Assembly: GCA_001790855.1 (NCBI GenBank)
Contig: MGDH01000042.1
Location: 1-64,000, forward strand
DNA: 64,000 nucleotides
Direction of reading: 5' to 3'
Source: Candidatus Schekmanbacteria bacterium RIFCSPLOWO2_02_FULL_38_14
Lineage (GTDB): Bacteria > Schekmanbacteria > GWA2-38-11
Position numbers and translations under genes: made by a program. This document shows positions 1-64,000 of the stretch, piece after piece. The notes below the pieces were generated by a model. That model saw only the letters and a list, made by a program, of their open reading frames with translations, was not told the DNA's origin and searched no databases. The first letter of the stretch is position 1; each line of letters opens with the position of its first letter.

Positions 1-1
1 T

Positions 2-187
2 AATAAAACTTTATCCATACCAAAGAGCAGCTGGAGTTCAAAGTACTCAACTAAGCTGACAAAAGGAATGTTGAAGAAGGTTAAGAAACTGGGCAAAAAA
101 AATGGAAGTATTTACTGGAGAGCCATTGGTAAGGATAGCAAAGGCAAGTCATTTACCAGCGCAGCTTCAAGCCTTGTTGTAGAATAA
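2..187 (+). CDS. C-terminal end of a surface protein with an Fn3/Ig-like domain (5' partial)
   Basis: An open frame enters from the left edge and stops with TAA at 185-187, giving the last 61 residues of a protein. The tail is rich in Lys and Ser and ends in the pattern IYWRAIGKDSKGKSF...LVVE, which looks like the last strands of a fibronectin-III or Ig-like module (aromatic-Trp-Arg, then Asp-x-x-Gly, then a final Val-rich strand). The end of the secreted protein at 47367-48399 has a similar pattern (IYHWVVTGWSGSHP). The rest of the gene lies outside the window, so its function is unknown; a secreted or surface role is inferred from the domain type only. Confidence 0.55.
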   Translation, partial: NKTLSIPKSSWSSKYSTKLTKGMLKKVKKLGKKNGSIYWRAIGKDSKGKSFTSAASSLVVE

Positions 188-200
188 TATAAGTCTTTCA

Positions 201-246
201 AATCTCCCCCCCCATTTTTTTGTAAAGGGGAATGGGGGGTTAAATT
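201..246. repeat. C-tract/G-tract inverted repeat
   Basis: A run of eight C (206-213) is followed by a T-rich loop and then G runs ending in GGGGGGTTAAATT, so the segment can fold as a C:G stem. A related element lies at 57683-57728 (AATCCTCC...CCCCCC / GGGGGGGG..GGGGGGATT). It may act as a terminator for the partial gene upstream. It also sits directly in front of the ATG at 248 region used by the next gene. Confidence 0.5.
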
Positions 247-3200
247 GGATGTAATGAATATCTGTAGAAACAGACCTTCATATCTGTTATTAACTTTAAC
301 AAAAAAACAACCTGAATTCCCCGTGCGGAAAAATATTAAACCATTCAGGTGTAAATTTCCAAAAGTTTTTTTTTCTATTCTCCTAATATCTTTCATCTCT
401 CTAACTTTCCTTGCTATTCCTGATCTGAAAGGTGAAGAGAAATCAAGTTATATAAAAATTTTAAAAGAAGATGAAAATGGAATAGTTCTTGAGCTAAAAA
501 CCTCTCATTTTGATACAGGGAAAGAATTTCATAATAACACTTCTTATAAATCAATTGAAATTCCAGGGCTTGAGATTACAAGAGAAAAGGGCAAGCCTCA
601 AATTCCTTTTAAAAGCATATTGATAGGGATTCCTCCTCAAAAAAGAATTAAGATTAGTATTTTAAATACAAAAAGTTCAATATTTAAAGGATATAACCTT
701 TATCCATCTCCAAGGATATTTGTTAAAAAAGAGGAAAAGATAAAATATCTTGGCAAAGAATTTTCAATTGATAAGTCATTCTATCTAAGAAACTCCTTCT
801 ATCCTGCAAAATTGGCTGAAATAACCTTTACAGGCTATATGCGTGAGCAGGAACTTGCTCAGATAAAGATATACCCAATTCAGTGCAATCCTGCATCAAA
901 GGAAATGAAGTTTCATGAAAGTATAAGGCTTGAGATAGTTTTTATTCCTGAGAACGGAACGGTAAAAAACTTCAAGAAAGGGATAAAAGGAAATGGACCT
1001 TATGAGGAGATGTTAAAAAGCCTTTTAATAAACTATAGAAGTCTGGGGTATGAGAAAAAGAAACCAGTTAATTTTAATAAAAATCTTTACAGAGGTAAAA
1101 ACAAAAGTTTGTCCGGCGCAGGGGAAGAATTAGTAAAGGTTTATATAGAAGAAGATGGAATTTATAGAATAGATTTTTCTGAGATTGAGAATCTCGGAAT
1201 AAACATATCACAAATCCCTCCTGAAAATATAAAGATGAAAACTGGCGGCAAGGAAATACCATTATATGTTTTTGATAACTATATCCTGTTCTATGGCAGG
1301 GGAAACAGGAGTGAATACACAAAGGCAAATGTTTACTGGTTATCATTTGGAGAAGGAAATGGTCTTCGAATGTCAACAACAGATGGGACTCCTTCCACGT
1401 CTTCTGCCCCAGAACCTTATTTTAAGGAAACTGCTCATTTTGAAGAGAATGGTGAATATTGGCAAAATAAACCTATCTCCATAGATAATGACCACTGGTT
1501 ATGGGCAAAGATACAAGCTCAGAATTCAAAGGAATTTTCATTCCAGTTGAATAATCTTGCAGATGCAGGAGATGATATACTTTTAAGATTTGGCCTTGAA
1601 GGAGCAACAGAAAATATTGAAATGGATGACCCTGATCACCATGTAAGGGTTTATCTGAATGAAAATTTAATAGATGATGGCTTGTGGAAGGGGCAGACCC
1701 GATACCTTAAAGAGGTACTTATTTCCCAATCCCTTTTCCGCGATGGAGCAAATGTTTTGAAAATTGAAGCGCCCGGAGACACAGGTTCAAATGTGGATAG
1801 CTTTTATCTTAACTGGTTTGAGGTAGAGTTTTTAAAAAAAATTATTGCAGAAAATGACTTCCTGATGTTTTCATACGAGGGCACAGGTCAGAAGACTTTT
1901 GAAATAACAAATTTTTCAGGCAGTGACATTGAAGTCTATGATATAACACAGGAGGATAATCCTTTAAGAGTTCTAAATTCTTCTGTTGAATCATCAGGAA
2001 ATTATTATAAAGTAAAATTTAATGACAATATTGAAAATAATAAAAAATATATTGCATTAACCACTTCAAAAATAAAAAAGCCTTCTGCTTCTGATATTAA
2101 ACTTGTCACCTTTAAGGACCTTAAATCTTCTATAACAGGCGCTGATTATATTATAATAACTCATGAGGATTTCTATCAGAGTGTTATGCCTCTTTCTGAT
2201 TACAGGAAGAGCAAGGGTTTGAGGGTAGAAGTTGTAAAGATAGAGGATATATACGACAACTTTAGCTATGGCATTTTTGACCCAACAGCAATAAAAGAAT
2301 TTTTGAAATTCGCTTATAAAAACTGGACATTGCCAAGACCGACTTATGTCTTATTAGTTGGAGACGCTAATTTTGATTATAAAGGGAACCTTGTTCAGTA
2401 TAAAGGTAACCTTTACGCCCACACGATAAACTATGTGCCAACTTATATGCTCGACACCAATATTTTTGGCCAGACGCCGTCTGATAACTGGTTTGTATGC
2501 GTAAATGGAGATGATTATCTGCCTGATATGTTTATAGGAAGAATACCTGTAAAAAGCAAAGAAGATGCAGATGCAGTTATCAATAAGATAATCTCTTATA
2601 GCGAAAATGAATTTAGCTGGAAGAAAAATGTGCTTCTTGTAGCTGATAATGACCTGAGTATCTTTGAAAGCCTTTCTGATGAGCTTGCAACTCAATTGGA
2701 ATCTGCTAACTTTATAAGCAGGGAGGTATATCTTAAGAATTATCCAATACCAGCAAATGCTACAAGTGATATTATTAATTATATAAATGATGGAGCTCTG
2801 CTCACAAATTATTCAGGGCATGGGTCTTTGACAAAATGGGCTACAGAGGTTATATTCAAGCCCTCTGATATCGGTTCACTTACCAACAAAGAGAAACTTA
2901 CCTTTGTGGTTACTCTTAATTGTTTGAATGCATATTTTGCTCTTCCTTCTACTAAGTCTTCCCAGAACTTTTCCTTAGGTGAGGATTTCTTAAGGGCTAA
3001 AGACAAAGGCGCCATTGCATTTTACGGACCTACAGGCATTGGATACCCTGAAGAACATAGCATTTTGGCTAAAGAACTTTTCTCAACTATTTTTGAAAAG
3101 AAGAGAAGTAATTTAGGATATGCGACCACACAGGCTAAAATCTCAGCCTTTGGGAAAGGAGTATCACAGGATATTGTGGCGACTTTTACACTTTTAGGTG

Positions 3201-4036
3201 ATCCGGGTTTAAGGCTTTTACCTAACACTGATACAACTCCGCCTGTTGCCACAGCATCACCTTCTGGCGGAACATATTCAATTTCTCAATTAGTTACTCT
3301 TAGTGCTGATGAACCCTCAACTATTTATTATACTCTTGATGGTTTAGAGCCAACTATTGCATCAAGTGTTTACACAGAACCTATATCAATAGATTCTGAC
3401 ACAACCCTTAACTTTTTTGCTGTTGATGAGGAAGGCAATGTTGAAGTGGTAAAGACAGAGAATTATGTAATAGACATAACTGCTCCTGATATAATCCCCC
3501 CTGTTACCACTGCTTCTCCTGTGGGAGGTACATATACTACAAGCCAGACTGTTATTCTTACGACAAACGAGTCTGCAACTATTTATTATACCCTTAATGG
3601 TTTAGAGCCAACTATTGCATCAAGTGTTTACACAGAACCTATAATAATAAGCTCTGATACTACTTTGAAGTTTTTTGCTGTTGATACGGCTGGTAATGCC
3701 GGAGATATTAAAACAGAGAATTACATTATACGTAAGGCTTTGACAATACTTTCTGAAGTTTTGCCTGATGGAGAGGTCGGGAATCAGTATACCTTTACCT
3801 TTGAAGCTACTGGCGGGAAACCATCATATAAATGGTTAAAGGTTAGTGGCAGGCTTCCTCTGGGTTTGAAGCTTGATAAAAAAAGTGGTGGAATTTATGG
3901 TAGACCCAAAAAAGCTGGAAAATTTTCCTTTAAAATACAGGTAAAAGACTCAGGAAAACCCCAAAGGAGAGCTTCTAAGAAATATAGTATAACTATAAAA
4001 AAGATGGCCTTCTTGCTGCAAAGAATAAATTCATAA
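245..4036 (+). CDS. Secreted C25 (gingipain-like) cysteine peptidase with CHB_HEX-type repeats and an Ig-like tail
   Basis: This 1263-residue protein looks like a large secreted protease. Residues about 34-62 form a hydrophobic signal segment after a Lys/Arg-rich stretch. The first ATG (245) leaves an unusually long n-region, so the GTG at 323 (residue 27) is a credible alternative start. Residues about 90-300 resemble the C25 propeptide. The catalytic domain lies around residues 650-1000, with the His in NYSGHG (H859) and the Cys in LNCLNAYF (C893), the dyad spacing expected for clan CD C25 peptidases. Two repeats of about 86 residues follow (TPPVATASP and PPVTTASP, each with IYYT..G.EP), of the chitobiase/beta-hexosaminidase C-terminal type. 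The last 90 residues look like a putative Ig (He_PIG) domain. No clear type IX sorting domain was recognised. Confidence 0.85.
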   Translation: MDVMNICRNRPSYLLLTLTKKQPEFPVRKNIKPFRCKFPKVFFSILLISFISLTFLAIPDLKGEEKSSYIKILKEDENGIVLELKTSHFDTGKEFHNNTSYKSIEIPGLEITREKGKPQIPFKSILIGIPPQKRIKISILNTKSSIFKGYNLYPSPRIFVKKEEKIKYLGKEFSIDKSFYLRNSFYPAKLAEITFTGYMREQELAQIKIYPIQCNPASKEMKFHESIRLEIVFIPENGTVKNFKKGIKGNGPYEEMLKSLLINYRSLGYEKKKPVNFNKNLYRGKNKSLSGAGEELVKVYIEEDGIYRIDFSEIENLGINISQIPPENIKMKTGGKEIPLYVFDNYILFYGRGNRSEYTKANVYWLSFGEGNGLRMSTTDGTPSTSSAPEPYFKETAHFEENGEYWQNKPISIDNDHWLWAKIQAQNSKEFSFQLNNLADAGDDILLRFGLEGATENIEMDDPDHHVRVYLNENLIDDGLWKGQTRYLKEVLISQSLFRDGANVLKIEAPGDTGSNVDSFYLNWFEVEFLKKIIAENDFLMFSYEGTGQKTFEITNFSGSDIEVYDITQEDNPLRVLNSSVESSGNYYKVKFNDNIENNKKYIALTTSKIKKPSASDIKLVTFKDLKSSITGADYIIITHEDFYQSVMPLSDYRKSKGLRVEVVKIEDIYDNFSYGIFDPTAIKEFLKFAYKNWTLPRPTYVLLVGDANFDYKGNLVQYKGNLYAHTINYVPTYMLDTNIFGQTPSDNWFVCVNGDDYLPDMFIGRIPVKSKEDADAVINKIISYSENEFSWKKNVLLVADNDLSIFESLSDELATQLESANFISREVYLKNYPIPANATSDIINYINDGALLTNYSGHGSLTKWATEVIFKPSDIGSLTNKEKLTFVVTLNCLNAYFALPSTKSSQNFSLGEDFLRAKDKGAIAFYGPTGIGYPEEHSILAKELFSTIFEKKRSNLGYATTQAKISAFGKGVSQDIVATFTLLGDPGLRLLPNTDTTPPVATASPSGGTYSISQLVTLSADEPSTIYYTLDGLEPTIASSVYTEPISIDSDTTLNFFAVDEEGNVEVVKTENYVIDITAPDIIPPVTTASPVGGTYTTSQTVILTTNESATIYYTLNGLEPTIASSVYTEPIIISSDTTLKFFAVDTAGNAGDIKTENYIIRKALTILSEVLPDGEVGNQYTFTFEATGGKPSYKWLKVSGRLPLGLKLDKKSGGIYGRPKKAGKFSFKIQVKDSGKPQRRASKKYSITIKKMAFLLQRINS
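3341..3385 (+). repeat. 45-bp exact direct repeat, copy 1 (within C25 peptidase gene)
   Basis: The segment starting GGTTTAGAGCCAACTATTGC and ending CCTATA recurs exactly at 3599-3643, 258 bp downstream, which is exactly 86 codons. It marks the conserved strands of the two CHB_HEX-type repeats. Flanking sequence is diverged, so the identity points to recent gene conversion or a recent duplication under uneven drift. Confidence 0.9.
3599..3643 (+). repeat. 45-bp exact direct repeat, copy 2
   Basis: This is the second exact copy of the 45-bp segment at 3341-3385, in the same reading frame, 86 codons later. Recombination between the copies would remove or add exactly one domain without breaking the frame. 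Confidence 0.9.
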
Positions 4037-4192
4037 AAGATATGATAGAGAAACGTCAGATTCCCATTGCAATTTTTTTCCCCTCCCTTTGATAAAAGTT
4101 TTTAATTGATATTTTCAAAATATATCCTATAGTGATGCTCTCAAGAAAATAAAATGATATCTTTGAAAAATCCAAATGAATGTCATAATGAT

Positions 4193-4444
4193 ATGACCTT
4201 ACAAATCGGCGTAATAGGAGCATCCAGGTGTTCTGAAAAAGATTATCAGGTTGCTTATGAAGTAGGGAAGGGGATGGCAAAATAAGGAATAATCTTATTG
4301 TACGGAACACTTTCAGAGATAGCAATCGCTTTAAAAATAGGGGAAAAAGTTATCGGAATTGATACATGGAAGATATCAGAAGAAATTATTGAAGCAAAGG
4401 ATGCTGAGGAAGCCATCAAAAAGGCTATATCAGGTTTACAATAA
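4193..4444 (+). pseudogene. TIGR00725/LOG-like Rossmann protein, internally deleted with an in-frame stop
   Basis: One frame encodes an N-terminal part starting MTLQIGVIGASRCS and running to KGMAK. It then has a TAA at 4283-4285 and continues in the same frame with GIILLYGTLSEIAIALKIG, followed by a tail ending at TAA 4442-4444. Both halves match TIGR00725-family (SLOG superfamily, LOG-like) proteins: the start has the IGVIG nucleotide-binding strand and the second half has the YGTLSE..A signature. Intact members are about 155-165 residues long; here about 83 codons remain, so the central GGxxGxM part is missing. A deletion plus the in-frame stop make this a remnant. The tail is followed immediately by a small inverted-repeat element. 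Confidence 0.75.
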
Positions 4445-4461
4445 GAAAAGGTCTGCTTGGA

Positions 4462-4565
4462 TGTCATTGCGAGGGAGCAAAGCGACCAAAGCAATCTAAC
4501 CAAAAACTGATACCTATTAACTAATAACTGAAAATGAGATTGCTTCGCTAACGCTCGCAATGACA
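4462..4565. repeat. MITE-like inverted-repeat element (104 bp)
   Basis: Perfect 12-bp terminal inverted repeats, TGTCATTGCGAG (4462-4473) and CTCGCAATGACA (4554-4565), enclose a second pair, GCAATCT (4491-4497) and AGATTGC (4537-4543). There is no coding capacity. A longer relative with the same ends is at 46331-46493, a right half is at 5914-5948, and a degenerate piece is near 51679-51708. The right end overlaps the ATG at 4560 that opens the next reading frame. Confidence 0.8.
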
Positions 4566-5909
4566 AAAGGTATAAAGTCACAGTTTTGTGAATGTGATAA
4601 TAAGAGGAGTTTTGCCATCGAAGAATTTGTAACAAAAATTGAAAAGCTTATTTACGGTGGTTATGGACTTGGAAGGGTTTTTGATAAAGCTATCCTTGTT
4701 CCAAAGGTAATTCCTGAAGAAACAGTAAGGGTTAAGGTAATACAGGAAAAGTCAGGCTATTACATTGGAGAGGCAGTCGAAATCATTAAACCTTCAAAAG
4801 ACCGCATAACTCCAAGATGTCCTTATTTTTATAATTGCGGCGGTTGCGATTACCAGCACATCAGATACCAGGCACAGTTAGGCTTCAAGGAACATATCTT
4901 AAATGAAACATTAAAGAGGGTAGGGGGATTTAAGGAATTCTCAGTTTATCCAATCATCCCCTCTCCTGAACCATTTTTCTACAGATTAAACGCCCAGCTT
5001 AAAATTTCAAAAACAAAAGAAGGAATTGAACTCGGTTTTTTTAAAAAAGACTCACACAAATTTATTCACATAAATGAATGCATAATATGCCGGCAGGAAA
5101 TCAATGGGTTAATTAATGTATTCAGTCAAATTGATAAAGATAACTTGTTGAATAACCTGAACTATATTGAGATAATCATCAGCAACTCAACAAAAAAAAT
5201 ACTCCTTGCATCATCACTAAATAAAATCAATAAAAGCCATATGGAAAGGCTTTATAGCCACATTAAGGAACAAGAGAAAAACATTGATGGCTTTGTTATT
5301 AATTTGAAAAGGAAAAAAGTTTTCTCAGGAAAGCCATATCTTTTTGAAGAAATTGAAGATACAAAATACCGGGTTTCCTCAGATAGCTTTTTTCAGGTAA
5401 ATTACTCTCTCCATGATACGTTAATAAAAGAAATTATCAAATTTGTAAATCCAAAGAAAAAGGATAATATTTTTGATATATATTGCGGAGTGGGTACATT
5501 CACAATCCCAATATCCAGAAAAGCAGATTCTGTGTTTGGGATTGAAGAATCTCCTTCTTCAATAAATGATGCAATTTTTAATAAAAAATCTAATAAAATC
5601 AAGAATTGCTATTTTTATAATGAAAAAGCTGAGGACGGGCTTTTAATACTCGAAAATGAGGGAATATCCTGTCATACTGCCCTGATTAATCCTCCAAGGG
5701 CAGGTTGCAGTGAAAAAATGAAAAAAACATTATCCTCAGCTAATCCACAAAAAATCATATATTTATCCTGCAACCCTTCAACACTTGCAAGAGACATTTC
5801 GTTCTTTTCAAAAAGAGGCTATAAATTAAGCTCTGTCCAGCCTTTTGATATGTTTCCTCAGACATACCATATAGAATCTCTCGTAAAATTGGAGAAAAAT
5901 CCGCTCTAA
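4560..5909 (+). CDS. rlmD: RlmD/TrmA-family RNA (uracil-C5)-methyltransferase
   Basis: A SAM-dependent enzyme that methylates uracil C5 in rRNA (the 23S U1939 type is most likely). An N-terminal TRAM domain (residues about 23-80) is followed by an iron-sulfur motif with Cys 87, 93, 96 and a C..C pair at 174/177. The Rossmann methyltransferase domain has IFDIYCGVGTFTIP for SAM binding, NPPRAGC, and the catalytic Cys404 in LSCNPSTLARD. The frame opens at the ATG at 4560, but that ATG is part of the terminal repeat of the element at 4462-4565 and has no ribosome site. A strong AAGAGGAG lies at 4602-4609, seven bases before an in-frame ATC at 4617, just ahead of the TRAM domain. The true start is therefore uncertain and may be the rare ATC. 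Confidence 0.88.
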   Translation: MTKGIKSQFCECDNKRSFAIEEFVTKIEKLIYGGYGLGRVFDKAILVPKVIPEETVRVKVIQEKSGYYIGEAVEIIKPSKDRITPRCPYFYNCGGCDYQHIRYQAQLGFKEHILNETLKRVGGFKEFSVYPIIPSPEPFFYRLNAQLKISKTKEGIELGFFKKDSHKFIHINECIICRQEINGLINVFSQIDKDNLLNNLNYIEIIISNSTKKILLASSLNKINKSHMERLYSHIKEQEKNIDGFVINLKRKKVFSGKPYLFEEIEDTKYRVSSDSFFQVNYSLHDTLIKEIIKFVNPKKKDNIFDIYCGVGTFTIPISRKADSVFGIEESPSSINDAIFNKKSNKIKNCYFYNEKAEDGLLILENEGISCHTALINPPRAGCSEKMKKTLSSANPQKIIYLSCNPSTLARDISFFSKRGYKLSSVQPFDMFPQTYHIESLVKLEKNPL

Positions 5910-5913
5910 AATT

Positions 5914-5948
5914 GGGATTGCTTCGTCTCTTTGCTCCTCGCAATGACA
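5914..5948. repeat. Right half of the TGTCATTGCGAG element
   Basis: The sequence GGATTGCTTCG...CTCGCAATGACA matches the right half of the element at 4462-4565. No left half is present here. It directly follows the stop codon of the RlmD gene. Confidence 0.65.
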
Positions 5949-5990
5949 TTCCCGGTTAACCTGATATGATTTGTCTATGTCTGATAAGAT

Positions 5991-6053
5991 ATATTATGTA
6001 AACTTTGCTGTTTTGTTGATAGATGGGGGTTTGATTCAAAATTTACATAATAT
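5991..6053. repeat. Inverted repeat in the intergenic region after rlmD
   Basis: ATATTATGTAAA (5991-6002) and TTTACATAATAT (6042-6053) are perfect 12-bp inverted arms around a 39-base loop. The rest of 5949-6134 shows no gene. The arms could form a hairpin between the convergent rlmD and sdhB genes, but there is no typical GC stem and U-tract, so a terminator role is weak. Confidence 0.5.
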
Positions 6054-6134
6054 TTAGGGTTATGCGTAGAAGACGAAGTCCCTACCATTATTGGGTAATG
6101 GCTTCATAAAGTGTAGCTATAAAAAATAACTATT

Positions 6135-6869
6135 TCACAGATTTTTAAATCCAAGACCAGCCTTTAGCATCTTTCTGCGGACAAAGGCAAGCTGTAACTG
6201 AAGAGGTATTTCCTGCGGACAGAAATCATCGCAAGCCATAAGCCCCACGCAACCAAATGTTCCTTCTTCATTTCCAATCACTTCAAAATACTGCTGAGGG
6301 CTTCTTTCGTCCCTTTGGTCCAAAATAAACCTTGCTACTCTGTTAATTGTTGCAGCGCCCTGAAATTCCGGATGGATATTTACAGTTTCACAGACTGCAA
6401 TGCAGCAACCGCACTCTATGCACCTGTCTGCTTCATATATTTTCGAAGCCGAATCATTATCCATTCGCTCTTCTATATCAGGATTAAATTTTTTACTTGT
6501 ATGAACCCATGACTCAGTCTTTTTGTTCATTTCCATGAAAAAAGTTCCTGTATCAACAGATAAATCTCCTATAAGTTTAAATGTAGGCAGTGGCATCAGA
6601 GTTATTTTCTTTTTTAAATCCTTTGTCATGGTTTTACATGCAAGTTTTATTTTACCGTTTACCATCATTCCGCAAGAACCGCAGATGCCTGCACGGCAGA
6701 CAAAATCAAACTGTAGTGTTGCGTCCTGTTCCTCACGAATCTTGTTTAAAGCCATGTAGAGTGTCATATGAGGCATTTCTTGAAGCTCATAGTCCTGCAT
6801 CTTCGGCTTATCCCCGGGTATATTTGGACTATATCTGAATATCGAAAAGCTCAATGTCCTGTCAGCCAT
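6135..6869 (-). CDS. sdhB: Succinate dehydrogenase/fumarate reductase iron-sulfur subunit
   Basis: The electron-transfer subunit of complex II, carrying electrons between the flavoprotein and the membrane hemes. An N-terminal ferredoxin-like domain holds the [2Fe-2S] ligands in CRAGICGSCG followed by a later Cys (KIKLAC). The C-terminal domain holds CIECGCCIAVC and CVGLMACDDFCP for the [4Fe-4S] and [3Fe-4S] clusters. Its 244 residues are normal for the family. A GGAGG sits seven bases before the ATG. It is the last gene of a C-A-B operon, 70 bp after the flavoprotein gene, the order seen in frdCAB operons of Wolinella and Geobacter. Confidence 0.95.
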   Translation of the reverse strand: MADRTLSFSIFRYSPNIPGDKPKMQDYELQEMPHMTLYMALNKIREEQDATLQFDFVCRAGICGSCGMMVNGKIKLACKTMTKDLKKKITLMPLPTFKLIGDLSVDTGTFFMEMNKKTESWVHTSKKFNPDIEERMDNDSASKIYEADRCIECGCCIAVCETVNIHPEFQGAATINRVARFILDQRDERSPQQYFEVIGNEEGTFGCVGLMACDDFCPQEIPLQLQLAFVRRKMLKAGLGFKNL

Positions 6870-6939
6870 TCTTGATCCTCCTAATCTACAATATTGGAAA
6901 TTGTAAATTTAAAATTGTAAACGTAAAATGAAGAAATTT

Positions 6940-8970
6940 TTATATCTTGTTATATTTCTTTCGATTGCAATTCTCACAAAGTAATTGTAGATTCCTCTCT
7001 GTATTACTACCACCTTTTGAAATAGGAATAATGTGGTCAAACTCTAACTTTTCCTTAGACCCACACTCTACACATTTCCCCTCATCTCTTTTCCATACAG
7101 AATTCCTAATATCCTTAGGAATGGATTCTCTTGATTTATCATCAGTTAGCTCTATTTTTTCTGCTGGTTTTGCTGATTCTCCGTATCCGCGGTCACCAGG
7201 AGGTATTTCAGTTATTTTCACTGGTTCATATTTCAGAGTTGGGAGATCATCTCCATCTTTCCAGTAAGCAAGTGTTCTCTTAAGCCAGTTTGCATCATCT
7301 CTTTTTGGATAATCTTCCCTGAAATGGCTTCCTCTGCTTTCAGTTCTCTGAGATGCACCATAAGCGATGCAGAGAGCAAGTCTCAGCATTCCGGGCATTT
7401 TCATCGCTGTTCCGAGCTCAGGGTTTGTAGCTTTTCCGCTTGACTTAAGCCCTATTTTTAATGACCTTCTGTAAAGCTCCTGCAGGGAATTTACCGCTTC
7501 CTGCAGGTCTTTTCCGTTACGGAATATATAAACCTTATCCTGGAGTATTTTCTCCATTAAAGGTCTTAATGCATAGACATTCTCTTTCCCGTTTTTACCT
7601 GAAATAAGATTATTAATTTTTTCTTCCTGAAACTTGACATGGTCCCTGACAATTTTTTCATTATAAGAAAACTCAACTCCTGAAACAAACTCAGCAACTT
7701 TTTTACCTACAACCATGCCCATAACAATTGTCTCTGCAAGAGAGTTACCTCCAAGCCTGTTAAAGCCGTGCATATCCCAGCATCCTGCTTCACCTGCTGC
7801 ATAAAGACCTTTTAATCCGTATGCAGCGCCATCAATATTTGTCCTTATACCTCCCATTGCATAGTGCTGTGTAGGCCTTACAGGAATGAGTCCCTCGGCA
7901 GGGTCTATGCCATTAAAATCCCTGCATATATTTGCTATCTCTCTTAAGTTTGTATAAATATGCTTTCTTCCAAGATGCCTGATGTCAAGCCAGAGGTGAG
8001 GACCATAGGGGCTGTCAACACCCTTTCCTATTCTTATATGATGCATCATCCTTCTTGAAACAACATCCCTTGAGGCAAGCTCTTTTTTATTTGGCTCATA
8101 ATCTGGCATGAATCTGTGAAGGTCTTTATCAAGAAGGTAACCGCCGTCTCCCCTTGCACCTTCTGTTATTAAAATAAACGAAGGAATTATTGCAGTAGGA
8201 TGGAACTGGACAGCTTCCATATTTCCCAGAGGTACAATTCCAGTATTTAAGGAAATAAACATCCCTGAACCTTCATTTATTACCGCATTTGTTGAAGCTC
8301 CGTAAATCCTTCCATGCCCACCGGTTGCAATAACTGTTGCCTTTGCAAGATATGTGCGAAGCTCGCCTGTACGCAGGCACCTTGCAACAATACCTATACA
8401 CTTCTCTCCGTCCTGAATAAGAGAAATTACCTCAATCCTGTCGTGAACTGTAATTCCGTGCATTGCAACAACACTGTCAAGGGCATACTGGACTGCGTGC
8501 CCGGTAACATCTGATACATAGCAGGCTCTCCACTTTGCTGTCCCTCCAAAATCCCTTGCAGTTATCAAACCAACTTTATCCTCTGAATCCTCAACAACCC
8601 TTCCGTCAGTAAGTGTTTTCTTTCCTGGTGTAACCCTGTTCCACGGGCATCCCCAGTATGAAAGCTGCCTTACTGCAGCAGGTGCAAGATTAGCAAAAAG
8701 CCTTGCCACATCCTGTTCACATCCCCAGTCAGATCCTTTCACTGTGTCCTGAAAGTGGACATCAGAGTTATCCCCTTTGCCCATTGCAACATTTCCTAAG
8801 GAAGCCTGCATTCCTCCCTGTGCTGCAGTGCTGTGTGACCTTCTCGGAGGAACAAGGCTTAAAAGTGTTACATTAAAACCATGAGATGCTGCTTCTATTG
8901 CAGCCCTCTCGCCGGCAAGACCAGCACCTACGACAAGTACATCTGTAATATATGAATTTGTTCCACTCAT
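6940..8970 (-). CDS. sdhA: Succinate dehydrogenase/fumarate reductase flavoprotein fused to a C-terminal HNH nuclease domain
   Basis: Residues 1 to about 595 are a complete complex II flavoprotein: VVGAGLAGERAA binds FAD, SHSTAAQGGMQA carries the FAD-linking His, and HPTAI plus the EGARGDGG segment belong to the active site. After the usual PPGDRGYG stretch the normal tail is missing. A short linker leads instead into an HNH domain (residues about 613-676) with Cys633/Cys636, the DH pair ending in His646, RN at 659-660, and Cys665/Cys668. The frame is open throughout, with no ATG, GTG or TTG between a GTG in EPVKI and the stop, so the HNH part has no normal start of its own. The start at 8970 has AGGAGGGG and overlaps the sdhC stop as TAATG. 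The longer upstream frame to 9075 reads inside sdhC and is rejected. Confidence 0.95.
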   Translation of the reverse strand: MSGTNSYITDVLVVGAGLAGERAAIEAASHGFNVTLLSLVPPRRSHSTAAQGGMQASLGNVAMGKGDNSDVHFQDTVKGSDWGCEQDVARLFANLAPAAVRQLSYWGCPWNRVTPGKKTLTDGRVVEDSEDKVGLITARDFGGTAKWRACYVSDVTGHAVQYALDSVVAMHGITVHDRIEVISLIQDGEKCIGIVARCLRTGELRTYLAKATVIATGGHGRIYGASTNAVINEGSGMFISLNTGIVPLGNMEAVQFHPTAIIPSFILITEGARGDGGYLLDKDLHRFMPDYEPNKKELASRDVVSRRMMHHIRIGKGVDSPYGPHLWLDIRHLGRKHIYTNLREIANICRDFNGIDPAEGLIPVRPTQHYAMGGIRTNIDGAAYGLKGLYAAGEAGCWDMHGFNRLGGNSLAETIVMGMVVGKKVAEFVSGVEFSYNEKIVRDHVKFQEEKINNLISGKNGKENVYALRPLMEKILQDKVYIFRNGKDLQEAVNSLQELYRRSLKIGLKSSGKATNPELGTAMKMPGMLRLALCIAYGASQRTESRGSHFREDYPKRDDANWLKRTLAYWKDGDDLPTLKYEPVKITEIPPGDRGYGESAKPAEKIELTDDKSRESIPKDIRNSVWKRDEGKCVECGSKEKLEFDHIIPISKGGSNTERNLQLLCENCNRKKYNKI

Positions 8971-9629
8971 TATTGCACCCCTCCTGCTCCACTGATATCT
9001 GCATATCCCTTGAGAACAAACAGAGCAACTATTCCAAGAGTTAATATAGCTATTGTTATTGCGCTCAAAACCCAACTGACTTTTTTCCTGTCAATCCATC
9101 CCCACTTTACTGCTTCCCTGTATAAACCAAGCCCTGCGTGATATTCACCGCAGAGAAGAAGTATTATATAGAATAAAAAATATGGTGACTGAATCACCCT
9201 TCCTGAGCTGATTGCTATGTTGATATCCCATTTTGAAACAACAGTCCATATATGTGCTGCTGCAAGAATTCCTATTGCAAAACCTGTTACGCATTGAAAA
9301 AGCCATGTCCATGTGTCATAGTGATTTAAGAGCCTTGAATGCTTGATGACTATTTTCATTTCCGAGAAACGGTTTGGAATTCTTCTTCCGGCAAGAATCA
9401 TGTGAATAATTATTAAGAGGATTATCATCGGGATTCCTATCTGGGAAAGCCAGTATTTTTCAAGAAGTGTAGGAACATTGTTGAAAATGCCAGGTCCCAG
9501 AATAATTGTTGAGACAAAGAGCATGTGAATCCATAAAAATCCCACGAGAAGAAGTCCGCTGGCAAGCTCAGCCATATCAACGAGCAAGTCAGCTTTGTTA
9601 TTTTTTGTCAATGCATCCTGAAGTAACAC
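8970..9629 (-). CDS. sdhC: Succinate dehydrogenase/fumarate reductase di-heme cytochrome b subunit
   Basis: The membrane anchor of complex II, exchanging electrons with (mena)quinone. Five hydrophobic segments are visible. Candidate heme-ligand histidines lie in LWIHMLF, IIIHMIL, LNHYDTW, AAHIW and GEYHAGLGLYRE, as expected for the single-subunit di-heme (Wolinella/Geobacter FrdC) type. This type can run either as fumarate reductase or succinate dehydrogenase, so the direction cannot be told here. The frame can be extended to a TTG at 9650, but the GTG at 9629 lies just after GGAGGAGGGCAGGGGA and is preferred. It is the first gene of the operon and its stop overlaps the sdhA ATG by one base. 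Confidence 0.92.
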   Translation of the reverse strand: MLLQDALTKNNKADLLVDMAELASGLLLVGFLWIHMLFVSTIILGPGIFNNVPTLLEKYWLSQIGIPMIILLIIIHMILAGRRIPNRFSEMKIVIKHSRLLNHYDTWTWLFQCVTGFAIGILAAAHIWTVVSKWDINIAISSGRVIQSPYFLFYIILLLCGEYHAGLGLYREAVKWGWIDRKKVSWVLSAITIAILTLGIVALFVLKGYADISGAGGVQ

Positions 9630-9847
9630 TCCCCTGCCCTCCTCCTGCAAAAAATTAATTTAAAAACCTTACCCTAAATAATACCAATGCAACTTTTAAA
9701 AACCGCACCCTACTTATTCAAAATCATAAAAAAGTCAAGATATTTCTATGACTTTATATTTTTTTAATCAAGAGAATACCTCCAGTAAAAATTTTGTTGA
9801 TATTGCAGAAAATAAGCTTAATATTTTTATAATCAGAAATATTCATT

Positions 9848-10750
9848 ATGAAAATTTTGCATAACCGATTCATAAGAATTTCTACAGTTCTTATAACAGC
9901 TTTTATTCTGACAAAAGCAGGTTTCCTTTTAAAATCATATAAAGGAATAGAACCTCTCAGCAAATGGAAGGGAACCCTTTCAATCCTTGTCTCATCTAAA
10001 GAATATCCGGCAGAAACTAAACTCCGGCAAACACTTCCCAAGGGAGCATTCCGCATAACTTATGTCATTGACGGAGACACTCTTGTCCTCAGCAACAGGG
10101 AAAAAATTCGTTTGATTGGTGTTGATGCGCCTGAGATTCAGCACGATGATATTCCGGGAGAATGGTATGGAAAGGAAGCAAAAGAGTTTTTAAAACAGCT
10201 CGCAGAGGGAAAGGAATGTACACTTGGGTATGAAACAGATGGAATCCGCGACAGATACGGAAGAATTCTTGCCTATGTTTTTATGGGAAACAAACTTCTT
10301 AATGCTGAAATGATAAGACAGGGTTATGCTCGCGTGTATATGAGGTTTTCTTTCACTAAAAAGACTGAATTTATCAGGCTTGAAAAAGAGGCAAGAGGAA
10401 AAGGGATTGGAATATGGAGCAGGCAATTATTTAAAAAAAATAAAAAAGCAGGAACACCTGCTGTGATTCAGTGGCAGGACGCTGATAAGCACTATGGAGA
10501 GTACTGCGCTGTTGAGGGAAAGATTGTTTCTACATATAATTCAGGGAAAGCCTGCTTTCTCAACTTCCATAAAGATTACAACCATTATCTTACAGCAGTT
10601 ATCTTCTCATCAGACTTTTCACGCTTTCCTGAAAATCCTGAAAAGTATTATTTAGGTAAAAAAGTTCTTGTATCAGGTTATATTAAAGAATACAAAGGAA
10701 AGCCTGAGATAGTTTTAGAAAGCCGAAAGCAGATAGAAGTCTTAAAATAA
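9848..10750 (+). CDS. Membrane-anchored or secreted thermonuclease-family protein with C-terminal OB-like domain
   Basis: A staphylococcal-nuclease-type enzyme of 300 residues, likely acting outside the cytoplasm. Residues about 8-28 form an N-terminal membrane or signal segment. The SNc domain spans about 75-200 and has YVIDGDT (metal-binding Asp), IRLIGVDAPE (catalytic Arg and Glu) and DRYGR (second catalytic Arg). Residues about 210-300 look like a small beta-rich OB-type domain (VEGKIVSTYN...VSGYIKEYKGKPEI) that could bind nucleic acid. There is no clear Shine-Dalgarno sequence. It is divergent from the complex II operon and followed by the SlyD fragment. Confidence 0.85.
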   Translation: MKILHNRFIRISTVLITAFILTKAGFLLKSYKGIEPLSKWKGTLSILVSSKEYPAETKLRQTLPKGAFRITYVIDGDTLVLSNREKIRLIGVDAPEIQHDDIPGEWYGKEAKEFLKQLAEGKECTLGYETDGIRDRYGRILAYVFMGNKLLNAEMIRQGYARVYMRFSFTKKTEFIRLEKEARGKGIGIWSRQLFKKNKKAGTPAVIQWQDADKHYGEYCAVEGKIVSTYNSGKACFLNFHKDYNHYLTAVIFSSDFSRFPENPEKYYLGKKVLVSGYIKEYKGKPEIVLESRKQIEVLK

Positions 10751-10782
10751 CTTAATTATGCATTAATAACCACAACAAAACT

Positions 10783-10986
10783 TTACATGCTTATGTCGAT
10801 AGAAAACGCTTCCCTAACCACGTAACTCCTAAAATCGGACATCGTTTTCAGGCAAATCAGCCTGATGGAAGGATAATTGCATTTATAGTTATTGATATTA
10901 CTGAAACACTTGTGACACTTGATGCCAACCATTCCCTTGTTGGAAAAGACCTGAATTTTGATATCCAGCTTGTGGTAATCTCTTAG
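10783..10986 (+). pseudogene. Fragment of a SlyD-type FKBP peptidyl-prolyl isomerase
   Basis: One frame without a start codon reads DRKRFPNHVTPKIGHRFQ, then QPDGRII, then TLDANHSLVGKDLNFDIQLV and stops with TAG at 10984-10986. This matches the second half of SlyD-like FKBP proteins, whose hallmark is (V/L)DGNHPLAGK.L.F.(V/I). The catalytic N-terminal FKBP half is absent: upstream lies the end of the nuclease gene. It is a 5'-truncated remnant. A terminator hairpin follows 11 bp later. Confidence 0.75.
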
Positions 10987-10997
10987 AAGTAAAATAA

Positions 10998-11037
10998 AAA
11001 AGCCCATTCAGAATTTCTTCAGAATGGGCTTTTGATT
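10998..11037. terminator. Bidirectional Rho-independent terminator
   Basis: AAAAGCCCATTC (10998-11009) pairs with GAATGGGCTTTT (11022-11033), followed by GATTTTTT. A on the left and T on the right allow termination from both directions, fitting the position between the plus-strand SlyD fragment and the minus-strand gene at 11061. Confidence 0.85.
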
Positions 11038-11060
11038 TTTTACTTTTGAGTTTTTTTAAC

Positions 11061-11636
11061 TTATCTGTTTATCTTGATTTCAAATATGCAGTATGGTTTT
11101 CCCTGTGGAAGACCCGGGTCACCATGTTCTCTCTCGCTCTGGCAGTCAAATCTTACAAACTCAACACAGTCTTTTCCAATTACATCCCTTACACCGTAGT
11201 CAATCTCTGTGAATATGTTGCAAAGCTTTTTTCTCATGGTTATATCTTTAATCCCCATCATATCCCATGCGTTGTTTATCATGCATCCGATTCTTTTTGC
11301 ACGTACGTGTGTTGGATTTCCGTCCTTGTCTTTAGCAAGAACCTCAACTGGGTCCATTATCTTAGAACCTGAGTTATCAGCCCTCTGGCTTGACATAAAC
11401 CACATCTGCCAGTCACAGTAGTTTTGAAAATCTGATTTCTCTTTGCCGGGCTTTGTTTCTGCCAGAAATGCTTTGGCAGAACCCTGACCAATTTTAATGA
11501 AAAATTCTCTAAGTAATTTTTCTCCATCTTTTCCATACTTGTTAAGCACATCTATTGACATAAGTCCCATAATTCCAAACCCTCTCATCTGTGCAAAACG
11601 GTGTAGTTGCTTCCAATCTGTTTTGTCTTCCGGCAT
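11061..11636 (-). CDS. L-2-amino-thiazoline-4-carboxylic acid hydrolase-like protein
   Basis: A 191-residue cytoplasmic protein with the layout of the ATC-hydrolase family (PF14196): a helical first half with GEKLLREFF, a central KRIGCMINNAW segment, a LCNIFTEIDYGV segment, and a C-terminal strand ending in GKPYCIFEI. That is the Cys..Trp..LC..D..GDPYC-F pattern I know from this family. Known members open the thiazoline ring of ATC on the way to cysteine; many uncharacterised members exist, so the substrate is not certain. A GGAGG lies seven bases before the ATG. It stands alone between two terminator-like structures. Confidence 0.55.
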   Translation of the reverse strand: MPEDKTDWKQLHRFAQMRGFGIMGLMSIDVLNKYGKDGEKLLREFFIKIGQGSAKAFLAETKPGKEKSDFQNYCDWQMWFMSSQRADNSGSKIMDPVEVLAKDKDGNPTHVRAKRIGCMINNAWDMMGIKDITMRKKLCNIFTEIDYGVRDVIGKDCVEFVRFDCQSEREHGDPGLPQGKPYCIFEIKINR

Positions 11637-11903
11637 AAGTTTCCTCCTTGAAATTTAAAAATTTGATTTATATGGAAAATAGATTATATTCTTTTATAAC
11701 CGTACCTTTTCCAAACATACTATATATTAAAATGTGAATTTTAAGTCAAGAAACTTTTCAAAAATTTTACAAATCACCAATTAAATAATGGAACTGCATG
11801 AATAATAGCTTACAGGTTTTTATCAGAAAAAGTTTTGATTTTTTAATATAAAAAATCTATTTTAACAACTATAAAATAAAAACTCTTTATAAAGGAACCG
11901 CAA

Positions 11904-12704
11904 ATGGATAATTTAAAAGAAATAGATGATTTTCTTGATTCAATGAAAAAAAAGGCTATCGGGAACTTTACAAAAATTGAAGGCGCTGACCTTGTTGAAA
12001 AAAAAATCTGGAAAACTCCTGATGGAACCGCTGAGCTAAATATCATCAGAGGAAAGGTTTTTGAAAAGGTAAGCGTTTGCCGCACAAACAAAATAAAAAA
12101 AATCCCTGCATCAGTAAATGTTCCTGAAGCGATGAGAGATGTTGCTGAAAGTAAAAATACAGAGGTTGTAATGAAAGTTTTTGAAATATGCAGTCATATG
12201 GCTAGTCCTAAAGTTCCTATTGGCAATATAAGCATAAGATACAGGAAGGCAAAAGAAGGAAGGTTTGCAGGCGGAACAGATTTATCACCCTACTTCCCTT
12301 TTGAAGAAGATGTTGAGCTTTACAGAGACGAAATGAAGAATCTGTGCAAAAAATATGGTAAGGAATATGAGCCTATGAGAAAAAAACTTGAGCAGAATTT
12401 CTGGCTAAAGTATCGAAACGAGCCAAGGGGTGGCGCACATGGAATTGGATTTGATGTTCATGAGGATGAGTTTGATTTTGTCAAAGACCTTCTTGAAACA
12501 TTTGTAAAAACATATACATTGATTGTTGAAAGACGGAAGGATGAACCATTTACGCAGGAAGAAAGGGAAAAACAGCTTTACAGAAGGGGGAGATGGGTTG
12601 AGTTCAACCTTGTTGAAGATGAAGGGTTCAGGTTTGGTCTTGAAATGGGAATAGACCCAGAGATAATGGTTCTTCAGACCCTGCCGCCGTTGGTGAGGTT
12701 TTAA
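11904..12704 (+). CDS. hemF: Oxygen-dependent coproporphyrinogen III oxidase
   Basis: Converts coproporphyrinogen III to protoporphyrinogen IX with O2 in heme synthesis. Family signatures are visible: the RYRKAKEGRFAGGTDLSPY active-site region, PRGGAHGIGFD, and the C-terminal GRWVEFNLVEDEGFRFGL. At 266 residues it is somewhat shorter than the Escherichia coli enzyme (about 300), mainly at the N-terminus. The gene is monocistronic here, downstream of an AT-rich leader, and is followed by a long inverted repeat. The dependence on O2 suggests at least microaerobic life. Confidence 0.93.
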   Translation: MDNLKEIDDFLDSMKKKAIGNFTKIEGADLVEKKIWKTPDGTAELNIIRGKVFEKVSVCRTNKIKKIPASVNVPEAMRDVAESKNTEVVMKVFEICSHMASPKVPIGNISIRYRKAKEGRFAGGTDLSPYFPFEEDVELYRDEMKNLCKKYGKEYEPMRKKLEQNFWLKYRNEPRGGAHGIGFDVHEDEFDFVKDLLETFVKTYTLIVERRKDEPFTQEEREKQLYRRGRWVEFNLVEDEGFRFGLEMGIDPEIMVLQTLPPLVRF

Positions 12705-12720
12705 ATATAAATATCAAATA

Positions 12721-12801
12721 AGGCAAGTTCAATAATGTAAACACTTCTTTTGGCCGCCCTCTATGATATCAAAGTATTGTGTTAGATTATTGAACTTGCC
12801 T
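12721..12801. repeat. Long inverted repeat between hemF and a convergent gene
   Basis: AGGCAAGTTCAATAAT (12721-12736) is a perfect 16-bp inverse of ATTATTGAACTTGCCT (12786-12801) around a 49-base centre; pairing can be extended imperfectly (GTAAACAC with GTGTTAG). It may terminate both convergent transcripts or be a small mobile inverted-repeat element. Confidence 0.7.
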
Positions 12802-12822
12802 GCATAAAAATTTTATTAATAT

Positions 12823-14274
12823 TTAATCCTTTCTTTTAAAAATCAGAACATTCCCCTTCCTGTCTTCATTAAAAGTTTTGATTAAATAATAAGGGAAATT
12901 GGTATATATTATTTCAGGAGGGTCCTTCCAATTCTGTTTCCTATAGATAATCAAATTAGGTTTAAATTTTTTAATACCCCAGATATAATCATCATGATGA
13001 TGAATCATCTCAGGAGTTACTAGTCCAGCTAAATCAACTATTTTTCTCTTGCTGTAATAGCCAATTATGCCTATATCTGCACAAGCTATAGTTGAGTTTT
13101 CTTCAGTATTTTTGCTTGCCCATATTCCAAACATTCTATAGACGTTATACCTAGTTCCAAAATTTTCATCCTTAGGGAAAAAATTATGAAATTCATAAAG
13201 ATATCTCATGCTATTGAATATGCTGAAACAACATATAAATATTAAAAAAGAAAATAGGATTCCCTTAGCTACTTTATAACTTGAAAAAATAACTATCACC
13301 CTTTCAATACAAAATACCACTCCAAGAAAAGAAGTAATAATTAATCCTGGAAATATTGGATAAAAATGCCAATCACATCCAGCTGGAGATACTCTAAGGA
13401 TAGAATATCCTAAGATATGAAGAAATGTCCATATGGGAATAATAATTAATTCTTTTTTTCTACTATTTAATATCTGTAATAATCCCAATGGTAAAAACAT
13501 AAAATAATAAGGTTTAATAACTCCAAAAATAGGATTTAAAAACCTAACTACTTTATCTTCAAAAAGCATAAGAAATACATACATTATACTTTTTGACATA
13601 CCAGTCTTTACTGACATTGAACTTGGAAAAAAAGTTCCAAAATAAAAAAATGAAAACAAATACCAAGGTATAACTATAACTAAAAAAAGACTAACATATT
13701 TATAAGGAAACTTTTTATTTTTTAAAATATAAGCAAGAAGAATTAGACCAATAAGGATGATAGCATCACTTCTTGTAAGAATCGCAATAACTAATAAAAT
13801 TGTTGATAAATAAAAATAATCTTTTAAATAAAATAAAATAGCTCCATAAATAAGCATGGTGTAAAAAATTGTCTCCAGACCAAAGCAACTGTAGGTCTGA
13901 GAATTGAATATTATTAAAATTGCACAGAAAACCCCCCATATCTTTTTGTTGACAATGTTTAGAATTAAATAAAGAAAATATGATAAAAAAATAAGACTTA
14001 TTGACGACAGAATAATGCTTACAAGAGGTAAATTTTTAAAAAACAATCCGCAACATGCTAAAATCAATGTGTAAAGAGGAGTGGTTGTCCCAAGAATTCT
14101 TTCTCCTTCATTGAACACAAACCCATGCCCCTCAGAAAGATTCTTGGCATATCTGAAAGTTATGTAGGGATCATCAAATCTAATATCTTTGAAAAAATAT
14201 GTCAGCAGAATAACTAAGAAAGAAAAAAGAATAAAAATTAAATACTTGGGGCTAAGTTTTGTTAAATAATACAA
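12823..14274 (-). CDS. Polytopic membrane protein, GT39/PMT-like glycosyltransferase family
   Basis: A 483-residue integral membrane protein with about ten hydrophobic segments. The first extracytoplasmic loop carries DDPYITFRYAKNL (the acidic pair of GT-C enzymes) followed by GHGFVFNEGERILGTTTPLY, a pattern common in GT39-like bacterial proteins that move sugars from polyprenyl-phosphate donors. The last 130 residues form a soluble, probably periplasmic domain. The acceptor and donor cannot be read from sequence. It stands alone, very AT-rich compared with its neighbours, which may hint at transfer. Confidence 0.65.
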   Translation of the reverse strand: MYYLTKLSPKYLIFILFSFLVILLTYFFKDIRFDDPYITFRYAKNLSEGHGFVFNEGERILGTTTPLYTLILACCGLFFKNLPLVSIILSSISLIFLSYFLYLILNIVNKKIWGVFCAILIIFNSQTYSCFGLETIFYTMLIYGAILFYLKDYFYLSTILLVIAILTRSDAIILIGLILLAYILKNKKFPYKYVSLFLVIVIPWYLFSFFYFGTFFPSSMSVKTGMSKSIMYVFLMLFEDKVVRFLNPIFGVIKPYYFMFLPLGLLQILNSRKKELIIIPIWTFLHILGYSILRVSPAGCDWHFYPIFPGLIITSFLGVVFCIERVIVIFSSYKVAKGILFSFLIFICCFSIFNSMRYLYEFHNFFPKDENFGTRYNVYRMFGIWASKNTEENSTIACADIGIIGYYSKRKIVDLAGLVTPEMIHHHDDYIWGIKKFKPNLIIYRKQNWKDPPEIIYTNFPYYLIKTFNEDRKGNVLIFKRKD

Positions 14275-14344
14275 AATACTGAGAAATTTTTAAGTAATAG
14301 GAGTTGAACATGTGTAACCCTATGTCTTTGCATTGTTCAAATTA

Positions 14345-14372
14345 CCTGTCTGCCGACAGGCAGGAAGCCTGC
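14345..14372. repeat. GC-rich palindrome of the CCTG/CAGG family
   Basis: CCTGTC (14345-14350) pairs with GACAGG (14355-14360) around TGCC, and a further CCTGC follows. It is one of several GC-rich palindromes with the same core that stand out in AT-rich intergenic DNA (see 38996-39131, 42103-42228 and 49880-49956). Confidence 0.6.
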
Positions 14373-14430
14373 GACTACAATTATAATTATCTATCAGAAA
14401 TCAATTAAAAACTTAAAACTAAAAACTTTT

Positions 14431-15324
14431 TTATTTAACAGTCATGACCGGGCACTTTGCAAGCCTTATTAATCTTTCTGCAACGCTTCCAATCAAGGCA
14501 TGAGAAATACCTGTTCGTCCATGAGTTCCCATTATAATCAAATCAGCCTTTATAGAATTTTCCTTTTCAAGAATCTCGTGGAACGGTTCTCCAACACGGA
14601 CCTGATGGGTTATATTCTTAAATCCCTTTCCTTTTTCCTCAATAAGCAAGCCAAGTCTAACCTTAATCTCCTCCTCCATCCTTTTAATTATACCCTCTTT
14701 TGAAAAGAAATCGCTGTAGTAATAAGGATAAAAAGAGATTGGCTGAATCACATTAAGCACATCAATGTTTGCATTAAAAAGGCTTGCAAAATCAACTGCA
14801 AGTTCAAATGCTTTTTCAGAATGCTCTGAAAGGTCAACAGGAACAAGTATTTTTTTTATGTCAAACTTGTCAGGTTTGATTTCATGGCTTAACTTGACAG
14901 TAAGAACAGGACAAGGAGAAGTTCTCAGAACTTTTTCTGCAACACTTCCAATAACTGCATGGCTCAAACCCTTTCTTGCGTGAGTAGCCATGACAATTAA
15001 ATCAGCTTTAACATCCTTTGAAAACTCAATGATTCCAGAAACCGGATAGCCTTTTAATACGCGGATTTCTATGTTGGTTCCTTCATTCCCCTTTATGTAT
15101 GTGTTTCTAATTTCTTTTTCAAGCTCACTCCTTATATCATCAAAGCTTACATTTGAATAAAAGTCAGAAGCATAAAGAGGGTCAATTACCTGAGGCTCTG
15201 AAACTATGTGTAAAATATAGATTTTCGAACCATTTTTCTTTGCAAGGCTTAAGGCAAGATTAAAAGCATTGATACAACCGGAAGAAAAATCAACCGGAAC
15301 AACAATTCTTTCAATGTTTTTCAT
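14431..15324 (-). CDS. Tandem-domain universal stress protein
   Basis: Two UspA domains (residues about 1-145 and 155-297) in one chain. Both keep the ATP-binding signature: ATHARKGLSHAVIGSVAE in the first and GTHGRTGISHALIGSVAE in the second (G-x2-G-x9-G-S), and each starts with a (K)I(L/V)VPVDxS strand. Double-domain Usp proteins bind ATP and aid survival in stress; the precise role is not known. Single gene, cytoplasmic. Confidence 0.92.
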   Translation of the reverse strand: MKNIERIVVPVDFSSGCINAFNLALSLAKKNGSKIYILHIVSEPQVIDPLYASDFYSNVSFDDIRSELEKEIRNTYIKGNEGTNIEIRVLKGYPVSGIIEFSKDVKADLIVMATHARKGLSHAVIGSVAEKVLRTSPCPVLTVKLSHEIKPDKFDIKKILVPVDLSEHSEKAFELAVDFASLFNANIDVLNVIQPISFYPYYYSDFFSKEGIIKRMEEEIKVRLGLLIEEKGKGFKNITHQVRVGEPFHEILEKENSIKADLIIMGTHGRTGISHALIGSVAERLIRLAKCPVMTVK

Positions 15325-15497
15325 CTTTTCTCCCTTAATTTTAAAAACCTAACCCCTAACCATATAATGGTTTGTTAAAATTATATTGTCAACTATAAAA
15401 ACTTAAACTTATCAGCCAAAAGCAAAATTTTGAAATCATGGAATTTGTTCTGAGCAAACATGGAAATCTTGCTATTGCAAGTCATATTATATTTGTC

Positions 15498-16925
15498 TTA
15501 AACATTTGTCTTTATGGCTTCTTTCCTGTACTTCAACCCTCTCTCTGCTGCATCTGAAAGTTCTCTGTCGTAATCGTGATTTAGTGCAAATACCCTGTAA
15601 TGTATTATTTTTGATGGGATATATTCAAAGAGTTCTTTCAGCATTTCAGTTGAAACAGTTTTTGTAATCGGGTCATAAATATAAATTTGCCTCTGTTCCA
15701 TTGAAAGTGGATTTTCAGGTCTTGGGTCCTGCACAGCAGTGTCAACCATCAATTTATAATTTTTTAATTTCTTTGGCAGGTGCGTTCTTATCCTCTTTTC
15801 CCAATCCTCGTCTTTGATAACAGTTTTGCCGGTTTCAAGCTCTTTTATAGAAATAGTTTTGTCATAAACCATTTTCCACTTTGGAAGACGGTTTAGAATC
15901 ATAGACCATTCTCTTGAGAGCCTTATTTTGTCCTCTTCATCAGAGTATCTCCATCTGGCAACCTCTTGAGCCAATGACCAGTCTGAAAGCTCAAGATATT
16001 CTTTCCTGTGTTCAATCGGGTTATAGGGAAAGATTCTATTGAGTGTTTCCTTAAATATTTCTTTAAGATGCATATCAATAGCCCTTGTAGTTCTATGGTA
16101 ATAAACATTTGAGTAAAGATATAACCGGGCATTTAAGAACATTGTAAGAGCAGAAGTTCCTGATTTATGGATTGTCAATCCATTTTCTGTGTAAAAGGTG
16201 TAATAGATGAGCCTGTCTATATCAACCGGACCTATTGCAACTCCGCACATATATGAATCTCTTAAAACATAATCCATATTGTCAACTGTGTATATCCCAT
16301 TAAAAAGCGGTAGAAGCAGTTGAAGCCATTTTGGATAATCCTCAATTTGTTTTATTCCATCTTTCTTAATCAAAAATGCTACATATTTGGGGTTAATTCT
16401 CTCATTCCTTTGAAAAAAACCATTAGGGCTTCTCTTTATACGTTTGATTATCCTTCCAAGTTCTTTTTCAATTATTGCCTGCCCAATATCCTCGTGGGTA
16501 ATCCCATAGGTATCAAGGAAGTTTTCATCAAAAAAATGCCCAAAAGGACCATGTCCAACATCATGAAGAAGTGCTGTAACTCTTAGAAGTTCTTCAATAA
16601 AATTTTCAGACGGGCAGTTCTTTACAGCTTTTTTCAGACTTGGATACAGATGCTTTGCAACTCTTCCTGCAACATGCATTGCTCCAATTGAGTGCTGAAA
16701 ACGGCTGTGCTCTGCTGAAGGGAAAACCCACTTTGAGCTCTGTAGCTGATATATCTGCCTAAGTCTCTGAAGCCAAGGAGAATCGATAAGGTCTTTTTCC
16801 GATTTCTCACCTGAGTCAACAGATACTGTGAATGCTATGTACTGATGGACAGGGTCTGCAAAGAGAGCCATTCCATCATATAAAAAACTCAGAGAATCAG
16901 CTTTTTGTTCTTTTTTCTTTGCCAT
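15498..16925 (-). CDS. HD-domain phosphohydrolase (SAMHD1/dNTPase-like)
   Basis: A 475-residue HD-superfamily protein. The start has DPVHQYI and DSPWLQRLRQIYQL, then SRFQHSIGAMHVAG supplies the first metal-binding His, ALLHDVGHGPFGH the HD pair, and a later Asp lies in NMDYVLRDS. This order is that of the SAMHD1/YwfO-type family, which hydrolyses dNTPs or related nucleotides. The C-terminal 150 residues are alpha/beta and family-typical. A stretch of 64 bp separates it from the helicase remnant upstream on the same strand. Confidence 0.85.
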   Translation of the reverse strand: MAKKKEQKADSLSFLYDGMALFADPVHQYIAFTVSVDSGEKSEKDLIDSPWLQRLRQIYQLQSSKWVFPSAEHSRFQHSIGAMHVAGRVAKHLYPSLKKAVKNCPSENFIEELLRVTALLHDVGHGPFGHFFDENFLDTYGITHEDIGQAIIEKELGRIIKRIKRSPNGFFQRNERINPKYVAFLIKKDGIKQIEDYPKWLQLLLPLFNGIYTVDNMDYVLRDSYMCGVAIGPVDIDRLIYYTFYTENGLTIHKSGTSALTMFLNARLYLYSNVYYHRTTRAIDMHLKEIFKETLNRIFPYNPIEHRKEYLELSDWSLAQEVARWRYSDEEDKIRLSREWSMILNRLPKWKMVYDKTISIKELETGKTVIKDEDWEKRIRTHLPKKLKNYKLMVDTAVQDPRPENPLSMEQRQIYIYDPITKTVSTEMLKELFEYIPSKIIHYRVFALNHDYDRELSDAAERGLKYRKEAIKTNV

Positions 16926-16989
16926 TTTTCAACACAAAAAATTTGCAAATTATCATTATTGAAAAAAATCAAATTGCAAAATCCGGTAT

Positions 16990-17841
16990 CTATTCTTCCA
17001 GAAGATTCCATGGTTCAAGAATATTCTGAGGAATATTGTCAATAAACCTTGATTGTTTTGATAAAACAGCTCCTCTTGAGTGGTCAAAAATATTCACAGG
17101 ATATGTAACAAAAAGATTGCATTTAGCCCTTGTTGCAGCAACATACATAAGTCTTCTTTCCTCTTCACTCTCTTTAAGTAGTTGTTTTAAAAAAATTAAC
17201 AAATCATCATAATCAGCAAGAAAATTAGTGAGTTTATATTTAGAATAAGTCTCTTTAAGTTTTTTTAAATCCTCAATATGGTCTGTAAAATAAGAATAAT
17301 CTCTCCCTATTATTAATTCAATGGATAAATTTCTGTTAACAGACATACTGAAAATATTCTGAATTGTATCTTTTCTTGGAAACCTTTTTTCCTTGGTGTT
17401 TAAATTTAGCTGATTTCTTAAAAGATTTATGGCATCCTCTGAATCAGAACGGTCAAGTATAGTGAAATTTGATTGAAAATTAATTGTTTTGGAATATCTT
17501 CTGAGTATCGTATTTGCAAAGGAGTGAAATGTTCCACCTGAAACTCTTTCACAGGGATAGTCAATTAATGAAGCTGCTCTTCTGAGCATATCCTGCGAAG
17601 CCCTGCGCGTAAAGGTAAGTAGCAGTATTGATTCTGCATCAATGTCTGTCTTTATAAGCCTTGCTACTCTGTAAATGAGAGTTCTTGTTTTTCCGCTTCC
17701 GGCACCTGCAATAACAAGATAAGGTCCCTCAGTTAACTCTACTGCTTCAAGCTGAGAGCTATTTAGTTCTTTTCTGTAATCAATTTTAAATTTTTTTGAA
17801 GAAACAGGGTATGTTTCTTTTTTTAACTTATAGACTTTCAT
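16990..17841 (-). pseudogene. UvrD/Rep-family helicase with the middle deleted in frame
   Basis: The first 225 residues are a normal UvrD-like domain 1A/1B: ELNSSQLEAV (Q motif), VIAGAGSGKT (Walker A), LLLTFTRRASQDM (motif Ia) and GTFHSFAN. After LADYDDLLIFLKQLLKE the sequence jumps to EEERRLMYVAATRAK, which is motif VI near the far C-terminus, and ends in the usual PW.LLEE tail. Intact relatives are about 650 residues, so some 350 are gone, including the DExx box and motifs III to V. The frame is kept, giving a 283-residue product that could be made but cannot unwind DNA. The junction lies near 17166-17176. It might alternatively be an assembly error. Confidence 0.8.
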
Positions 17842-17939
17842 CTTTGTTTATTAAAAAATCAGTGAGTATATATAAAAACTATGAACGTATTGGCAAATAT
17901 CCTCAGAATTTCAGCAGATAGTTTTTATTTTAAAAGCTA

Positions 17940-18434
17940 TTATTTGCCAAGAGAAGTAAATAATGGAATGACTACTATCAATATAAATGACACTAAAAAC
18001 AATGCAATTACAGTAATAAAGAGATATTTTTTAAAGCTTAAATCTGATGTTTCAGCAGGAACAGCTTGCTCTTCTTTTACATCTGTATCCTCTTCATGGG
18101 TATATTCTTCAGTTCTTTTTCTTGCTGAGCGATGCTTAACCCTGTGTTTTTTTGTTTCGTATTCTTCCGGAGAAAACCAGATAGTATTTCCTGAACCATC
18201 TATCAGAGGGATATGCCCCTTCTCCTTAAAGAATTTTTTTTTCTCTTCTTCGGCGATTTCAAGTCTTCTTATGTTATCAGATCTTGTATTTTCTGTTTCT
18301 TTTAGTTCTTTCTCTTCTTCTTCTTCAGAGAGTTTTGCTCTTTGAAAAGATTCAAGCTTTTCTCTTTCCTTCTCTTCTAACTCTTTTCTTGTTTTTTCTC
18401 TTATGGTTTTTTCTTCTTCTTCTGAGATAGCCAT
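17940..18434 (-). CDS. Highly charged tail-anchored protein of unknown function
   Basis: I do not recognise this protein. Residues about 5-70 are almost all Glu, Lys and Arg in heptad-like order, probably a long coiled coil. A short uncharged segment (KGHIPLIDGSGNTIWF) follows, then basic residues, and residues about 136-158 form one hydrophobic segment near the C-terminus (LFITVIALFLVSFILIVVI), so it is likely anchored with its bulk in the cytoplasm. A TTG at 18446 could extend the frame, but GGAG six bases before the ATG at 18434 fixes the start. It is upstream of the helicase remnant on the same strand. Confidence 0.7.
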   Translation of the reverse strand: MAISEEEEKTIREKTRKELEEKEREKLESFQRAKLSEEEEEKELKETENTRSDNIRRLEIAEEEKKKFFKEKGHIPLIDGSGNTIWFSPEEYETKKHRVKHRSARKRTEEYTHEEDTDVKEEQAVPAETSDLSFKKYLFITVIALFLVSFILIVVIPLFTSLGK

Positions 18435-18446
18435 ATGAATCTCCAA

Positions 18447-18823
18447 AAACTTGTTTGTTATTTTAAGCTTAATTAACTGCTGTTGTCAATATTGAATACG
18501 GAAAAGAATATTTATATAAGACAAGATATCATGGAAAAAGATTTTTCGTATTAGCTTGTGGTTTCTGGCTATGACAACCACAAAATATTCACAACAATTT
18601 CTTTTCTCTCTGTCATCAACCCATTCGCTGTTTGGTTCACTGCAGTTGTAACAGATTTTTATCCCTTGTTTTAAAATCTTAATTTAAATTTTTCCAGATT
18701 AGATGGGAGAAACTTGTGGAAAAATTGTTAAAATGGATATTTAAATAAAAAAAATGAAAGGGTTTCACCTCTTTGCACTATTTTGCAGCAACATCCTTTG
18801 CATCAGTAAAAATAATTTTCAGA
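18447..18823. other. Intergenic region with a possible gene remnant
   Basis: About 375 bp without a convincing gene. On the minus strand a frame ending at TGA (18486-18488) and open back to about 18675 contains ICYNCSEPNSEW, then NCCEYFVVVIARNHKLIRK. The CxxC-like spacing suggests a decayed zinc-binding protein, but there is no start codon, and I cannot name a family. No terminator or clear promoter was found. Confidence 0.3.
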
Positions 18824-19777
18824 TTAATTTCTCCTGAGGATTTTTCTCTCGAGAAAATCTATTATTTCTTTTTCAAGATTTCTCCTGTAAAGTTTGTTGA
18901 TTGGAATTATTCCAGCAGGACAAGTGACATTTATTTCAGTAAGCTTCTCTCCTATTAAATCAATTCCTGCAAAATAAATTCCATCTTCTGAAAGTTTCTG
19001 TGATACTACTGAACAGATTTCTTTTTCTCTTTTTGACAGTTCTGTTCTTTTGTTAACTCCCCCAAAGTCCGGATCGCTTCTGAAATCATTTCTTTTTGGA
19101 ACTCTCGCATAGCATCCTATAACCTTACCTGAGAGAATTACTGCTCTTTTATCACCGGTAGTGTAAACATCATCAAGAAACTTCTGTGCAAGAACGTATT
19201 TTGTTTTGGATTCTGTCACTTTGTCAAAAATCTGGAAAACATCTTTTTCATCATCTGAAACAACAACAAGCTCTTTACTTGCATACATGTTTATCTGCTT
19301 GATTATAATTTTACCACATTTTTTTAAAAAACTTTTTAAAAGATTTATGTTCTTTGCAACTACTGTTTCTGGAATCATCTCAGGGAATTTCAGAGAGTAT
19401 AATTTTTCACTAACCTCTCTTAACCCCTTTGGGTTGTTTAGGATAAGAGTTCCCCCCCCAATAAGTTGTAGCAAATGGGTAATGTAGAAGTAGTTTATGT
19501 TATATGGCGGTTCAAGCCTCATAAAAACCACATCAAGAGAATCCATACGCTCAAGCTTAAACTTACTATTTACAGGATTAAATCTCTTGTCAAATTCTTC
19601 ATAACCGAGATTAACCATTGTAGTTCCGCCTAACCAGAAAATATCTTCCTGATGAATATAAAATACCTGATGTCCTCTTGACCTGCATTCATTTAGAAGC
19701 AGAAGGCTTGTATCTTCTTCAATAACCAGTTTTTCAATCTGGTCTAAAATAAATCCAATTCTTAATTTAGAAACCAT
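18824..19777 (-). CDS. gshB: Glutathione synthetase-like ATP-grasp ligase
   Basis: The second enzyme of glutathione synthesis, joining glycine to gamma-glutamylcysteine. The 317-residue chain follows bacterial GshB: FILDQIEKL..EEDTSLLLL at the start, VVFMRLEPPYN, LILNNPKGLR, then AQKFLDDV..GDKRAV, and IYFAGIDLIGEKLTEINVTCP with the metal-binding Glu/Asn. The small Gly-rich ATP loop of GshB (GMGG in Escherichia coli) is replaced by INMYASKEL here, so nucleotide handling may differ. It starts three bases after the gshA stop, with the two genes surely co-transcribed. Confidence 0.82.
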   Translation of the reverse strand: MVSKLRIGFILDQIEKLVIEEDTSLLLLNECRSRGHQVFYIHQEDIFWLGGTTMVNLGYEEFDKRFNPVNSKFKLERMDSLDVVFMRLEPPYNINYFYITHLLQLIGGGTLILNNPKGLREVSEKLYSLKFPEMIPETVVAKNINLLKSFLKKCGKIIIKQINMYASKELVVVSDDEKDVFQIFDKVTESKTKYVLAQKFLDDVYTTGDKRAVILSGKVIGCYARVPKRNDFRSDPDFGGVNKRTELSKREKEICSVVSQKLSEDGIYFAGIDLIGEKLTEINVTCPAGIIPINKLYRRNLEKEIIDFLERKILRRN

Positions 19778-19779
19778 GT

Positions 19780-21021
19780 TTAAACTGCTGCGATTTCATA
19801 ACCCTGAGCAAGTGTTGAGACCATGGCAATAAATTCATAGACTTTTATGTTTTCTACAGACACATTTGATTTAACAGCATTGCCGAAAGTATCTGAACTC
19901 ATAGGACATAAATTATCAGATTCAAAAAACATACCTCTTGTATTTAAATTTTCCTTTGTTGTTCTTTCAGTATTCATTCTGAAAAAACCTCCAACAGGTT
20001 TTGCACCAACAAAATATATAAGAGGCTCTGCAACAAACCCTTCCACTTTATCAATTGTTGGAATTCCTTCCTGAATTATAAGACTTTTTACCGGAACTTT
20101 GTTTTTCCCAAAAGACATTTTATTTTTAGTTTCCCTGTTCATGTGAATGAAATCGTAGCTGCTTTCAGCACTCATAACAGCTATCCCGTATGTTCCTGAA
20201 TTATTTTTTATAAAAACAAAAGGTTTTTCTTTTATTCCATATTCTTCATATTTTCCATTAACAAAAGAAAGAACTTTGTCGATTTTTTCAGCTGCCTTTT
20301 CAAAATCTGATTTTTTAGTAAAATCAATATCATCAACAGATTCATAAAACTCCGACAGGAACCACTTGTCTATTTTGAACTTCAGCGAAAACTCCTCGAT
20401 AAGGTTATTATAGAATTGTAAATGGTTGCTCTTTTTTCTCTTGAACCATCCAAGCTCAATGGAAGGTATTATTGGCTGATGTATGCTGTGCAATACAACA
20501 GGCTCTCCTTCAGAAAAGTCATTGTTATCAATTATCAAATTAGGGATGAATTCTCCCGCAGACAGGGTTTTTCCTTTTATATTAATCCTATAAACTGTTA
20601 TTTCATTCTTATCAGCTGTTTCTAAATTCTTTTTGTCATCAAAATCTCCTTTTAAAACTCCTATTCTTGATTCAAACCCGGCTTTTTCAAGAATCAGGCT
20701 TAATGAGTGAAGGTTTTCAAGATAGAATTTATTCCTTGTATGCTCTTCAGCAAGAATTAATACTTTCCTCGTGCCTGAAAAATATCTGCTAATATAATCT
20801 TTAAAATACTTGCTGCTCATTTTTTTGCTGTTCCTGCAAAGGTTGTTAAATCCTCCAGGAAACAGGTTTGCATCAACAGGTGCAACTTTAAACCCGCTGT
20901 TTCTTATGTCGTGGGAAGAATAAATAGGGAGCTGAACTTTTTTTGAGTGGAACTTAATCCATTCTTTAACACGGTTAGCCTCTTTTGTCAGCAGGTTATG
21001 CAACACAGGGATAATATTCAC
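19780..21021 (-). CDS. gshA: Glutamate-cysteine ligase, GshA (TIGR02049/PF08886) type
   Basis: The first, rate-limiting enzyme of glutathione synthesis. This is the proteobacterial PF08886 class, not the Escherichia coli class. Recognisable features are IRNSGFKVAPVDANLFPGGF near residues 40-65, the LHSIHQP segment, FIKNNSGTYGIAVMS and the C-terminal GGFFRMNTERTTKENLNTRG. Its 413 residues are normal for the type. It is followed directly by the GshB-like gene, forming a two-gene operon. Downstream of 21022 lies AT-rich intergenic DNA up to the kinase-like gene. Confidence 0.88.
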   Translation of the reverse strand: MNIIPVLHNLLTKEANRVKEWIKFHSKKVQLPIYSSHDIRNSGFKVAPVDANLFPGGFNNLCRNSKKMSSKYFKDYISRYFSGTRKVLILAEEHTRNKFYLENLHSLSLILEKAGFESRIGVLKGDFDDKKNLETADKNEITVYRINIKGKTLSAGEFIPNLIIDNNDFSEGEPVVLHSIHQPIIPSIELGWFKRKKSNHLQFYNNLIEEFSLKFKIDKWFLSEFYESVDDIDFTKKSDFEKAAEKIDKVLSFVNGKYEEYGIKEKPFVFIKNNSGTYGIAVMSAESSYDFIHMNRETKNKMSFGKNKVPVKSLIIQEGIPTIDKVEGFVAEPLIYFVGAKPVGGFFRMNTERTTKENLNTRGMFFESDNLCPMSSDTFGNAVKSNVSVENIKVYEFIAMVSTLAQGYEIAAV

Positions 21022-21260
21022 AGTCTTTTCCGCAAATCTTACCTTTTTTAATTTTAAAAAAAGCTGTGGAAGGAAACAGCTATTTAAAATATTCTTAACA
21101 AATTATAGATTTTTACAGGATTTAAATCAAGATAAATTGCTTTTTTGATTATAAGCTGCTGACAATAAAGCAGATGAAGGAGGTTAAAAATTAAAAGTTT
21201 ATGAAACAGGTGAACGGATTGTATTTCGTAACGGTGGAGAATGCAATTGCTACACTTTTT

Positions 21261-22007
21261 TTAAACAGGAATTTTTATTTTGTAACCTGTTACCTTTTCC
21301 TCACCACTATTCAGCACTTCTCCGCCAATCTCTTTGTTAACTATCCATGAAGCTATTCTAACGTTAATATCTTTATTTAAACCATCAGGGTTCTCAAAAC
21401 TGTTGAAAATATCCTGAAAAGATTCAAGGCGTTCAGCACGGGTTCTGCAATCAGCAAGAAAGGTACTGTTTCTAAGGTTAATTTCAATCTGTTTTTCTTT
21501 TTCGTTATGCTCTGTAGTGATTTTTAATTCCTTACCATTGGATATATTCTTCTTTACATCTAAAAGAAAATTTAAGAAAGCATGTTGAAATAAACCTATC
21601 CTTAATTTAATAATTGGAATACTTCCTGGCAAAAAAGAAACTTTTATTCCTTTTCTGTAAAATCCTTTGTTTGCAAGAGAAATACTCTGATAAATAATCG
21701 TGTTTATATCAGCTTCCCTTTCATCTTTTGAATTTGCTTGCAGGTATGATAACATGCTGTTATTTATCTGCTTTGCTTTTTCAGAGCATGAGATAATAAC
21801 TTCAAAACACTTTTTAATATCATTTTCTTTGTTAGTCATTTTTGCAATTTGTGCAAATCCAAGCATTGCTCCAACTATGTTGTTGAGTTCATGTGTAATA
21901 TCAGAAAACATCTGTCCTGCAACAGCATATCTCTGAAGATTAATTATAAAATCAACTAAACTCCCATTTTTTTCTTTTACTTGTATTTCAATTTGATTTG
22001 CGAGCAT
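21261..22007 (-). CDS. Degenerate histidine kinase-like protein linked to a sigma factor
   Basis: A 248-residue soluble protein. FSDITHELNNIVGAMLGFAQ near residue 40 is a proper NtrB-like HisKA phosphoacceptor box, followed by a dimerisation helix. The C-terminal half has the outline of a HATPase fold, but the N box is FLNFLLDVKKNI and the G boxes (DxGxG, GxGLG) cannot be seen. It may be phosphorylated by another kinase or act as a binding scaffold. No sensor domain is present. It lies 32 bp after the sigma-factor gene on the same strand, so a regulatory link to that sigma factor is inferred. Confidence 0.65.
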   Translation of the reverse strand: MLANQIEIQVKEKNGSLVDFIINLQRYAVAGQMFSDITHELNNIVGAMLGFAQIAKMTNKENDIKKCFEVIISCSEKAKQINNSMLSYLQANSKDEREADINTIIYQSISLANKGFYRKGIKVSFLPGSIPIIKLRIGLFQHAFLNFLLDVKKNISNGKELKITTEHNEKEKQIEINLRNSTFLADCRTRAERLESFQDIFNSFENPDGLNKDINVRIASWIVNKEIGGEVLNSGEEKVTGYKIKIPV

Positions 22008-22039
22008 ATGATTCTCTCTGATTTTAGTTGTTAAAACTT

Positions 22040-22810
22040 CTATTCTTCCCTCAACAGTTTCTTTAACCTGTTTTTAAGAAGAATAACTGCCTTTGTGTGA
22101 ATCTGAGAAACCCTTGACTCTGTTATATCAAGGACCTTTCCTATCTCCTTCATTGTAAGATCTTCATAATAATAAAGGGAAATAACCAGCTTCTCTTTTT
22201 CAGGCAATCTGTTGATTGTATCTCCAACAATTTTCTTTAACTCCTTTAGTTTTGTTGAAAAAAGAGGACTCTTCTCTTCGCTGTCTGCTATAAGAGAGAA
22301 GAGGTTTTTGCCTTTATTATCTGAACTGTCCATAGAATTATCAAGACTGAAAAGCGTTGCACCTTTAATTTGCTTTAGTGTTTCATAATATTCATCAATG
22401 CCGATTCCAAGCTCACAAGCCATTTCATAGTCTGTTGCAGGTCTTGAATGCTTCTGTTCAAGATAATAATAAGTATCCTCAACCTGAGTTGTCCACTGGC
22501 GCAGAGATCTTGGAAGCCAGTCAAGTGCCCTGAGTTCATCAAGGATAGCTCCTCTTATCCTGAACTCAGCATAGGTTTTAAATTTTATTTCCTTTGACGG
22601 GTCAAATTTTTCAACAGCATCCATCAACCCTATTATTCCAGCACTCACTAAATCATTAACTTCAACATTTGCAGGCAATTTCATTGATATCCTTGCTGCT
22701 ATGCTACGGGTAAATGGAAGAAACTTTAAAATTAATTTACTTTTATTGATTGGCTCTTTATCTTTATCATACAGTATCAATTCTTTAATTTCCTTCTGTA
22801 TATTCATCAT
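22040..22810 (-). CDS. fliA: FliA/WhiG-family (sigma-28) RNA polymerase sigma factor
   Basis: A group 3 sigma factor of 256 residues. Region 2 contains NDLVSAGIIGLMDAVEKFDP and FKTYAEFRIRGAILDELRALDW, the classic FliA/WhiG signature. Region 3 follows, and region 4 ends in MKEIGKVLDITESRVSQIHTKA, a helix-turn-helix for the -35 element. The start at 22810 has GGGGGG six bases upstream; an upstream extension of 18 residues is not supported. No flagellar, chemotaxis or FlgM gene is in the window, so its target genes are unknown. It appears to be in an operon with the degenerate kinase. Confidence 0.88.
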   Translation of the reverse strand: MMNIQKEIKELILYDKDKEPINKSKLILKFLPFTRSIAARISMKLPANVEVNDLVSAGIIGLMDAVEKFDPSKEIKFKTYAEFRIRGAILDELRALDWLPRSLRQWTTQVEDTYYYLEQKHSRPATDYEMACELGIGIDEYYETLKQIKGATLFSLDNSMDSSDNKGKNLFSLIADSEEKSPLFSTKLKELKKIVGDTINRLPEKEKLVISLYYYEDLTMKEIGKVLDITESRVSQIHTKAVILLKNRLKKLLREE

Positions 22811-23276
22811 ATTTATCCCCCCTCTGTTAAAAAGATAGTTAATTTTGGAACAACTTTTAACCATCTATCAAGACTTAGCCGGTTATATAGATTTTTCTCT
22901 ATCCATTTAATTTTAATTAATAACCTTGAACGCATTCGCAAACAATATATAGCAAATAGTATGCCAAAACATTTTGTATCATTATATTGATTCATGCTTT
23001 AAAAATTTCATAAATCAAAAACTTGATTAATATCTTGAAAGATAAAGAAAATTTATGCTTTTAATATAGAAAAGTTTTTAAATATCTTGAATGAGCGGAT
23101 TTAATATTAAGAAAAGTTTTCTTAAAATGTGTTAACTTTTAGAAGATAGACGTCAAAATGTTAACAGAAGCAGGTATATTATGTAAAAGCAGATTGTATT
23201 TATATTATTGAAGGCACCTGTAGCATACTGTTGGGAATGTGCTCGCCATGACTTTTCAAAATTCTCAGGCAGGAAT
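22811..23276. other. AT-rich non-coding region upstream of the sigma-factor gene
   Basis: About 465 bp hold no convincing gene. A small inverted repeat TGTTAAC...GTTAACA lies near 23131-23164. The region is downstream of the NtrC-type gene and upstream of the sigma-factor gene on the same strand, so the sigma-gene promoter should lie here, but I could not single one out. Confidence 0.35.
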
Positions 23277-24665
23277 TCAGGATGCAGTGTTTTCCAGTTT
23301 TCTTTTTTTTATTTTTTGAACAAGCGTTGTCCTGTTGAGGTTAAGCAGTTTTGCAGCTTTTTCCTTTACCCACCCTGTTTTGTTCAGTGCTTGAAGTATA
23401 AGGTCATTTTCTATTTTTGATAAAAGGGTATTTATACACAGGCCTTCTTCAGGAAGTTTAAAGGTGGATGCAGAAGGTTTTTCTTCTTTGTTTTGAAATT
23501 TCTGAGGCAAATCAGAAACGTTTATTATCTTTTTGTTTCTGTTAAAAATTACCAGTCTTTCAATCATGTTCTCTAACTCTCTGACATTTCCGGGCCAGTT
23601 ATATTCTGAAAAAATTTTCATAACCTCAGGAGAAAAATCCTCTATGTTTGAACCTCTCTCCTTATTATAATAGTCAAGAAAATGCCTTACAAGAAGCTGG
23701 GTATCACCCTTTCTCTCTCTAAGAGGAGGAATTATTAATGGAATGACATTCAGCCTGTAAAAAAGGTCTTCGCGAAATATTTTTTCCTCAACTGCTTTTT
23801 CCAAATCCCTGTGAGTTGCAGCTATAACTCTTACATCAACCTTAACATTTTTTGTTCCTCCGACAGGAATAAACTCCCTTTCCTGAAGAACCCTTAATAG
23901 CTTTACCTGTAAATTCAGGCTCATATCCCCTATCTCATCAAGAAATATGGTTCCTCCGCTTGCCATCTCAAACCTGCCAATTTTCGAATATGCTGCCCCT
24001 GTGAAAGCACCTTTTACGTGTCCGAATAATTCACTTTCAAGCAGACCTTCAGGAATAGCACCGCAGTTTACTGGAACCATACATTTATCCCGTCTTATGC
24101 TATTATAATGTATTGCCTTTGCAACCAACTCCTTACCTGTTCCACTTTCTCCATAAATGATTACAGTGCTATCGCTGTCAGCAATAGTTTCAATTATCTG
24201 AAAAATCCTGATCATTTCTTCACTGTTGCCAACAATGCTTTCAAATTTATACTTTTTCTTTAGCTGACTTTTCAGTAAAAGGTTTTCCCCCCGAAGCCTC
24301 TGGTATTCAATTGCACGCTTTATTATTAAAAGAATTTCATCAAGATTGAATGGTTTTGACACATAATCAAATGCCCCTGCCTTCATAGCCTCGACAGCAC
24401 TATCAATAGTCGCGTACCCTGTCATTATTATTCCTATTGTGTCAGGTTTCGAAGAATGCAGTGCTTTGAGGGTTTGGATGCCATCAACTTCAGGCATAAA
24501 AAGGTCCAAAAGGGCAAGCGTAAAATCATTTTTTTGTATGAGCTCAGCAGCTTCTTTATGGCTTTTTGCTGTTACAACAGAAAATCCTTCTTTTACCAGA
24601 AGTCTGGAGAGCATGTCACAGATGTTTTCCTCATCATCTACGATTAGAATTTTTATCTCAGACAT
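23277..24665 (-). CDS. Sigma-54-dependent response regulator (NtrC family)
   Basis: A transcription activator of 462 residues. The receiver domain (1-120) has the acidic pocket at D10/D11, the phosphorylatable D54 in LLDLFMP, and a switch Lys in YVSKPF. The central AAA+ domain (about 145-375) has GESGTGKE (Walker A), GAFTGA for contact with sigma-54 and [10 protein letters not shown] (Walker B). A Fis-type helix-turn-helix ends the protein ([15 protein letters not shown]). It is divergent from the hybrid kinase at 24766 with about 100 bp between, so these are likely partners. Confidence 0.94.
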
Positions 24666-24765
24666 CTTAACCTTCCTTTAAGTAAGTTAGAAATGGATAC
24701 CCTTTTGTTTGTGTTTGCTTATTATAAAACATTATGATATAAATTATCAACAAAATTAATACTAT

Positions 24766-27075
24766 GTGATAATTAAACTTCCTTTGCATATGGAAACAAA
24801 ATCTCTATTAAAATCCAGAGAAAAAGTAATTTTCTCTATAAATTTGAACGGCTCAATAACTGACTGGAGTCTGACGGCACAGGAATTGTTCGGATACAAA
24901 AAAGAAGAACTAATTGGAACTTCTATTTCTTCAACCTATGAAAATATATTTTCAGAACTCTTAAATTATAAGGAAAGAATTATAAAAGGCGAAAAAATCC
25001 CAAGCTTTACTTCCAAGAGGATGCTACAGGACGGGACTTTAGTTGAGATGATTTATACCTTTGCTCTTAATGATTTTCAGGAAAATAATGAGCAGAAAAT
25101 ACTTTGCATCATTGAAAAAATTCTTCCTGTAAAGATTAGAAACAGCGAACCTTCCAGGCATCATTCAAAATTAAAAATCAAGCCTTTAAATAATGCGTCT
25201 GAAGCAAAAAACTTAGCGGCTGAGTTTAAAGATTATTTTGAGGATATAGTATCAAATCTGCAGGATATCATTTTTATTACAGATAAATCCGGAAAAATCG
25301 TTTTTGCAAGCCGCGGAGCCAAAGAAGCTACAGGGTTTTCTTCAGCAGATATACTGGGATATCCTGTTAAAAAGCTTTTTGAAAAAGATGAAAAGTTTGG
25401 GAAAAGCATCTTTGAATATTTATTGGGAAAAGGGTGTGTCAATGATGTCGAAACCCAGATATTAAACAAAAACAACAAGAATATCCCGGTTCTCCTTTCT
25501 GCTGCTAATATGCTTAACAACAGAGGAAAATTGTCAGGATTTACTTTCATTGCAAAAGACATAACTGAAAGGCTTCAGAAAGAGGAAGAAATTAAATATT
25601 TAAGAAACTATCTGGATTATACTATTGAAGGCATTGACGATGCTGTCATAACAGTTGATTTTGAAAAAACCATATTATTCCTTAACCGCGGAGCAGAAAA
25701 TATGTTTGGAATAACATCTAATGAAATCAAAGGGAAAAAGATATGGTCCTTGTTTCCAGATGAAATAGCTGAAGAATTATCTCCAAACCTTACCGTAGAA
25801 AAAATGCTTAAGAGAAACTCTTCATACAATACTGAATGCAGAATGAAATCGCGAAGCGGAACTCTTTTTCCTGCAATCTTTTCTGTATCTATATTAAAAG
25901 ACAGTTACGGAACCCCAATAATTGGTTTTGTTTTTGTCATAAAGGATATAACTGAAATAAAAAAGCTGGAACAGCAATTGCTTCATTCTGAGAAACTTGC
26001 TTCTCTTGGAGCTATGATTTCAGGAATTACACACGAGCTAAACAACAAACTCGGACCTGTGCTGGGTTATTCCCAGCTTTTAAAACAGTCAAATCTTGGC
26101 TCTGAAGAGCTTGAAATGATAGGGAAAATAGAGCTAAGCGCTCTTAGCGCCAAAAAGATAATACAATCTCTTCTTGGATTTTCAAAACAAACCAAACCCG
26201 AGCTTAGTCTTATTAATATAAATGATACAATAGAAAAGGTGCTCTCTCTTCTTGAATATAAATTTGAATCAGGCAATCTGAAACTTGAAACTAATCTTGA
26301 AGAAGGACTTCCATCAACCTTGGCTGATGGAAACCAGATTGAACAGGTTTTTCTAAATATATTGAATAATTCAATACAGGCAATTGGTAATAGGCTTGGT
26401 ACTATTTCAGTTAAATCTTTCATGAAAGGCGAAAACATTGTTATACAGTTTACGGATAATGGCTATGGAATAAGCGAAAAGAACCTGAAAAAAATTTTTG
26501 ATCCCTTTTTTACGACAAAAGAACATAATCAGGGAACGGGTCTTGGACTCAGCGTATGCTACGGAATAATACAAAGCCACAATGGAAAGATTCATGCTGA
26601 AAGCATTGAAGGCAAAAAAACCACTTTTACAGTTGAGCTTCCTTTGAGAAAGACAAAAATCGTAAAACCTTATAGAGATTCTGAAGGTATTGCAAGAGAG
26701 ATTGCAGGCAGAAAAAAAATACTGATTATAGATGATGATGAAATGATTAAGGATCTAATGGTAGTTGTTATGAAAAAAAACCACATAATTGAATCAGTTA
26801 ATTCAGGTGAAAAAGGACTCGAGAAGATAAAAAAAAATACCTATGACCTGATAATAACAGATTTGAGAATGCCTGTTGTTGACGGATTCAAGCTCTATGA
26901 GTGGGTTAAGGAGAACAAGCCCGGACAAGAGAAGAAGATAATATTTACAACAGGTGATACATACGATGGGAAAACCAAAGAGTTTCTGGAATCAACTCAA
27001 AATCCATTTATTCCCAAACCGTTTAATGTTGAAGATTTTGAAGATATTGTAATGAGCCATTTGGCCAAGCTCTAA
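24766..27075 (+). CDS. Soluble hybrid histidine kinase with multiple PAS domains and a receiver
   Basis: A 769-residue kinase without membrane segments. Three PAS domains lie at about residues 15-130, 160-275 and 285-400. A HisKA domain follows with H423 in ITHELNNKLGPVLGYSQ, then a HATPase with N box IFLNILNNSIQA and G boxes FTDNGYGI and GTGLGLSVCYG. A C-terminal receiver has IIDDDE and IITDLRMP. It presumably senses a cytoplasmic or redox signal through PAS. The start is GTG 24766 or ATG 24790; neither has a clear ribosome site. It is divergent to the NtrC-type gene. Its stop overlaps that of mfd on the other strand. Confidence 0.92.
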   Translation: MIIKLPLHMETKSLLKSREKVIFSINLNGSITDWSLTAQELFGYKKEELIGTSISSTYENIFSELLNYKERIIKGEKIPSFTSKRMLQDGTLVEMIYTFALNDFQENNEQKILCIIEKILPVKIRNSEPSRHHSKLKIKPLNNASEAKNLAAEFKDYFEDIVSNLQDIIFITDKSGKIVFASRGAKEATGFSSADILGYPVKKLFEKDEKFGKSIFEYLLGKGCVNDVETQILNKNNKNIPVLLSAANMLNNRGKLSGFTFIAKDITERLQKEEEIKYLRNYLDYTIEGIDDAVITVDFEKTILFLNRGAENMFGITSNEIKGKKIWSLFPDEIAEELSPNLTVEKMLKRNSSYNTECRMKSRSGTLFPAIFSVSILKDSYGTPIIGFVFVIKDITEIKKLEQQLLHSEKLASLGAMISGITHELNNKLGPVLGYSQLLKQSNLGSEELEMIGKIELSALSAKKIIQSLLGFSKQTKPELSLININDTIEKVLSLLEYKFESGNLKLETNLEEGLPSTLADGNQIEQVFLNILNNSIQAIGNRLGTISVKSFMKGENIVIQFTDNGYGISEKNLKKIFDPFFTTKEHNQGTGLGLSVCYGIIQSHNGKIHAESIEGKKTTFTVELPLRKTKIVKPYRDSEGIAREIAGRKKILIIDDDEMIKDLMVVVMKKNHIIESVNSGEKGLEKIKKNTYDLIITDLRMPVVDGFKLYEWVKENKPGQEKKIIFTTGDTYDGKTKEFLESTQNPFIPKPFNVEDFEDIVMSHLAKL

Positions 27076-30000
27076 ACTTCGGGTTTTCTTCTCTTGATTA
27101 TCTCCTCCATAAATTTTATAGTAAAATCAATTAGCTGATTAATATCTTTTAGATTTCTGATAACAAGAGAGTTTTCTGAAAGAAATTTTATATGATTTTC
27201 TCTTTCTGAGATAATTTTAATGAGAATATCTGGCGACATCTTGAAACTGATAGAAAAGGTTATTCTGATCTCTTTTGATGAAACATCTATTTTTGAAACC
27301 ATTGCCTCATTGCCTAAAATCCTCAATGAACTTATTTTAAACAGTGCGTTCAATGCTTCAGGCAGATCCCCAAACCTGTCACGGATCTCTTCTTTAAATT
27401 CTTCAAGGTTAACAATATGCCCTATTTCTGACAGTTTTTTGTAAATAGTAATTCTCTGTCTTGAATCCTCTACGAAATTTTCAGGAATATATGCCTCTAT
27501 CTTGGAATTGATTACGCAGCGTGTCCTTTTATCTTCAGTAGAAAGATCTTGCATCTCATTTATCGTTTCTTCAATCATTTTGCAGTAAAGGTCAAAGCCT
27601 ATTGCCAGGATCTGCCCTGACTGTTCCTCACCGAGAATATTTCCTGCGCCTCTTATTTCAAGGTCATGGGCTGCAATTTTAAAACCGGAGCCTAACCCTG
27701 AAAGCTCTTCAATTACTCTTAGCCTCTTCTTTGAGTCATCTGTGAGAACAGCCTTGGGAGGAATCAGAAGATATGCATAGGCAACATGTCCATCTCTTCC
27801 AACCCTTCCCCTCAGCTGATAAAGGTCTGAAAGTCCAAACCTGTCTGCCCTGTTGATTATAATTGTGTTAACTGCTGGAATATCAAGCCCTGACTCTATA
27901 ATTGATGTGCAAAGCAATATATCATATTCCTTTTTTATGAATCTAATCATCACATCTTCAAGAAAAGATTTTTTCATCTGCCCGTGTGCAACTCCTATCC
28001 TGGCTTCAGTCACCAGGTTTTTTAATAGCCTTTCAATTCCGTGTATGCTGTAAACCCTATTATGGACAAAGTAAATCTGCCCTCCCCTTTCCATTTCTCT
28101 TTTTATCGCCTGAACAATAAGTTCTTTGTTAAAGCTTGTGACAATTGTTTTTATTGGCTGACGGTCTTCAGGCGGGGTATCAATTATACTCATGTCCCTG
28201 ATACCCATCAACGAAAGCTGCAGGGTTCTTGGAATTGGAGTTGCAGTAAGCGTAAGGACATCAACCTCATTGCGAAACTTTTTTAATTTCTCTTTATGTT
28301 TTACGCCAAATCTCTGTTCTTCATCAATTATAACCAGCCCGATATCCTTGAACTCTATGTCATCTGAAAGAAGCCTGTGTGTCCCTATGACTATGTCAAC
28401 TTTACCGTTTTTTAAATCCTCGATTATTTCTTTTTCTTTCCTGGCTGAACAAAATCTGGACAACACTTCAACCCTTATTGGAAAAGGAGAAAAGCGGTTT
28501 GCAAAAGTCTGGTAATGCTGTTGCGCAAGTATGGTTGTTGGAACCAGAACAGCCACCTGCTTGCTCTCGTTTGCAGCTTTGAAAGACGCCCTTAAAGCCA
28601 CCTCGGTCTTTCCGTATCCGACATCTCCGCAGATCAATCTGTCCATTGGCTTTGAAGACTCCATATCCTTTTTTACATCCTCTATAGCTCTTAACTGATG
28701 AGGTGTTTCCTCGTATTCAAAAGTACTCTCAAACTCGCTCATCCAGTTATCATCCTTTGAAAAGGCATATCCGTCTGCAACTTTTCTTTTTGCGTAAATC
28801 CCGAGCAGTTTCTTTGCCATCCTGCGTATTGATTCCTTAGCCTTTTCCTTTATCCTCTCCCATCCTTTTCCCGCGAGATGGTCTAACTTGGGAACAAACC
28901 CTTGCACCCCAATGTATTTCTGGACAAGGTTAAGGTTTTCAACCGGAACATAAAGAAATTCACTGTTAAGGTATTCTATTGCCAAAAAATCTTTTTCAAT
29001 ACCATCTATCCTGAATTTCTTTATTCCCTGGAATTTTCCTACTCCGTAATCTATGTGAACGAGTAAATCGCCAGAGGAAATATCACCGAAGTCTGATATA
29101 AAGATGCTGCTGTCAAATGACCTTCTGAATCTTCTGGTAATCTTTTTCCCGAATATCTCTTCCTCGGAAATTATTACCAGTCCTGCTGATTCAAATTCAA
29201 ACCCTCCTGAAATTTTTCCTGTCAGTATTTCAGGGACAGAAAAATCAGCAATCTCGGAAAAATCTACCTTGATTCTGTTTTCAGGATTAAAGACAACCTC
29301 AGCATCATACTCCCTGAATATCTTTTGAAGTCTTTTGCCGTAACCCTCATTCGAGCATACAAAATAGACTTTGCAGTTATTTTCACTGAACTTTTTTATC
29401 TGATGAAGACACGATTTTAGCCTGTCCACTCCTCCTTCAAACCCCAAAAAAGAAATTGTTTTTATATCAAAACTGAAAAAACTTTTTTCTTTGGAATTTT
29501 CTGTGTCAGAAAGGAAATCAAAAAATACCTGCTGATATTTTTTTAAACTCTTTTCTATATCATCAGGGGATATATAAAGCCCTGTCGGATGGAAGGAAGG
29601 ATATCCCTCTTTTTTTAATATTTCCCATTGTGCGCATATCTCTTTATAAAATTCATCAGTTTTTTCTTTTACCTGCGCCGGCTCCTCTGAAATAATAAGC
29701 GTATCATCAGAAATATATTCAAAAAAACTCTCAAGGTTTTTAAAAAACAGAGGATTGAAATTTTCTATGCCGGGAAAGTACATTTTCCCGTCGAGATAGT
29801 TTAAAATCCTTTCATACGATTCTCCTTTGTCTTTAAGATCAAAAAAATATTTTTTAAACTCCTCAACTATTGTTTCGCTTGAATAAGGATTATAAAAAAC
29901 TTCTCTTGCCGGAAGTATTTTTACCTGTTTCAACCTGTTTGTAGATTTTTGACTATAAAGGTCAAATTCTCTTATTGAAACTATCTCATCTCCAAAAAAT

Positions 30001-30605
30001 TCTATTCTCAATGGATTTTTAATGAGTGATGTAAAAACATCGACTATGCAGCCTCTGGAACTGAAATCTCCTTTTTCCTCAACAATGTCTTTATCCTGAT
30101 AACCGCATAACAGCAAATTCTCTAAAAGCTTTTCTTTTTGAATTTCCATTCCAGCTTCAATGTTCAGAAACTTTTCTTTTAATTCATTTTTACTCATAAA
30201 TTTCTGAAGCAAACTCTCGGGTGTTATCAAAACTATTCCGGCTCTGTTGTTCAATAAACTATCCAGAACAAGGAGTCTTTTTGATGATATCTCTGCATAA
30301 GGAGATGACTTTTCATAGGGTACCGTTTCCCAGTGTGGAAAATAAAATATCTCATCTGAAGCCGTTTTGTCATTAAAGGGTTTAAGATTATTTGAAAAGA
30401 ATATTAAATCGTTGTAAAACGGTTCAGCAATCTTAGATGAAGGCAGCAGAATGAGTATTTTTTTTTGCAGCAATCGGTGAATCAATATTGTGAGGAATGC
30501 CTTTGAAGAAACCTGTAGTCCCTTTGCATCTGCAACTGAGGCTCCGGATTCTATGGCATTTATTAAGTCACTGAGGGGGGGCTTGGTTTTTTCTTCGACC
30601 GGCAT
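27072..30605 (-). CDS. mfd: Transcription-repair coupling factor
   Basis: A DNA translocase that removes stalled RNA polymerase and recruits UvrA to the lesion. Its 1177 residues match the family. The N-terminal UvrB-like module runs to about residue 430. The RNA-polymerase-interaction domain has GDLLVHIDYGVGKFQGI, and the translocase has GDVGYGKTEVALRA (Walker A), IIDEEQRFGV (DExQ box), TATPIPRTL, and RGRVGRDGHVAYAYLL (motif VI). A TRCF domain closes the chain. It ends tail-to-tail with the hybrid kinase, the TAG and TAA sharing bases at 27072-27075, so no terminator separates them. trpS lies 15 bp upstream. Confidence 0.97.
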   Translation of the reverse strand: MPVEEKTKPPLSDLINAIESGASVADAKGLQVSSKAFLTILIHRLLQKKILILLPSSKIAEPFYNDLIFFSNNLKPFNDKTASDEIFYFPHWETVPYEKSSPYAEISSKRLLVLDSLLNNRAGIVLITPESLLQKFMSKNELKEKFLNIEAGMEIQKEKLLENLLLCGYQDKDIVEEKGDFSSRGCIVDVFTSLIKNPLRIEFFGDEIVSIREFDLYSQKSTNRLKQVKILPAREVFYNPYSSETIVEEFKKYFFDLKDKGESYERILNYLDGKMYFPGIENFNPLFFKNLESFFEYISDDTLIISEEPAQVKEKTDEFYKEICAQWEILKKEGYPSFHPTGLYISPDDIEKSLKKYQQVFFDFLSDTENSKEKSFFSFDIKTISFLGFEGGVDRLKSCLHQIKKFSENNCKVYFVCSNEGYGKRLQKIFREYDAEVVFNPENRIKVDFSEIADFSVPEILTGKISGGFEFESAGLVIISEEEIFGKKITRRFRRSFDSSIFISDFGDISSGDLLVHIDYGVGKFQGIKKFRIDGIEKDFLAIEYLNSEFLYVPVENLNLVQKYIGVQGFVPKLDHLAGKGWERIKEKAKESIRRMAKKLLGIYAKRKVADGYAFSKDDNWMSEFESTFEYEETPHQLRAIEDVKKDMESSKPMDRLICGDVGYGKTEVALRASFKAANESKQVAVLVPTTILAQQHYQTFANRFSPFPIRVEVLSRFCSARKEKEIIEDLKNGKVDIVIGTHRLLSDDIEFKDIGLVIIDEEQRFGVKHKEKLKKFRNEVDVLTLTATPIPRTLQLSLMGIRDMSIIDTPPEDRQPIKTIVTSFNKELIVQAIKREMERGGQIYFVHNRVYSIHGIERLLKNLVTEARIGVAHGQMKKSFLEDVMIRFIKKEYDILLCTSIIESGLDIPAVNTIIINRADRFGLSDLYQLRGRVGRDGHVAYAYLLIPPKAVLTDDSKKRLRVIEELSGLGSGFKIAAHDLEIRGAGNILGEEQSGQILAIGFDLYCKMIEETINEMQDLSTEDKRTRCVINSKIEAYIPENFVEDSRQRITIYKKLSEIGHIVNLEEFKEEIRDRFGDLPEALNALFKISSLRILGNEAMVSKIDVSSKEIRITFSISFKMSPDILIKIISERENHIKFLSENSLVIRNLKDINQLIDFTIKFMEEIIKRRKPEV

Positions 30606-30620
30606 ATTGACTCATGGAAT

Positions 30621-31619
30621 TTAACCAATTCTCATGGCTTCCTTTGCTTCTCTTATAGTTTCAGAAGCAACTTCTTTGGCTTTTCTCCCGCCCAGAAGCA
30701 GGATTTCATCAGCATCTTTCCACTTCTTGGATAAAACCGACCTTCTTTCCTGGAATTTGCTGATATATTCCAGAAGGTTTTTTAAAAGCTCTTTTTTGCA
30801 GTCAATGCACCCTATTTTTGCGTTCCTGCATTTATCATCAATCTCCTTTACTGTTTCAGGGGGAGATAATATTTTGTGATAGCTGAAAACAACTGAAAGC
30901 TCAGGATTGCCACAATCAGTTCGTTTTACTCTTTGAGGGTCAGTCATCATTGTCATAACCTTTTGCCTGATTTCTTCAGAAGAATCAGAAAGATAAATAC
31001 AATTATTGTAACTCTTTCCCATTTTTCTTCCGTCAAGTCCCAGAAGTTTGGATGTTTCTGTTAGTTTCGCCTGCGGTTCTGCAAACACCTCTTTCCCGTA
31101 AATATGATTGAACCTGCGAGCCACTTCCCTTGTCAGTTCAATATGCGGAACCTGATCTATGCCAACAGGAACTATATTTGACTTATATATTAATATATCA
31201 GAAGCCTGAAGAAGCGGATAACCAAGAAATCCATATGTTGAAAGATCCTTGTTTGTTAATTCCTCTTTCATCTCCTTGTATGAGGGCACCCTTTCAAGCC
31301 ACGGAACCGGAACTATCATTGAAAGTATGAGATGGAGCTCTGCATGCTCAGAAATATCAGACTGAAGAAAGATTATTGCTTTTTCAGGGTTAATCCCTGC
31401 AGCAAGCCAGTCAAGCACCATTTCCCTGCCTAAATCTTTTATCATTGTAGGGTTGCTGTATTCTGTCGTAAGGGCATGCCAATCCGCAACAAAGAAAAAA
31501 GAGTCGTATTCATCCTGTATCTTTATCCAGTTCTCAAGAACACCTATGAGATGACCAAGGTGCAGTTTCCCAGTTGGTCTCATACCGCTCAATGCTATCT
31601 CTTTTTTAATTTTATCCAT
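30621..31619 (-). CDS. trpS: Tryptophanyl-tRNA synthetase
   Basis: Class I synthetase charging tRNA-Trp. The Rossmann fold opens with SGMRPTGKLHLGHLIG, whose HLGH is the HIGH motif; KMGKSYNN gives the KMSKS loop. PVGIDQVPH and the AIIFLQSDI segment are family-typical. The 332 residues are normal for the bacterial short form. It probably forms a transcription unit with the M50 protease gene upstream (15 bp gap) and mfd downstream. Confidence 0.96.
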   Translation of the reverse strand: MDKIKKEIALSGMRPTGKLHLGHLIGVLENWIKIQDEYDSFFFVADWHALTTEYSNPTMIKDLGREMVLDWLAAGINPEKAIIFLQSDISEHAELHLILSMIVPVPWLERVPSYKEMKEELTNKDLSTYGFLGYPLLQASDILIYKSNIVPVGIDQVPHIELTREVARRFNHIYGKEVFAEPQAKLTETSKLLGLDGRKMGKSYNNCIYLSDSSEEIRQKVMTMMTDPQRVKRTDCGNPELSVVFSYHKILSPPETVKEIDDKCRNAKIGCIDCKKELLKNLLEYISKFQERRSVLSKKWKDADEILLLGGRKAKEVASETIREAKEAMRIG

Positions 31620-31634
31620 ATATCAACTGTCTCT

Positions 31635-32300
31635 TTAAAATATTGGAACCCTTAAAAAGTTGATTAATGTGAAATATACAGGGCTCAGGATTGTCCCTAA
31701 AATTCCTGTGTAAAAAAGGAAAAGGAGTATAAGAAAACCATACGGCTTTGTCTTTTCAAACAAGATTGCTTTTCCGGCAGGCAAAATACCCATCAGAATT
31801 CCACTGCCATCAAGAGGGAAAATAGGAATCAGATTAAAGACTGCCAGTATTATGTTCAGTTGGATGGTAAATATAACAATAAGTATTAATGGCTTGAAGA
31901 TAAAAAACCATTCCTGAGCAAAAAAGACTCCTCCGGGAATAAAGCCTGCTAAGTGGTAGATAACTGCTGCTGTAATTGCCAGCACCATATTGCTTAAAGG
32001 TCCTGAGAATGAAACCCATAGGCTCCCTTTTTTTGGATTGCGTAAATTATAAGGATTGACCGGAACAGGTTTAGCCCATCCAAAAAGGATATTTGAGCCA
32101 CTGATAATAATGAAAAGAGGGATTAGAACAGTACCAAGCAAATCTATATGGGCAAGAGGGTTTAATGTCATTCGCCCTAAATTTTTTGCAGTAGGGTCGC
32201 CAAAACGGTTTGCTGTCCATGCGTGTGAGCACTCATGGACTGAAATTGCAAGAATCAGTGCTATATAGCTTATTATTAATTCACCTATTTGCTTGTGCAT
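31635..32300 (-). CDS. M50-family site-2 protease (YwhC-like)
   Basis: A 221-residue intramembrane zinc metalloprotease. Zinc-binding HECSH (H22, E23, H26) lies in the first membrane segment, and the third ligand is in NLIPIFPLDGSGIL near residue 165. NRFGDPTAKNLGRMTLNP is the conserved cytoplasmic loop of the short YwhC/Rip-type family. Four to five hydrophobic helices are visible and no PDZ domain. The substrate is unknown. It sits between pheA and trpS, all on the minus strand. Confidence 0.88.
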   Translation of the reverse strand: MHKQIGELIISYIALILAISVHECSHAWTANRFGDPTAKNLGRMTLNPLAHIDLLGTVLIPLFIIISGSNILFGWAKPVPVNPYNLRNPKKGSLWVSFSGPLSNMVLAITAAVIYHLAGFIPGGVFFAQEWFFIFKPLILIVIFTIQLNIILAVFNLIPIFPLDGSGILMGILPAGKAILFEKTKPYGFLILLFLFYTGILGTILSPVYFTLINFLRVPIF

Positions 32301-32360
32301 TTTTTGAAACCGGATTAAAGATGATAATCTATATTAATAGTCTTCCGGGGCATGTGACTT

Positions 32361-33434
32361 TCAAAGAAGTTTTGCTCTCGGATAAGAACCAAGGAATTTT
32401 AAAAATATGCAATTATTTTTTAATGACTTGATTGCTTTTTTAACTGCAGTGTCATCAATATGACCGAGAAAATCCAGATAAAAAACATATTCCCATGCTT
32501 TTTTCTTTGAAGGTCTTGACTCAATCTTTGCTAAACTGATTTTATTCTCAGCAAATGGCTCCAACACATTATACAAAGCCCCTGCTTTATCTTTTATAGA
32601 AAACAGCAATGAAGTTTTATCATCGCCTGTTTTTTCTAAATAATTCTTGCTGATTACAAGAAATCTTGTAAAATTATTAACATTATCTTCTATATTTTTT
32701 CTAACAACCTTTAATCCGTAAACATCGCCAGCCGTTTTGCTTGCGATGGCTGCCAGAGATTTGTTCTTTGATGCCATTATAGCAGCTATCGCATTACTTG
32801 AAACCTCCTCTACCGGCACATCTCTTAAATTTCTTCCCAGCCATTCTCTGCATTGGGCTATTGACTGCGGATGGGATACTATCTTCTCTACATTTTTTAT
32901 GTTTCCGCTTTTGTTAAGCAGGTTATGATTAATTGGCAGTAGTATCTCTCCGTAAATTTTTAAATCCGATTCAAGGAACATATCAAGAGTAAGATTCACT
33001 GCGCCTTCTGTTGAGTTTTCAACCGGAACAACTCCAAACATGACGGTCCCTTTTTCAACTTCATCAAACACATCTTTAATAAAATTTGCTGATTGGTATT
33101 CTGCAGAAAATCCAAACTGTTTTATACATGCAAGGTGAGTGAAAGATGCTTCCGGACCAAGGAATGATACCTTCATTGGCCCTTCCAGAGAAATTGAGGC
33201 TGAAATTATTTCCCTGTAAATATTTCTGATTGATTCATTGCTGAGAGGCCCTTTGTTTTTGCTGAACAGCTTCTCATATATTTCTATTTCCCTTTTTGGG
33301 GCATGAATCTTTTTATTACCTGCTTTTTTTATTCTGCCAATCTTTATTGCTAAATCAGCCCTTCTGCTTAAAAGATCCAGAATCTCTTCGTCTATTTCAT
33401 CAACCTGTTTTCTATGATTATATATTTTATCCAA
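32361..33434 (-). CDS. pheA: Bifunctional chorismate mutase/prephenate dehydratase (P-protein)
   Basis: Makes phenylpyruvate from chorismate in phenylalanine synthesis. The AroQ-type mutase covers residues 1-85 (VDEIDEEILDLLSRRADLA, then KREIEIYEKL). The dehydratase follows with FLGPEASFTHLA and VPVENSTEGAVNLTLD, and SHPQSIAQCREWL. The ACT domain is at about 273-350, with KIESRPSKKKAWEYVFYLDF, the ESRP motif that binds phenylalanine. Feedback inhibition by Phe is therefore expected. The 357 residues are full-length. Confidence 0.95.
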   Translation of the reverse strand: MDKIYNHRKQVDEIDEEILDLLSRRADLAIKIGRIKKAGNKKIHAPKREIEIYEKLFSKNKGPLSNESIRNIYREIISASISLEGPMKVSFLGPEASFTHLACIKQFGFSAEYQSANFIKDVFDEVEKGTVMFGVVPVENSTEGAVNLTLDMFLESDLKIYGEILLPINHNLLNKSGNIKNVEKIVSHPQSIAQCREWLGRNLRDVPVEEVSSNAIAAIMASKNKSLAAIASKTAGDVYGLKVVRKNIEDNVNNFTRFLVISKNYLEKTGDDKTSLLFSIKDKAGALYNVLEPFAENKISLAKIESRPSKKKAWEYVFYLDFLGHIDDTAVKKAIKSLKNNCIFLKFLGSYPRAKLL

Positions 33435-33659
33435 TTCAAATTCCTTTAAAAAATGAATAACTATGGAATTAGTTTTCTGTATAAATATTTATTTGCAACT
33501 CCAAATAATTCTCTTGATTAGAAACTACCTTCCCTCTAAACTATTTTAGCATTCAGATGATGTCAAGATTTTTTTGGAAAGCAAGTACAAAAGAACTCTT
33601 TGATTACACTATTTATAGTTGGATTATAAATCAAAAGCAGGCAGCCTTTTTCAATAAAT

Positions 33660-34940
33660 ATGGATGCCAATAGTTATAAAAAATTTTTCTCGCTGATGCT
33701 TAAAGGCGATTATGAAGAAACGCCTCTGTTTCTTCCTGTCAGTTATCCAAGAATTGGCATTTATACCGGCAACGGTTCATCCCACTCGTGGCTTTGGCTT
33801 GCTGAGCTTTTTGAAAAATATGGCCTTTATGATATATCTTTTATCAACGGGGAAAACATTCAAAATGATGCTCTTGACAGAATAAATATTTTTATTGTTT
33901 CAGGAGGCGATACCTTTGCCATTGCTGAAGAAATAGGGGAAAATGGCAGCAACAAGATAAGAGACTTCCTGGAAAACGGAGGTTCATATCTGGGAATATG
34001 TGCCGGTGCATATCTGATGCTTAACTCTTCTAAGACCCCTCTTGATTTTTTTAATCTTACTGGCGGGAAGATAAAAAACCTTTCCTCAAGCCTTCCGCTT
34101 TCAGTCAACATGAGTTATAAGTTTTCCATGCCCTATGGCTGCCAGTACCTGTATCATCCTGTAAGGGGCTCAATGCAAATTAAATTACTTGGCAAACCAC
34201 CCTTTTATAGCACAGATACTATAGTCTCACCTGTATTTGGCGGGGGTTTTATCACTCCTTCAAATGATTTAACACCTCTTGCAAATTATCATGGTTTCAC
34301 AAAAGATACTATCTTCCTCGTCGATGAAAAGACAGCCTCTGAAACAGTAATCGGGTCCTGTGCTGCTGCTAAAAGTTTTTATGGTAAAGGGGTAATCTTT
34401 CTTTTCAGCCCGCATTTTGAACACCCGATGTTTCCTGATGGGAATAATATAATAATAGATACAATATGTTACGGGAATGCTAACAAAAAATCAGAAAATT
34501 TTTGTCATAATCCCTCCACTTTGATCATTGATTCTCCTGGCAGAGGAATTTTAAAAAAGATAAAAAGCCTTTTGAGTAATTCCAGAATTGTAGCAGGAGG
34601 GTTTCACGGAACCGCACTTTACTGGAAAATTGGAAACAAGATGTGGGAGGCAGAAAAATTTTCGGTTTTTCTTGAAACCATATGGAAGCGATTTAGCAAT
34701 ACAGAAAAAGATTCCTTTGGTTTACGAATTAACCTGTCAGAGGCACAGGAATTAGAAAGACTCTCAGCAGATACATTAGACAATTTAAAGAAGCTAAAAT
34801 CTGAAATAAGTTCTGGCAAGGATTCTGAAGAAACATTAAAAAAACTTCTTCTTGCTCTTAGTAAACTATCATCTGAGTTTTTTGATATCTATTTTAAATC
34901 AAAACTTGAAAAAGCATTGCAATCAAAGATTGAAAAGTAA
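33660..34940 (+). CDS. BPL_N-type glutamine-amidotransferase-like protein with a helical C-terminal extension
   Basis: Residues about 30-270 match the BPL_N family (PF09825), a class I glutamine-amidotransferase-like fold. IGIYTGNGSSH is the first strand, IFIVSGGDTF the second, LGICAGAYLML has the nucleophile Cys114, and a later FSPHFEHP supplies a likely catalytic His. The last 150 residues are helical, charged and unlike anything I know. In eukaryotes the domain precedes biotin protein ligase; bacterial stand-alone members have no firm function. It is followed by the promoter of the next gene. Confidence 0.7.
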   Translation: MDANSYKKFFSLMLKGDYEETPLFLPVSYPRIGIYTGNGSSHSWLWLAELFEKYGLYDISFINGENIQNDALDRINIFIVSGGDTFAIAEEIGENGSNKIRDFLENGGSYLGICAGAYLMLNSSKTPLDFFNLTGGKIKNLSSSLPLSVNMSYKFSMPYGCQYLYHPVRGSMQIKLLGKPPFYSTDTIVSPVFGGGFITPSNDLTPLANYHGFTKDTIFLVDEKTASETVIGSCAAAKSFYGKGVIFLFSPHFEHPMFPDGNNIIIDTICYGNANKKSENFCHNPSTLIIDSPGRGILKKIKSLLSNSRIVAGGFHGTALYWKIGNKMWEAEKFSVFLETIWKRFSNTEKDSFGLRINLSEAQELERLSADTLDNLKKLKSEISSGKDSEETLKKLLLALSKLSSEFFDIYFKSKLEKALQSKIEK

Positions 34941-34957
34941 TTTTTTTTAAAAATTTG

Positions 34958-34985
34958 TTGACATGCAGAAAATTTGTGATATTAT
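34958..34985 (+). promoter_or_regulatory. Sigma-70-type promoter for the PilZ gene
   Basis: TTGACA (34958-34963) and TATTAT (34980-34985) are spaced by 16 bp, a near-consensus housekeeping promoter. The transcript would start near 34992 and give a leader of about 45 bases before the GTG start at 35039. Confidence 0.65.
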
Positions 34986-35038
34986 TGGTCAAATAGGAAA
35001 AGGTAACAACATTCCCAATATTTCTTTAGGCTTAAGAC

Positions 35039-35923
35039 GTGAATAAATATTATCTTCCAGATATATTAGAATTAAACCTCAAGTCCAAGACAATTAACAC
35101 ACTCTTTACTGAAGTAGCTGAACTTATTCTAAAATCCTCAAAAATAGTTGATTCTGTAGCTGCGGTTAATGAATTCAAAAACTTAGAAAAATTCTGGTCA
35201 AAAAAAGGCTATGAATTGATTGAAAAAGAAAAAGATTTTTATCCCGAAGGGGTTTTCCCCCTTTGTATAAATTACTGTTCTTTTATTGATGCTTCTGGGT
35301 CGCTTATGTTTTTGGGAAGATCAAATGAAGGAATCGATATTCAAACAGAAAAACTACCCCCAGCAAAAGTTATCTGTTTCGTTCTATTCCACTCAATTGA
35401 ATCATACCAGAATCTTGACCACAGGGATGCTGAAAAGGAAAAAATCAATCTCTACTGGAATAATCTTCTGAAAAACCAGAATTTCCTTAACAGGTTCCTC
35501 TCACTAAAGGATGTAACAGAGTTTCAGAAAACTACTGAAGAAATCTTGGGATTTTCTGAAAAAAGAAAACACCCAAGATTCAAAACTTCAGAATTTGCTT
35601 ACTGTGCAATGTTTGGCACCAACACAGAAAAAGATAAAAAGGAAACAGCCAGGATTGTAGACATCAGTCTCTCAGGATTCCTGCTGGAGCATATGTCTCC
35701 ATACACCCTAAACTCAATTTTAGAAATAGAGCCTTTTTTGGATAATGAAAAACTGTATTTATGCGGCAAGGTCTGCAGGACTCAAAAATATGGTACAGAG
35801 GATGGAATAAAATTTACTTCAGGAATAAATATAACAAATATTTCTGAGTTTGATGAAACTATACTAAACAAATATCTAGGAAATCTTTCTCCATTAACTC
35901 AGCTTAAAAACTCACAACAATAA
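35039..35923 (+). CDS. PTS EIIA(Ntr)-like domain fused to a c-di-GMP-binding PilZ domain
   Basis: The C-terminal part (residues about 174-290) is a PilZ domain: RKHPRF (R176 and R180 as RxxxR) and DISLSG (208-213) form the complete c-di-GMP site. The N-terminal 165 residues have the layout of EIIA type 2/PtsN proteins: an opening helix EVAELILKSS, then LGRSNEGIDIQ, KVICFVLFHSIES, and a final helix pair with NNLLKNQNFLNRFLSLKDV. The IPHG stretch with the phosphorylated His of EIIA is replaced by VFPLCINYC, so phosphotransfer is unlikely. The start is GTG. The EIIA assignment is by pattern only. The protein may couple c-di-GMP to a protein partner; no PTS gene is near. Confidence 0.65.
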   Translation: MNKYYLPDILELNLKSKTINTLFTEVAELILKSSKIVDSVAAVNEFKNLEKFWSKKGYELIEKEKDFYPEGVFPLCINYCSFIDASGSLMFLGRSNEGIDIQTEKLPPAKVICFVLFHSIESYQNLDHRDAEKEKINLYWNNLLKNQNFLNRFLSLKDVTEFQKTTEEILGFSEKRKHPRFKTSEFAYCAMFGTNTEKDKKETARIVDISLSGFLLEHMSPYTLNSILEIEPFLDNEKLYLCGKVCRTQKYGTEDGIKFTSGINITNISEFDETILNKYLGNLSPLTQLKNSQQ

Positions 35924-35949
35924 TTTTTTACTGCTTAAGCAATCAAATG

Positions 35950-38136
35950 TTATTCTTCAGCTGAATAAATCCTATAATAGTTTTCGTAATTTGTTATTAC
36001 TTTTTTAATGTAATTTTTAGTTTCAGGATAAGGTATTGATTCAATAAATTCATCAAGCTCTCTATCAGGAAATCTTGATTGCCATTCTTTAACCTGGTGC
36101 TCTCCTGCATTATAAGCTGCAATTGCAAATACAAGATTATTGTTATATTTCAACAAAAGCTTTGAAATATATTTAATGCCTAACAAAATATTAGTTTCTG
36201 ATTCATAAAGTTGATTTTTTTCAAAGTAGTCTTCTCCATTTTCCTTCAATATTTTTAGCGCTGTTTTCGGCATTATCTGTAGCAAACCAATTGCACCTGC
36301 AGGAGACAAGGAGTTTGGGTCAAAAAAACTCTCCTGTCTCATTATTGCCAGCACAAGAAAGGGATCTATTCCATTATCCATTGAATACTTGTACACTATA
36401 TCCCAGTATGCTGCGGGATAGAATATCTCATTTAACTTTACAGCCATCAAATTTGTTTCCTCTGATAAAGAACCGGACATATTGCTAAGGATTTTTATTG
36501 GAATTGTGTAATTCCCTGTCATCCATAAAATCTCGGCAAGGGAGATTAGACTTTCCCTGTCATTTTTTTGAATTGTTTTTTTCGCATATTTCAATTCAGC
36601 TATTGAGTCGTCAGCCAAGCCTATTCTCCATAAAACCATAGCTCTTTTTATAAAATCCCTTGCCCCGTCTGAAGTCATCTTTCTTATAATCTCGTTCCAT
36701 ACATCCAGAGATATCTCTTTGGTTTTTGACTTGTCTGAACCATCATTTATATTTCTTCCATATCTTTCAAAACGGCTTGGGTTGTAATCATAAAAAACAT
36801 CTTTATTTTTTATTTTATAATTGCACAAGAGCCAGTAGTAACTCTGATAATCTTTGATACTGTCTTTTAAAACATCAACGGCTCTGTCTCTGTCTTTATT
36901 CTTTTCCAGTGATTTATAACACCAGTATATTGATTTATTTATGCTCTCACTGTTTTTAAAGTTCTCTCTTTCTTTAAGAAAATATTCTGCAGATTCTGAT
37001 AACCCCCCTTTCAGATAATAAACCCAGCCTATGTGCCAGAGAACATCATCTGTGTAAGCACTATCTTTATCTTTTTTTAAAACCTCATTGAACGATTCAA
37101 TGGCTTCATTAAAGTTTTTTTCATCCTCGTAATACCGTCCTGCAGTATAGAGCATATCTTTTACAAACTCGCTATCAGGAAACTTTTCAATAAGTTTCTT
37201 TTTTACCCACTCAAACCCTTCCTTGTAATTTATCTGATAGCATGCTCTGGCAAATTTATAGTAGATTAAAGGCAGCCGTATCCTGTCGTTTTCCTTTTCA
37301 ATCTCTTCTATTAATTTTTTATAAGAACTAACTGCATTGAGATATTTTTTCATCCTCTCATAACATTCAGCCATCTTTCTCATTACATCGAGTTTATATT
37401 GACGCTCCGCATTAGAGTTCAGTATGAATCTTGAAATTGAAAGGGTCTCGTCAAATTTTCTCGCATCATAAAACTTATCAGCCCTTATTAAAAGCTCGGA
37501 AGTCCTGAACATGCTCTCTATTGATTCTGTCTTATATGCATCCTTCAGAAATTTCTCTGCTTCTCTGCTCTCTCTGCTCAGTGGATAGTTTATCCACAGA
37601 TAATTGAAAATCTCCTTCCCCTTATCATTTTCCCCTATATAAACATAAGACAATCCTATCCGGTAATAAGAGCTTGCAATAAAATTGCTTACAGGGAATT
37701 TTCGGTTGAACTCATTAAAAATACCCCGAGCCTCTTCCCATTTCATATTGGCAAATAATATATTTCCCATTTCATACATACATTCTTCAACCCATCTGCT
37801 CTTTGGAAACTCATTGAACAGCACTCCATAGATTCTCCTGCACTCATCATAGTCATATCTATACTCTGCAATTTTAAAAAGATAATACAGGGAATAATCC
37901 TTTATCTCAGGAAAATCAGTTATTGCTTTTTCAAATTCTCTGACTGCTTTATCAAATTCATTTCTTTTGTAATAATCCAGACCGCCAAGATATGGGTTTA
38001 ATTCCTGTTTTCCCTCTTTTGCAGGAACAGTCTTTAATTCGCCTGCTATCTTTCCATTCCGATCTTTCAGAGAACTGATACAACCTGTAAGGATTAACAA
38101 AATGAGGCTTAAAACTGCTGGAAATTTTCTGAGCAT
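35950..38136 (-). CDS. Lipoprotein soluble lytic murein transglycosylase (Slt-like) with TPR repeats
   Basis: Cleaves peptidoglycan glycan strands in the periplasm. The N-terminus is a lipoprotein signal with lipobox LTGC near residue 19. Residues about 45-560 are tetratricopeptide-like helices (FDKAVREFEKAI, FNEAIESFNEVL). The SLT domain at about 580-715 has MRQESFFDPNSLSPAGAIGL, with the catalytic Glu in RQES, then LLQIMP and AIAAYNAGEHQV. The 728 residues are typical of Slt70 homologues. It ends close to the convergent PilZ-domain gene. Confidence 0.92.
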   Translation of the reverse strand: MLRKFPAVLSLILLILTGCISSLKDRNGKIAGELKTVPAKEGKQELNPYLGGLDYYKRNEFDKAVREFEKAITDFPEIKDYSLYYLFKIAEYRYDYDECRRIYGVLFNEFPKSRWVEECMYEMGNILFANMKWEEARGIFNEFNRKFPVSNFIASSYYRIGLSYVYIGENDKGKEIFNYLWINYPLSRESREAEKFLKDAYKTESIESMFRTSELLIRADKFYDARKFDETLSISRFILNSNAERQYKLDVMRKMAECYERMKKYLNAVSSYKKLIEEIEKENDRIRLPLIYYKFARACYQINYKEGFEWVKKKLIEKFPDSEFVKDMLYTAGRYYEDEKNFNEAIESFNEVLKKDKDSAYTDDVLWHIGWVYYLKGGLSESAEYFLKERENFKNSESINKSIYWCYKSLEKNKDRDRAVDVLKDSIKDYQSYYWLLCNYKIKNKDVFYDYNPSRFERYGRNINDGSDKSKTKEISLDVWNEIIRKMTSDGARDFIKRAMVLWRIGLADDSIAELKYAKKTIQKNDRESLISLAEILWMTGNYTIPIKILSNMSGSLSEETNLMAVKLNEIFYPAAYWDIVYKYSMDNGIDPFLVLAIMRQESFFDPNSLSPAGAIGLLQIMPKTALKILKENGEDYFEKNQLYESETNILLGIKYISKLLLKYNNNLVFAIAAYNAGEHQVKEWQSRFPDRELDEFIESIPYPETKNYIKKVITNYENYYRIYSAEE

Positions 38137-38292
38137 TTACTCTATTCCTTTTTTCCTGATATGAAAGAAATTTCAAGTAGGGGCTGGATAAAAATATAAT
38201 CCTGTCAAATGCAAAATGCAAAGCTTTTATGAAATAAAAAGAAGTGTTATTAAAAAAGTTACTGATGTTAAATTGCCATGGAATTTTCTTTA

Positions 38293-38976
38293 TCAGGAAA
38301 CATCTTTTTCAACAGGTATTAAATCGCAAAAATAAAAACGGTTCTCTCTCAGTACAATTTCTCCAATATTGAATAATATTTTCCTTCTGAATATGGGCCC
38401 ATCAAATACAAATGTATGAAATTCTCCATTCTCACCGCAGGGGTCAACGTTTGAAGGAAGGTCAGATAGAAATTGCCTGTCAAATATTCTGCCTGCAAAT
38501 CCTTTATCAAAAACGTTTGTGTCAACGCAGGTTATCACTGCCTTAAAGCCTGAGTCTATAAACTTATCTGCAAGCTTGGTTGTGTCTTGTTTCCAGATTG
38601 GAAAAATTGCCTTCATCCCAATTTTTGCGAGGTTCTCTTCACGGTATTTTCTCAAGTCCTCTAAAAATATATCACCAAAAACCACAGACAAAATCCCCCG
38701 GTCTTTATATGAAACCAGTTTCTCTTTCATTTTTGCTTCATATTCTTCATTTGAAGATTTTTCAGAAATAAAGATTTTTTCAAGTGGAAACCCTAAAGAT
38801 TCTGCCTGCTCTTCAAGAAGAATACGCCTGACTCCATGCATGCTCACCCTGTCATATTTTTCTGTTATAGTTGTCAGCAGTGCTGATACTTCATAAACAC
38901 TACCCTTCTGTAACTCATTTAGAGCCATCGCACTGTCCTTCCCCCCGCTCCATGTAAAAAGAACTTTTTCAGCCAT
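38293..38976 (-). CDS. Dph6-like ATP-binding ligase (diphthine-ammonia ligase family)
   Basis: The N-terminus has FTWSGGKDSAMAL, the SGGxDS ATP-pyrophosphatase loop. VSMHGVRRILLEEQAESLG, VVFGDIFLEDLRKYRE and CGENGEFHTFVFDGPIF are the conserved blocks of the Dph6/MJ0570 family. Bacteria lack diphthamide, so the real amidation substrate is unknown. The 227 residues are normal for bacterial members. It is a single gene between the Slt-like gene and an inverted-repeat element. Confidence 0.85.
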   Translation of the reverse strand: MAEKVLFTWSGGKDSAMALNELQKGSVYEVSALLTTITEKYDRVSMHGVRRILLEEQAESLGFPLEKIFISEKSSNEEYEAKMKEKLVSYKDRGILSVVFGDIFLEDLRKYREENLAKIGMKAIFPIWKQDTTKLADKFIDSGFKAVITCVDTNVFDKGFAGRIFDRQFLSDLPSNVDPCGENGEFHTFVFDGPIFRRKILFNIGEIVLRENRFYFCDLIPVEKDVS

Positions 38977-38995
38977 CGTTATACCTTTTAATATT

Positions 38996-39131
38996 TTGTA
39001 GGGACAGCCCTTGCCTGCCTACCGTCAGGCAGGCGGCTGTCCTCACTTATAGGCAGAGCAAGGCTCTGCCTGCCTGTTCGGCAGTCAGGCAGCTATATCA
39101 GATTGGACAGGGTCAAGCCCTGTCCCTACAA
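38996..39131. repeat. 136-bp element with 12-bp terminal inverted repeats and nested palindromes
   Basis: TTGTAGGGACAG (38996-39007) is the exact inverse of CTGTCCCTACAA (39120-39131). Between them lie GC-rich palindromes with the cores GCCTGCCT.CCGTCAGGCAGGC and GCCTGCCTGTTCGGCAGTCAGGC, and a GGACAGGG..CCCTGTCC pair. There is no coding sequence. The structure suggests a non-autonomous mobile element or a compound of several repeat units. Confidence 0.75.
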
Positions 39132-39210
39132 GAAATAAACAAATTCTTTTTACATGATGATTTTAAAAACATTTTGCTGGCAAGCGGTTCTACTACTTCT
39201 TAACCCTTCC

Positions 39211-40776
39211 CTACTCCCATTCAATCGTGCTTGGGGGTTTTGAACTTATATCGTAGACTACTCTGTTTACGCCCTTTACCTCGTTTATTATCCTGTTTGA
39301 AATCCTTGCCATTAAATCATAGGGAAGCCTTACCCAGTCAGCAGTCATTCCATCAAGGCTTGAAACAGCCCTTATGCCAACAACATTTTCATATGTCCTT
39401 TCATCTCCCATCACTCCTACACTCTTAACCGGCAGAAGAACTGCAAATGACTGCCATATCTCCCTGTACAAACCAGCCTTCTTTATTTCTTCAACCACTA
39501 TTGTATCTGCTTCTCTTAGAATTTTAAGTCTCTTCTCTGTTACCTCTCCTAAAATCCTAACAGCAAGACCGGGACCCGGAAAAGGCTGTCTCCAGATTAC
39601 CTCATCAGGCAATCCAAGCTCTTTTCCAACCAACCTCACCTCATCTTTGAAAAGCTCTCTGAAAGGCTCTATAAGCTTAAGCCTCATATCCTTCGGCAAT
39701 CCCCCGACATTGTGATGGCTTTTTATTGTTGCTGATGGACCTTTGAATGAAACAGATTCTATTACATCAGGATAAAGTGTTCCCTGAGAAAGAAACTCTA
39801 TTTTCCCTAATCTTCTTGCCTCTCTTTCAAAGATTCTTATGAATTTGTTGCCAATTATTTTTCTCTTTTTTTCCGGGTCAGTAACACCTTTTAAATCTTT
39901 AAGAAACTCTCTTCCTGCATCAACATAACTGAGGTTTATGTGAAAATTGTTTTTAAACCTTTTTATTACCTGACTGGCTTCATTTTCCCTCAAAACTCCA
40001 TTATTGACAAACACACACTTGAGATTTCTGCCTAATGCCTTGTGAAGAAGAACTGCTGCAACAGAAGAATCAACTCCACCGCTCAAAGCTAATATTACTT
40101 TTCTGTTCCCAACCGTTTTTCTTATATTCTCTATCTGAGTGGCAATAAAAGATTTCATATTCCAGAGGGGTTTGCATTTGCAGATATCAAAAAGAAAATT
40201 TCTTAACACCTTTTTCCCGATTCTTGTATGAACCACTTCAGGATGAAACTGGACACCAAAAATCTTTCCATCCCTGTTTCTGACAGCAGCATAAGGACAG
40301 GTGTCAGTCTGAGCTATTGGTATGAAATCCTCAGGCAATTTTAGTATCTGGTCTCCATGGCTCATCCAAACAGTATGTCCGTCGCTTTTTCTGACTGATT
40401 TTATTCCTTTAAAAATCCCGTCGCCCTTAGTGATTCTTAAAATAGCCCTACCAAATTCTCTTTTTTCAGATTTGGCTACTTTTCCTCCAAAAAATGTTGT
40501 CAGAAACTGAAGTCCATAGCATATCCCAAGAACAGGCACATTAAGTTTAAATATCCCTATGTCGCATTTTGGAGAGTTTTTATCAAAAACGCTTGAAGGA
40601 CTTCCTGAAAAAATTATTCCTTTAGGATTGAAATCTATTGCTTTTTTAAATGGATAATTAAAGGGGTGAATTTCGCAGTATACCTTCTGTTCTCTTACTC
40701 TTCTTGCAATTAACTGTGTATACTGTGAACCAAAATCAAGTATCAGAATTTTTTCTTTATGAATATCATTCTTCAT
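39211..40776 (-). CDS. guaA: GMP synthase (glutamine-hydrolysing)
   Basis: Converts XMP to GMP. An N-terminal class I amidotransferase (1-200) has GICYGLQFL (nucleophile Cys) and [11 protein letters not shown] (His and Glu). The ATP-pyrophosphatase has [13 protein letters not shown], and the C-terminal dimerisation domain ends in PPSTIEWE, the invariant tail of GuaA. The 521 residues are complete. The next gene upstream is the IMP-dehydrogenase-like GuaB3, 120 bp away, so purine genes are grouped here. Confidence 0.97.
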
Positions 40777-40784
40777 TGAAGTTC

Positions 40785-40890
40785 AAATATCAAAATCCAA
40801 ATTTCAAATAAATGCCAAATTCCAAATCCCAAAACTTTAGCTTCTTTGAACTTTAGATTTTATTTAAGCTTTGAACTTTGACATTTGAGC
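40785..40890. repeat. Low-complexity CAAA/TTTGA repeat between guaA and guaB3
   Basis: CAAATATCAAAATCCAAATTTCAAATAAA is followed by an inverted-type TTTGAACTTTAGATTTTATTTAAGCTTTGAACTTTGACATTTGAGC, giving a loose inverted repeat rich in CAAA and TTTGA units. A similar block lies at 55116-55230 beside aroK. Such blocks are frequent in some bacterial genomes and may form long imperfect hairpins. Confidence 0.5.
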
Positions 40891-40896
40891 TTTTAT

Positions 40897-42063
40897 TTAC
40901 TTCCCCATTCCGACACGCTGTGACTGCTGGAATATCTTTCCTTCTGTTTTCATGGCAGGAGCTATGATTAATTCTGTCTGTTGCATTTCTTTTATATTTG
41001 ATGCACCGCAGTTTCCCATTGAAGTCCTTAACGCTCCAATAAGGTTTTGGGAGCCATCATCAAGTTCAGCAGGTCCGTACAGTATCTGCTTTAATGTTCC
41101 TGTTGTTCCAACCCTTATCCTTGTCCCCCTCGGGAGATTAGCATGAGGGGTTGCCATACCCCAGTGAAATCCTCTTCCGGGAGCCTCTTTTGCCTTAGCA
41201 AATGCAGACCCAACCATTACAGCATCAGCACCGCATGCAATGGCTTTGCATATATCTCCGCCGGTGTTCATGCCACCGTCAGTTATAATGGGGACATAGC
41301 GGGCAGTCCTTTTAAAATACTCATCCCTTGCTGCTGCTGCATCACAGGTTGCAGTTACCTGAGGCACACCGATTCCCAGCACACCCCTTGTTGTGCACGC
41401 AGCCCCGGGTCCGATTCCTATAAGAACCGCAGCAATTCCTGTTCCCATCAATTCCAGCGTTGTTTTATATGTTACGCAATTTCCAACTATTACAGGAATG
41501 GATAGGTCATTGCAGAGCTTTTCAAAATCCACTGACTCGTATTCCTTTGAAATATGCTTGACTGTGGTTACTGTTGACTGGACAATAAAGATATCAGCGC
41601 CAGCATTCTGCGCAATTTTCCCATATTTATAAGCTTTCTGAGGTATTGCTGAAACAATAGCCGGAACACCTGCCTTTTTAATTTCCTTTATCCTTACACT
41701 AATAAGCTCTTCCTTGATTGGTTCAAGATAAATACTCTGCACAAGTTTGGTCGCCACATCATTTGCAGCATTTGAAATCCTGTCGTAAATTTCATCAGGA
41801 TTCTCATAACGGGTTTGTATTCCTTCAAGGTTCATCACAGCAATCCCACCAAGTTTTCCAAATTCTATTGCAAACCTTGTATCAACAACTCCGTCCATAG
41901 CCGCTGCGATTATTGGAGTATCATATTTCTTCCCTCTTATTTCCCAGCTTATATCAACCTCGTTAGGATTTATCGTTACCTCTCCAGGAACAAGGGCAAT
42001 CTCATCAAACCCGTAACAGCGCCTTGCCTTCCGGTTTCTTCCGACCCACATTCCCATATTCAT
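40897..42063 (-). CDS. guaB3: GuaB3-family IMP dehydrogenase-related protein
   Basis: A TIM-barrel protein of 388 residues without CBS domains. GPGAACTTRGVLGIGVPQ contains the active-site Cys loop, followed by the DGGMNTGGDI phosphate-binding motif and MVGSAFAKAKEAPG. The N-terminus RRCYGFDEIALVPGE is typical of the GuaB3 family of actinobacteria and cyanobacteria, whose activity has been long unclear but is linked to IMP dehydrogenase or related nucleotide chemistry. Two starts are possible: ATG 42063 after GGAGG, or ATG two codons later. It is next to guaA. Confidence 0.88.
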   Translation of the reverse strand: MNMGMWVGRNRKARRCYGFDEIALVPGEVTINPNEVDISWEIRGKKYDTPIIAAAMDGVVDTRFAIEFGKLGGIAVMNLEGIQTRYENPDEIYDRISNAANDVATKLVQSIYLEPIKEELISVRIKEIKKAGVPAIVSAIPQKAYKYGKIAQNAGADIFIVQSTVTTVKHISKEYESVDFEKLCNDLSIPVIVGNCVTYKTTLELMGTGIAAVLIGIGPGAACTTRGVLGIGVPQVTATCDAAAARDEYFKRTARYVPIITDGGMNTGGDICKAIACGADAVMVGSAFAKAKEAPGRGFHWGMATPHANLPRGTRIRVGTTGTLKQILYGPAELDDGSQNLIGALRTSMGNCGASNIKEMQQTELIIAPAMKTEGKIFQQSQRVGMGK

Positions 42064-42102
42064 CTACCTCCTATATTATTTTCCTTTGTTTTTTTTCACA
42101 TC

Positions 42103-42228
42103 GTCATTCCTGCCTGCCTGCGGTAGGCAGGCGAAAGCAGGAATCCAGTCCTTCGACAAGCTCAGGATGCATGGTGAGCCAGTCGAACCATGAATTCCGC
42201 ATAAAGTGCCTGCCTGCCGCAGGCAGGC
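42103..42228. repeat. Palindromic repeat cluster upstream of guaB3
   Basis: ATTCCTGC (42106-42113) and GCAGGAAT (42137-42144) enclose a GCCTGCCTGCGGTAGGCAGGC-like palindrome. CTTCGACAAGCTCAGGA follows, a sequence also seen inverted inside the element at 46331-46493. At 42208-42228 a perfect 21-bp palindrome has ten-base arms around a central C. These form a nested array without coding capacity in about 200 bp of intergenic DNA. Confidence 0.7.
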
Positions 42229-42268
42229 TACACATTTTGCTTTTATTTCTAAAATTTGAGTTTAATTA

Positions 42269-43033
42269 CTATTTCCTATTCCTGATTTCAACTGTTTTGT
42301 TACTGCACAACAAATTTAATTTATTTATCTCTAAAGGTGTTAGATGCCTGAGTTCCCCCGGCTTTATGTCTCCTAATTTTATTGGACCAAAACTGATTCT
42401 TCTCAGCTTCAATATATTATATCCCACTCTTTCAAAAATTCTTCTTACCTCCCTGTTTTTCCCGCTTTTAAGTATTACTTCAACCCAGCAGTTTTCCTTA
42501 GTCTTTTTTGAAAACCTTACTTTTGGTTTTGAAATCCATCCATCTTCAAGCATTATGCCATCATTAATTTTCTTCAACTCCTCTTTCTTGATGACTCCCT
42601 GAAGTTTGGCTTCATATATCCTTTCAATGTTATTTTGAGGAAGAGTAAGATACCTGCTCATCTGGCCATCATTTGTAAGCAGAAGCAGACCTTCTGAGTT
42701 GTAGTCAAGCCTTCCCACAGTAAATAACCACATTTTTATTTTTTTATTAATCAAATCATAAATTGTTGGCCTGCTTCTATCATCAAAAGAGGTAGTCAGA
42801 TATCCCTTTGGCTTGTTCAATACCATATATATTCTGTTCTCTTTTATTCTAACAGGCTTTCCGTCTACCTTCAGGTGGTCGGTTTCAGGGTCCATCTTTG
42901 TCCCAAGCTCAGTTACAATCTTACTATTAAGAATTATCCGCCCTTCCACCATCATCTTCTCTGACTGTCTCCTCGACGATATCCCCATTTGGGACATCAC
43001 TTTTTGTATTCTCACTAAGTTTTTCTGTTTCAT
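42269..43033 (-). CDS. rluB: 23S rRNA pseudouridine synthase, RluB family
   Basis: Makes pseudouridine in the 23S rRNA. An S4 RNA-binding domain at the start (VRIQKVMSQMGISSRRQSE) is followed by the synthase domain with YMVLNKPKGYLTT, the catalytic Asp in VGRLDYNSEGLLLLTNDG, and GKNREVRRIFE. The 254-residue form begins at the ATG at 43033; the frame is open to 43054. This start lies 107 bases inside the upstream scpB gene in another frame, and the S4 domain itself begins within that overlap. Ribosome site is weak (GAG). Translation is probably coupled to scpB. Confidence 0.92.
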   Translation of the reverse strand: MKQKNLVRIQKVMSQMGISSRRQSEKMMVEGRIILNSKIVTELGTKMDPETDHLKVDGKPVRIKENRIYMVLNKPKGYLTTSFDDRSRPTIYDLINKKIKMWLFTVGRLDYNSEGLLLLTNDGQMSRYLTLPQNNIERIYEAKLQGVIKKEELKKINDGIMLEDGWISKPKVRFSKKTKENCWVEVILKSGKNREVRRIFERVGYNILKLRRISFGPIKLGDIKPGELRHLTPLEINKLNLLCSNKTVEIRNRK

Positions 43034-43586
43034 TTTTAATCTCGCCCAAATCAAATTCTGAAAAGTCTTTTAGAGTAGGTAAGTCTGTTAAATCCTTTAA
43101 ACCAAAATATTCCAGAAATTCTCTTGTAGTTCCATATAAAATAGGCCTTCCTACCGCATCTTTTTTTCCAAGTATCTTTATCATATTCCTGTCAAGAAGT
43201 GTTTTCAGCACCCCAATTATGTTAACCCCTCTTATTTCCTCTATCTCAGGCTTGGTGACTGGCTGCTTATAAGCAATTACAGCCAATGTCTCCAAAGCCT
43301 GGGCTGAAAGTTTTGCCTTTTTTCTATGAGTAAAAAGTTTTGTTACATAATCAGAATACTCGCTTCTTGTACACATCTTATAACCATTCGCAACTTCTAT
43401 TATCTGAATTCCCTTTCCTCCCTTCTCATATTCATCCTGAAGCTGCAAAATGGCAGTTTTTATAGTAGCCACATCTGTTTTGTCCAGAACTTCATTTATC
43501 TTGTTAATGGATAAAGGAATATCTGAAACAAAAATAAGCGCTTCTGCAATTGCCTTGATTTTATCAAATGTTATTTCTTCACCCAT
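42927..43586 (-). CDS. scpB: Segregation and condensation protein B
   Basis: The kleisin-associated subunit of the SMC-ScpAB chromosome condensation complex. Tandem winged-helix domains cover residues 1-165: KAIAEALIFVSDIPLS at the start, LAVIAYKQPVTKPEIEEIRGVN and KDAVGRPILYGTT..FLEYFGL are the classic ScpB blocks. The last 50 residues are acidic and likely disordered; this part is the stretch shared with rluB. No scpA lies in the window, which is unusual since scpA normally precedes scpB. Confidence 0.94.
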   Translation of the reverse strand: MGEEITFDKIKAIAEALIFVSDIPLSINKINEVLDKTDVATIKTAILQLQDEYEKGGKGIQIIEVANGYKMCTRSEYSDYVTKLFTHRKKAKLSAQALETLAVIAYKQPVTKPEIEEIRGVNIIGVLKTLLDRNMIKILGKKDAVGRPILYGTTREFLEYFGLKDLTDLPTLKDFSEFDLGEIKNETEKLSENTKSDVPNGDIVEETVREDDGGRADNS

Positions 43587-43677
43587 AATAAAATCCTTCC
43601 ATCAACGGGGTTAGAAAACCCCGTCTATCGATAAGCGGGACATTCTTGTCCCGCCATTTTTCATGCCCCAATTTTCT

Positions 43678-44787
43678 TTACCTTATCTTTAATGTGCTCA
43701 GTGCTATTAAAGCAAAAATCAACGCCACTATCCAGAACCTTATAACCACCTTCGGCTCTGCAATCCCTCTTTTCTGGAAGGTGTGATGCAAGGGAGCCAT
43801 GAAAAAGAGTCGCCTTCCTATATAATTTATTGAAATCATCTGAAGAAAAACTGTCAATCCTTCTATGAAAAATATCATCCCTGCAAGCACTATCAGCACC
43901 TCCTGTTTAACCATTATAGCTATGACTGCGATTATCCCACCGAGTGTCATAGAGCCCATATCTCCCATAAAAAGCTGTGCAGGGTATGCGTTATACCATA
44001 GAAATCCTATTCCTGCCCCTATCACAGCCGCACAAAAAACAGAAAGCTCCCCTGTCCCTTTTATATAGTTGAACTGAAAATACTGTGACAGATTCATATT
44101 CCCGAGCACATAAGAGAAGACCCCAAAGACAAGAGTGCTCAGAATAATCGGGCCTATTGCCAGTCCATCGAGACCGTCCACAAAATTTACCGCATTTGAA
44201 GTGGCTATCACCACAAAGATAACAAATGGAATATAAAACCAGTTGAGGTCAGTTATCGGGTATTTATAAAACGGAATATTGAGAAGAGTTGCGTTGGTTG
44301 TTGTGGGCCAAAACGGCGAATAGTCTGAAATCAGGAGAACACCAAGAATAAAACTAAAAACAAACTGGCAAAAAAGTTTCTTTGGTATTGATAGACCATC
44401 CTTGTTTTTATATTTAATTTTCAGAAGGTCATCATAATATCCAACAACTGAAAACCAGAGTGTAGTGGTTATAATTATCTGAATAAACCTGTTTGAAAGA
44501 TTGCACCATAATACTGCAGGTATCAGTATTGAAAAAACTATAAGGATGCCTCCCATTGTTGGAGTCCCCTCCTTCTTTGATGCATCTATTACAGCCAGTT
44601 CCTCTCTGGATGTATCCTTTATGTTCTTTTCCTTAAGCCATCTGATTACAGGTCTGCCAAGAATAATGCTTATCAGAAAGGCAGTAAGCATTGCATAAAT
44701 AATCCTGAAGGTTAAATAGCGGAACAGTCTGAGAAATGAAAAGACAGAATCATTGGAATAAAAATGTTCGTAAAGGAAATACAGCAT
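43678..44787 (-). CDS. mraY: Phospho-N-acetylmuramoyl-pentapeptide-transferase
   Basis: Makes lipid I at the cytoplasmic membrane by attaching the muramyl-pentapeptide to undecaprenyl phosphate. About ten membrane segments. KEGTPTMGGI is the family's first cytoplasmic loop, VGYYDDLLK carries the DD pair, NAVNFVDGLDGLAIG the third catalytic Asp, and HHTFQKRG the C-terminal loop. At 369 residues it is complete. It lies outside any dcw cluster, next to a HEAT-repeat gene 4 bp upstream, with which it is probably co-transcribed. Confidence 0.96.
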   Translation of the reverse strand: MLYFLYEHFYSNDSVFSFLRLFRYLTFRIIYAMLTAFLISIILGRPVIRWLKEKNIKDTSREELAVIDASKKEGTPTMGGILIVFSILIPAVLWCNLSNRFIQIIITTTLWFSVVGYYDDLLKIKYKNKDGLSIPKKLFCQFVFSFILGVLLISDYSPFWPTTTNATLLNIPFYKYPITDLNWFYIPFVIFVVIATSNAVNFVDGLDGLAIGPIILSTLVFGVFSYVLGNMNLSQYFQFNYIKGTGELSVFCAAVIGAGIGFLWYNAYPAQLFMGDMGSMTLGGIIAVIAIMVKQEVLIVLAGMIFFIEGLTVFLQMISINYIGRRLFFMAPLHHTFQKRGIAEPKVVIRFWIVALIFALIALSTLKIR

Positions 44788-44791
44788 ATTC

Positions 44792-45631
44792 TTATTTCTT
44801 CACTCTGTTGTTAACCACAATTTCAGAAAAAACCTCTTTTAACGGAAAAACAGGAACAAAGGATTCACAGGTCAAATCAACACCTGATGTAATCTTTCTG
44901 AATTCCTCATTATCATTGCCCATCATCAGTGAAAGCGAACGAAGGGCTTTTGCCCTTACCATCCATATATCATCTTTCAATAGATATTTCAGTGCTAAAA
45001 CTGCATTTTTTGATACACCCACCCTGCCCATGTTCTCAGCGATTGCCTCTCTTACCTCAAAGTTTTTTTCCCTGAAATTTATTCTGGTTTTTTCATTTCC
45101 TGAAAGCTCGTTATGAAAATTCTTTCCCAGCAATCTCGTAAGCAATATTGCCTCGATTTCACTCTTCTTCCCGGCAAGCAGGCCAAGGCTCTTAATTGCT
45201 TCAGTCCTTATCTCCCAGTAGTTATCGTTTACAGATTCAGACAATGCTTCAATTGCATTTTGTGTGTTCAAACCAATCATTCCAAGGGCTTTTGCAGAAT
45301 TCCTTCGTATAAAACCTATCTCTTTCCTGTCTGAAAGCATATTGCACAAAGACTGGACTCCATCCTTGCACCGTATTTCTCCAAAAAGTTTCACTCCAAT
45401 ATTTCTTATTTTCCAGTTTTTGTCAAAAATAAAGTCTAAGGCTTTTTTCTTTACTGCTTCATAATCTATTTCTCCGCTTTTCACCATTTCAGAAGCCACT
45501 TTTTTTTCTTCAAAAAGCGTCGGTTGGACTTTAAAGGCTTCGCTATTTCTTGCATGGCGTAAAAGCCTCTCCGCATCCAGATATTTTTTCTTTTTAAGAA
45601 GTGATTTTTTTGTTCTAAAAAGAGAAAGCAT
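44792..45631 (-). CDS. HEAT-repeat protein
   Basis: A 279-residue soluble protein made of about five alpha-helical HEAT/PBS-lyase-type repeats. The units WKIRNIGVKLFGEI, RRNSAKALGMIG, WEIRTEAIKSLGLLAG, FEVREAIAENMGRVG and WMVRAKALRSLSLMMG show the regular Arg..Ala..Leu spacing. Such repeats serve as protein-binding scaffolds; no partner can be named. Its stop is 4 bp before the mraY start, so the two are likely translated together. Confidence 0.82.
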   Translation of the reverse strand: MLSLFRTKKSLLKKKKYLDAERLLRHARNSEAFKVQPTLFEEKKVASEMVKSGEIDYEAVKKKALDFIFDKNWKIRNIGVKLFGEIRCKDGVQSLCNMLSDRKEIGFIRRNSAKALGMIGLNTQNAIEALSESVNDNYWEIRTEAIKSLGLLAGKKSEIEAILLTRLLGKNFHNELSGNEKTRINFREKNFEVREAIAENMGRVGVSKNAVLALKYLLKDDIWMVRAKALRSLSLMMGNDNEEFRKITSGVDLTCESFVPVFPLKEVFSEIVVNNRVKK

Positions 45632-45815
45632 TTTTGTTTAATATCAAACCGTTAAAGTTTTAAATTTAGTCTTTGCATTTTATCTTAAAAAAATATAAAG
45701 TCAATGTTATTAAATTTTGCCGGATTGAGACCTGAGAATAAATATTCCTTAACCTGTACATAAAATTTTGTCTAAAGATTAGCCAATCTCTGTTTAAAAT
45801 TACAGGAGATTTTTT

Positions 45816-46292
45816 ATGTCTGTTGAAATGATAAGAAAAGAGATTGATGAGTTTTTATCCTCTCAGTGGATTGGCGTTTTGTCAATGAAAGATGATGACG
45901 GAACTTACGGCATACCAATACCGTATTATTATGATGGCAAGACTATGAATTTTGCGATGCTTATTGGCGGAAAGGCTATTAAAGCAATAATGAGAAATAC
46001 TGATGTCTGCTATACGGTATTCAGCACCTTCGAAGACCCAGAATCTTCTGAAAAAAGATGCTGGAAGTCTGTAATTGCAAAAGGAAAAATGGAAAGGGTT
46101 GCTAAAAAAGAGGAACTGATTTATTTACTTGATTTAATGGAAGAACATTTTAAAAAACTGATAGAAGATACCAAAGGAGACACAGATGAGGCTTTTGCAC
46201 AGTATAAAAAAGGGTTGCTTTCAAACCCGAATGAATCAAATCTGTTTAAGCTTCATATAAAGGAAATAAGCGGGAGAAAATTCGGCATGTAA
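45816..46292 (+). CDS. Pyridoxamine 5'-phosphate oxidase-fold protein
   Basis: A 158-residue split-barrel flavin-binding protein. WIGVLSMKDDDGTYGIPIPYYYDGKTMNFAML is the usual opening (strand, Gly-x-Pro, then a Tyr-rich strand), and a later SVIAKGKMERV is the next conserved strand. Family members bind FMN, F420 or heme; which one cannot be told. An AGGAG motif lies just upstream of the ATG. The gene is followed by the 163-bp inverted-repeat element. Confidence 0.78.
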   Translation: MSVEMIRKEIDEFLSSQWIGVLSMKDDDGTYGIPIPYYYDGKTMNFAMLIGGKAIKAIMRNTDVCYTVFSTFEDPESSEKRCWKSVIAKGKMERVAKKEELIYLLDLMEEHFKKLIEDTKGDTDEAFAQYKKGLLSNPNESNLFKLHIKEISGRKFGM

Positions 46293-46330
46293 TATTGGCT
46301 TGTCACTGCAAGGAGCAAGACTACTTCGCC

Positions 46331-46493
46331 TGTCATTGCGAGGGGACACAATCCCCGAAGCAATCTCACAGACTCATGGCAGGTTCCGCAATCTTAGTTA
46401 AAGCTGATGGCTGATAGTTAATAGCTTAAAACTGAGATTGCCACGCTCCCAGAGTTTATCCTGAGTTTGTCGAAGGAGTCGCTCGCAATGACA
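46331..46493. repeat. MITE-like inverted-repeat element (163 bp)
   Basis: The ends TGTCATTGCGAG (46331-46342) and CTCGCAATGACA (46482-46493) are the same 12-bp terminal repeats as in the 4462-4565 element, with inner pair GCAATCTCA (about 46360) and TGAGATTGC (46433-46441). The right part also carries TCCTGAGTTTGTCGAAGGA, the inverse of a sequence at 42150-42168. A degenerate left-half copy precedes it at about 46298-46330. No protein is encoded. Confidence 0.78.
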
Positions 46494-46565
46494 GAAAAAA
46501 ACTTTTTATAAGATAAAAACAAATATCAAAAAATTCCTCAAAGTTATAAAACAAAGGAGTAATAC

Positions 46566-47366
46566 ATGGAGGATTTGAAAAGATTTGTCGGTAAAGTCGC
46601 AATTATAACAGGCGCAGGCACAGGAATCGGAAAGGCAACTGCCATAAGGCTTGCAAAAGAAGGCGCAGCCATTGCAGCAGTAGGAAGAAGAGCTGATAAG
46701 GTAGAAGAAACAATAAAAGAGATAAAAAGCCTTGATGGAAAAGGCATGGCTATCAGCGGCAACATTGGGGAAAAAGTTGATGTTGAAAATATTGTAAAAA
46801 AAACTCTGAATGAGTTTGGAAAAATTGACATACTTGTTAACAATGCCGCAATCGAGGGAAAGTCTTCAAACCTTCTTGAAATGACTGATGAGCAATGGGA
46901 CGAAATCTATAATATCAATTTACGGGGCGTGTTTTTTATGACCCGGGCAGTGGCAAAAGCCATGGTTGAAAAAAGCATCAAAGGAAAAATAGTCAATATC
47001 TCCTCCATAGTATCAAAAACCCCGCCCATTAAATGCTCTGCCTATGCATCTGCAAAAGCAGCTCTGAATACCTTTACAATATGTTCCTCGAATGATCTTG
47101 GTGCCCACGGAATAAATGTAAATGCAATATGTCCGGGGCTTATTGAGACTCCCATGCTTGACAGGCTTGACAATCAGATGTCAGCGAGCAGCGGCATTAC
47201 GGCGCATGACCTCGCTGAAATTATGATTGCATCAGGAAGATTGCCCAAAGGGAGAATAGGACAGCCTGAGGATATTGCCAATGTGGTTTCTTTTCTTGTT
47301 TCAGATGATGCAGAATATATGACAGGACAGGTAATCAATGTGTGCGGAGGAGTGGAGACACACTGA
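46566..47366 (+). CDS. Short-chain dehydrogenase/reductase
   Basis: A classical SDR of 266 residues. TGAGTGIGKATA binds NAD(P), NNAAIEG is the next signature, the catalytic Ser is in NISSIVSKTPP, and YASAKAAL gives the Tyr and Lys pair. The C-terminal VINVCGGVETH is typical of FabG/glucose-dehydrogenase-like members. The first acidic/basic position after the Gly-rich loop is Arg (VGRRADK), which favours NADP(H). Substrate unknown. GGAG is seven bases before the ATG. Its TGA abuts the stop of the convergent gene. Confidence 0.9.
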   Translation: MEDLKRFVGKVAIITGAGTGIGKATAIRLAKEGAAIAAVGRRADKVEETIKEIKSLDGKGMAISGNIGEKVDVENIVKKTLNEFGKIDILVNNAAIEGKSSNLLEMTDEQWDEIYNINLRGVFFMTRAVAKAMVEKSIKGKIVNISSIVSKTPPIKCSAYASAKAALNTFTICSSNDLGAHGINVNAICPGLIETPMLDRLDNQMSASSGITAHDLAEIMIASGRLPKGRIGQPEDIANVVSFLVSDDAEYMTGQVINVCGGVETH

Positions 47367-48399
47367 TTACTGCTTCACCCTGAAGGTCTGACTCGCAGGA
47401 TGGGAACCGGACCAGCCAGTAACAACCCAATGGTATATCCCGTTATCAGTTGTAAGATTAGCAAGATCTGCAGCTGTTACCCACTTAGCACTGACTCCAC
47501 TCTTGACAATTTGAGGGTAACCTGAAACATCTTCCGAGAGCGACCATTGCCATGTATTCGCTTCTGTCCAAGGATTCCCACCAATAAAAAATTTGTACGG
47601 AGTCTCACAATATGTCCCATTGGTTGTCCATGCAAAAAGATAAGGAAGGGTGATTTCTTCGCAATTTGCCGGAACCATTAAACTTATGGAACAGCCGTAG
47701 GCTGTTCCATCAGGCAAAACCGAATCACAGTTTATAGTTGTTGTTGTTGAGGTAGTAGTTGTTGTCGTCGTCGTTGAGGTTGTCGTAGTTGTTGTGACTG
47801 ATGTCAGCGTAGTTGAAGAATCTGAAGTATCTGTTGTTGTGGTTGTTGAGCTTGATACAGTTGAGGATGTTGTCGTCGTTGTAGTAGTAGTCGTGGTTGT
47901 TGTCGAAGGAGTCCCTTCGCATTTTTTGCTTATCCCGCTAAACCGCCATAAAGCACCTTTTTTTAAATTTTTTCATATTTAAAGTCGCACACTCGGAATA
48001 TGAATCTCCTATAGTTATTGATATATTCACAGGATTTTCTGTTCCTGACAAGTCAATCCCCGAGGCAGTAACAGAAAAAGTTTTTGCCTTTAAATCTAAA
48101 ATAATTTTAGGAAATCCCATTGCTAAAAGTTCATCTGAAATAATATATTTTTTGCCACTTTTTGAAAAAGAACCGGCTTCAACAGTCAGTGAATAAGAAC
48201 CAACCTGAATCGTTAAATCATTCGCAGTCAAATCAATAGAACCGATAGCAATTTTCCCGTTTATGATTAATCTATTATTCCCTTTAGTGAAATAAAGTTT
48301 AGCACTGGTAATCCTGAATATCGCCGCATCAGATTGAACCGCTAAGGCAAATACATTCAGAAGAAATAATACAACAATAAAACTCTTTAAAAGCTTCAT
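47367..48399 (-). pseudogene. Secreted Thr-rich protein with an Fn3-like tail, frameshifted in an A7 tract
   Basis: Read from 48399 the protein has a signal peptide (LLKSFIVVLFLLNVFALAVQ), then a 120-residue beta-rich domain (IGSIDLTANDLTIQVGSY). A run of seven A (47958-47964 on the plus strand as T7) then shifts the frame, and translation ends at MAV. One A less joins it to WRFSGISKKCEG, a Thr/Ser linker of about 70 residues encoded by ACA/ACT/ACG repeats, and a C-terminal domain (47367-47717) ending in IYHWVVTGWSGSHPA..FRVKQ. The paralogue at 48536 has the matching WSFNGKSEKC in frame, which proves the intended reading. It could be a slippage-controlled (phase-variable) gene, programmed frameshift, sequencing error or pseudogene. 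Its stop abuts the SDR stop. Confidence 0.75.
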
Positions 48400-48535
48400 T
48401 CTTTCCTCAGAATATACAGTTTTTTAGACATGACTGAAAGTTAAAACTATGGAATTTATGTTATATTTAAACTGACATTAGTCAAGAACAATTTCTAAAT
48501 TGGGAAAAAGCATTCTGCCTTGATTTTTTGGCTTG

Positions 48536-49222
48536 TCAAAAAAACAAACAGGTTCTCTTTTTTGTTTTTTCTTTTTTTTCAGCAGGAAAGGTTGTTGTTG
48601 ATGTGGTTGTGGTTGTAGTAATAGCAACAGAAGTCGTTGTGGTTGTTGTTGGAATCGTATCTATTGTTCTTGTTTCAGATTGTACTTCTGTAACATCATC
48701 AAAATCAGAACTGTTATCGCACTTTTCGCTTTTACCATTAAAACTCCAAATCTCGACTTCTTCTGTCTCCTTTTCTTTCATGTTTACAGAAGCGCATTCA
48801 TAAAAGGAATCTCCAACCATTATTGATATTTCCACAGGATTTCTTGTGCCAGAAATATCAGCCCCGGAAGCATTTATGGAAAAAGTTTTTGCCTTTAAGT
48901 CTATAACAATTTTCTTAATCCCTGAATCATCAGGTTCCCCTTCGTAAAGATATCTGTTCCCGCTTTTTGCAAACGAACCTGCATCTATTGTCTCATTGTA
49001 TGAACCAACTTCAAAAACCACATCATTTGCAGTTAAATCTATGGAGCCAATGTCAATATTTCCTTTAACAGTAAATTTATTTTCATCATCAGAAAAAAAC
49101 AAACTCGCACTTATGACTTCAAACACATCTGCTTTGACAGAACTTGCTGAAACAAACATCAAAGCAGTTAATATAACAATTAAATATTTTTTATAATGTC
49201 TCTTTCTTTCTAAGGTAAACAT
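48536..49222 (-). CDS. Secreted Thr-rich protein, intact paralogue
   Basis: A 228-residue secreted protein related to the frameshifted neighbour downstream. It has a signal peptide (residues about 12-32), the same beta domain (IGSIDLTANDVVFEVGSY, DLKAKTFSINASGADISGT), and WSFNGKSEKC. A Thr-rich linker (TTTTTTSVAITTTTTT) follows, but the chain then ends in a basic tail with CLFF instead of an Fn3-like domain. The DNA of the linker is a microsatellite-like ACA/ACT run. I do not recognise the beta domain family; the exported site and a glycosylated-linker role are inferred only from composition. Confidence 0.75.
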   Translation of the reverse strand: MFTLERKRHYKKYLIVILTALMFVSASSVKADVFEVISASLFFSDDENKFTVKGNIDIGSIDLTANDVVFEVGSYNETIDAGSFAKSGNRYLYEGEPDDSGIKKIVIDLKAKTFSINASGADISGTRNPVEISIMVGDSFYECASVNMKEKETEEVEIWSFNGKSEKCDNSSDFDDVTEVQSETRTIDTIPTTTTTTSVAITTTTTTSTTTFPAEKKEKTKKRTCLFF

Positions 49223-49333
49223 TTGGCTTTTCCATTTTTTTTATTTTACCAAAAAAAAGTAGATATTGACAAGAGGTAAATATTTGTTTTAGAAAATATA
49301 TTTATAGATTATAAATTTCATAAGAGGAAATCA

Positions 49334-49861
49334 ATGGCAAAAATATCTGCTCCAAAAGTTACCGGAGGATTAAAAAAGGCAATGGAGGCAAGTGGTGTAA
49401 GGCTAAAAGAAAACCTGACTTCTGAAAAAGTGGAACAGGCAATTATTGAATATCTTGATGAAAACAATGTCCTCCATCTTGCAACTGTTTCCAAGGACAG
49501 TGAACCAAGAGCAACACCTATTGAGTACAGAAACAAAGGACTGACCATATACCTGTTCTCAGAAGGGGGAATAAAGATAATAAATATAAAAAATAATCCA
49601 AAGGTTTCAGTCTCAATTGCATCACCATACAACAGACATAAAGACTACTTTGGTTCAAGAGGTCTGCAAATATGGGGAAAGGCTCATGTATATACAAAAA
49701 AAGAGAACCCTGATGTATTCAGGGAATGCCTCAGTGTGATGCAGATTAACGAAAATATGCTTCCTTCTGATTTTTTGTTTAAGGTTATAAAGATTGAACC
49801 TGATAGAGGAAAATATATGGATGCGAGAAAAGGGTTCTGGTCAGTTACTTGGGTAAAGTAA
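49334..49861 (+). CDS. Pyridoxamine 5'-phosphate oxidase-fold flavin-binding protein
   Basis: A 175-residue split-barrel protein. YLDENNVLHLATVSKDSEPRATPIEYRNKGLTIYLF is the standard first three strands in outline, with NPKVSVSIASPY next and RGLQIWGKAHVYT later. The C-terminus ends in GFWSVTWVK. It is not close to the protein at 45816, so these are separate family members. The ribosome site is AGAGGAA. An N-terminal helix (residues 1-40) precedes the barrel. Confidence 0.75.
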   Translation: MAKISAPKVTGGLKKAMEASGVRLKENLTSEKVEQAIIEYLDENNVLHLATVSKDSEPRATPIEYRNKGLTIYLFSEGGIKIINIKNNPKVSVSIASPYNRHKDYFGSRGLQIWGKAHVYTKKENPDVFRECLSVMQINENMLPSDFLFKVIKIEPDRGKYMDARKGFWSVTWVK

Positions 49862-49879
49862 ATTTTTTTTAGGATGAAT

Positions 49880-49956
49880 GCAGGTCAGGCGAGACGCCCG
49901 ACCTGCCTGTTTTGATTATCTAATTATTTGCTAGTAGGACAGGCGTCCCGCCTGTC
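49880..49956. repeat. Two GC-rich palindromes between genes
   Basis: CAGGTC..GGCG AGA CGCC..GACCTG (49881-49905) and GACAGGCG TCC CGCCTGTC (49938-49956) are strong hairpins in AT-rich DNA. The first is followed by CTGTTTTG and may end the upstream gene; the second is followed by A8 and precedes the ATG at 49974. They belong to the CCTG/CAGG palindrome set of this window. Confidence 0.65.
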
Positions 49957-49973
49957 AAAAAAAAGATTTCCAA

Positions 49974-51008
49974 ATGAAAGCTGTCTTTATAAACGAACAC
50001 GGCAACATTGATAAACTTAAATACGGGGATATAAAAGAACCTGAAATCTCATCAAAAGAAGTACTGATAAAATTAAAATCTGCTTCTTTAAACCATCTTG
50101 ATATATGGGTCAGGCAGTGGATTCCAGGGATAAAAGTAGAATTTCCGCATATACTCGGGTCCGACGGAGCCGGGATTATAGAACAAGCAGGCTCAGATGT
50201 AAAAAACGTGAAGGTTGGCGATAAGGTACTGCTGAATCCCGGAGTAAGCTGCAATGCTTGCGAACAATGCAATTCAGGAGAACACAGCCAGTGCTCTGCT
50301 TTTCATCTTTTAGGGGAACACGTTAACGGAACTTATGCAGAATTCGTAAAAGCCCCTTTTGAAAATGTTCATCCGATTCCTGATGGATTCTCCTTTGAAG
50401 AAGCTGCTGCCTTCCCTCTTGTATTCCTGACTGCCTGGCGCATGCTGGTAAGCAAAGCAAGAATTTTGGCAGGAGAAACTATTTTGATTCTTGGTATTGG
50501 AGGAGGAGTTTCAAGCGCTGCTCTCCAAATAGCAAAGCAGATTGGAGCAAAGGTGATAGTAACATCAGGAGATAATGAGAAAATAAAAAAAGCAAAACAG
50601 GCAGGAGCTGAAGAAGGAATCAATTATAACGAGACAGATTTTGTAAAAGAAATACGGAGGATAACCAACAAAAGAGGTGTAGATGTTGTGCTTGACAGCA
50701 TTGGAGCTGCAACATGGACAAAAAGCCTTTCATGCCTTGCCAAAGGAGGAAGACTCATAACATGCGGAGCAACAACTGGTCCAAATCCGCAGACAGACAT
50801 TCAAAGGATATTCTGGAACCAGATTTCAATATTCGGCTCTACTATGGGAAACAGGAAAGAGTTCTTGCAGGTTCTTAGTTTATTTAATGTCAACAGAATT
50901 AAACCAATAATCGATTCTGTTTTTCCATTAAAAAATTTCAAAGATGCTCAGGCTAAAATGGAAGATAAAAAACAGTTTGGTAAAATTGTAATAAGCATTC
51001 CCGAATAA
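49974..51008 (+). CDS. Zinc-type MDR dehydrogenase (alcohol dehydrogenase/quinone oxidoreductase-like)
   Basis: A medium-chain dehydrogenase of 344 residues. The catalytic domain has LGSDGAGIIEQAG and the structural zinc Cys set CNACEQCNSGEHSQC. The NAD(P)-binding fold has ILGIGGGVSSAALQIAK. The usual catalytic-zinc Cys near residue 40 is not obvious (LKSASLNHLDIWVRQW), so the enzyme may be of the quinone-oxidoreductase kind with structural zinc only. Substrate unknown. The gene follows the two hairpins at 49880-49956. Confidence 0.85.
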   Translation: MKAVFINEHGNIDKLKYGDIKEPEISSKEVLIKLKSASLNHLDIWVRQWIPGIKVEFPHILGSDGAGIIEQAGSDVKNVKVGDKVLLNPGVSCNACEQCNSGEHSQCSAFHLLGEHVNGTYAEFVKAPFENVHPIPDGFSFEEAAAFPLVFLTAWRMLVSKARILAGETILILGIGGGVSSAALQIAKQIGAKVIVTSGDNEKIKKAKQAGAEEGINYNETDFVKEIRRITNKRGVDVVLDSIGAATWTKSLSCLAKGGRLITCGATTGPNPQTDIQRIFWNQISIFGSTMGNRKEFLQVLSLFNVNRIKPIIDSVFPLKNFKDAQAKMEDKKQFGKIVISIPE

Positions 51009-51135
51009 GATTATTCATGATTAAATTCAGATTACACAGATTAGATTTCATAAAATATATTGACTTTAATTCTTAACTTTTGTTATAAAAAAGAAAAAAT
51101 CTAAAATAAACTACTGTTTTGAAGGGAGAATATTC

Positions 51136-51660
51136 ATGTTTCAAAAAAAAATTGTAATCGCCTTACTCTTTTTCTTTTCTTTTAATTTATTATCAGCTGT
51201 TTTTGTAAACGCAAAAACTTACTCAGATTTGACCAAATCTGAAAAAGCTTACTGGATTACAGGAAGCGTTCTCATAACTCCTGTTTATTTACCTTATAAG
51301 TGCCTCTATACTGGTATAGGTCTTGTATCAAGTGGCGTTGTATTGATTTGTAGTGTTGGTTTTGCACATGATAAAGCCTTATCAATGGCAAAATCCTCTA
51401 TTGGAGGAGACTGGTATATCCATCCTGACTACTTGCTTGGAAACAGAAAATTACGTATTTTTGAACCACCAATGGCTCCGGTTGCTTCTTCAATGCCTGC
51501 AGCAATACCACCAGTATCAACATCCCAACCAGTTACTGCTCCTTCTATGGCACCAGCTACCACACCAACAGAACCACAGGCACCGGCTCAAGTTTCAGCG
51601 CCTGAAGCTCCAGCACCTGCTCCTGAATCATTGCCATCAGAGCCTGCACCTACAAAATAG
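51136..51660 (+). CDS. Exported protein with a Pro/Ala-rich tail, unknown function
   Basis: A 174-residue protein with a signal peptide (residues about 5-27) and a conserved segment EKAYWITGSVLITPVYLPYK, then a hydrophobic stretch of some 20 residues, and GGDWYIHPDYLLGNRKLRIF. I have met this YW.TGSVLITPVYLP ... GG.Y...P..L.G layout in uncharacterised proteins of several Gram-negative groups. Residues 112-174 are Pro/Ala/Ser/Thr-rich and probably disordered. GGGAG precedes the ATG. The function is unknown. Confidence 0.65.
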   Translation: MFQKKIVIALLFFFSFNLLSAVFVNAKTYSDLTKSEKAYWITGSVLITPVYLPYKCLYTGIGLVSSGVVLICSVGFAHDKALSMAKSSIGGDWYIHPDYLLGNRKLRIFEPPMAPVASSMPAAIPPVSTSQPVTAPSMAPATTPTEPQAPAQVSAPEAPAPAPESLPSEPAPTK

Positions 51661-51678
51661 TAAATTGGAAGCTCCCTG

Positions 51679-51709
51679 CAGCAATCTGTTAGAAATGCGT
51701 TCGCAATGA
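51679..51709. repeat. Degenerate piece of the TGTCATTGCGAG element
   Basis: GCAATCTGTTAGAAATGCGTTCGCAATGA resembles the inner pair and right end of the elements at 4462 and 46331. Nothing else is seen in 51661-51863. Confidence 0.4.
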
Positions 51710-51863
51710 GTTTCAATATCTGTTTAGCAGATTGATTTACTATTTTGTGGATGGTAAAGCTTGCAGTTACACATGTTTCGTTGTAGGGTAATGTTCTGTA
51801 ACAACAGATAAAAACAGAACAGAACATAGGAATAAAATATTTTTAAATTTCAAAAAATAATAT

Positions 51864-51947
51864 TGCCGAAGGGGGGATTCGAACCCCCACACCCTTGCGG
51901 ACACTAGACCCTGAATCTAGCGCGTCTGCCAATTCCGCCACTTCGGC
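51864..51947 (-). tRNA. tRNA-Leu (anticodon CAG)
   Basis: Read on the minus strand, the acceptor GCCGAAG pairs with CTTCGGC, the D arm is TGGCGGAATTGGCAGACGC, the anticodon stem CTAGA/TCTAG encloses TTCAGGG with CAG as anticodon, a long class II variable arm follows, and the T arm is GGGGGTTCGAATCCCCC. The discriminator base is A and CCA is not encoded. Confidence 0.95.
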
Positions 51948-51952
51948 CTGTC

Positions 51953-52045
51953 GGCTAATTACACAGATTAAATTGTGATTACAGAAATTAGTTTTATATA
52001 AAAAAATCTGTGTAATCTTTCTTTAATCTGTGCAATCAATTTCAG
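51953..52045. repeat. ACACAGATT/AATCTGTGT inverted repeat
   Basis: TAATTACACAGATTAAA and GATTACAGAAATTAG are followed by AATCTGTGTAATC and TTAATCTGTGCAATC, forming an imperfect inverted repeat. A related short piece (CAGATTACACAGATTAGATT) lies at 51028-51047. Non-coding. Confidence 0.55.
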
Positions 52046-52118
52046 ATAATATCAAGCTAAAATAAAAATTCAAGCTTTTTTGGTTGACATAGGTTTATAA
52101 TTTAGTAATCAAATAAAT

Positions 52119-52829
52119 ATGTTTTTCTTTAATAGAAAGCATATCTTCAACAGAAGGTTTTTTTTAAAACTTTCAGCCTCAGGAAGTTTAGCTTTTTTAC
52201 TTAGTAAAATTAATTTTTCATTTGCTAATAGCAAAAAGGAGAAGGAAATGTCATACTTGCCAAAAGATTATAATAGTTTGATTGGGATGTCAGGTTTCAG
52301 TGAAACCATTTTAAAAAATCATTTCACCTTGTATCAGGGTTATATCACCAATACCAACAAAGTTCTGGATACCCTTGACCAAATGCTAAAAGAGGGAAAG
52401 ATAGGAACTCCTGAATATGCAGAGCTGAAGAGGAGACTGGGGTGGGAGTTCAACGGCATGAGGCTCCACGAGCTTTACTTTGAAAACCTTGGCGGAAAAA
52501 CAGGAATAGATAAAGCAGGAAAACTTGCCAAGAAGATTGCTGAAGACTTCGGGAGCTATGAGACATGGGAAAAGGATTTTAAATCAACCGGCACTATGAG
52601 AGGTATTGGATGGGTCGCACTCTATCGGGACAATGCCAATAGCAGACTGATAAATTTCTGGATTAATGAACACGATGTCAGCCATCCGGCAGGCTGTACA
52701 CCCCTCTTAATAATGGATGTTTTTGAACATGCTTTTATGATTGATTACGGTTTGAAGCGTGCAGACTATATTGAGGCATTTTTTAAGAATATCAACTGGC
52801 AGAAGGTAAGTGAAAGAATATTAAAATAA
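52119..52829 (+). CDS. Fe/Mn-type superoxide dismutase with a Tat signal
   Basis: Converts superoxide to hydrogen peroxide. The N-terminus has NRRFFLKLSASGSLAFLL (residues about 11-28), a twin-arginine motif (RRxFLK) with a hydrophobic stretch, so export in a folded, metal-loaded state is likely. The mature part follows the SodA/SodB family: NHFTLYQGY, LHELYFENLGG, WVALYRD, and MDVFEHAFMIDYGLKRADYI with the metal-binding Asp and His. Metal ligands are mostly visible, but the helix preceding them is unusual. A strong terminator follows at 52838. Confidence 0.85.
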   Translation: MFFFNRKHIFNRRFFLKLSASGSLAFLLSKINFSFANSKKEKEMSYLPKDYNSLIGMSGFSETILKNHFTLYQGYITNTNKVLDTLDQMLKEGKIGTPEYAELKRRLGWEFNGMRLHELYFENLGGKTGIDKAGKLAKKIAEDFGSYETWEKDFKSTGTMRGIGWVALYRDNANSRLINFWINEHDVSHPAGCTPLLIMDVFEHAFMIDYGLKRADYIEAFFKNINWQKVSERILK

Positions 52830-52837
52830 CATCAAAT

Positions 52838-52876
52838 AAAAAAGCCGCACCGGGAAAAACCAGAGCGGCTTTTTTT
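52838..52876 (+). terminator. Rho-independent terminator after the SOD gene
   Basis: AAAAAAGCCGC (52838-52848) pairs with GCGGCTTTTTT (52865-52875), followed by more T. It can serve both the SOD gene and the convergent gene at 52897. Confidence 0.85.
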
Positions 52877-52896
52877 TATAATACAGTTCCTAATTT

Positions 52897-53157
52897 TTAT
52901 TTATCATATTCTTTGCCAATAAAAGAATCCATTGAAAGAGGGTTTTTAATCTTTCCAATCGGCGTACATTTTGGGCAACCGCTTATATCCTGTTTCAAGG
53001 CGCCAAAAGAATAGTTTCTTGCTCTATCAATTGTATTGTATGGCCCAGACCAATAGTCAGTTGGGGTACCAGCATGAGGTTTGCACTCCGGACAACTCGC
53101 TTCATGTATGACAGCTTTCTTTTGTTTGTAATTACAATAGACAAAATATTCAGCCAT
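52897..53157 (-). CDS. Small zinc-ribbon-like protein of unknown function
   Basis: An 86-residue protein with two Cys pairs (SCPEC near residue 22 and GCPKC near residue 62), a central WSGPY.TIDRARNYS segment and an N-terminal YFVYCNYKQKKAVIH. The set (AVIH..C..C....W.GP......A......GC..C.P) matches a widespread family of small uncharacterised proteins I have seen in bacteria; it probably binds one metal ion. AAGGAGG lies a few bases before the ATG, so expression is likely. Confidence 0.7.
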   Translation of the reverse strand: MAEYFVYCNYKQKKAVIHEASCPECKPHAGTPTDYWSGPYNTIDRARNYSFGALKQDISGCPKCTPIGKIKNPLSMDSFIGKEYDK

Positions 53158-53714
53158 ATTCTACATACCTCCTTAAAAATGTTATTTACTTACTAATTAA
53201 TTTATAAGATGTTTCTTGTCAAGAGTAATTTAGGGTTTGAGGAATAAAGGAATAAAAATTCCCTTTTTTTTAAAACAGATGGAGATGTGAGCTAATTGTC
53301 TATTAACTGTTTAAATTATGAGTTCCTGCCATTTCCGCCAACAGCATTTATTGCCACCATAATAAGCAATAAAACTGATGCCGCTCCAATGGCTATCAAA
53401 ATCAATTTAAATGATATCATTGAATCTATAACACCCCTTCTTGATTTGTTTAAACTATAACCATCTATATCTTGTATCGTCAAAATATTAACATGCTATA
53501 TATTGTAAAGTCAAGTAAAAATATAAAACTTTCCAACATTTTATTTATATAAAACTGTCTCTGTTTCTCATTGTTATAAATTTCATTGTAAGATGCAATC
53601 TTTAATCAATCAGCGGTAATTAAATCTAATTTTCTAACTTTTTTAAAATTAATTAGAATTTTTTGAATTGACATAAAGGACAAAAGGAATAAATTAATTC
53701 TTAAAGGTGTTTTT
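53158..53714. other. Intergenic region with one possible tiny gene
   Basis: About 555 bp between the small zinc-ribbon gene and amrB. Apart from the 34-codon frame at 53316-53420 nothing is evident; the rest is AT-rich with no clear hairpin. Confidence 0.4.
53316..53420 (-). CDS. Possible 34-residue single-span membrane protein
   Basis: ATG at 53420 opens a frame of 34 codons: MISFKLILIAIGAASVLL, then LIMVAINAVGGNGRNS. One hydrophobic helix with a basic, Gly/Asn-rich tail. AAGGGG lies about 14 bases upstream, farther than ideal. Tiny membrane proteins of this kind are common but rarely annotated; this one remains tentative. Confidence 0.4.
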   Translation of the reverse strand: MISFKLILIAIGAASVLLLIMVAINAVGGNGRNS

Positions 53715-54536
53715 ATGAATGTAAAATCTATCAGGGAATCTGTGATTGCAGGAAGCTGGTATCCTGGTGGAAAAGCAGCACTTGAATCACAGATAGATAA
53801 ATTTTTGGCAAATGCCAAAAAAGAGGACAATAGTGGTTTAATTTCTCTCATATCACCTCACGCAGGGTATATGTATTCAGGTTCAGTTGCTGCATTTGCC
53901 TACAAACAACTTGAAGGAATGAAAATAAATACAGTCATAATAATAGCTCCAAGCCACCATGTTCCAATCAAAGGAGCTTCTGTTTATAACAAAGGTGCTT
54001 TTAGAACTCCTTTGGGGCTTGTAGAAATAGATGAAGATTTATCAGATAAATTAATAAAAGAAAATCCATTTTTTTATTTTCACGAAGGCGCACACAGAGA
54101 TGAACATTCCCTTGAAATCCAGCTTCCGTTCCTCCAGAGAGTATTGGGAAATTTTAAAATGGTACCAATTGTTATGTATGACAGGTCTGTTGAAAACTGC
54201 AAATCCTTAGCTTCTTCCATTTCAAAAATTGTTTTCAAAAATAGTTTGCTTGTAGCAAGCACTGACCTTTCACACTATTATTCCAATGAAAAAGCTGTTA
54301 AACTTGACAAAGCTGTAATTGATTGCGTGCAATTCCTTGACCCTGAAAAACTTTCGCAGAATTTTGATAACGGAATATGTGAAGCCTGCGGAGCAGGTCC
54401 CGTTATTACTACAATGCTGGTATCAAAGTTGCTTGGCGCAAAAAAGTCAAAGATTTTCAAATATGCAACTTCAGGGGATACATCAGGAGATTATTCACGG
54501 GTAGTTGGATATTTATCTGCAGGAATATATATTTGA
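53715..54536 (+). CDS. amrB: AmmeMemoRadiSam system protein B (MEMO1 family)
   Basis: A 273-residue MEMO1-like protein with the metal-dioxygenase-related fold. IRESVIAGSWYPG at the start, LISPHAGYMYSGSVAAFAY, APSHHVPIKGASVY, EHSLEIQLPFLQ and ASTDLSHYYS are the conserved blocks, with His in SPHAGY, EHSLE and LSHY as putative metal ligands. GDTSGDYSRVVGYLS ends the chain. In the AmmeMemoRadiSam set it acts with the AMMECR1 protein (next gene, 6 bp gap) and a radical SAM protein; the latter is not in the window. The reaction of the set is unresolved. Confidence 0.93.
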   Translation: MNVKSIRESVIAGSWYPGGKAALESQIDKFLANAKKEDNSGLISLISPHAGYMYSGSVAAFAYKQLEGMKINTVIIIAPSHHVPIKGASVYNKGAFRTPLGLVEIDEDLSDKLIKENPFFYFHEGAHRDEHSLEIQLPFLQRVLGNFKMVPIVMYDRSVENCKSLASSISKIVFKNSLLVASTDLSHYYSNEKAVKLDKAVIDCVQFLDPEKLSQNFDNGICEACGAGPVITTMLVSKLLGAKKSKIFKYATSGDTSGDYSRVVGYLSAGIYI

Positions 54537-54542
54537 AAGATT

Positions 54543-55109
54543 ATGAATTCTGAAAAATCATATTTAAATGACGAAGAAAAAAGAATAGCTCTGGAAATTG
54601 CACGGAAAACAATTGAAGCCTTAGTTAAAAAAGAAAAAATTTCTTCTTTTGAAGATCTCCCGCCTCTATTCATGGAAAAGAGAGGGGCTTTTGTAACCAT
54701 TCATAAAAAAGGAATGTTGAGGGGTTGCATCGGTTATATCGAAGCAATAAAAACCCTCGGGAAAACAATTTCAGAAATGGCTGTAGCAGCCTCTACACAG
54801 GATCCCCGCTTCCCTCCTGTAACAGAGAAAGAACTCAAAGAAATTGATATTGAAATTTCAGTGCTTACACCTCTCAGGAAAATTAAAGACATAAAAGAAA
54901 TAGAGGTTGGAAGACATGGCATCTTGATAAGAAAGGGATTTTACTCAGGGCTTCTTCTTCCGCAGGTTGCAACAGAGTATGGATGGAACCGCGAAGCATT
55001 TCTCGAACACACATCCATCAAAGCCGGTCTTCCTGAAAATGCCTGGAAGGGAGATGTTGAAATTTATATTTTCTCAGCTCAGGTGTTCGGGGAAAAGGAA
55101 AAAAGTTGA
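54543..55109 (+). CDS. amrA: AmmeMemoRadiSam system protein A (AMMECR1 domain)
   Basis: An AMMECR1-domain protein of 188 residues. RGAFVTIHKKGMLRGCIGYI is the family hallmark (LRGCIG), followed by PRFPPVTEKELKEIDIEIS and GILIRKGFYSGLLLPQVA, and WNREAFLEHTSIKAGLP near the end. The family's function is unknown, though it is consistently paired with MEMO1 and a radical SAM enzyme. It lies 6 bp behind amrB, and translation is likely coupled. The last gene of the operon; a CAAA-rich repeat follows. Confidence 0.93.
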   Translation: MNSEKSYLNDEEKRIALEIARKTIEALVKKEKISSFEDLPPLFMEKRGAFVTIHKKGMLRGCIGYIEAIKTLGKTISEMAVAASTQDPRFPPVTEKELKEIDIEISVLTPLRKIKDIKEIEVGRHGILIRKGFYSGLLLPQVATEYGWNREAFLEHTSIKAGLPENAWKGDVEIYIFSAQVFGEKEKS

Positions 55110-55115
55110 ACCCAG

Positions 55116-55230
55116 CAAAGTTCAAATGACAAAATCCAAATGTCAAATGAATATCAAAATTCAAATATCAAAAGTTTTAATCATTTGGGCTTTGGATTTC
55201 ATTTAGATTTTGAGCTTTGGTATTTGACAT
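55116..55230. repeat. Low-complexity CAAA/TTTGA inverted repeat
   Basis: Runs of CAAATGACAAAATCCAAATGTC and then TTTAGATTTTGAGCTTTGGTATTTGACATT form a loose inverted repeat as at 40785-40890. It overlaps the end of aroK. Confidence 0.45.
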
Positions 55231-55744
55231 TAACTTCGCCAACCCGCAACACCTCCTCAACTATCTTCTCTACGGTCATCTTTGATGTATCAATAAAGCA
55301 GTCTGCCTTTTCATAATATTTTTCACGATATTCAAGCAATTCTTTTATTTTCTTAAGTGGATTTTCTGTCTGAAGCAATGGTCTTTTTATATCATATCTG
55401 ACTCTCTTATATATAACTTCAGGCAAGGCTTTAAGGCATATAATTATTCCTTCCTTTTTCAGGTTGTTAATGTTTTCATCCCTGATAACAGCTCCCCCAC
55501 CAGTTACAATAACACAATTCTTTTTATCTGATATATCCTTTATTACGTCAGCTTCTAAATTCCTGAAGTGAATTTCCCCTTCATCTGAAAATATCTCTGA
55601 AATAGATTTTCCTGCCCTCTCTTCAATTATTTTATCAGTATCTATAAACTCCCTTTTTAGAATCTTTGCCAGTCTTCTTCCAACAACTGACTTTCCTGTT
55701 CCCATAAATCCCACAAGAACTATATTGTTTTTTTTATTACTCAT
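55199..55744 (-). CDS. aroK: Shikimate kinase
   Basis: Phosphorylates shikimate in aromatic amino acid synthesis. Walker A is GFMGTGKSVVGRRLA, the substrate loop is FIDTDKIIEERAGKSI, then FRNLE, and GGGAVIRDENI is the conserved shikimate-binding Gly loop; KRPLL lies in the lid. The 181 residues are complete except for an unusual tail of repeat-derived residues. It lies 156 bp from aroE on the same strand, a typical pairing. Confidence 0.94.
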   Translation of the reverse strand: MSNKKNNIVLVGFMGTGKSVVGRRLAKILKREFIDTDKIIEERAGKSISEIFSDEGEIHFRNLEADVIKDISDKKNCVIVTGGGAVIRDENINNLKKEGIIICLKALPEVIYKRVRYDIKRPLLQTENPLKKIKELLEYREKYYEKADCFIDTSKMTVEKIVEEVLRVGEVNVKYQSSKSK

Positions 55745-55900
55745 ACCAGTTGCCTTTTCAATATCTAAATTCTAAATCCTAAACTCTAAACAAATTCTAA
55801 TAACCAAAAAAAGCTATAAGTCATAAGCTGTAAAGCAGAAAAGTATCAAACTATAAAAGTCTAAGAATTAAAGGTTTTAAATTTTAAAAAAGCTTACAAC
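55745..55900. repeat. AT-rich repeat-like intergenic block
   Basis: Alternating units such as TCTAAATTCTAAATCCTAAACTCTAAAC followed by TATAAGTCATAAGCTGTAA; similar TAAGGCTTATAGCTTA inverted pieces overlap the aroE end. No gene is seen. Confidence 0.4.
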
Positions 55901-56776
55901 TTAAGGCTTATAGCTTACCCCCCTTATTGCCTTTTGCAAAGCCTTTTTCATCACTTCAACAGGAGCCTTTACACCTGTCCATATTTCAAAGCTTTTTGCA
56001 CCCTGATGCAGTAACATTCCCAACCCGTTAGAACATCTGCATCCCCTCTTTTTAGCAGCTTTTAAAAGCTTTGTTTCAAAAGGATTATAAATCAAATCAT
56101 AAACCAATAAAGAATCTCTCATCCATTCAGGCTTTACGAGAAGAGGATCTTCTTTTTTCATGCCAACAGGTGTGGCATTAATGAGGATTTCTGCGTCTTC
56201 CAGCAAATCCCTTATCTCACTATCTTTGAAATAATATGGAACAACCTTTGAATCCGGATAGATTCTTTTCGCATCAGAAATAAGCCTGACAACCTTTTCT
56301 TCCAATACATCACCAATATAAATCTTGCCAGCTTTTTCCATGAGAGCCTTTAAAACTACAGCCCTTGCTCCGCCTCCGGCACCAAGAACCATTATCTTTT
56401 TTCCTTTTAATTCTGTATTTAAATCCTTTTTTAATGATGTAACAAACCCGTAACCATCAGTATTACACCCTATCAGCTTTCCATTAATGACTGAGATTGT
56501 ATTTACAGCACCGATAATCTGCGCTTCAGTTGAGAGTCCGGAAAGATATGGTATCACAGATTCCTTGTGAGGAATTGTAACATTGATTCCAGCTATTCCG
56601 AGAGTAGAAAGGCTTCTTAAAGCAAGCTCAAGCTCCTGTGGAGCTACCTCAAAAGGAAGATAAACATAGTTTAGTTTTTTTGCCTGAAAAGCAGCATTCT
56701 GGAATACAGGAGAAAGGGTATGCTTAACAGGATAACCAAAAAGTCCAACAATCCTTGTATTGCCGTCTATTCTCAT
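55901..56776 (-). CDS. aroE: Shikimate dehydrogenase (NADP+)
   Basis: Reduces 3-dehydroshikimate to shikimate. The substrate domain has GYPVKHTLSP (Ser-x-Ser region), NVTIPHKES with the catalytic Lys, GAVNTI and GCNTDGYGF (catalytic Asp). The NADP-binding fold has VLGAGGGARAVV and later INATPVGM. The C-terminal GLGMLLHQGAKSFEIWTG completes the family signature. The ATG at 56776 is preferred to a TTG six codons upstream. The 291 residues are normal. It shares the strand with aroK. Confidence 0.95.
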   Translation of the reverse strand: MRIDGNTRIVGLFGYPVKHTLSPVFQNAAFQAKKLNYVYLPFEVAPQELELALRSLSTLGIAGINVTIPHKESVIPYLSGLSTEAQIIGAVNTISVINGKLIGCNTDGYGFVTSLKKDLNTELKGKKIMVLGAGGGARAVVLKALMEKAGKIYIGDVLEEKVVRLISDAKRIYPDSKVVPYYFKDSEIRDLLEDAEILINATPVGMKKEDPLLVKPEWMRDSLLVYDLIYNPFETKLLKAAKKRGCRCSNGLGMLLHQGAKSFEIWTGVKAPVEVMKKALQKAIRGVSYKP

Positions 56777-56804
56777 GATAAATTTAAATATCAAAATTTA
56801 AATA

Positions 56805-57617
56805 TCAAATCAAGTTTTCTTTAATTATTTTATAAACTCTTGGAGAAAACAGGAAGGCAACATGTCCCAGATTTTCTATTTTTATATTTTCCGCCCCGTC
56901 AAGAAGAGCATTTTCCTGAGGAAAAATCATATTATCAATATCTGACCATATTGAAATAACCAATCTATTTAATTCTTTTCCTTTTTCTTCAAGCCCACAA
57001 AGCAACTCGCTTCCCGGACGCATTTCCTTCCCGTTTTTTCCCAATGCAATCTTTGCAAAATCTGTCCCTCTATGAGGACACGCCATAGTTATACAGCGGC
57101 TAACCCGTGAATGACCGCCCAATTCTTTTATGTAATACATTGCAACCAGCCCTCCCATGCTGTGAGTAACTATATTAATCCTCTCACAACCTGTAAGTAA
57201 GATTATCTCTTCAACTTTTTTCTTAACACTCAGGGCAAGCTCTTTTATAGATGCAAATGTCGGTTTCATTGATATGGAAAATATATTTGGAGTTTTATCC
57301 ATGAGCAACCTGATTTTAACAGGAAAAAGAGCTCCGCTGTTGTGCAGATATCCGTGAATTAAAAGGACGGGAATCCCTTTGCTGTGGGTTTTTTTCTTTT
57401 CTGTTATATTAAAAACCTCAACAGGATAGAGCAGAATAATAGATAAAAAAGAGAAATATTCGAGCAAAATAGCTTTGAATAAAGAAATGCTTTTAGAAAA
57501 TATTTTTACATCTTTTGAGGTCTTGGTCTTTTTATTTAATGCGAAAAAAAATGCAGATATTGTCCATACAAAACTTAGAAAAAAAAAGAAGACAATTAAA
57601 AGGAGTGCTACTGGCAT
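56805..57617 (-). CDS. Membrane-anchored alpha/beta hydrolase (lipase-like)
   Basis: A 270-residue protein. One or two N-terminal hydrophobic segments (VALLLIVFFFFLSFVWTI, then LSIILLYPVEV) anchor it. The hydrolase fold has VLLIHGYLHNSG (oxyanion strand), the nucleophile Ser in VTHSMGGLVAMY, an Asp in the SIWSDIDNMIFP stretch and the His in NLGHVAFL. This resembles triacylglycerol lipase/esterases. Substrate unknown. It lies upstream of aroE on the same strand, 28 bp away. Confidence 0.82.
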   Translation of the reverse strand: MPVALLLIVFFFFLSFVWTISAFFFALNKKTKTSKDVKIFSKSISLFKAILLEYFSFLSIILLYPVEVFNITEKKKTHSKGIPVLLIHGYLHNSGALFPVKIRLLMDKTPNIFSISMKPTFASIKELALSVKKKVEEIILLTGCERINIVTHSMGGLVAMYYIKELGGHSRVSRCITMACPHRGTDFAKIALGKNGKEMRPGSELLCGLEEKGKELNRLVISIWSDIDNMIFPQENALLDGAENIKIENLGHVAFLFSPRVYKIIKENLI

Positions 57618-57682
57618 GGGGAATTTGGTTTTTCTCCAAAAGAATCATTAAAAAATGTTCTGCATGCTAAGTATAAAAATCA

Positions 57683-57772
57683 AATCCTCCCTCTCCCCCC
57701 TTTTCTAAAGGGGGGGGTTGGGGGGATTAATAAATCCTTGACCCCTCGAACCCTTGAATCCTTGAACCCTTC
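57683..57772. repeat. C-tract/G-tract inverted repeat and a short tandem repeat
   Basis: AATCCTCC..CCCCCC (57683-57700) and GGGGGGGG..GGGGGATT (57710-57728) form an inverted repeat like the one at 201-246. It is followed by repeats of CCTTGAA/CTCGAACCC units (57737-57772). It may terminate the RND operon and the lipase gene from the other side is not required, as both run on the minus strand. Confidence 0.55.
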
Positions 57773-57784
57773 ATTTGATCAGCT

Positions 57785-60700
57785 CTAAGCAGAAAAAGGC
57801 TTAAACTTTTTTTTCAGCTTCTGCGTTACTTCATCAAGAAGATAATACACCACAGGGACAACAACAAGGGTTAAGACAGTAGAGGCGATTAATCCGCCTA
57901 TGATTGATATAGCCATTGGCGCACGGAATTCAGAGCCGGGAGCTCTGCTTAAAGCAACAGGAAGCATTCCAAGAATCATCGCTGATGTTGTCATCAGAAT
58001 CGGTCTTAATCTCGTAGGTCCTGCAGTCAGTATTGCTTCTGTTTTCTCCGCCCCTTTTTCTCTTAAAGTGTTCGTGTAATCAACCAGCAGAATAGCGTTT
58101 TTTGTAACCAGCCCCAGCAGCATTATGATTGCAAACATAACTGACATATTAAACCTGAGGCCAGAAAGGAATATAGTCAGCAAAGCGCCGACAATTGCAA
58201 GCGGCAAAGAAAGCATTATTGTAAAGGGATGAATAAAGGAATTAAACTGCGAAGCCAGTACCATATATATAAAAATAACAGCCAGAATCAAAGCCATTGC
58301 CATGGTGCTGAAAGCCTCTTGCATCCTTTCTGCCTGACCAGTAAAACCCATAGTGTATCCCCTTGGAAGCTTAACATTTTTTATTCTGTCTTTTATATTT
58401 CTTATTACATCATTAAGAGGAGCATTTTTAAGCCTTGAACTTATTATCACTTGTCTCTCCCTGTTTTCCCTTCTTATATCCATTGGTCCAAGCTCAGGAT
58501 TAAATCTTGATACATCCTTTAACATAATCTGCTTTCCCAAGGCTGAACTAAGAGAAATATTTTCTACGATAAAAGGATTATTCCGGTCTTCTTCTTTTAA
58601 CCTGACTCTGATATCGTATTCATTATCACCATCCCTTAACTTAGATGCAACCTGCCCTGCTATCATAGTCCTGAGTGTTGACGCAATCTGTCCAATGCCA
58701 ATTCCAACATCAGCAGCTCTGAGCCTGTCAACAAGAACCTGCATCTCAGGTTTTCCTTTTTTAAGAGATGAAGTTACATCAACAGTCCCGGGAACTTTCT
58801 TTGCAATTGGCAACACCTCATCTGAAAGCCTGCTTAGCGTATCAATATCTTCTCCTCTTATATAAAGGTTCACTGGAGCCTCATGGGCTGCTTCCATTCC
58901 TCTTTGGTTTATAACTATATTTGCTCCCGGAACTTTTTTTAACATATCTCTTGCATCAGAAATTATCTCCGCTATGCTTTTGCCGGTTTTTCTGTTACCC
59001 TTTGGTGTTGTCTTTACATTCAACTGTGCCAACGTAACATCTCCATCTGTGCCAATCGTGGTAAAAACTGTTTTAATATCAGGGTGCTTCCTCAAAATCG
59101 ACTCGACTTTTGAAGCAATCCTGTTAGTCATATTTATTGAACTGCCCGGAGGCGTTTCAATATCAATCATCATCTGCGACCTGTCTTCCATAGAAAAAAA
59201 TTCTACGCCTATCAGAGATATAAGGCTCATGCTTAAAATAAAAACCACAACAGCGCCTATTACAACAAATTTTTTATGGCTTAAAGCCCACTGAAGAATA
59301 ACTCTGTAATTTGCATCAATGCTTTTATAAAACTCCTCAAGCCTGTCAGAAAATTTTGTAAACCAATTCTCTCTTCTCTCCTCATGCCTTATGGGCCTCA
59401 TAAAATATGCTGAAAGCATAGGGTCAAGGGTAAAGGAAACAAAAAGGGAAACCATAACAGCAAAAGCAGCTGTAAGACCGAATGATTTAAACCACATCCC
59501 TATCATTCCTGACATAAAAGCTATTGGAACAAAAACTGCAATTATGGTAAAAGTGGTTGCCATAACCGCAAGTCCAATCTCTTTTGTCCCAACTGAAGCC
59601 GCTTTTTTAGGCTCCATTCCCTCTTCCATATGTCTGAAAATATTTTCCCGCACAACTATGGAGTCATCTATAAGAACACCCACTATCAGGGAGAGTGCCA
59701 TAAGGGTCATAATGTTGAGGGTAAAACCCATTATGTACATAAAGAAAAATGTAGAAATCAATGAGGTTGGGAGGGCAAGCGCGCAGATAACAGTGCTGCG
59801 CCAGTCTCTCATAAAAAGAAAGACTATCAGCACTGCCATTATCACTCCCAAAACTATCGCCTCTCTGACATTTGCAATATCCGTTTTTACATCAATAGAC
59901 AGGTCATCTATTGAAGCAATTTTCATATCCTGTGGAAAGCTCTTCTTCAAGCCATCAAGGACTTTCTTAACCTTGTCTGCCACTGCCACAGTGTTTGCCC
60001 CGCTCTGTTTCTTTACTGAAAAACTGACAGAATTAACTCCGTTAATTTTTGAAATTGTTCTTACATCTTTAAACCCATCTTTAACTTCAGCAATATCTTT
60101 AATATAAACAGGCACGCTATTGTTAACCATTACAACCAGATTTTTTATCTGTTCTATACTGTTGAACTCCCCCTTTGTTCTTACCATCATCTCTTGCCTG
60201 TCCTGATCAATACGGCCTGCAGGGATATTCATGTTTTCATCTCTGATTATGTTGAACATCTTTGCAACAGAAATATTGTATGATATCATTTTCCCCATAT
60301 CCATGTTCACATGTATTTCCCGCTCCAGCCCTCCCACAACACCGACCTCTGCCACACCATCTATCTGCTCCAAAGCCGGCTTGATATCATTCTCTGCAAT
60401 CCTCCTGATTTCGTCTGCAGGCATATCTGCTGAAATACCATACCAGAGAATCGGTCTTGCCGAAGGATCAAACCTCTGGATTATTGGCTCATCAATATCT
60501 TTGGGAAGATTATTTCTTATGGTCGAAACCTTTTCCTTGACCTCTATGGCAGCAAGCCTTATTGGAACCTCAAACTGAAATTCAAGGTTAACAACAGACC
60601 TTCCTTCTGTGGAACTTGAAGTTATTTTTTTCAATCCGTTAACAGAACTGATACCCTCTTCAATGGGCTTTGTAACCAGTGTCTCTATTTCCTCAGGACC

Positions 60701-60862
60701 CGCGCCCGGATAAACTGTCATAATATTGATAAAGGGAGGATTGACTTCAGGAGTAAGCTCAACTCCGATATACAAAAGCGAAATTGCCCCGAGCACCATA
60801 AGGGCGCATATCACCATGGTTGCAAAAACAGGACGGTCAATGGAAAGGTCAGATATATACAC
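57785..60862 (-). CDS. RND efflux pump permease (AcrB/MexB type)
   Basis: An inner-membrane drug or solute exporter of 1025 residues, driven by protons. Twelve membrane segments are arranged as two halves with large periplasmic loops. SIDRPVFATMV at the N-terminus, PGAGPEEIE, LIDDSIVVREN with the proton-relay Asp pair in segment 4, and GLVTKNAILLVDYTN near the end are family signatures. The start is GTG, sharing one base with the adaptor stop (TAGTG), so translation is coupled. No TolC-like gene lies in the window, so an outer-membrane channel must come from elsewhere. Confidence 0.95.
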   Translation of the reverse strand: MYISDLSIDRPVFATMVICALMVLGAISLLYIGVELTPEVNPPFINIMTVYPGAGPEEIETLVTKPIEEGISSVNGLKKITSSSTEGRSVVNLEFQFEVPIRLAAIEVKEKVSTIRNNLPKDIDEPIIQRFDPSARPILWYGISADMPADEIRRIAENDIKPALEQIDGVAEVGVVGGLEREIHVNMDMGKMISYNISVAKMFNIIRDENMNIPAGRIDQDRQEMMVRTKGEFNSIEQIKNLVVMVNNSVPVYIKDIAEVKDGFKDVRTISKINGVNSVSFSVKKQSGANTVAVADKVKKVLDGLKKSFPQDMKIASIDDLSIDVKTDIANVREAIVLGVIMAVLIVFLFMRDWRSTVICALALPTSLISTFFFMYIMGFTLNIMTLMALSLIVGVLIDDSIVVRENIFRHMEEGMEPKKAASVGTKEIGLAVMATTFTIIAVFVPIAFMSGMIGMWFKSFGLTAAFAVMVSLFVSFTLDPMLSAYFMRPIRHEERRENWFTKFSDRLEEFYKSIDANYRVILQWALSHKKFVVIGAVVVFILSMSLISLIGVEFFSMEDRSQMMIDIETPPGSSINMTNRIASKVESILRKHPDIKTVFTTIGTDGDVTLAQLNVKTTPKGNRKTGKSIAEIISDARDMLKKVPGANIVINQRGMEAAHEAPVNLYIRGEDIDTLSRLSDEVLPIAKKVPGTVDVTSSLKKGKPEMQVLVDRLRAADVGIGIGQIASTLRTMIAGQVASKLRDGDNEYDIRVRLKEEDRNNPFIVENISLSSALGKQIMLKDVSRFNPELGPMDIRRENRERQVIISSRLKNAPLNDVIRNIKDRIKNVKLPRGYTMGFTGQAERMQEAFSTMAMALILAVIFIYMVLASQFNSFIHPFTIMLSLPLAIVGALLTIFLSGLRFNMSVMFAIIMLLGLVTKNAILLVDYTNTLREKGAEKTEAILTAGPTRLRPILMTTSAMILGMLPVALSRAPGSEFRAPMAISIIGGLIASTVLTLVVVPVVYYLLDEVTQKLKKKFKPFSA

Positions 60863-62028
60863 TAAATCTTCTCCTTTGTAACCTTCTCACCATCATCAAT
60901 TTCATTGATACCGCTTACCACCACTTCTTCCCCTTCTTTCAATCCTTTAATAATCTGAATATTTTTATCATCACGCAAGCCTGTTTCAATCCTTCTTAAG
61001 TGGGCGGTACCTCCATTTATTACAAAGGCTAAATTCTTTCCCTCTTTTAATAAAATCGCATTTTTGGGAACAAGCAGAGCATCCGAAACCCTGTTCCCAG
61101 AAATAATAATGTTTGCAAAAAAACCGGATTTGAGCCTGTGGTCCTTATTTTGAATTTCTATTTCAACAGCAGATGTTCTTGTAACTGTATCAAGGCTTGG
61201 TGTTATTTTTGATACTTTCCCTCTGAATATCATTTCAGGAAATGCTGCGACAATTATCTGAGATTCCAATCCCTCTTTAATTTTCTGGAGGTCTATCTCT
61301 GCAACATTTGTAAGGGCATTAACCACATCTATATTCTCTATTTTAAAAATCGCATTGTTAATTGATGAAGATGAATTTGTAACAGTTGCTCCTTCATCAT
61401 AGTTCCTGAGTGTTATTATCCCGCTTATTGGCGCTGTTATGTGGGAATCAGAAAGTTTATCTTTTGCAAGATTTAAAGAAGCCGTCTGCAAATTATCAGC
61501 CTGAGCCACAGCCAGTTTCAACTGCGCCTGAGTGTTTTCAAACTTATTTTTAGCCGTGTCAAACTGCTGTCTTGATATTGTTCCTTCATTGAAAAGATTT
61601 TTCATCCGTTCCAAATCTTCTCTGGCAGTTTCGTAGTTAACCCTTGCCTGCTCAAATGAAGCCTTTGCAACAGAAAGGGATGCCTCAGCCTGTTCAACTT
61701 GCAGAGAGAGGTCTTTATGTTCAACTACAGCAAGCACCTCACCTTTTCTAACTCTGTCCCCAATATCTTTATTAACTTTTTCAAGTTTCCCTGAAAATTT
61801 AGAATAGACTGCGACTTCAGCTCTCGGATAAATTGTTCCTGTAAGTAAAAGCCTGTCTTCAATCTGTCCCCTGAAAACCTTAGAAACCTCTACAGGCATC
61901 TCAATTTTAGAGCCTGTTTCAAGAGCCTTTTTTGCTCTCATATTAGAAAATATCCTGTAAAAAACTATGAGGCAGAAAAGAATTGACATTACAATTATTA
62001 TTGTTCTGAATTTACTTTTTTCTGGCAT
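60862..62028 (-). CDS. RND pump periplasmic adaptor (membrane fusion protein)
   Basis: Bridges the permease to the outer-membrane channel. One N-terminal membrane segment (FRTIIIVMSILFCLIVFY). The chain continues with the biotinyl-lipoyl-like part (GKLEKVNKDIGDRVRKGEVLA), a coiled-coil hairpin (residues about 100-190) and the second lipoyl half (ITAPISGIITLRNYDEGA), then beta-barrel and membrane-proximal domains, ending in GLKEGEEVVVSGI. The 388 residues are normal. It lies 81 bp after marR and overlaps the permease gene by one base. Confidence 0.94.
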   Translation of the reverse strand: MPEKSKFRTIIIVMSILFCLIVFYRIFSNMRAKKALETGSKIEMPVEVSKVFRGQIEDRLLLTGTIYPRAEVAVYSKFSGKLEKVNKDIGDRVRKGEVLAVVEHKDLSLQVEQAEASLSVAKASFEQARVNYETAREDLERMKNLFNEGTISRQQFDTAKNKFENTQAQLKLAVAQADNLQTASLNLAKDKLSDSHITAPISGIITLRNYDEGATVTNSSSSINNAIFKIENIDVVNALTNVAEIDLQKIKEGLESQIIVAAFPEMIFRGKVSKITPSLDTVTRTSAVEIEIQNKDHRLKSGFFANIIISGNRVSDALLVPKNAILLKEGKNLAFVINGGTAHLRRIETGLRDDKNIQIIKGLKEGEEVVVSGINEIDDGEKVTKEKI

Positions 62029-62109
62029 ATACTGTTACCCTTAAAAATATTTTTTTTATTTACTGTCTTGTCTTTCTAAAATGTATTGTCCGGGAACTAA
62101 TTAAAAATT

Positions 62110-62577
62110 CTAAATATCTTTTTTTGAATTCTGATTCAGGTGTTCAGTCAGCCTCTCTATAGTCCCTATCAAAAGTTCCTGATCTTCCCTGTTCAAAATC
62201 TCCAGAACAGCAACTATTCTATCCTGTCTTTTCCTGTTCAATTCTTCAATAATCTCATCCCCTTTTGGGGTCAATTTTACGCGAACCAACCTCCTGTCAT
62301 CAATACCTCTTTGCCTCTCTACAAAACCATCCCTTACCATTCTGTCTATAATTCCGGTAAGTGTGCTTAAAGAAACATCCAGATGCTCTTTCATCTCTCC
62401 CATTGTGCAGTTATTGTTTCTGGCAAGATAGTTAAGGGCAAAATATTGAGGCTCTGTGATATTGATATTGGAAAAACTCGAGGGTTTCCTTAAACGGACA
62501 ATCTTGAAAAATTCTCCAAAAACCTTTTCAAATCTTTTTGCTTTTTTAACAAGCTCTGCTTTTTCCTTATCTTGCAT
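62110..62577 (-). CDS. MarR-family transcriptional regulator
   Basis: A winged-helix regulator of 155 residues, probably the repressor of the pump operon it heads. A dimerisation helix is followed by the DNA-reading helices (TMGEMKEHLDVSLSTLTGIID) and the wing with RDGFVERQRGIDDRRLVRVKLT, whose DDRR(L)V stretch is the family mark. AGGAAG lies just before the ATG. A palindrome and promoter upstream (62614-62659) suggest control of its own operon. Confidence 0.93.
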   Translation of the reverse strand: MQDKEKAELVKKAKRFEKVFGEFFKIVRLRKPSSFSNINITEPQYFALNYLARNNNCTMGEMKEHLDVSLSTLTGIIDRMVRDGFVERQRGIDDRRLVRVKLTPKGDEIIEELNRKRQDRIVAVLEILNREDQELLIGTIERLTEHLNQNSKKDI

Positions 62578-62613
62578 AAAAATACTTCCTGTAAAGAATA
62601 GTTCGTAACATAA

Positions 62614-62641
62614 AATTTATACATTAAAAACATTTTGTCAA
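62614..62641 (-). promoter_or_regulatory. Promoter of the marR-adaptor-permease operon
   Basis: On the minus strand TTGACA (62641-62636) and TAAATT (62619-62614) are spaced by 16 bp. The transcript would start near 62607, about 30 bases before the marR ATG. Confidence 0.65.
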
Positions 62642-62643
62642 GC

Positions 62644-62659
62644 AAAACAATATTGTTTT
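62644..62659. promoter_or_regulatory. Candidate MarR operator palindrome
   Basis: AAAACAATATTGTTTT is a perfect 16-bp palindrome ending two bases upstream of the -35 element of the marR operon promoter. MarR dimers bind palindromes of this size; the position would let it block RNA polymerase. The site is inferred from symmetry and place only. Confidence 0.5.
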
Positions 62660-62746
62660 TGTATAAAAATTTGGTTAAAAAAGTGTAAAGTTATTATAAT
62701 GCAGTAGATTAATTGATTAGCTTTATCTTATTGATATATTTATAAA

Positions 62747-63745
62747 TTAACTTTTAAAAAAAAGATTTATTATGTAGAATGATATTGCTGAAATTAAAGC
62801 AGACATTGGAATAGTTAAAATCCATGCAATAACTATTTCTCTTGCTACACCCCACCTTACTGCAGAAATTCTTGTAGTTGATCCCACCCCCATGATCGCA
62901 CCTGTAATGGTGTGTGTTGTGCTTACAGGAATGCCGAAAATTGCTGTGCCAATAAGGGTTGTTGCACCTGCAAGTTCAGCACAAAAACCTCCAACTGGTT
63001 TCAGTTTTGTTATCTTGTGTCCCATTGTCTTCACTATTCTCCATCCCCCAGCTAAAGTCCCGAGTGCTATTGCTATATGGCAGGTTATTATCACCCAGAA
63101 AGGGACATAAAATTCCTTCCCAAGATACCCCGTAGTAAATAGAAGTATTGTTATAATCCCCATTGTCTTCTGTGCATCATTTGTTCCATGTCCCAAACTA
63201 TATAAAGCGGCTGAAAAAAGCTGAAGCCTTCTAAACCAGTGGTCAACCCTTGCTGGCATAGAATCTTTACAAAGCCATGAAACCACAATCATATTAAAAA
63301 AACCAAGAAGTAGTCCCATTAGCGGGGAGATAAAGATAAAGAGAGTAATTTTATAAAGACCTGAAGGAATTAAACTGCCTACACCTGCACCTGCAATTGC
63401 AGCTCCTGTAAACCCTCCTATTAAGGCATGAGAAGAGCTTGAAGGTATGCCATAATACCATGTTATCAAATTCCAAGCTATTGCTCCTATAAGAGATGAC
63501 AATATTACATATTCATTTACTGCTTCAGGTGTTATTACTCCTTTCCCTATGGTTTTTGCTACATTTACTCCAAAACCGAATGCAGCAACAAAATTAAAAA
63601 AGGCAGCCCATATGACTGCTAATTTTGGAGAAAGTACTCTTGTTGAAACCACAGTAGCAATTGAATTTGCAGAATCATGAAAACCATTTATGAAATCAAA
63701 TGCGAGCGCTACAACTATTATTAGGATAACAAGGAAAAGAATCAT
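62747..63745 (-). CDS. PiT-family inorganic phosphate transporter
   Basis: A low-affinity phosphate (or metal-phosphate) symporter of 332 residues with about ten membrane segments. FINGFHDSANSIATVVSTRVL near the N-terminus and GTNDAQKTMGIITILL plus PVSTTHTITGAIMGVG in the second half are the duplicated PiT signatures. It lies 75 bp after the DUF47 gene on the same strand, the usual pit operon. Confidence 0.94.
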   Translation of the reverse strand: MILFLVILIIVVALAFDFINGFHDSANSIATVVSTRVLSPKLAVIWAAFFNFVAAFGFGVNVAKTIGKGVITPEAVNEYVILSSLIGAIAWNLITWYYGIPSSSSHALIGGFTGAAIAGAGVGSLIPSGLYKITLFIFISPLMGLLLGFFNMIVVSWLCKDSMPARVDHWFRRLQLFSAALYSLGHGTNDAQKTMGIITILLFTTGYLGKEFYVPFWVIITCHIAIALGTLAGGWRIVKTMGHKITKLKPVGGFCAELAGATTLIGTAIFGIPVSTTHTITGAIMGVGSTTRISAVRWGVAREIVIAWILTIPMSALISAISFYIINLFFKS

Positions 63746-63820
63746 TATTTAAAATATCCTGAAAGAAATGGATTAAAAAGGCTGGTTAATTTAAAAATAT
63801 ATTTCAGAAAATTTTCGCTA

Positions 63821-64000
63821 TCAGGCATTCTTCAGGACTGCCCCTTCAATTACATTCGCAACATCTTCACATCTGTCAATTGCTGTTTCAAGATTCTCAT
63901 ATATCTCTTTCCACTTTATCACATCTATAGGGCTTGTACCATCGTCAAATAGTTTTGCCACTGCATCTCTGAGAATCACATCACCCTTGTTTTCAAGTGT
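63821..64000 (-). CDS. DUF47 (PhoU-like) phosphate transport regulator, C-terminal part (5' end outside window)
   Basis: The last 59 codons of a gene that runs off the right edge: DVILRDAVAKLF, then PIDVIKWKEIYENLETAI, DRCEDVANVIEGAVLKNA, stop. This is the end of TIGR00153/DUF47 proteins, helical PhoU relatives that are encoded next to PiT transporters and modulate them. The neighbouring PiT gene supports the call. Confidence 0.88.
   Translation of the reverse strand, partial: TLENKGDVILRDAVAKLFDDGTSPIDVIKWKEIYENLETAIDRCEDVANVIEGAVLKNA

Follow-up and report, generated by a model that had tools for sequence, protein, structure and literature searches.

The gene at 35039..35923 (+) of the window (the whole 64,000-nucleotide stretch of DNA analysed here) encodes a 294-residue protein in which an EIIA type-2-like domain lacking its phosphorylatable histidine is fused to a PilZ domain that retains the motifs for c-di-GMP. 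The gene, with a GTG start, is defined by its open reading frame and by orthologues in L004, L005 and L006. An EIIA domain is normally a phosphate carrier that works by contact with other proteins, and PilZ domains read c-di-GMP; a phosphorylation-dead EIIA joined to PilZ would place a docking face of the EIIA type under c-di-GMP control. We consider it probable that the fusion works as an adaptor gated by c-di-GMP, which would dock on a target protein by its pseudo-EIIA face, without phosphotransfer. Both parts belong to known kinds; as far as the tools used here show, the novelty lies in the pairing of EIIA with PilZ and in the conservation of the dead site. The protein is a specific, testable candidate for a c-di-GMP effector in the Candidatus Schekmanbacteria, a phylum of which we know of no cultured member.

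Distribution and genomic context

The window lies on contig C42 in a Candidatus Schekmanbacteria genome of 2.68 Mb (99% complete). Full-length orthologues are present in all three other genomes of the order that were examined, with 62, 40 and 40% identity to the window protein, and it is on these four sequences only that the evidence for the family rests. No orthologue of the fusion was found outside the four genomes, either in a search of 98 genomes or in another of 386; among the genomes searched, the EIIA-PilZ fusion was seen in the Candidatus Schekmanbacteria phylum only, at a single conserved locus. An HMM of the N-terminal domain, run against 386 genomes, likewise gave no strong match beyond the four that bear an orthologue: the second-best outside match (E 0.0056) coincides with an ordinary PtsN (L034/L057), and the others were weak. 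When GTDB contigs were scanned with the alignment of the N-terminal domain, the sole true return came from Schekmanbacteria GWA2_38_11 (L022), a match in Variovorax (L023) being attributed to chance, as it lies on overlapping GC-rich frames with no EIIA-like ORF. PilZ was not seen in 16 long EIIA-2 frames of other phyla, read by eye, and no description of an EIIA-PilZ protein was found in the open-access papers searched. The combination of a pseudo-EIIA with PilZ appears to be undescribed, and the first-pass annotation, which knew of no named family with this order of domains, agrees with what was found in the other genomes and in the literature.

The order of genes around the fusion, mfd-trpS-M50-pheA (-), a BPL_N-like gene and the fusion (+), and an SLT transglycosylase gene (-), is the same in 4/4 genomes within the stretches compared. 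The upstream neighbour (33660..34940, +) codes for a BPL_N/class I amidotransferase-like protein of 426 residues (PF09825, E 3.7e-12) and occupies the same place in all four genomes; the conserved convergent neighbour (35950..38136, -) codes for a TPR lytic transglycosylase (SLT; PF01464, E 1.4e-28). The interval that separates the fusion from the BPL_N-like gene contains a strong sigma-70-like promoter match, TTGACA-16-TATTAT (34958..34985, +), with a TG before the -10 hexamer (extended -10) and 11/12 matches, identified by its fit to the consensus only. A similar arrangement, TTGACA-18-TATTAT, was seen by eye upstream of the L004 orthologue. A homologue of the BPL_N-like protein (37% identity; L096:1372-2622, -) is found in a genome outside the order (G017), with no EIIA-PilZ gene adjoining. 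The idea that the BPL_N-like gene and the fusion form an obligate operon pair is weakened, because the fusion has a promoter-like site of its own and because the homologue in G017 occurs without it.

Fold of the N-terminal domain

It is profile-profile comparison that carries the assignment of the N-terminal domain (residues 5-166; 35051..35536, +). A profile of the four orthologues, compared by hhalign with a profile of 34 EIIA-2 domains taken from many genomes, matched with a probability of 96.6% (E 5.6e-10, score 62.6) in a co-linear alignment of 136 columns, covering residues 7-168, and the probability was still 96.5% when no Schekmanbacteria EIIA was included. The controls scored far lower: 200 column-permuted copies gave a mean of 12.6 (sd 2.3, maximum 22.3) and reversed profiles gave 15, which puts the observed score about 21 sd above the permuted controls. 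As sequence evidence, this comparison is decisive in placing the N-terminal half with EIIA-2. Within the alignment with the EIIA-2 set, the region LMFLGRSNEGID (residues 90-101; 35306..35341, +) corresponds to the GRS-xx-GID strand.

Plain HMM and pairwise searches are what speaks for a domain unrelated to EIIA and of another fold, in which the LGRSNEGID match would have arisen by chance. PTS_EIIA_2 (PF00359) was not called by hmmscan in any of the four members, which stayed below the curated cut-off; a search with PF00359 across the four genomes matched other loci and never the fusion, and pairwise BLAST was near chance. With filters off, hmmsearch with an EIIA-2 HMM returned the four members at E 8.6e-5, 0.0022, 0.0075 and 0.031, values that are borderline alone, the best of 2000 shuffled decoys having an E of 0.019. 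A sequence search of the PDB with the profiles gave nothing useful. Against an unrelated fold stand the margin of the hhalign score over its permuted controls and the structure model. The best of five AlphaFold2 models of residues 1-169 has a pLDDT of 78.4 and a pTM of 0.75 (the other four, 50 or below), and was built from an alignment of the four orthologues only, with no EIIA sequence in it; its elements follow each other as they should in EIIA-2, a short first strand followed by two helices, three strands and three helices, and it finds EIIA-2 structures first. The leading Foldseek matches in the PDB were 1xiz (E 1.2e-4) and the HIV epitope scaffolds built on it, followed by IIA-Ntr (2a0j, 1a6j, 3urr) and IIA-Mtl (1a3a), with a probability of 1.00 and TM-scores of 0.5-0.68; to EIIA the TM-scores were 0.5-0.6, at an rmsd of about 5 A. 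The cytoplasmic domains of SLC4 proteins (AE2, AE3, band 3) were also among the matches. The full-length model is poor (pLDDT 58), and its Foldseek matches were PilZ domains and spurious ones to Nsp9. An unrelated fold is on these grounds extremely improbable, and all but refuted.

The first-pass annotation had read the PtsN/EIIA type-2 pattern into residues 1-165, and had named beforehand, as the test that could refute it, profile and structure searches with these residues; both lead to the EIIA type-2 fold, and not elsewhere. In speaking of the nitrogen-PTS kind it says a little more than the data allow, since IIA-Ntr, IIA-Mtl/Fru and SLC4 domains match the model about equally. With PtsN/EIIA-Ntr and other PTS EIIA type-2 proteins (PF00359; 1a6j, 2a0j, 3urr, 1a3a, 1xiz) the domain has in common the fold, the order of elements, the GRSxxGID strand and the length. 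It differs from them in having Tyr79 for the phosphorylatable histidine, in missing the R-E / S-T-G residues, in a longer helix 2, in extra residues before helix 3, and in the attached PilZ. The cytoplasmic domain of the SLC4 anion exchangers (band 3, AE2; 1hyn, 8gv9) has an EIIA-like fold as well; SLC4 cytoplasmic domains share this fold without its phosphorylation and bind proteins, which makes them a useful precedent. They are, however, eukaryotic, joined to a membrane transporter and without PilZ; the fusion would be a bacterial counterpart of the histidine-less EIIA fold of animal anion exchangers. Fusions of EIIA type-2 with CBS pairs, HTH or zinc ribbons in other phyla likewise put EIIA-2 to regulatory use apart from any sugar transporter but, unlike the Schekmanbacteria fusion, keep the active-site histidine, and no PilZ was seen in them.

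Loss of the active site

The phosphorylated histidine of EIIA-2 is replaced by Tyr79, within an invariant N78-Y79-C80 that stands in place of P-H-G (35270..35278, +). I-A-I-P-H-G is aligned with C-I-N-Y-C in all three MAFFT modes and under all three hhalign settings, such that His becomes Tyr79, Pro becomes Asn78 and Ala becomes Cys/Thr76. Cys76 was considered as the replacement of the histidine (P-L-C for I-P-H) and rejected, because the alignment of Tyr79 is unanimous and, in addition, leaves the Ala position with a small residue (C/T76). The loss of histidine that the first-pass annotation had seen in VFPLCINYC for IPHG holds with every aligner, the positions now being refined to Tyr79 for His and Asn78 for Pro. 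When the family was checked for a retained histidine, no member had kept it (0/4) and all had Tyr (4/4).

The change extends beyond this residue. R52, E53 and T58 (L016 numbering) are invariant in the 34 EIIA-2 domains, and S57 and G61 nearly so; in the four orthologues the R-E / S-T-G residues are not kept as a set, and a longer helix and loop are found there instead. With no histidine at Tyr79 and the other EIIA-2 invariants not kept, the residues present make it very unlikely that the fusion protein accepts phosphate from HPr. At the same time, residues 71-98, around the old active site, are 57-61% identical between the window protein and the two members of the other family, as against 43-46% for the whole N-terminal domain and 35-37% for PilZ in the same comparison, which indicates that the old site is kept under constraint and is not decaying.

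PilZ domain and proposed mechanism

The C-terminal half contains a PilZ domain at residues 174-277 (35558..35869, +; PF07238, E 1.2e-7), with a score of 32.5 bits against a cut-off of 22.5, and of 27-41 bits in the three orthologues. As the first-pass annotation had it, both c-di-GMP motifs are in place: RxxxR as R176-K-H-P-R180 (35564..35578, +), kept in 4/4 orthologues, and DxSxxG as D208-I-S-L-S-G213 (35660..35677, +), which reads NxSxxG in three orthologues, so that in the alignment RxxxR and [D/N]xSxxG are both kept in all four. There are PilZ domains that fail to bind c-di-GMP; the motifs suggest that this one may bind it. The second messenger is probably made in these genomes, because each codes for 5-13 GGDEF domains. 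The fusion resembles two-domain PilZ effectors (YcgR, MrkH, REC-PilZ), which also have a C-terminal PilZ with RxxxR and [D/N]xSxxG behind another domain, and differs from them in that its N-terminal partner is a pseudo-EIIA, and neither a receiver nor an N domain of the YcgR type.

In the adaptor that we favour, binding of c-di-GMP at PilZ would alter how the two domains lie to each other or how far they are exposed, and the pseudo-EIIA would then dock on its target through the face of the former phosphorylation site, formed by the invariant N-Y-C, W53, F-H-S-x-E-S and N-x-Y-W-N-N. Docking would be of the kind seen with unphosphorylated PtsN or with the histidine-less SLC4 cytoplasmic domain, and no phosphoryl transfer by the fusion protein would be involved. 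Candidate targets are proteins with which the native PtsN of the cell interacts, HPr/EI, and the product of the neighbouring BPL_N-like gene. The same invariant cluster (N-Y-C, W53, H118-S-x-E-S, N-x-Y-W-N-N) might just as well form the walls of a ligand pocket, and PilZ domains can serve as output modules; the pseudo-EIIA might then be a regulatory lid or a small-molecule sensor, holding its ligand in what was once the active-site pocket, with PilZ as the output. We know of no precedent for ligand sensing by the EIIA-2 fold, which counts against such a sensor. As the fold is, in addition, known for protein docking (PMC13104625), we regard a lid or sensor as unlikely. A docking role for the pseudo-EIIA is the simplest reading, because PtsN exerts its effects through contacts with other proteins, for the most part while unphosphorylated (PMC13104625).

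Other relay proteins in the same genomes

All four genomes keep a normal, histidine-bearing PtsN and EI, and HPr is found in 3/4, the exception being G001 (70% complete). In the window genome, an ordinary PtsN with IPHG is encoded in an hpf-ptsN-hprK-EIIA-Man cluster, and HPr and EI are also present; the regulatory PTS is thus complete, and the fusion stands next to it as one more, divergent relative. The presence in one genome of a histidine-bearing PtsN beside hpf and hprK, together with HPr and EI, would suit a decoy within the nitrogen PTS, in which the domain competes with the cell's own PtsN for HPr or for PtsN targets and c-di-GMP tunes the output of PTS-Ntr. However, the conserved EIIA active-site residues (R-E, S-T-G-I-G, I-P-H) are all changed and the fusion gene is distant from the PTS cluster (contig C42 as against contig C9), and we find a decoy doubtful, a little more so than a lid or sensor.

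A second PilZ protein, a REC-PilZ, is present in 4/4 genomes (L002:1129-1860, +; L008:153-887, -; L011:1495-2235, -; L087:1492-2199, -). Its receiver is phosphorylation-dead, with a Gly (V/L-I-T/S-G) in the place of the Asp that is normally phosphorylated; the change of D to G was established for L002 by alignment with FixJ and other receivers, and read by eye in the other three. It is conceivable, if speculative, that c-di-GMP and PTS-Ntr are directly linked, a c-di-GMP-gated dead paralogue of PtsN competing with, or substituting for, unphosphorylated PtsN on its targets, and that PilZ effectors on phosphorylation-dead relay domains (compare REC-PilZ) are a recurring design; we would hold this broader proposal to be rather unlikely. 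Two Schekmanbacteria also have divergent second EIIA-2 proteins (L017:1459-1965, +; L020:1486-1968, +), in which the histidine is kept (FPHAR, FPHVR) and whose genes each lie downstream of an NtrC-type regulator.
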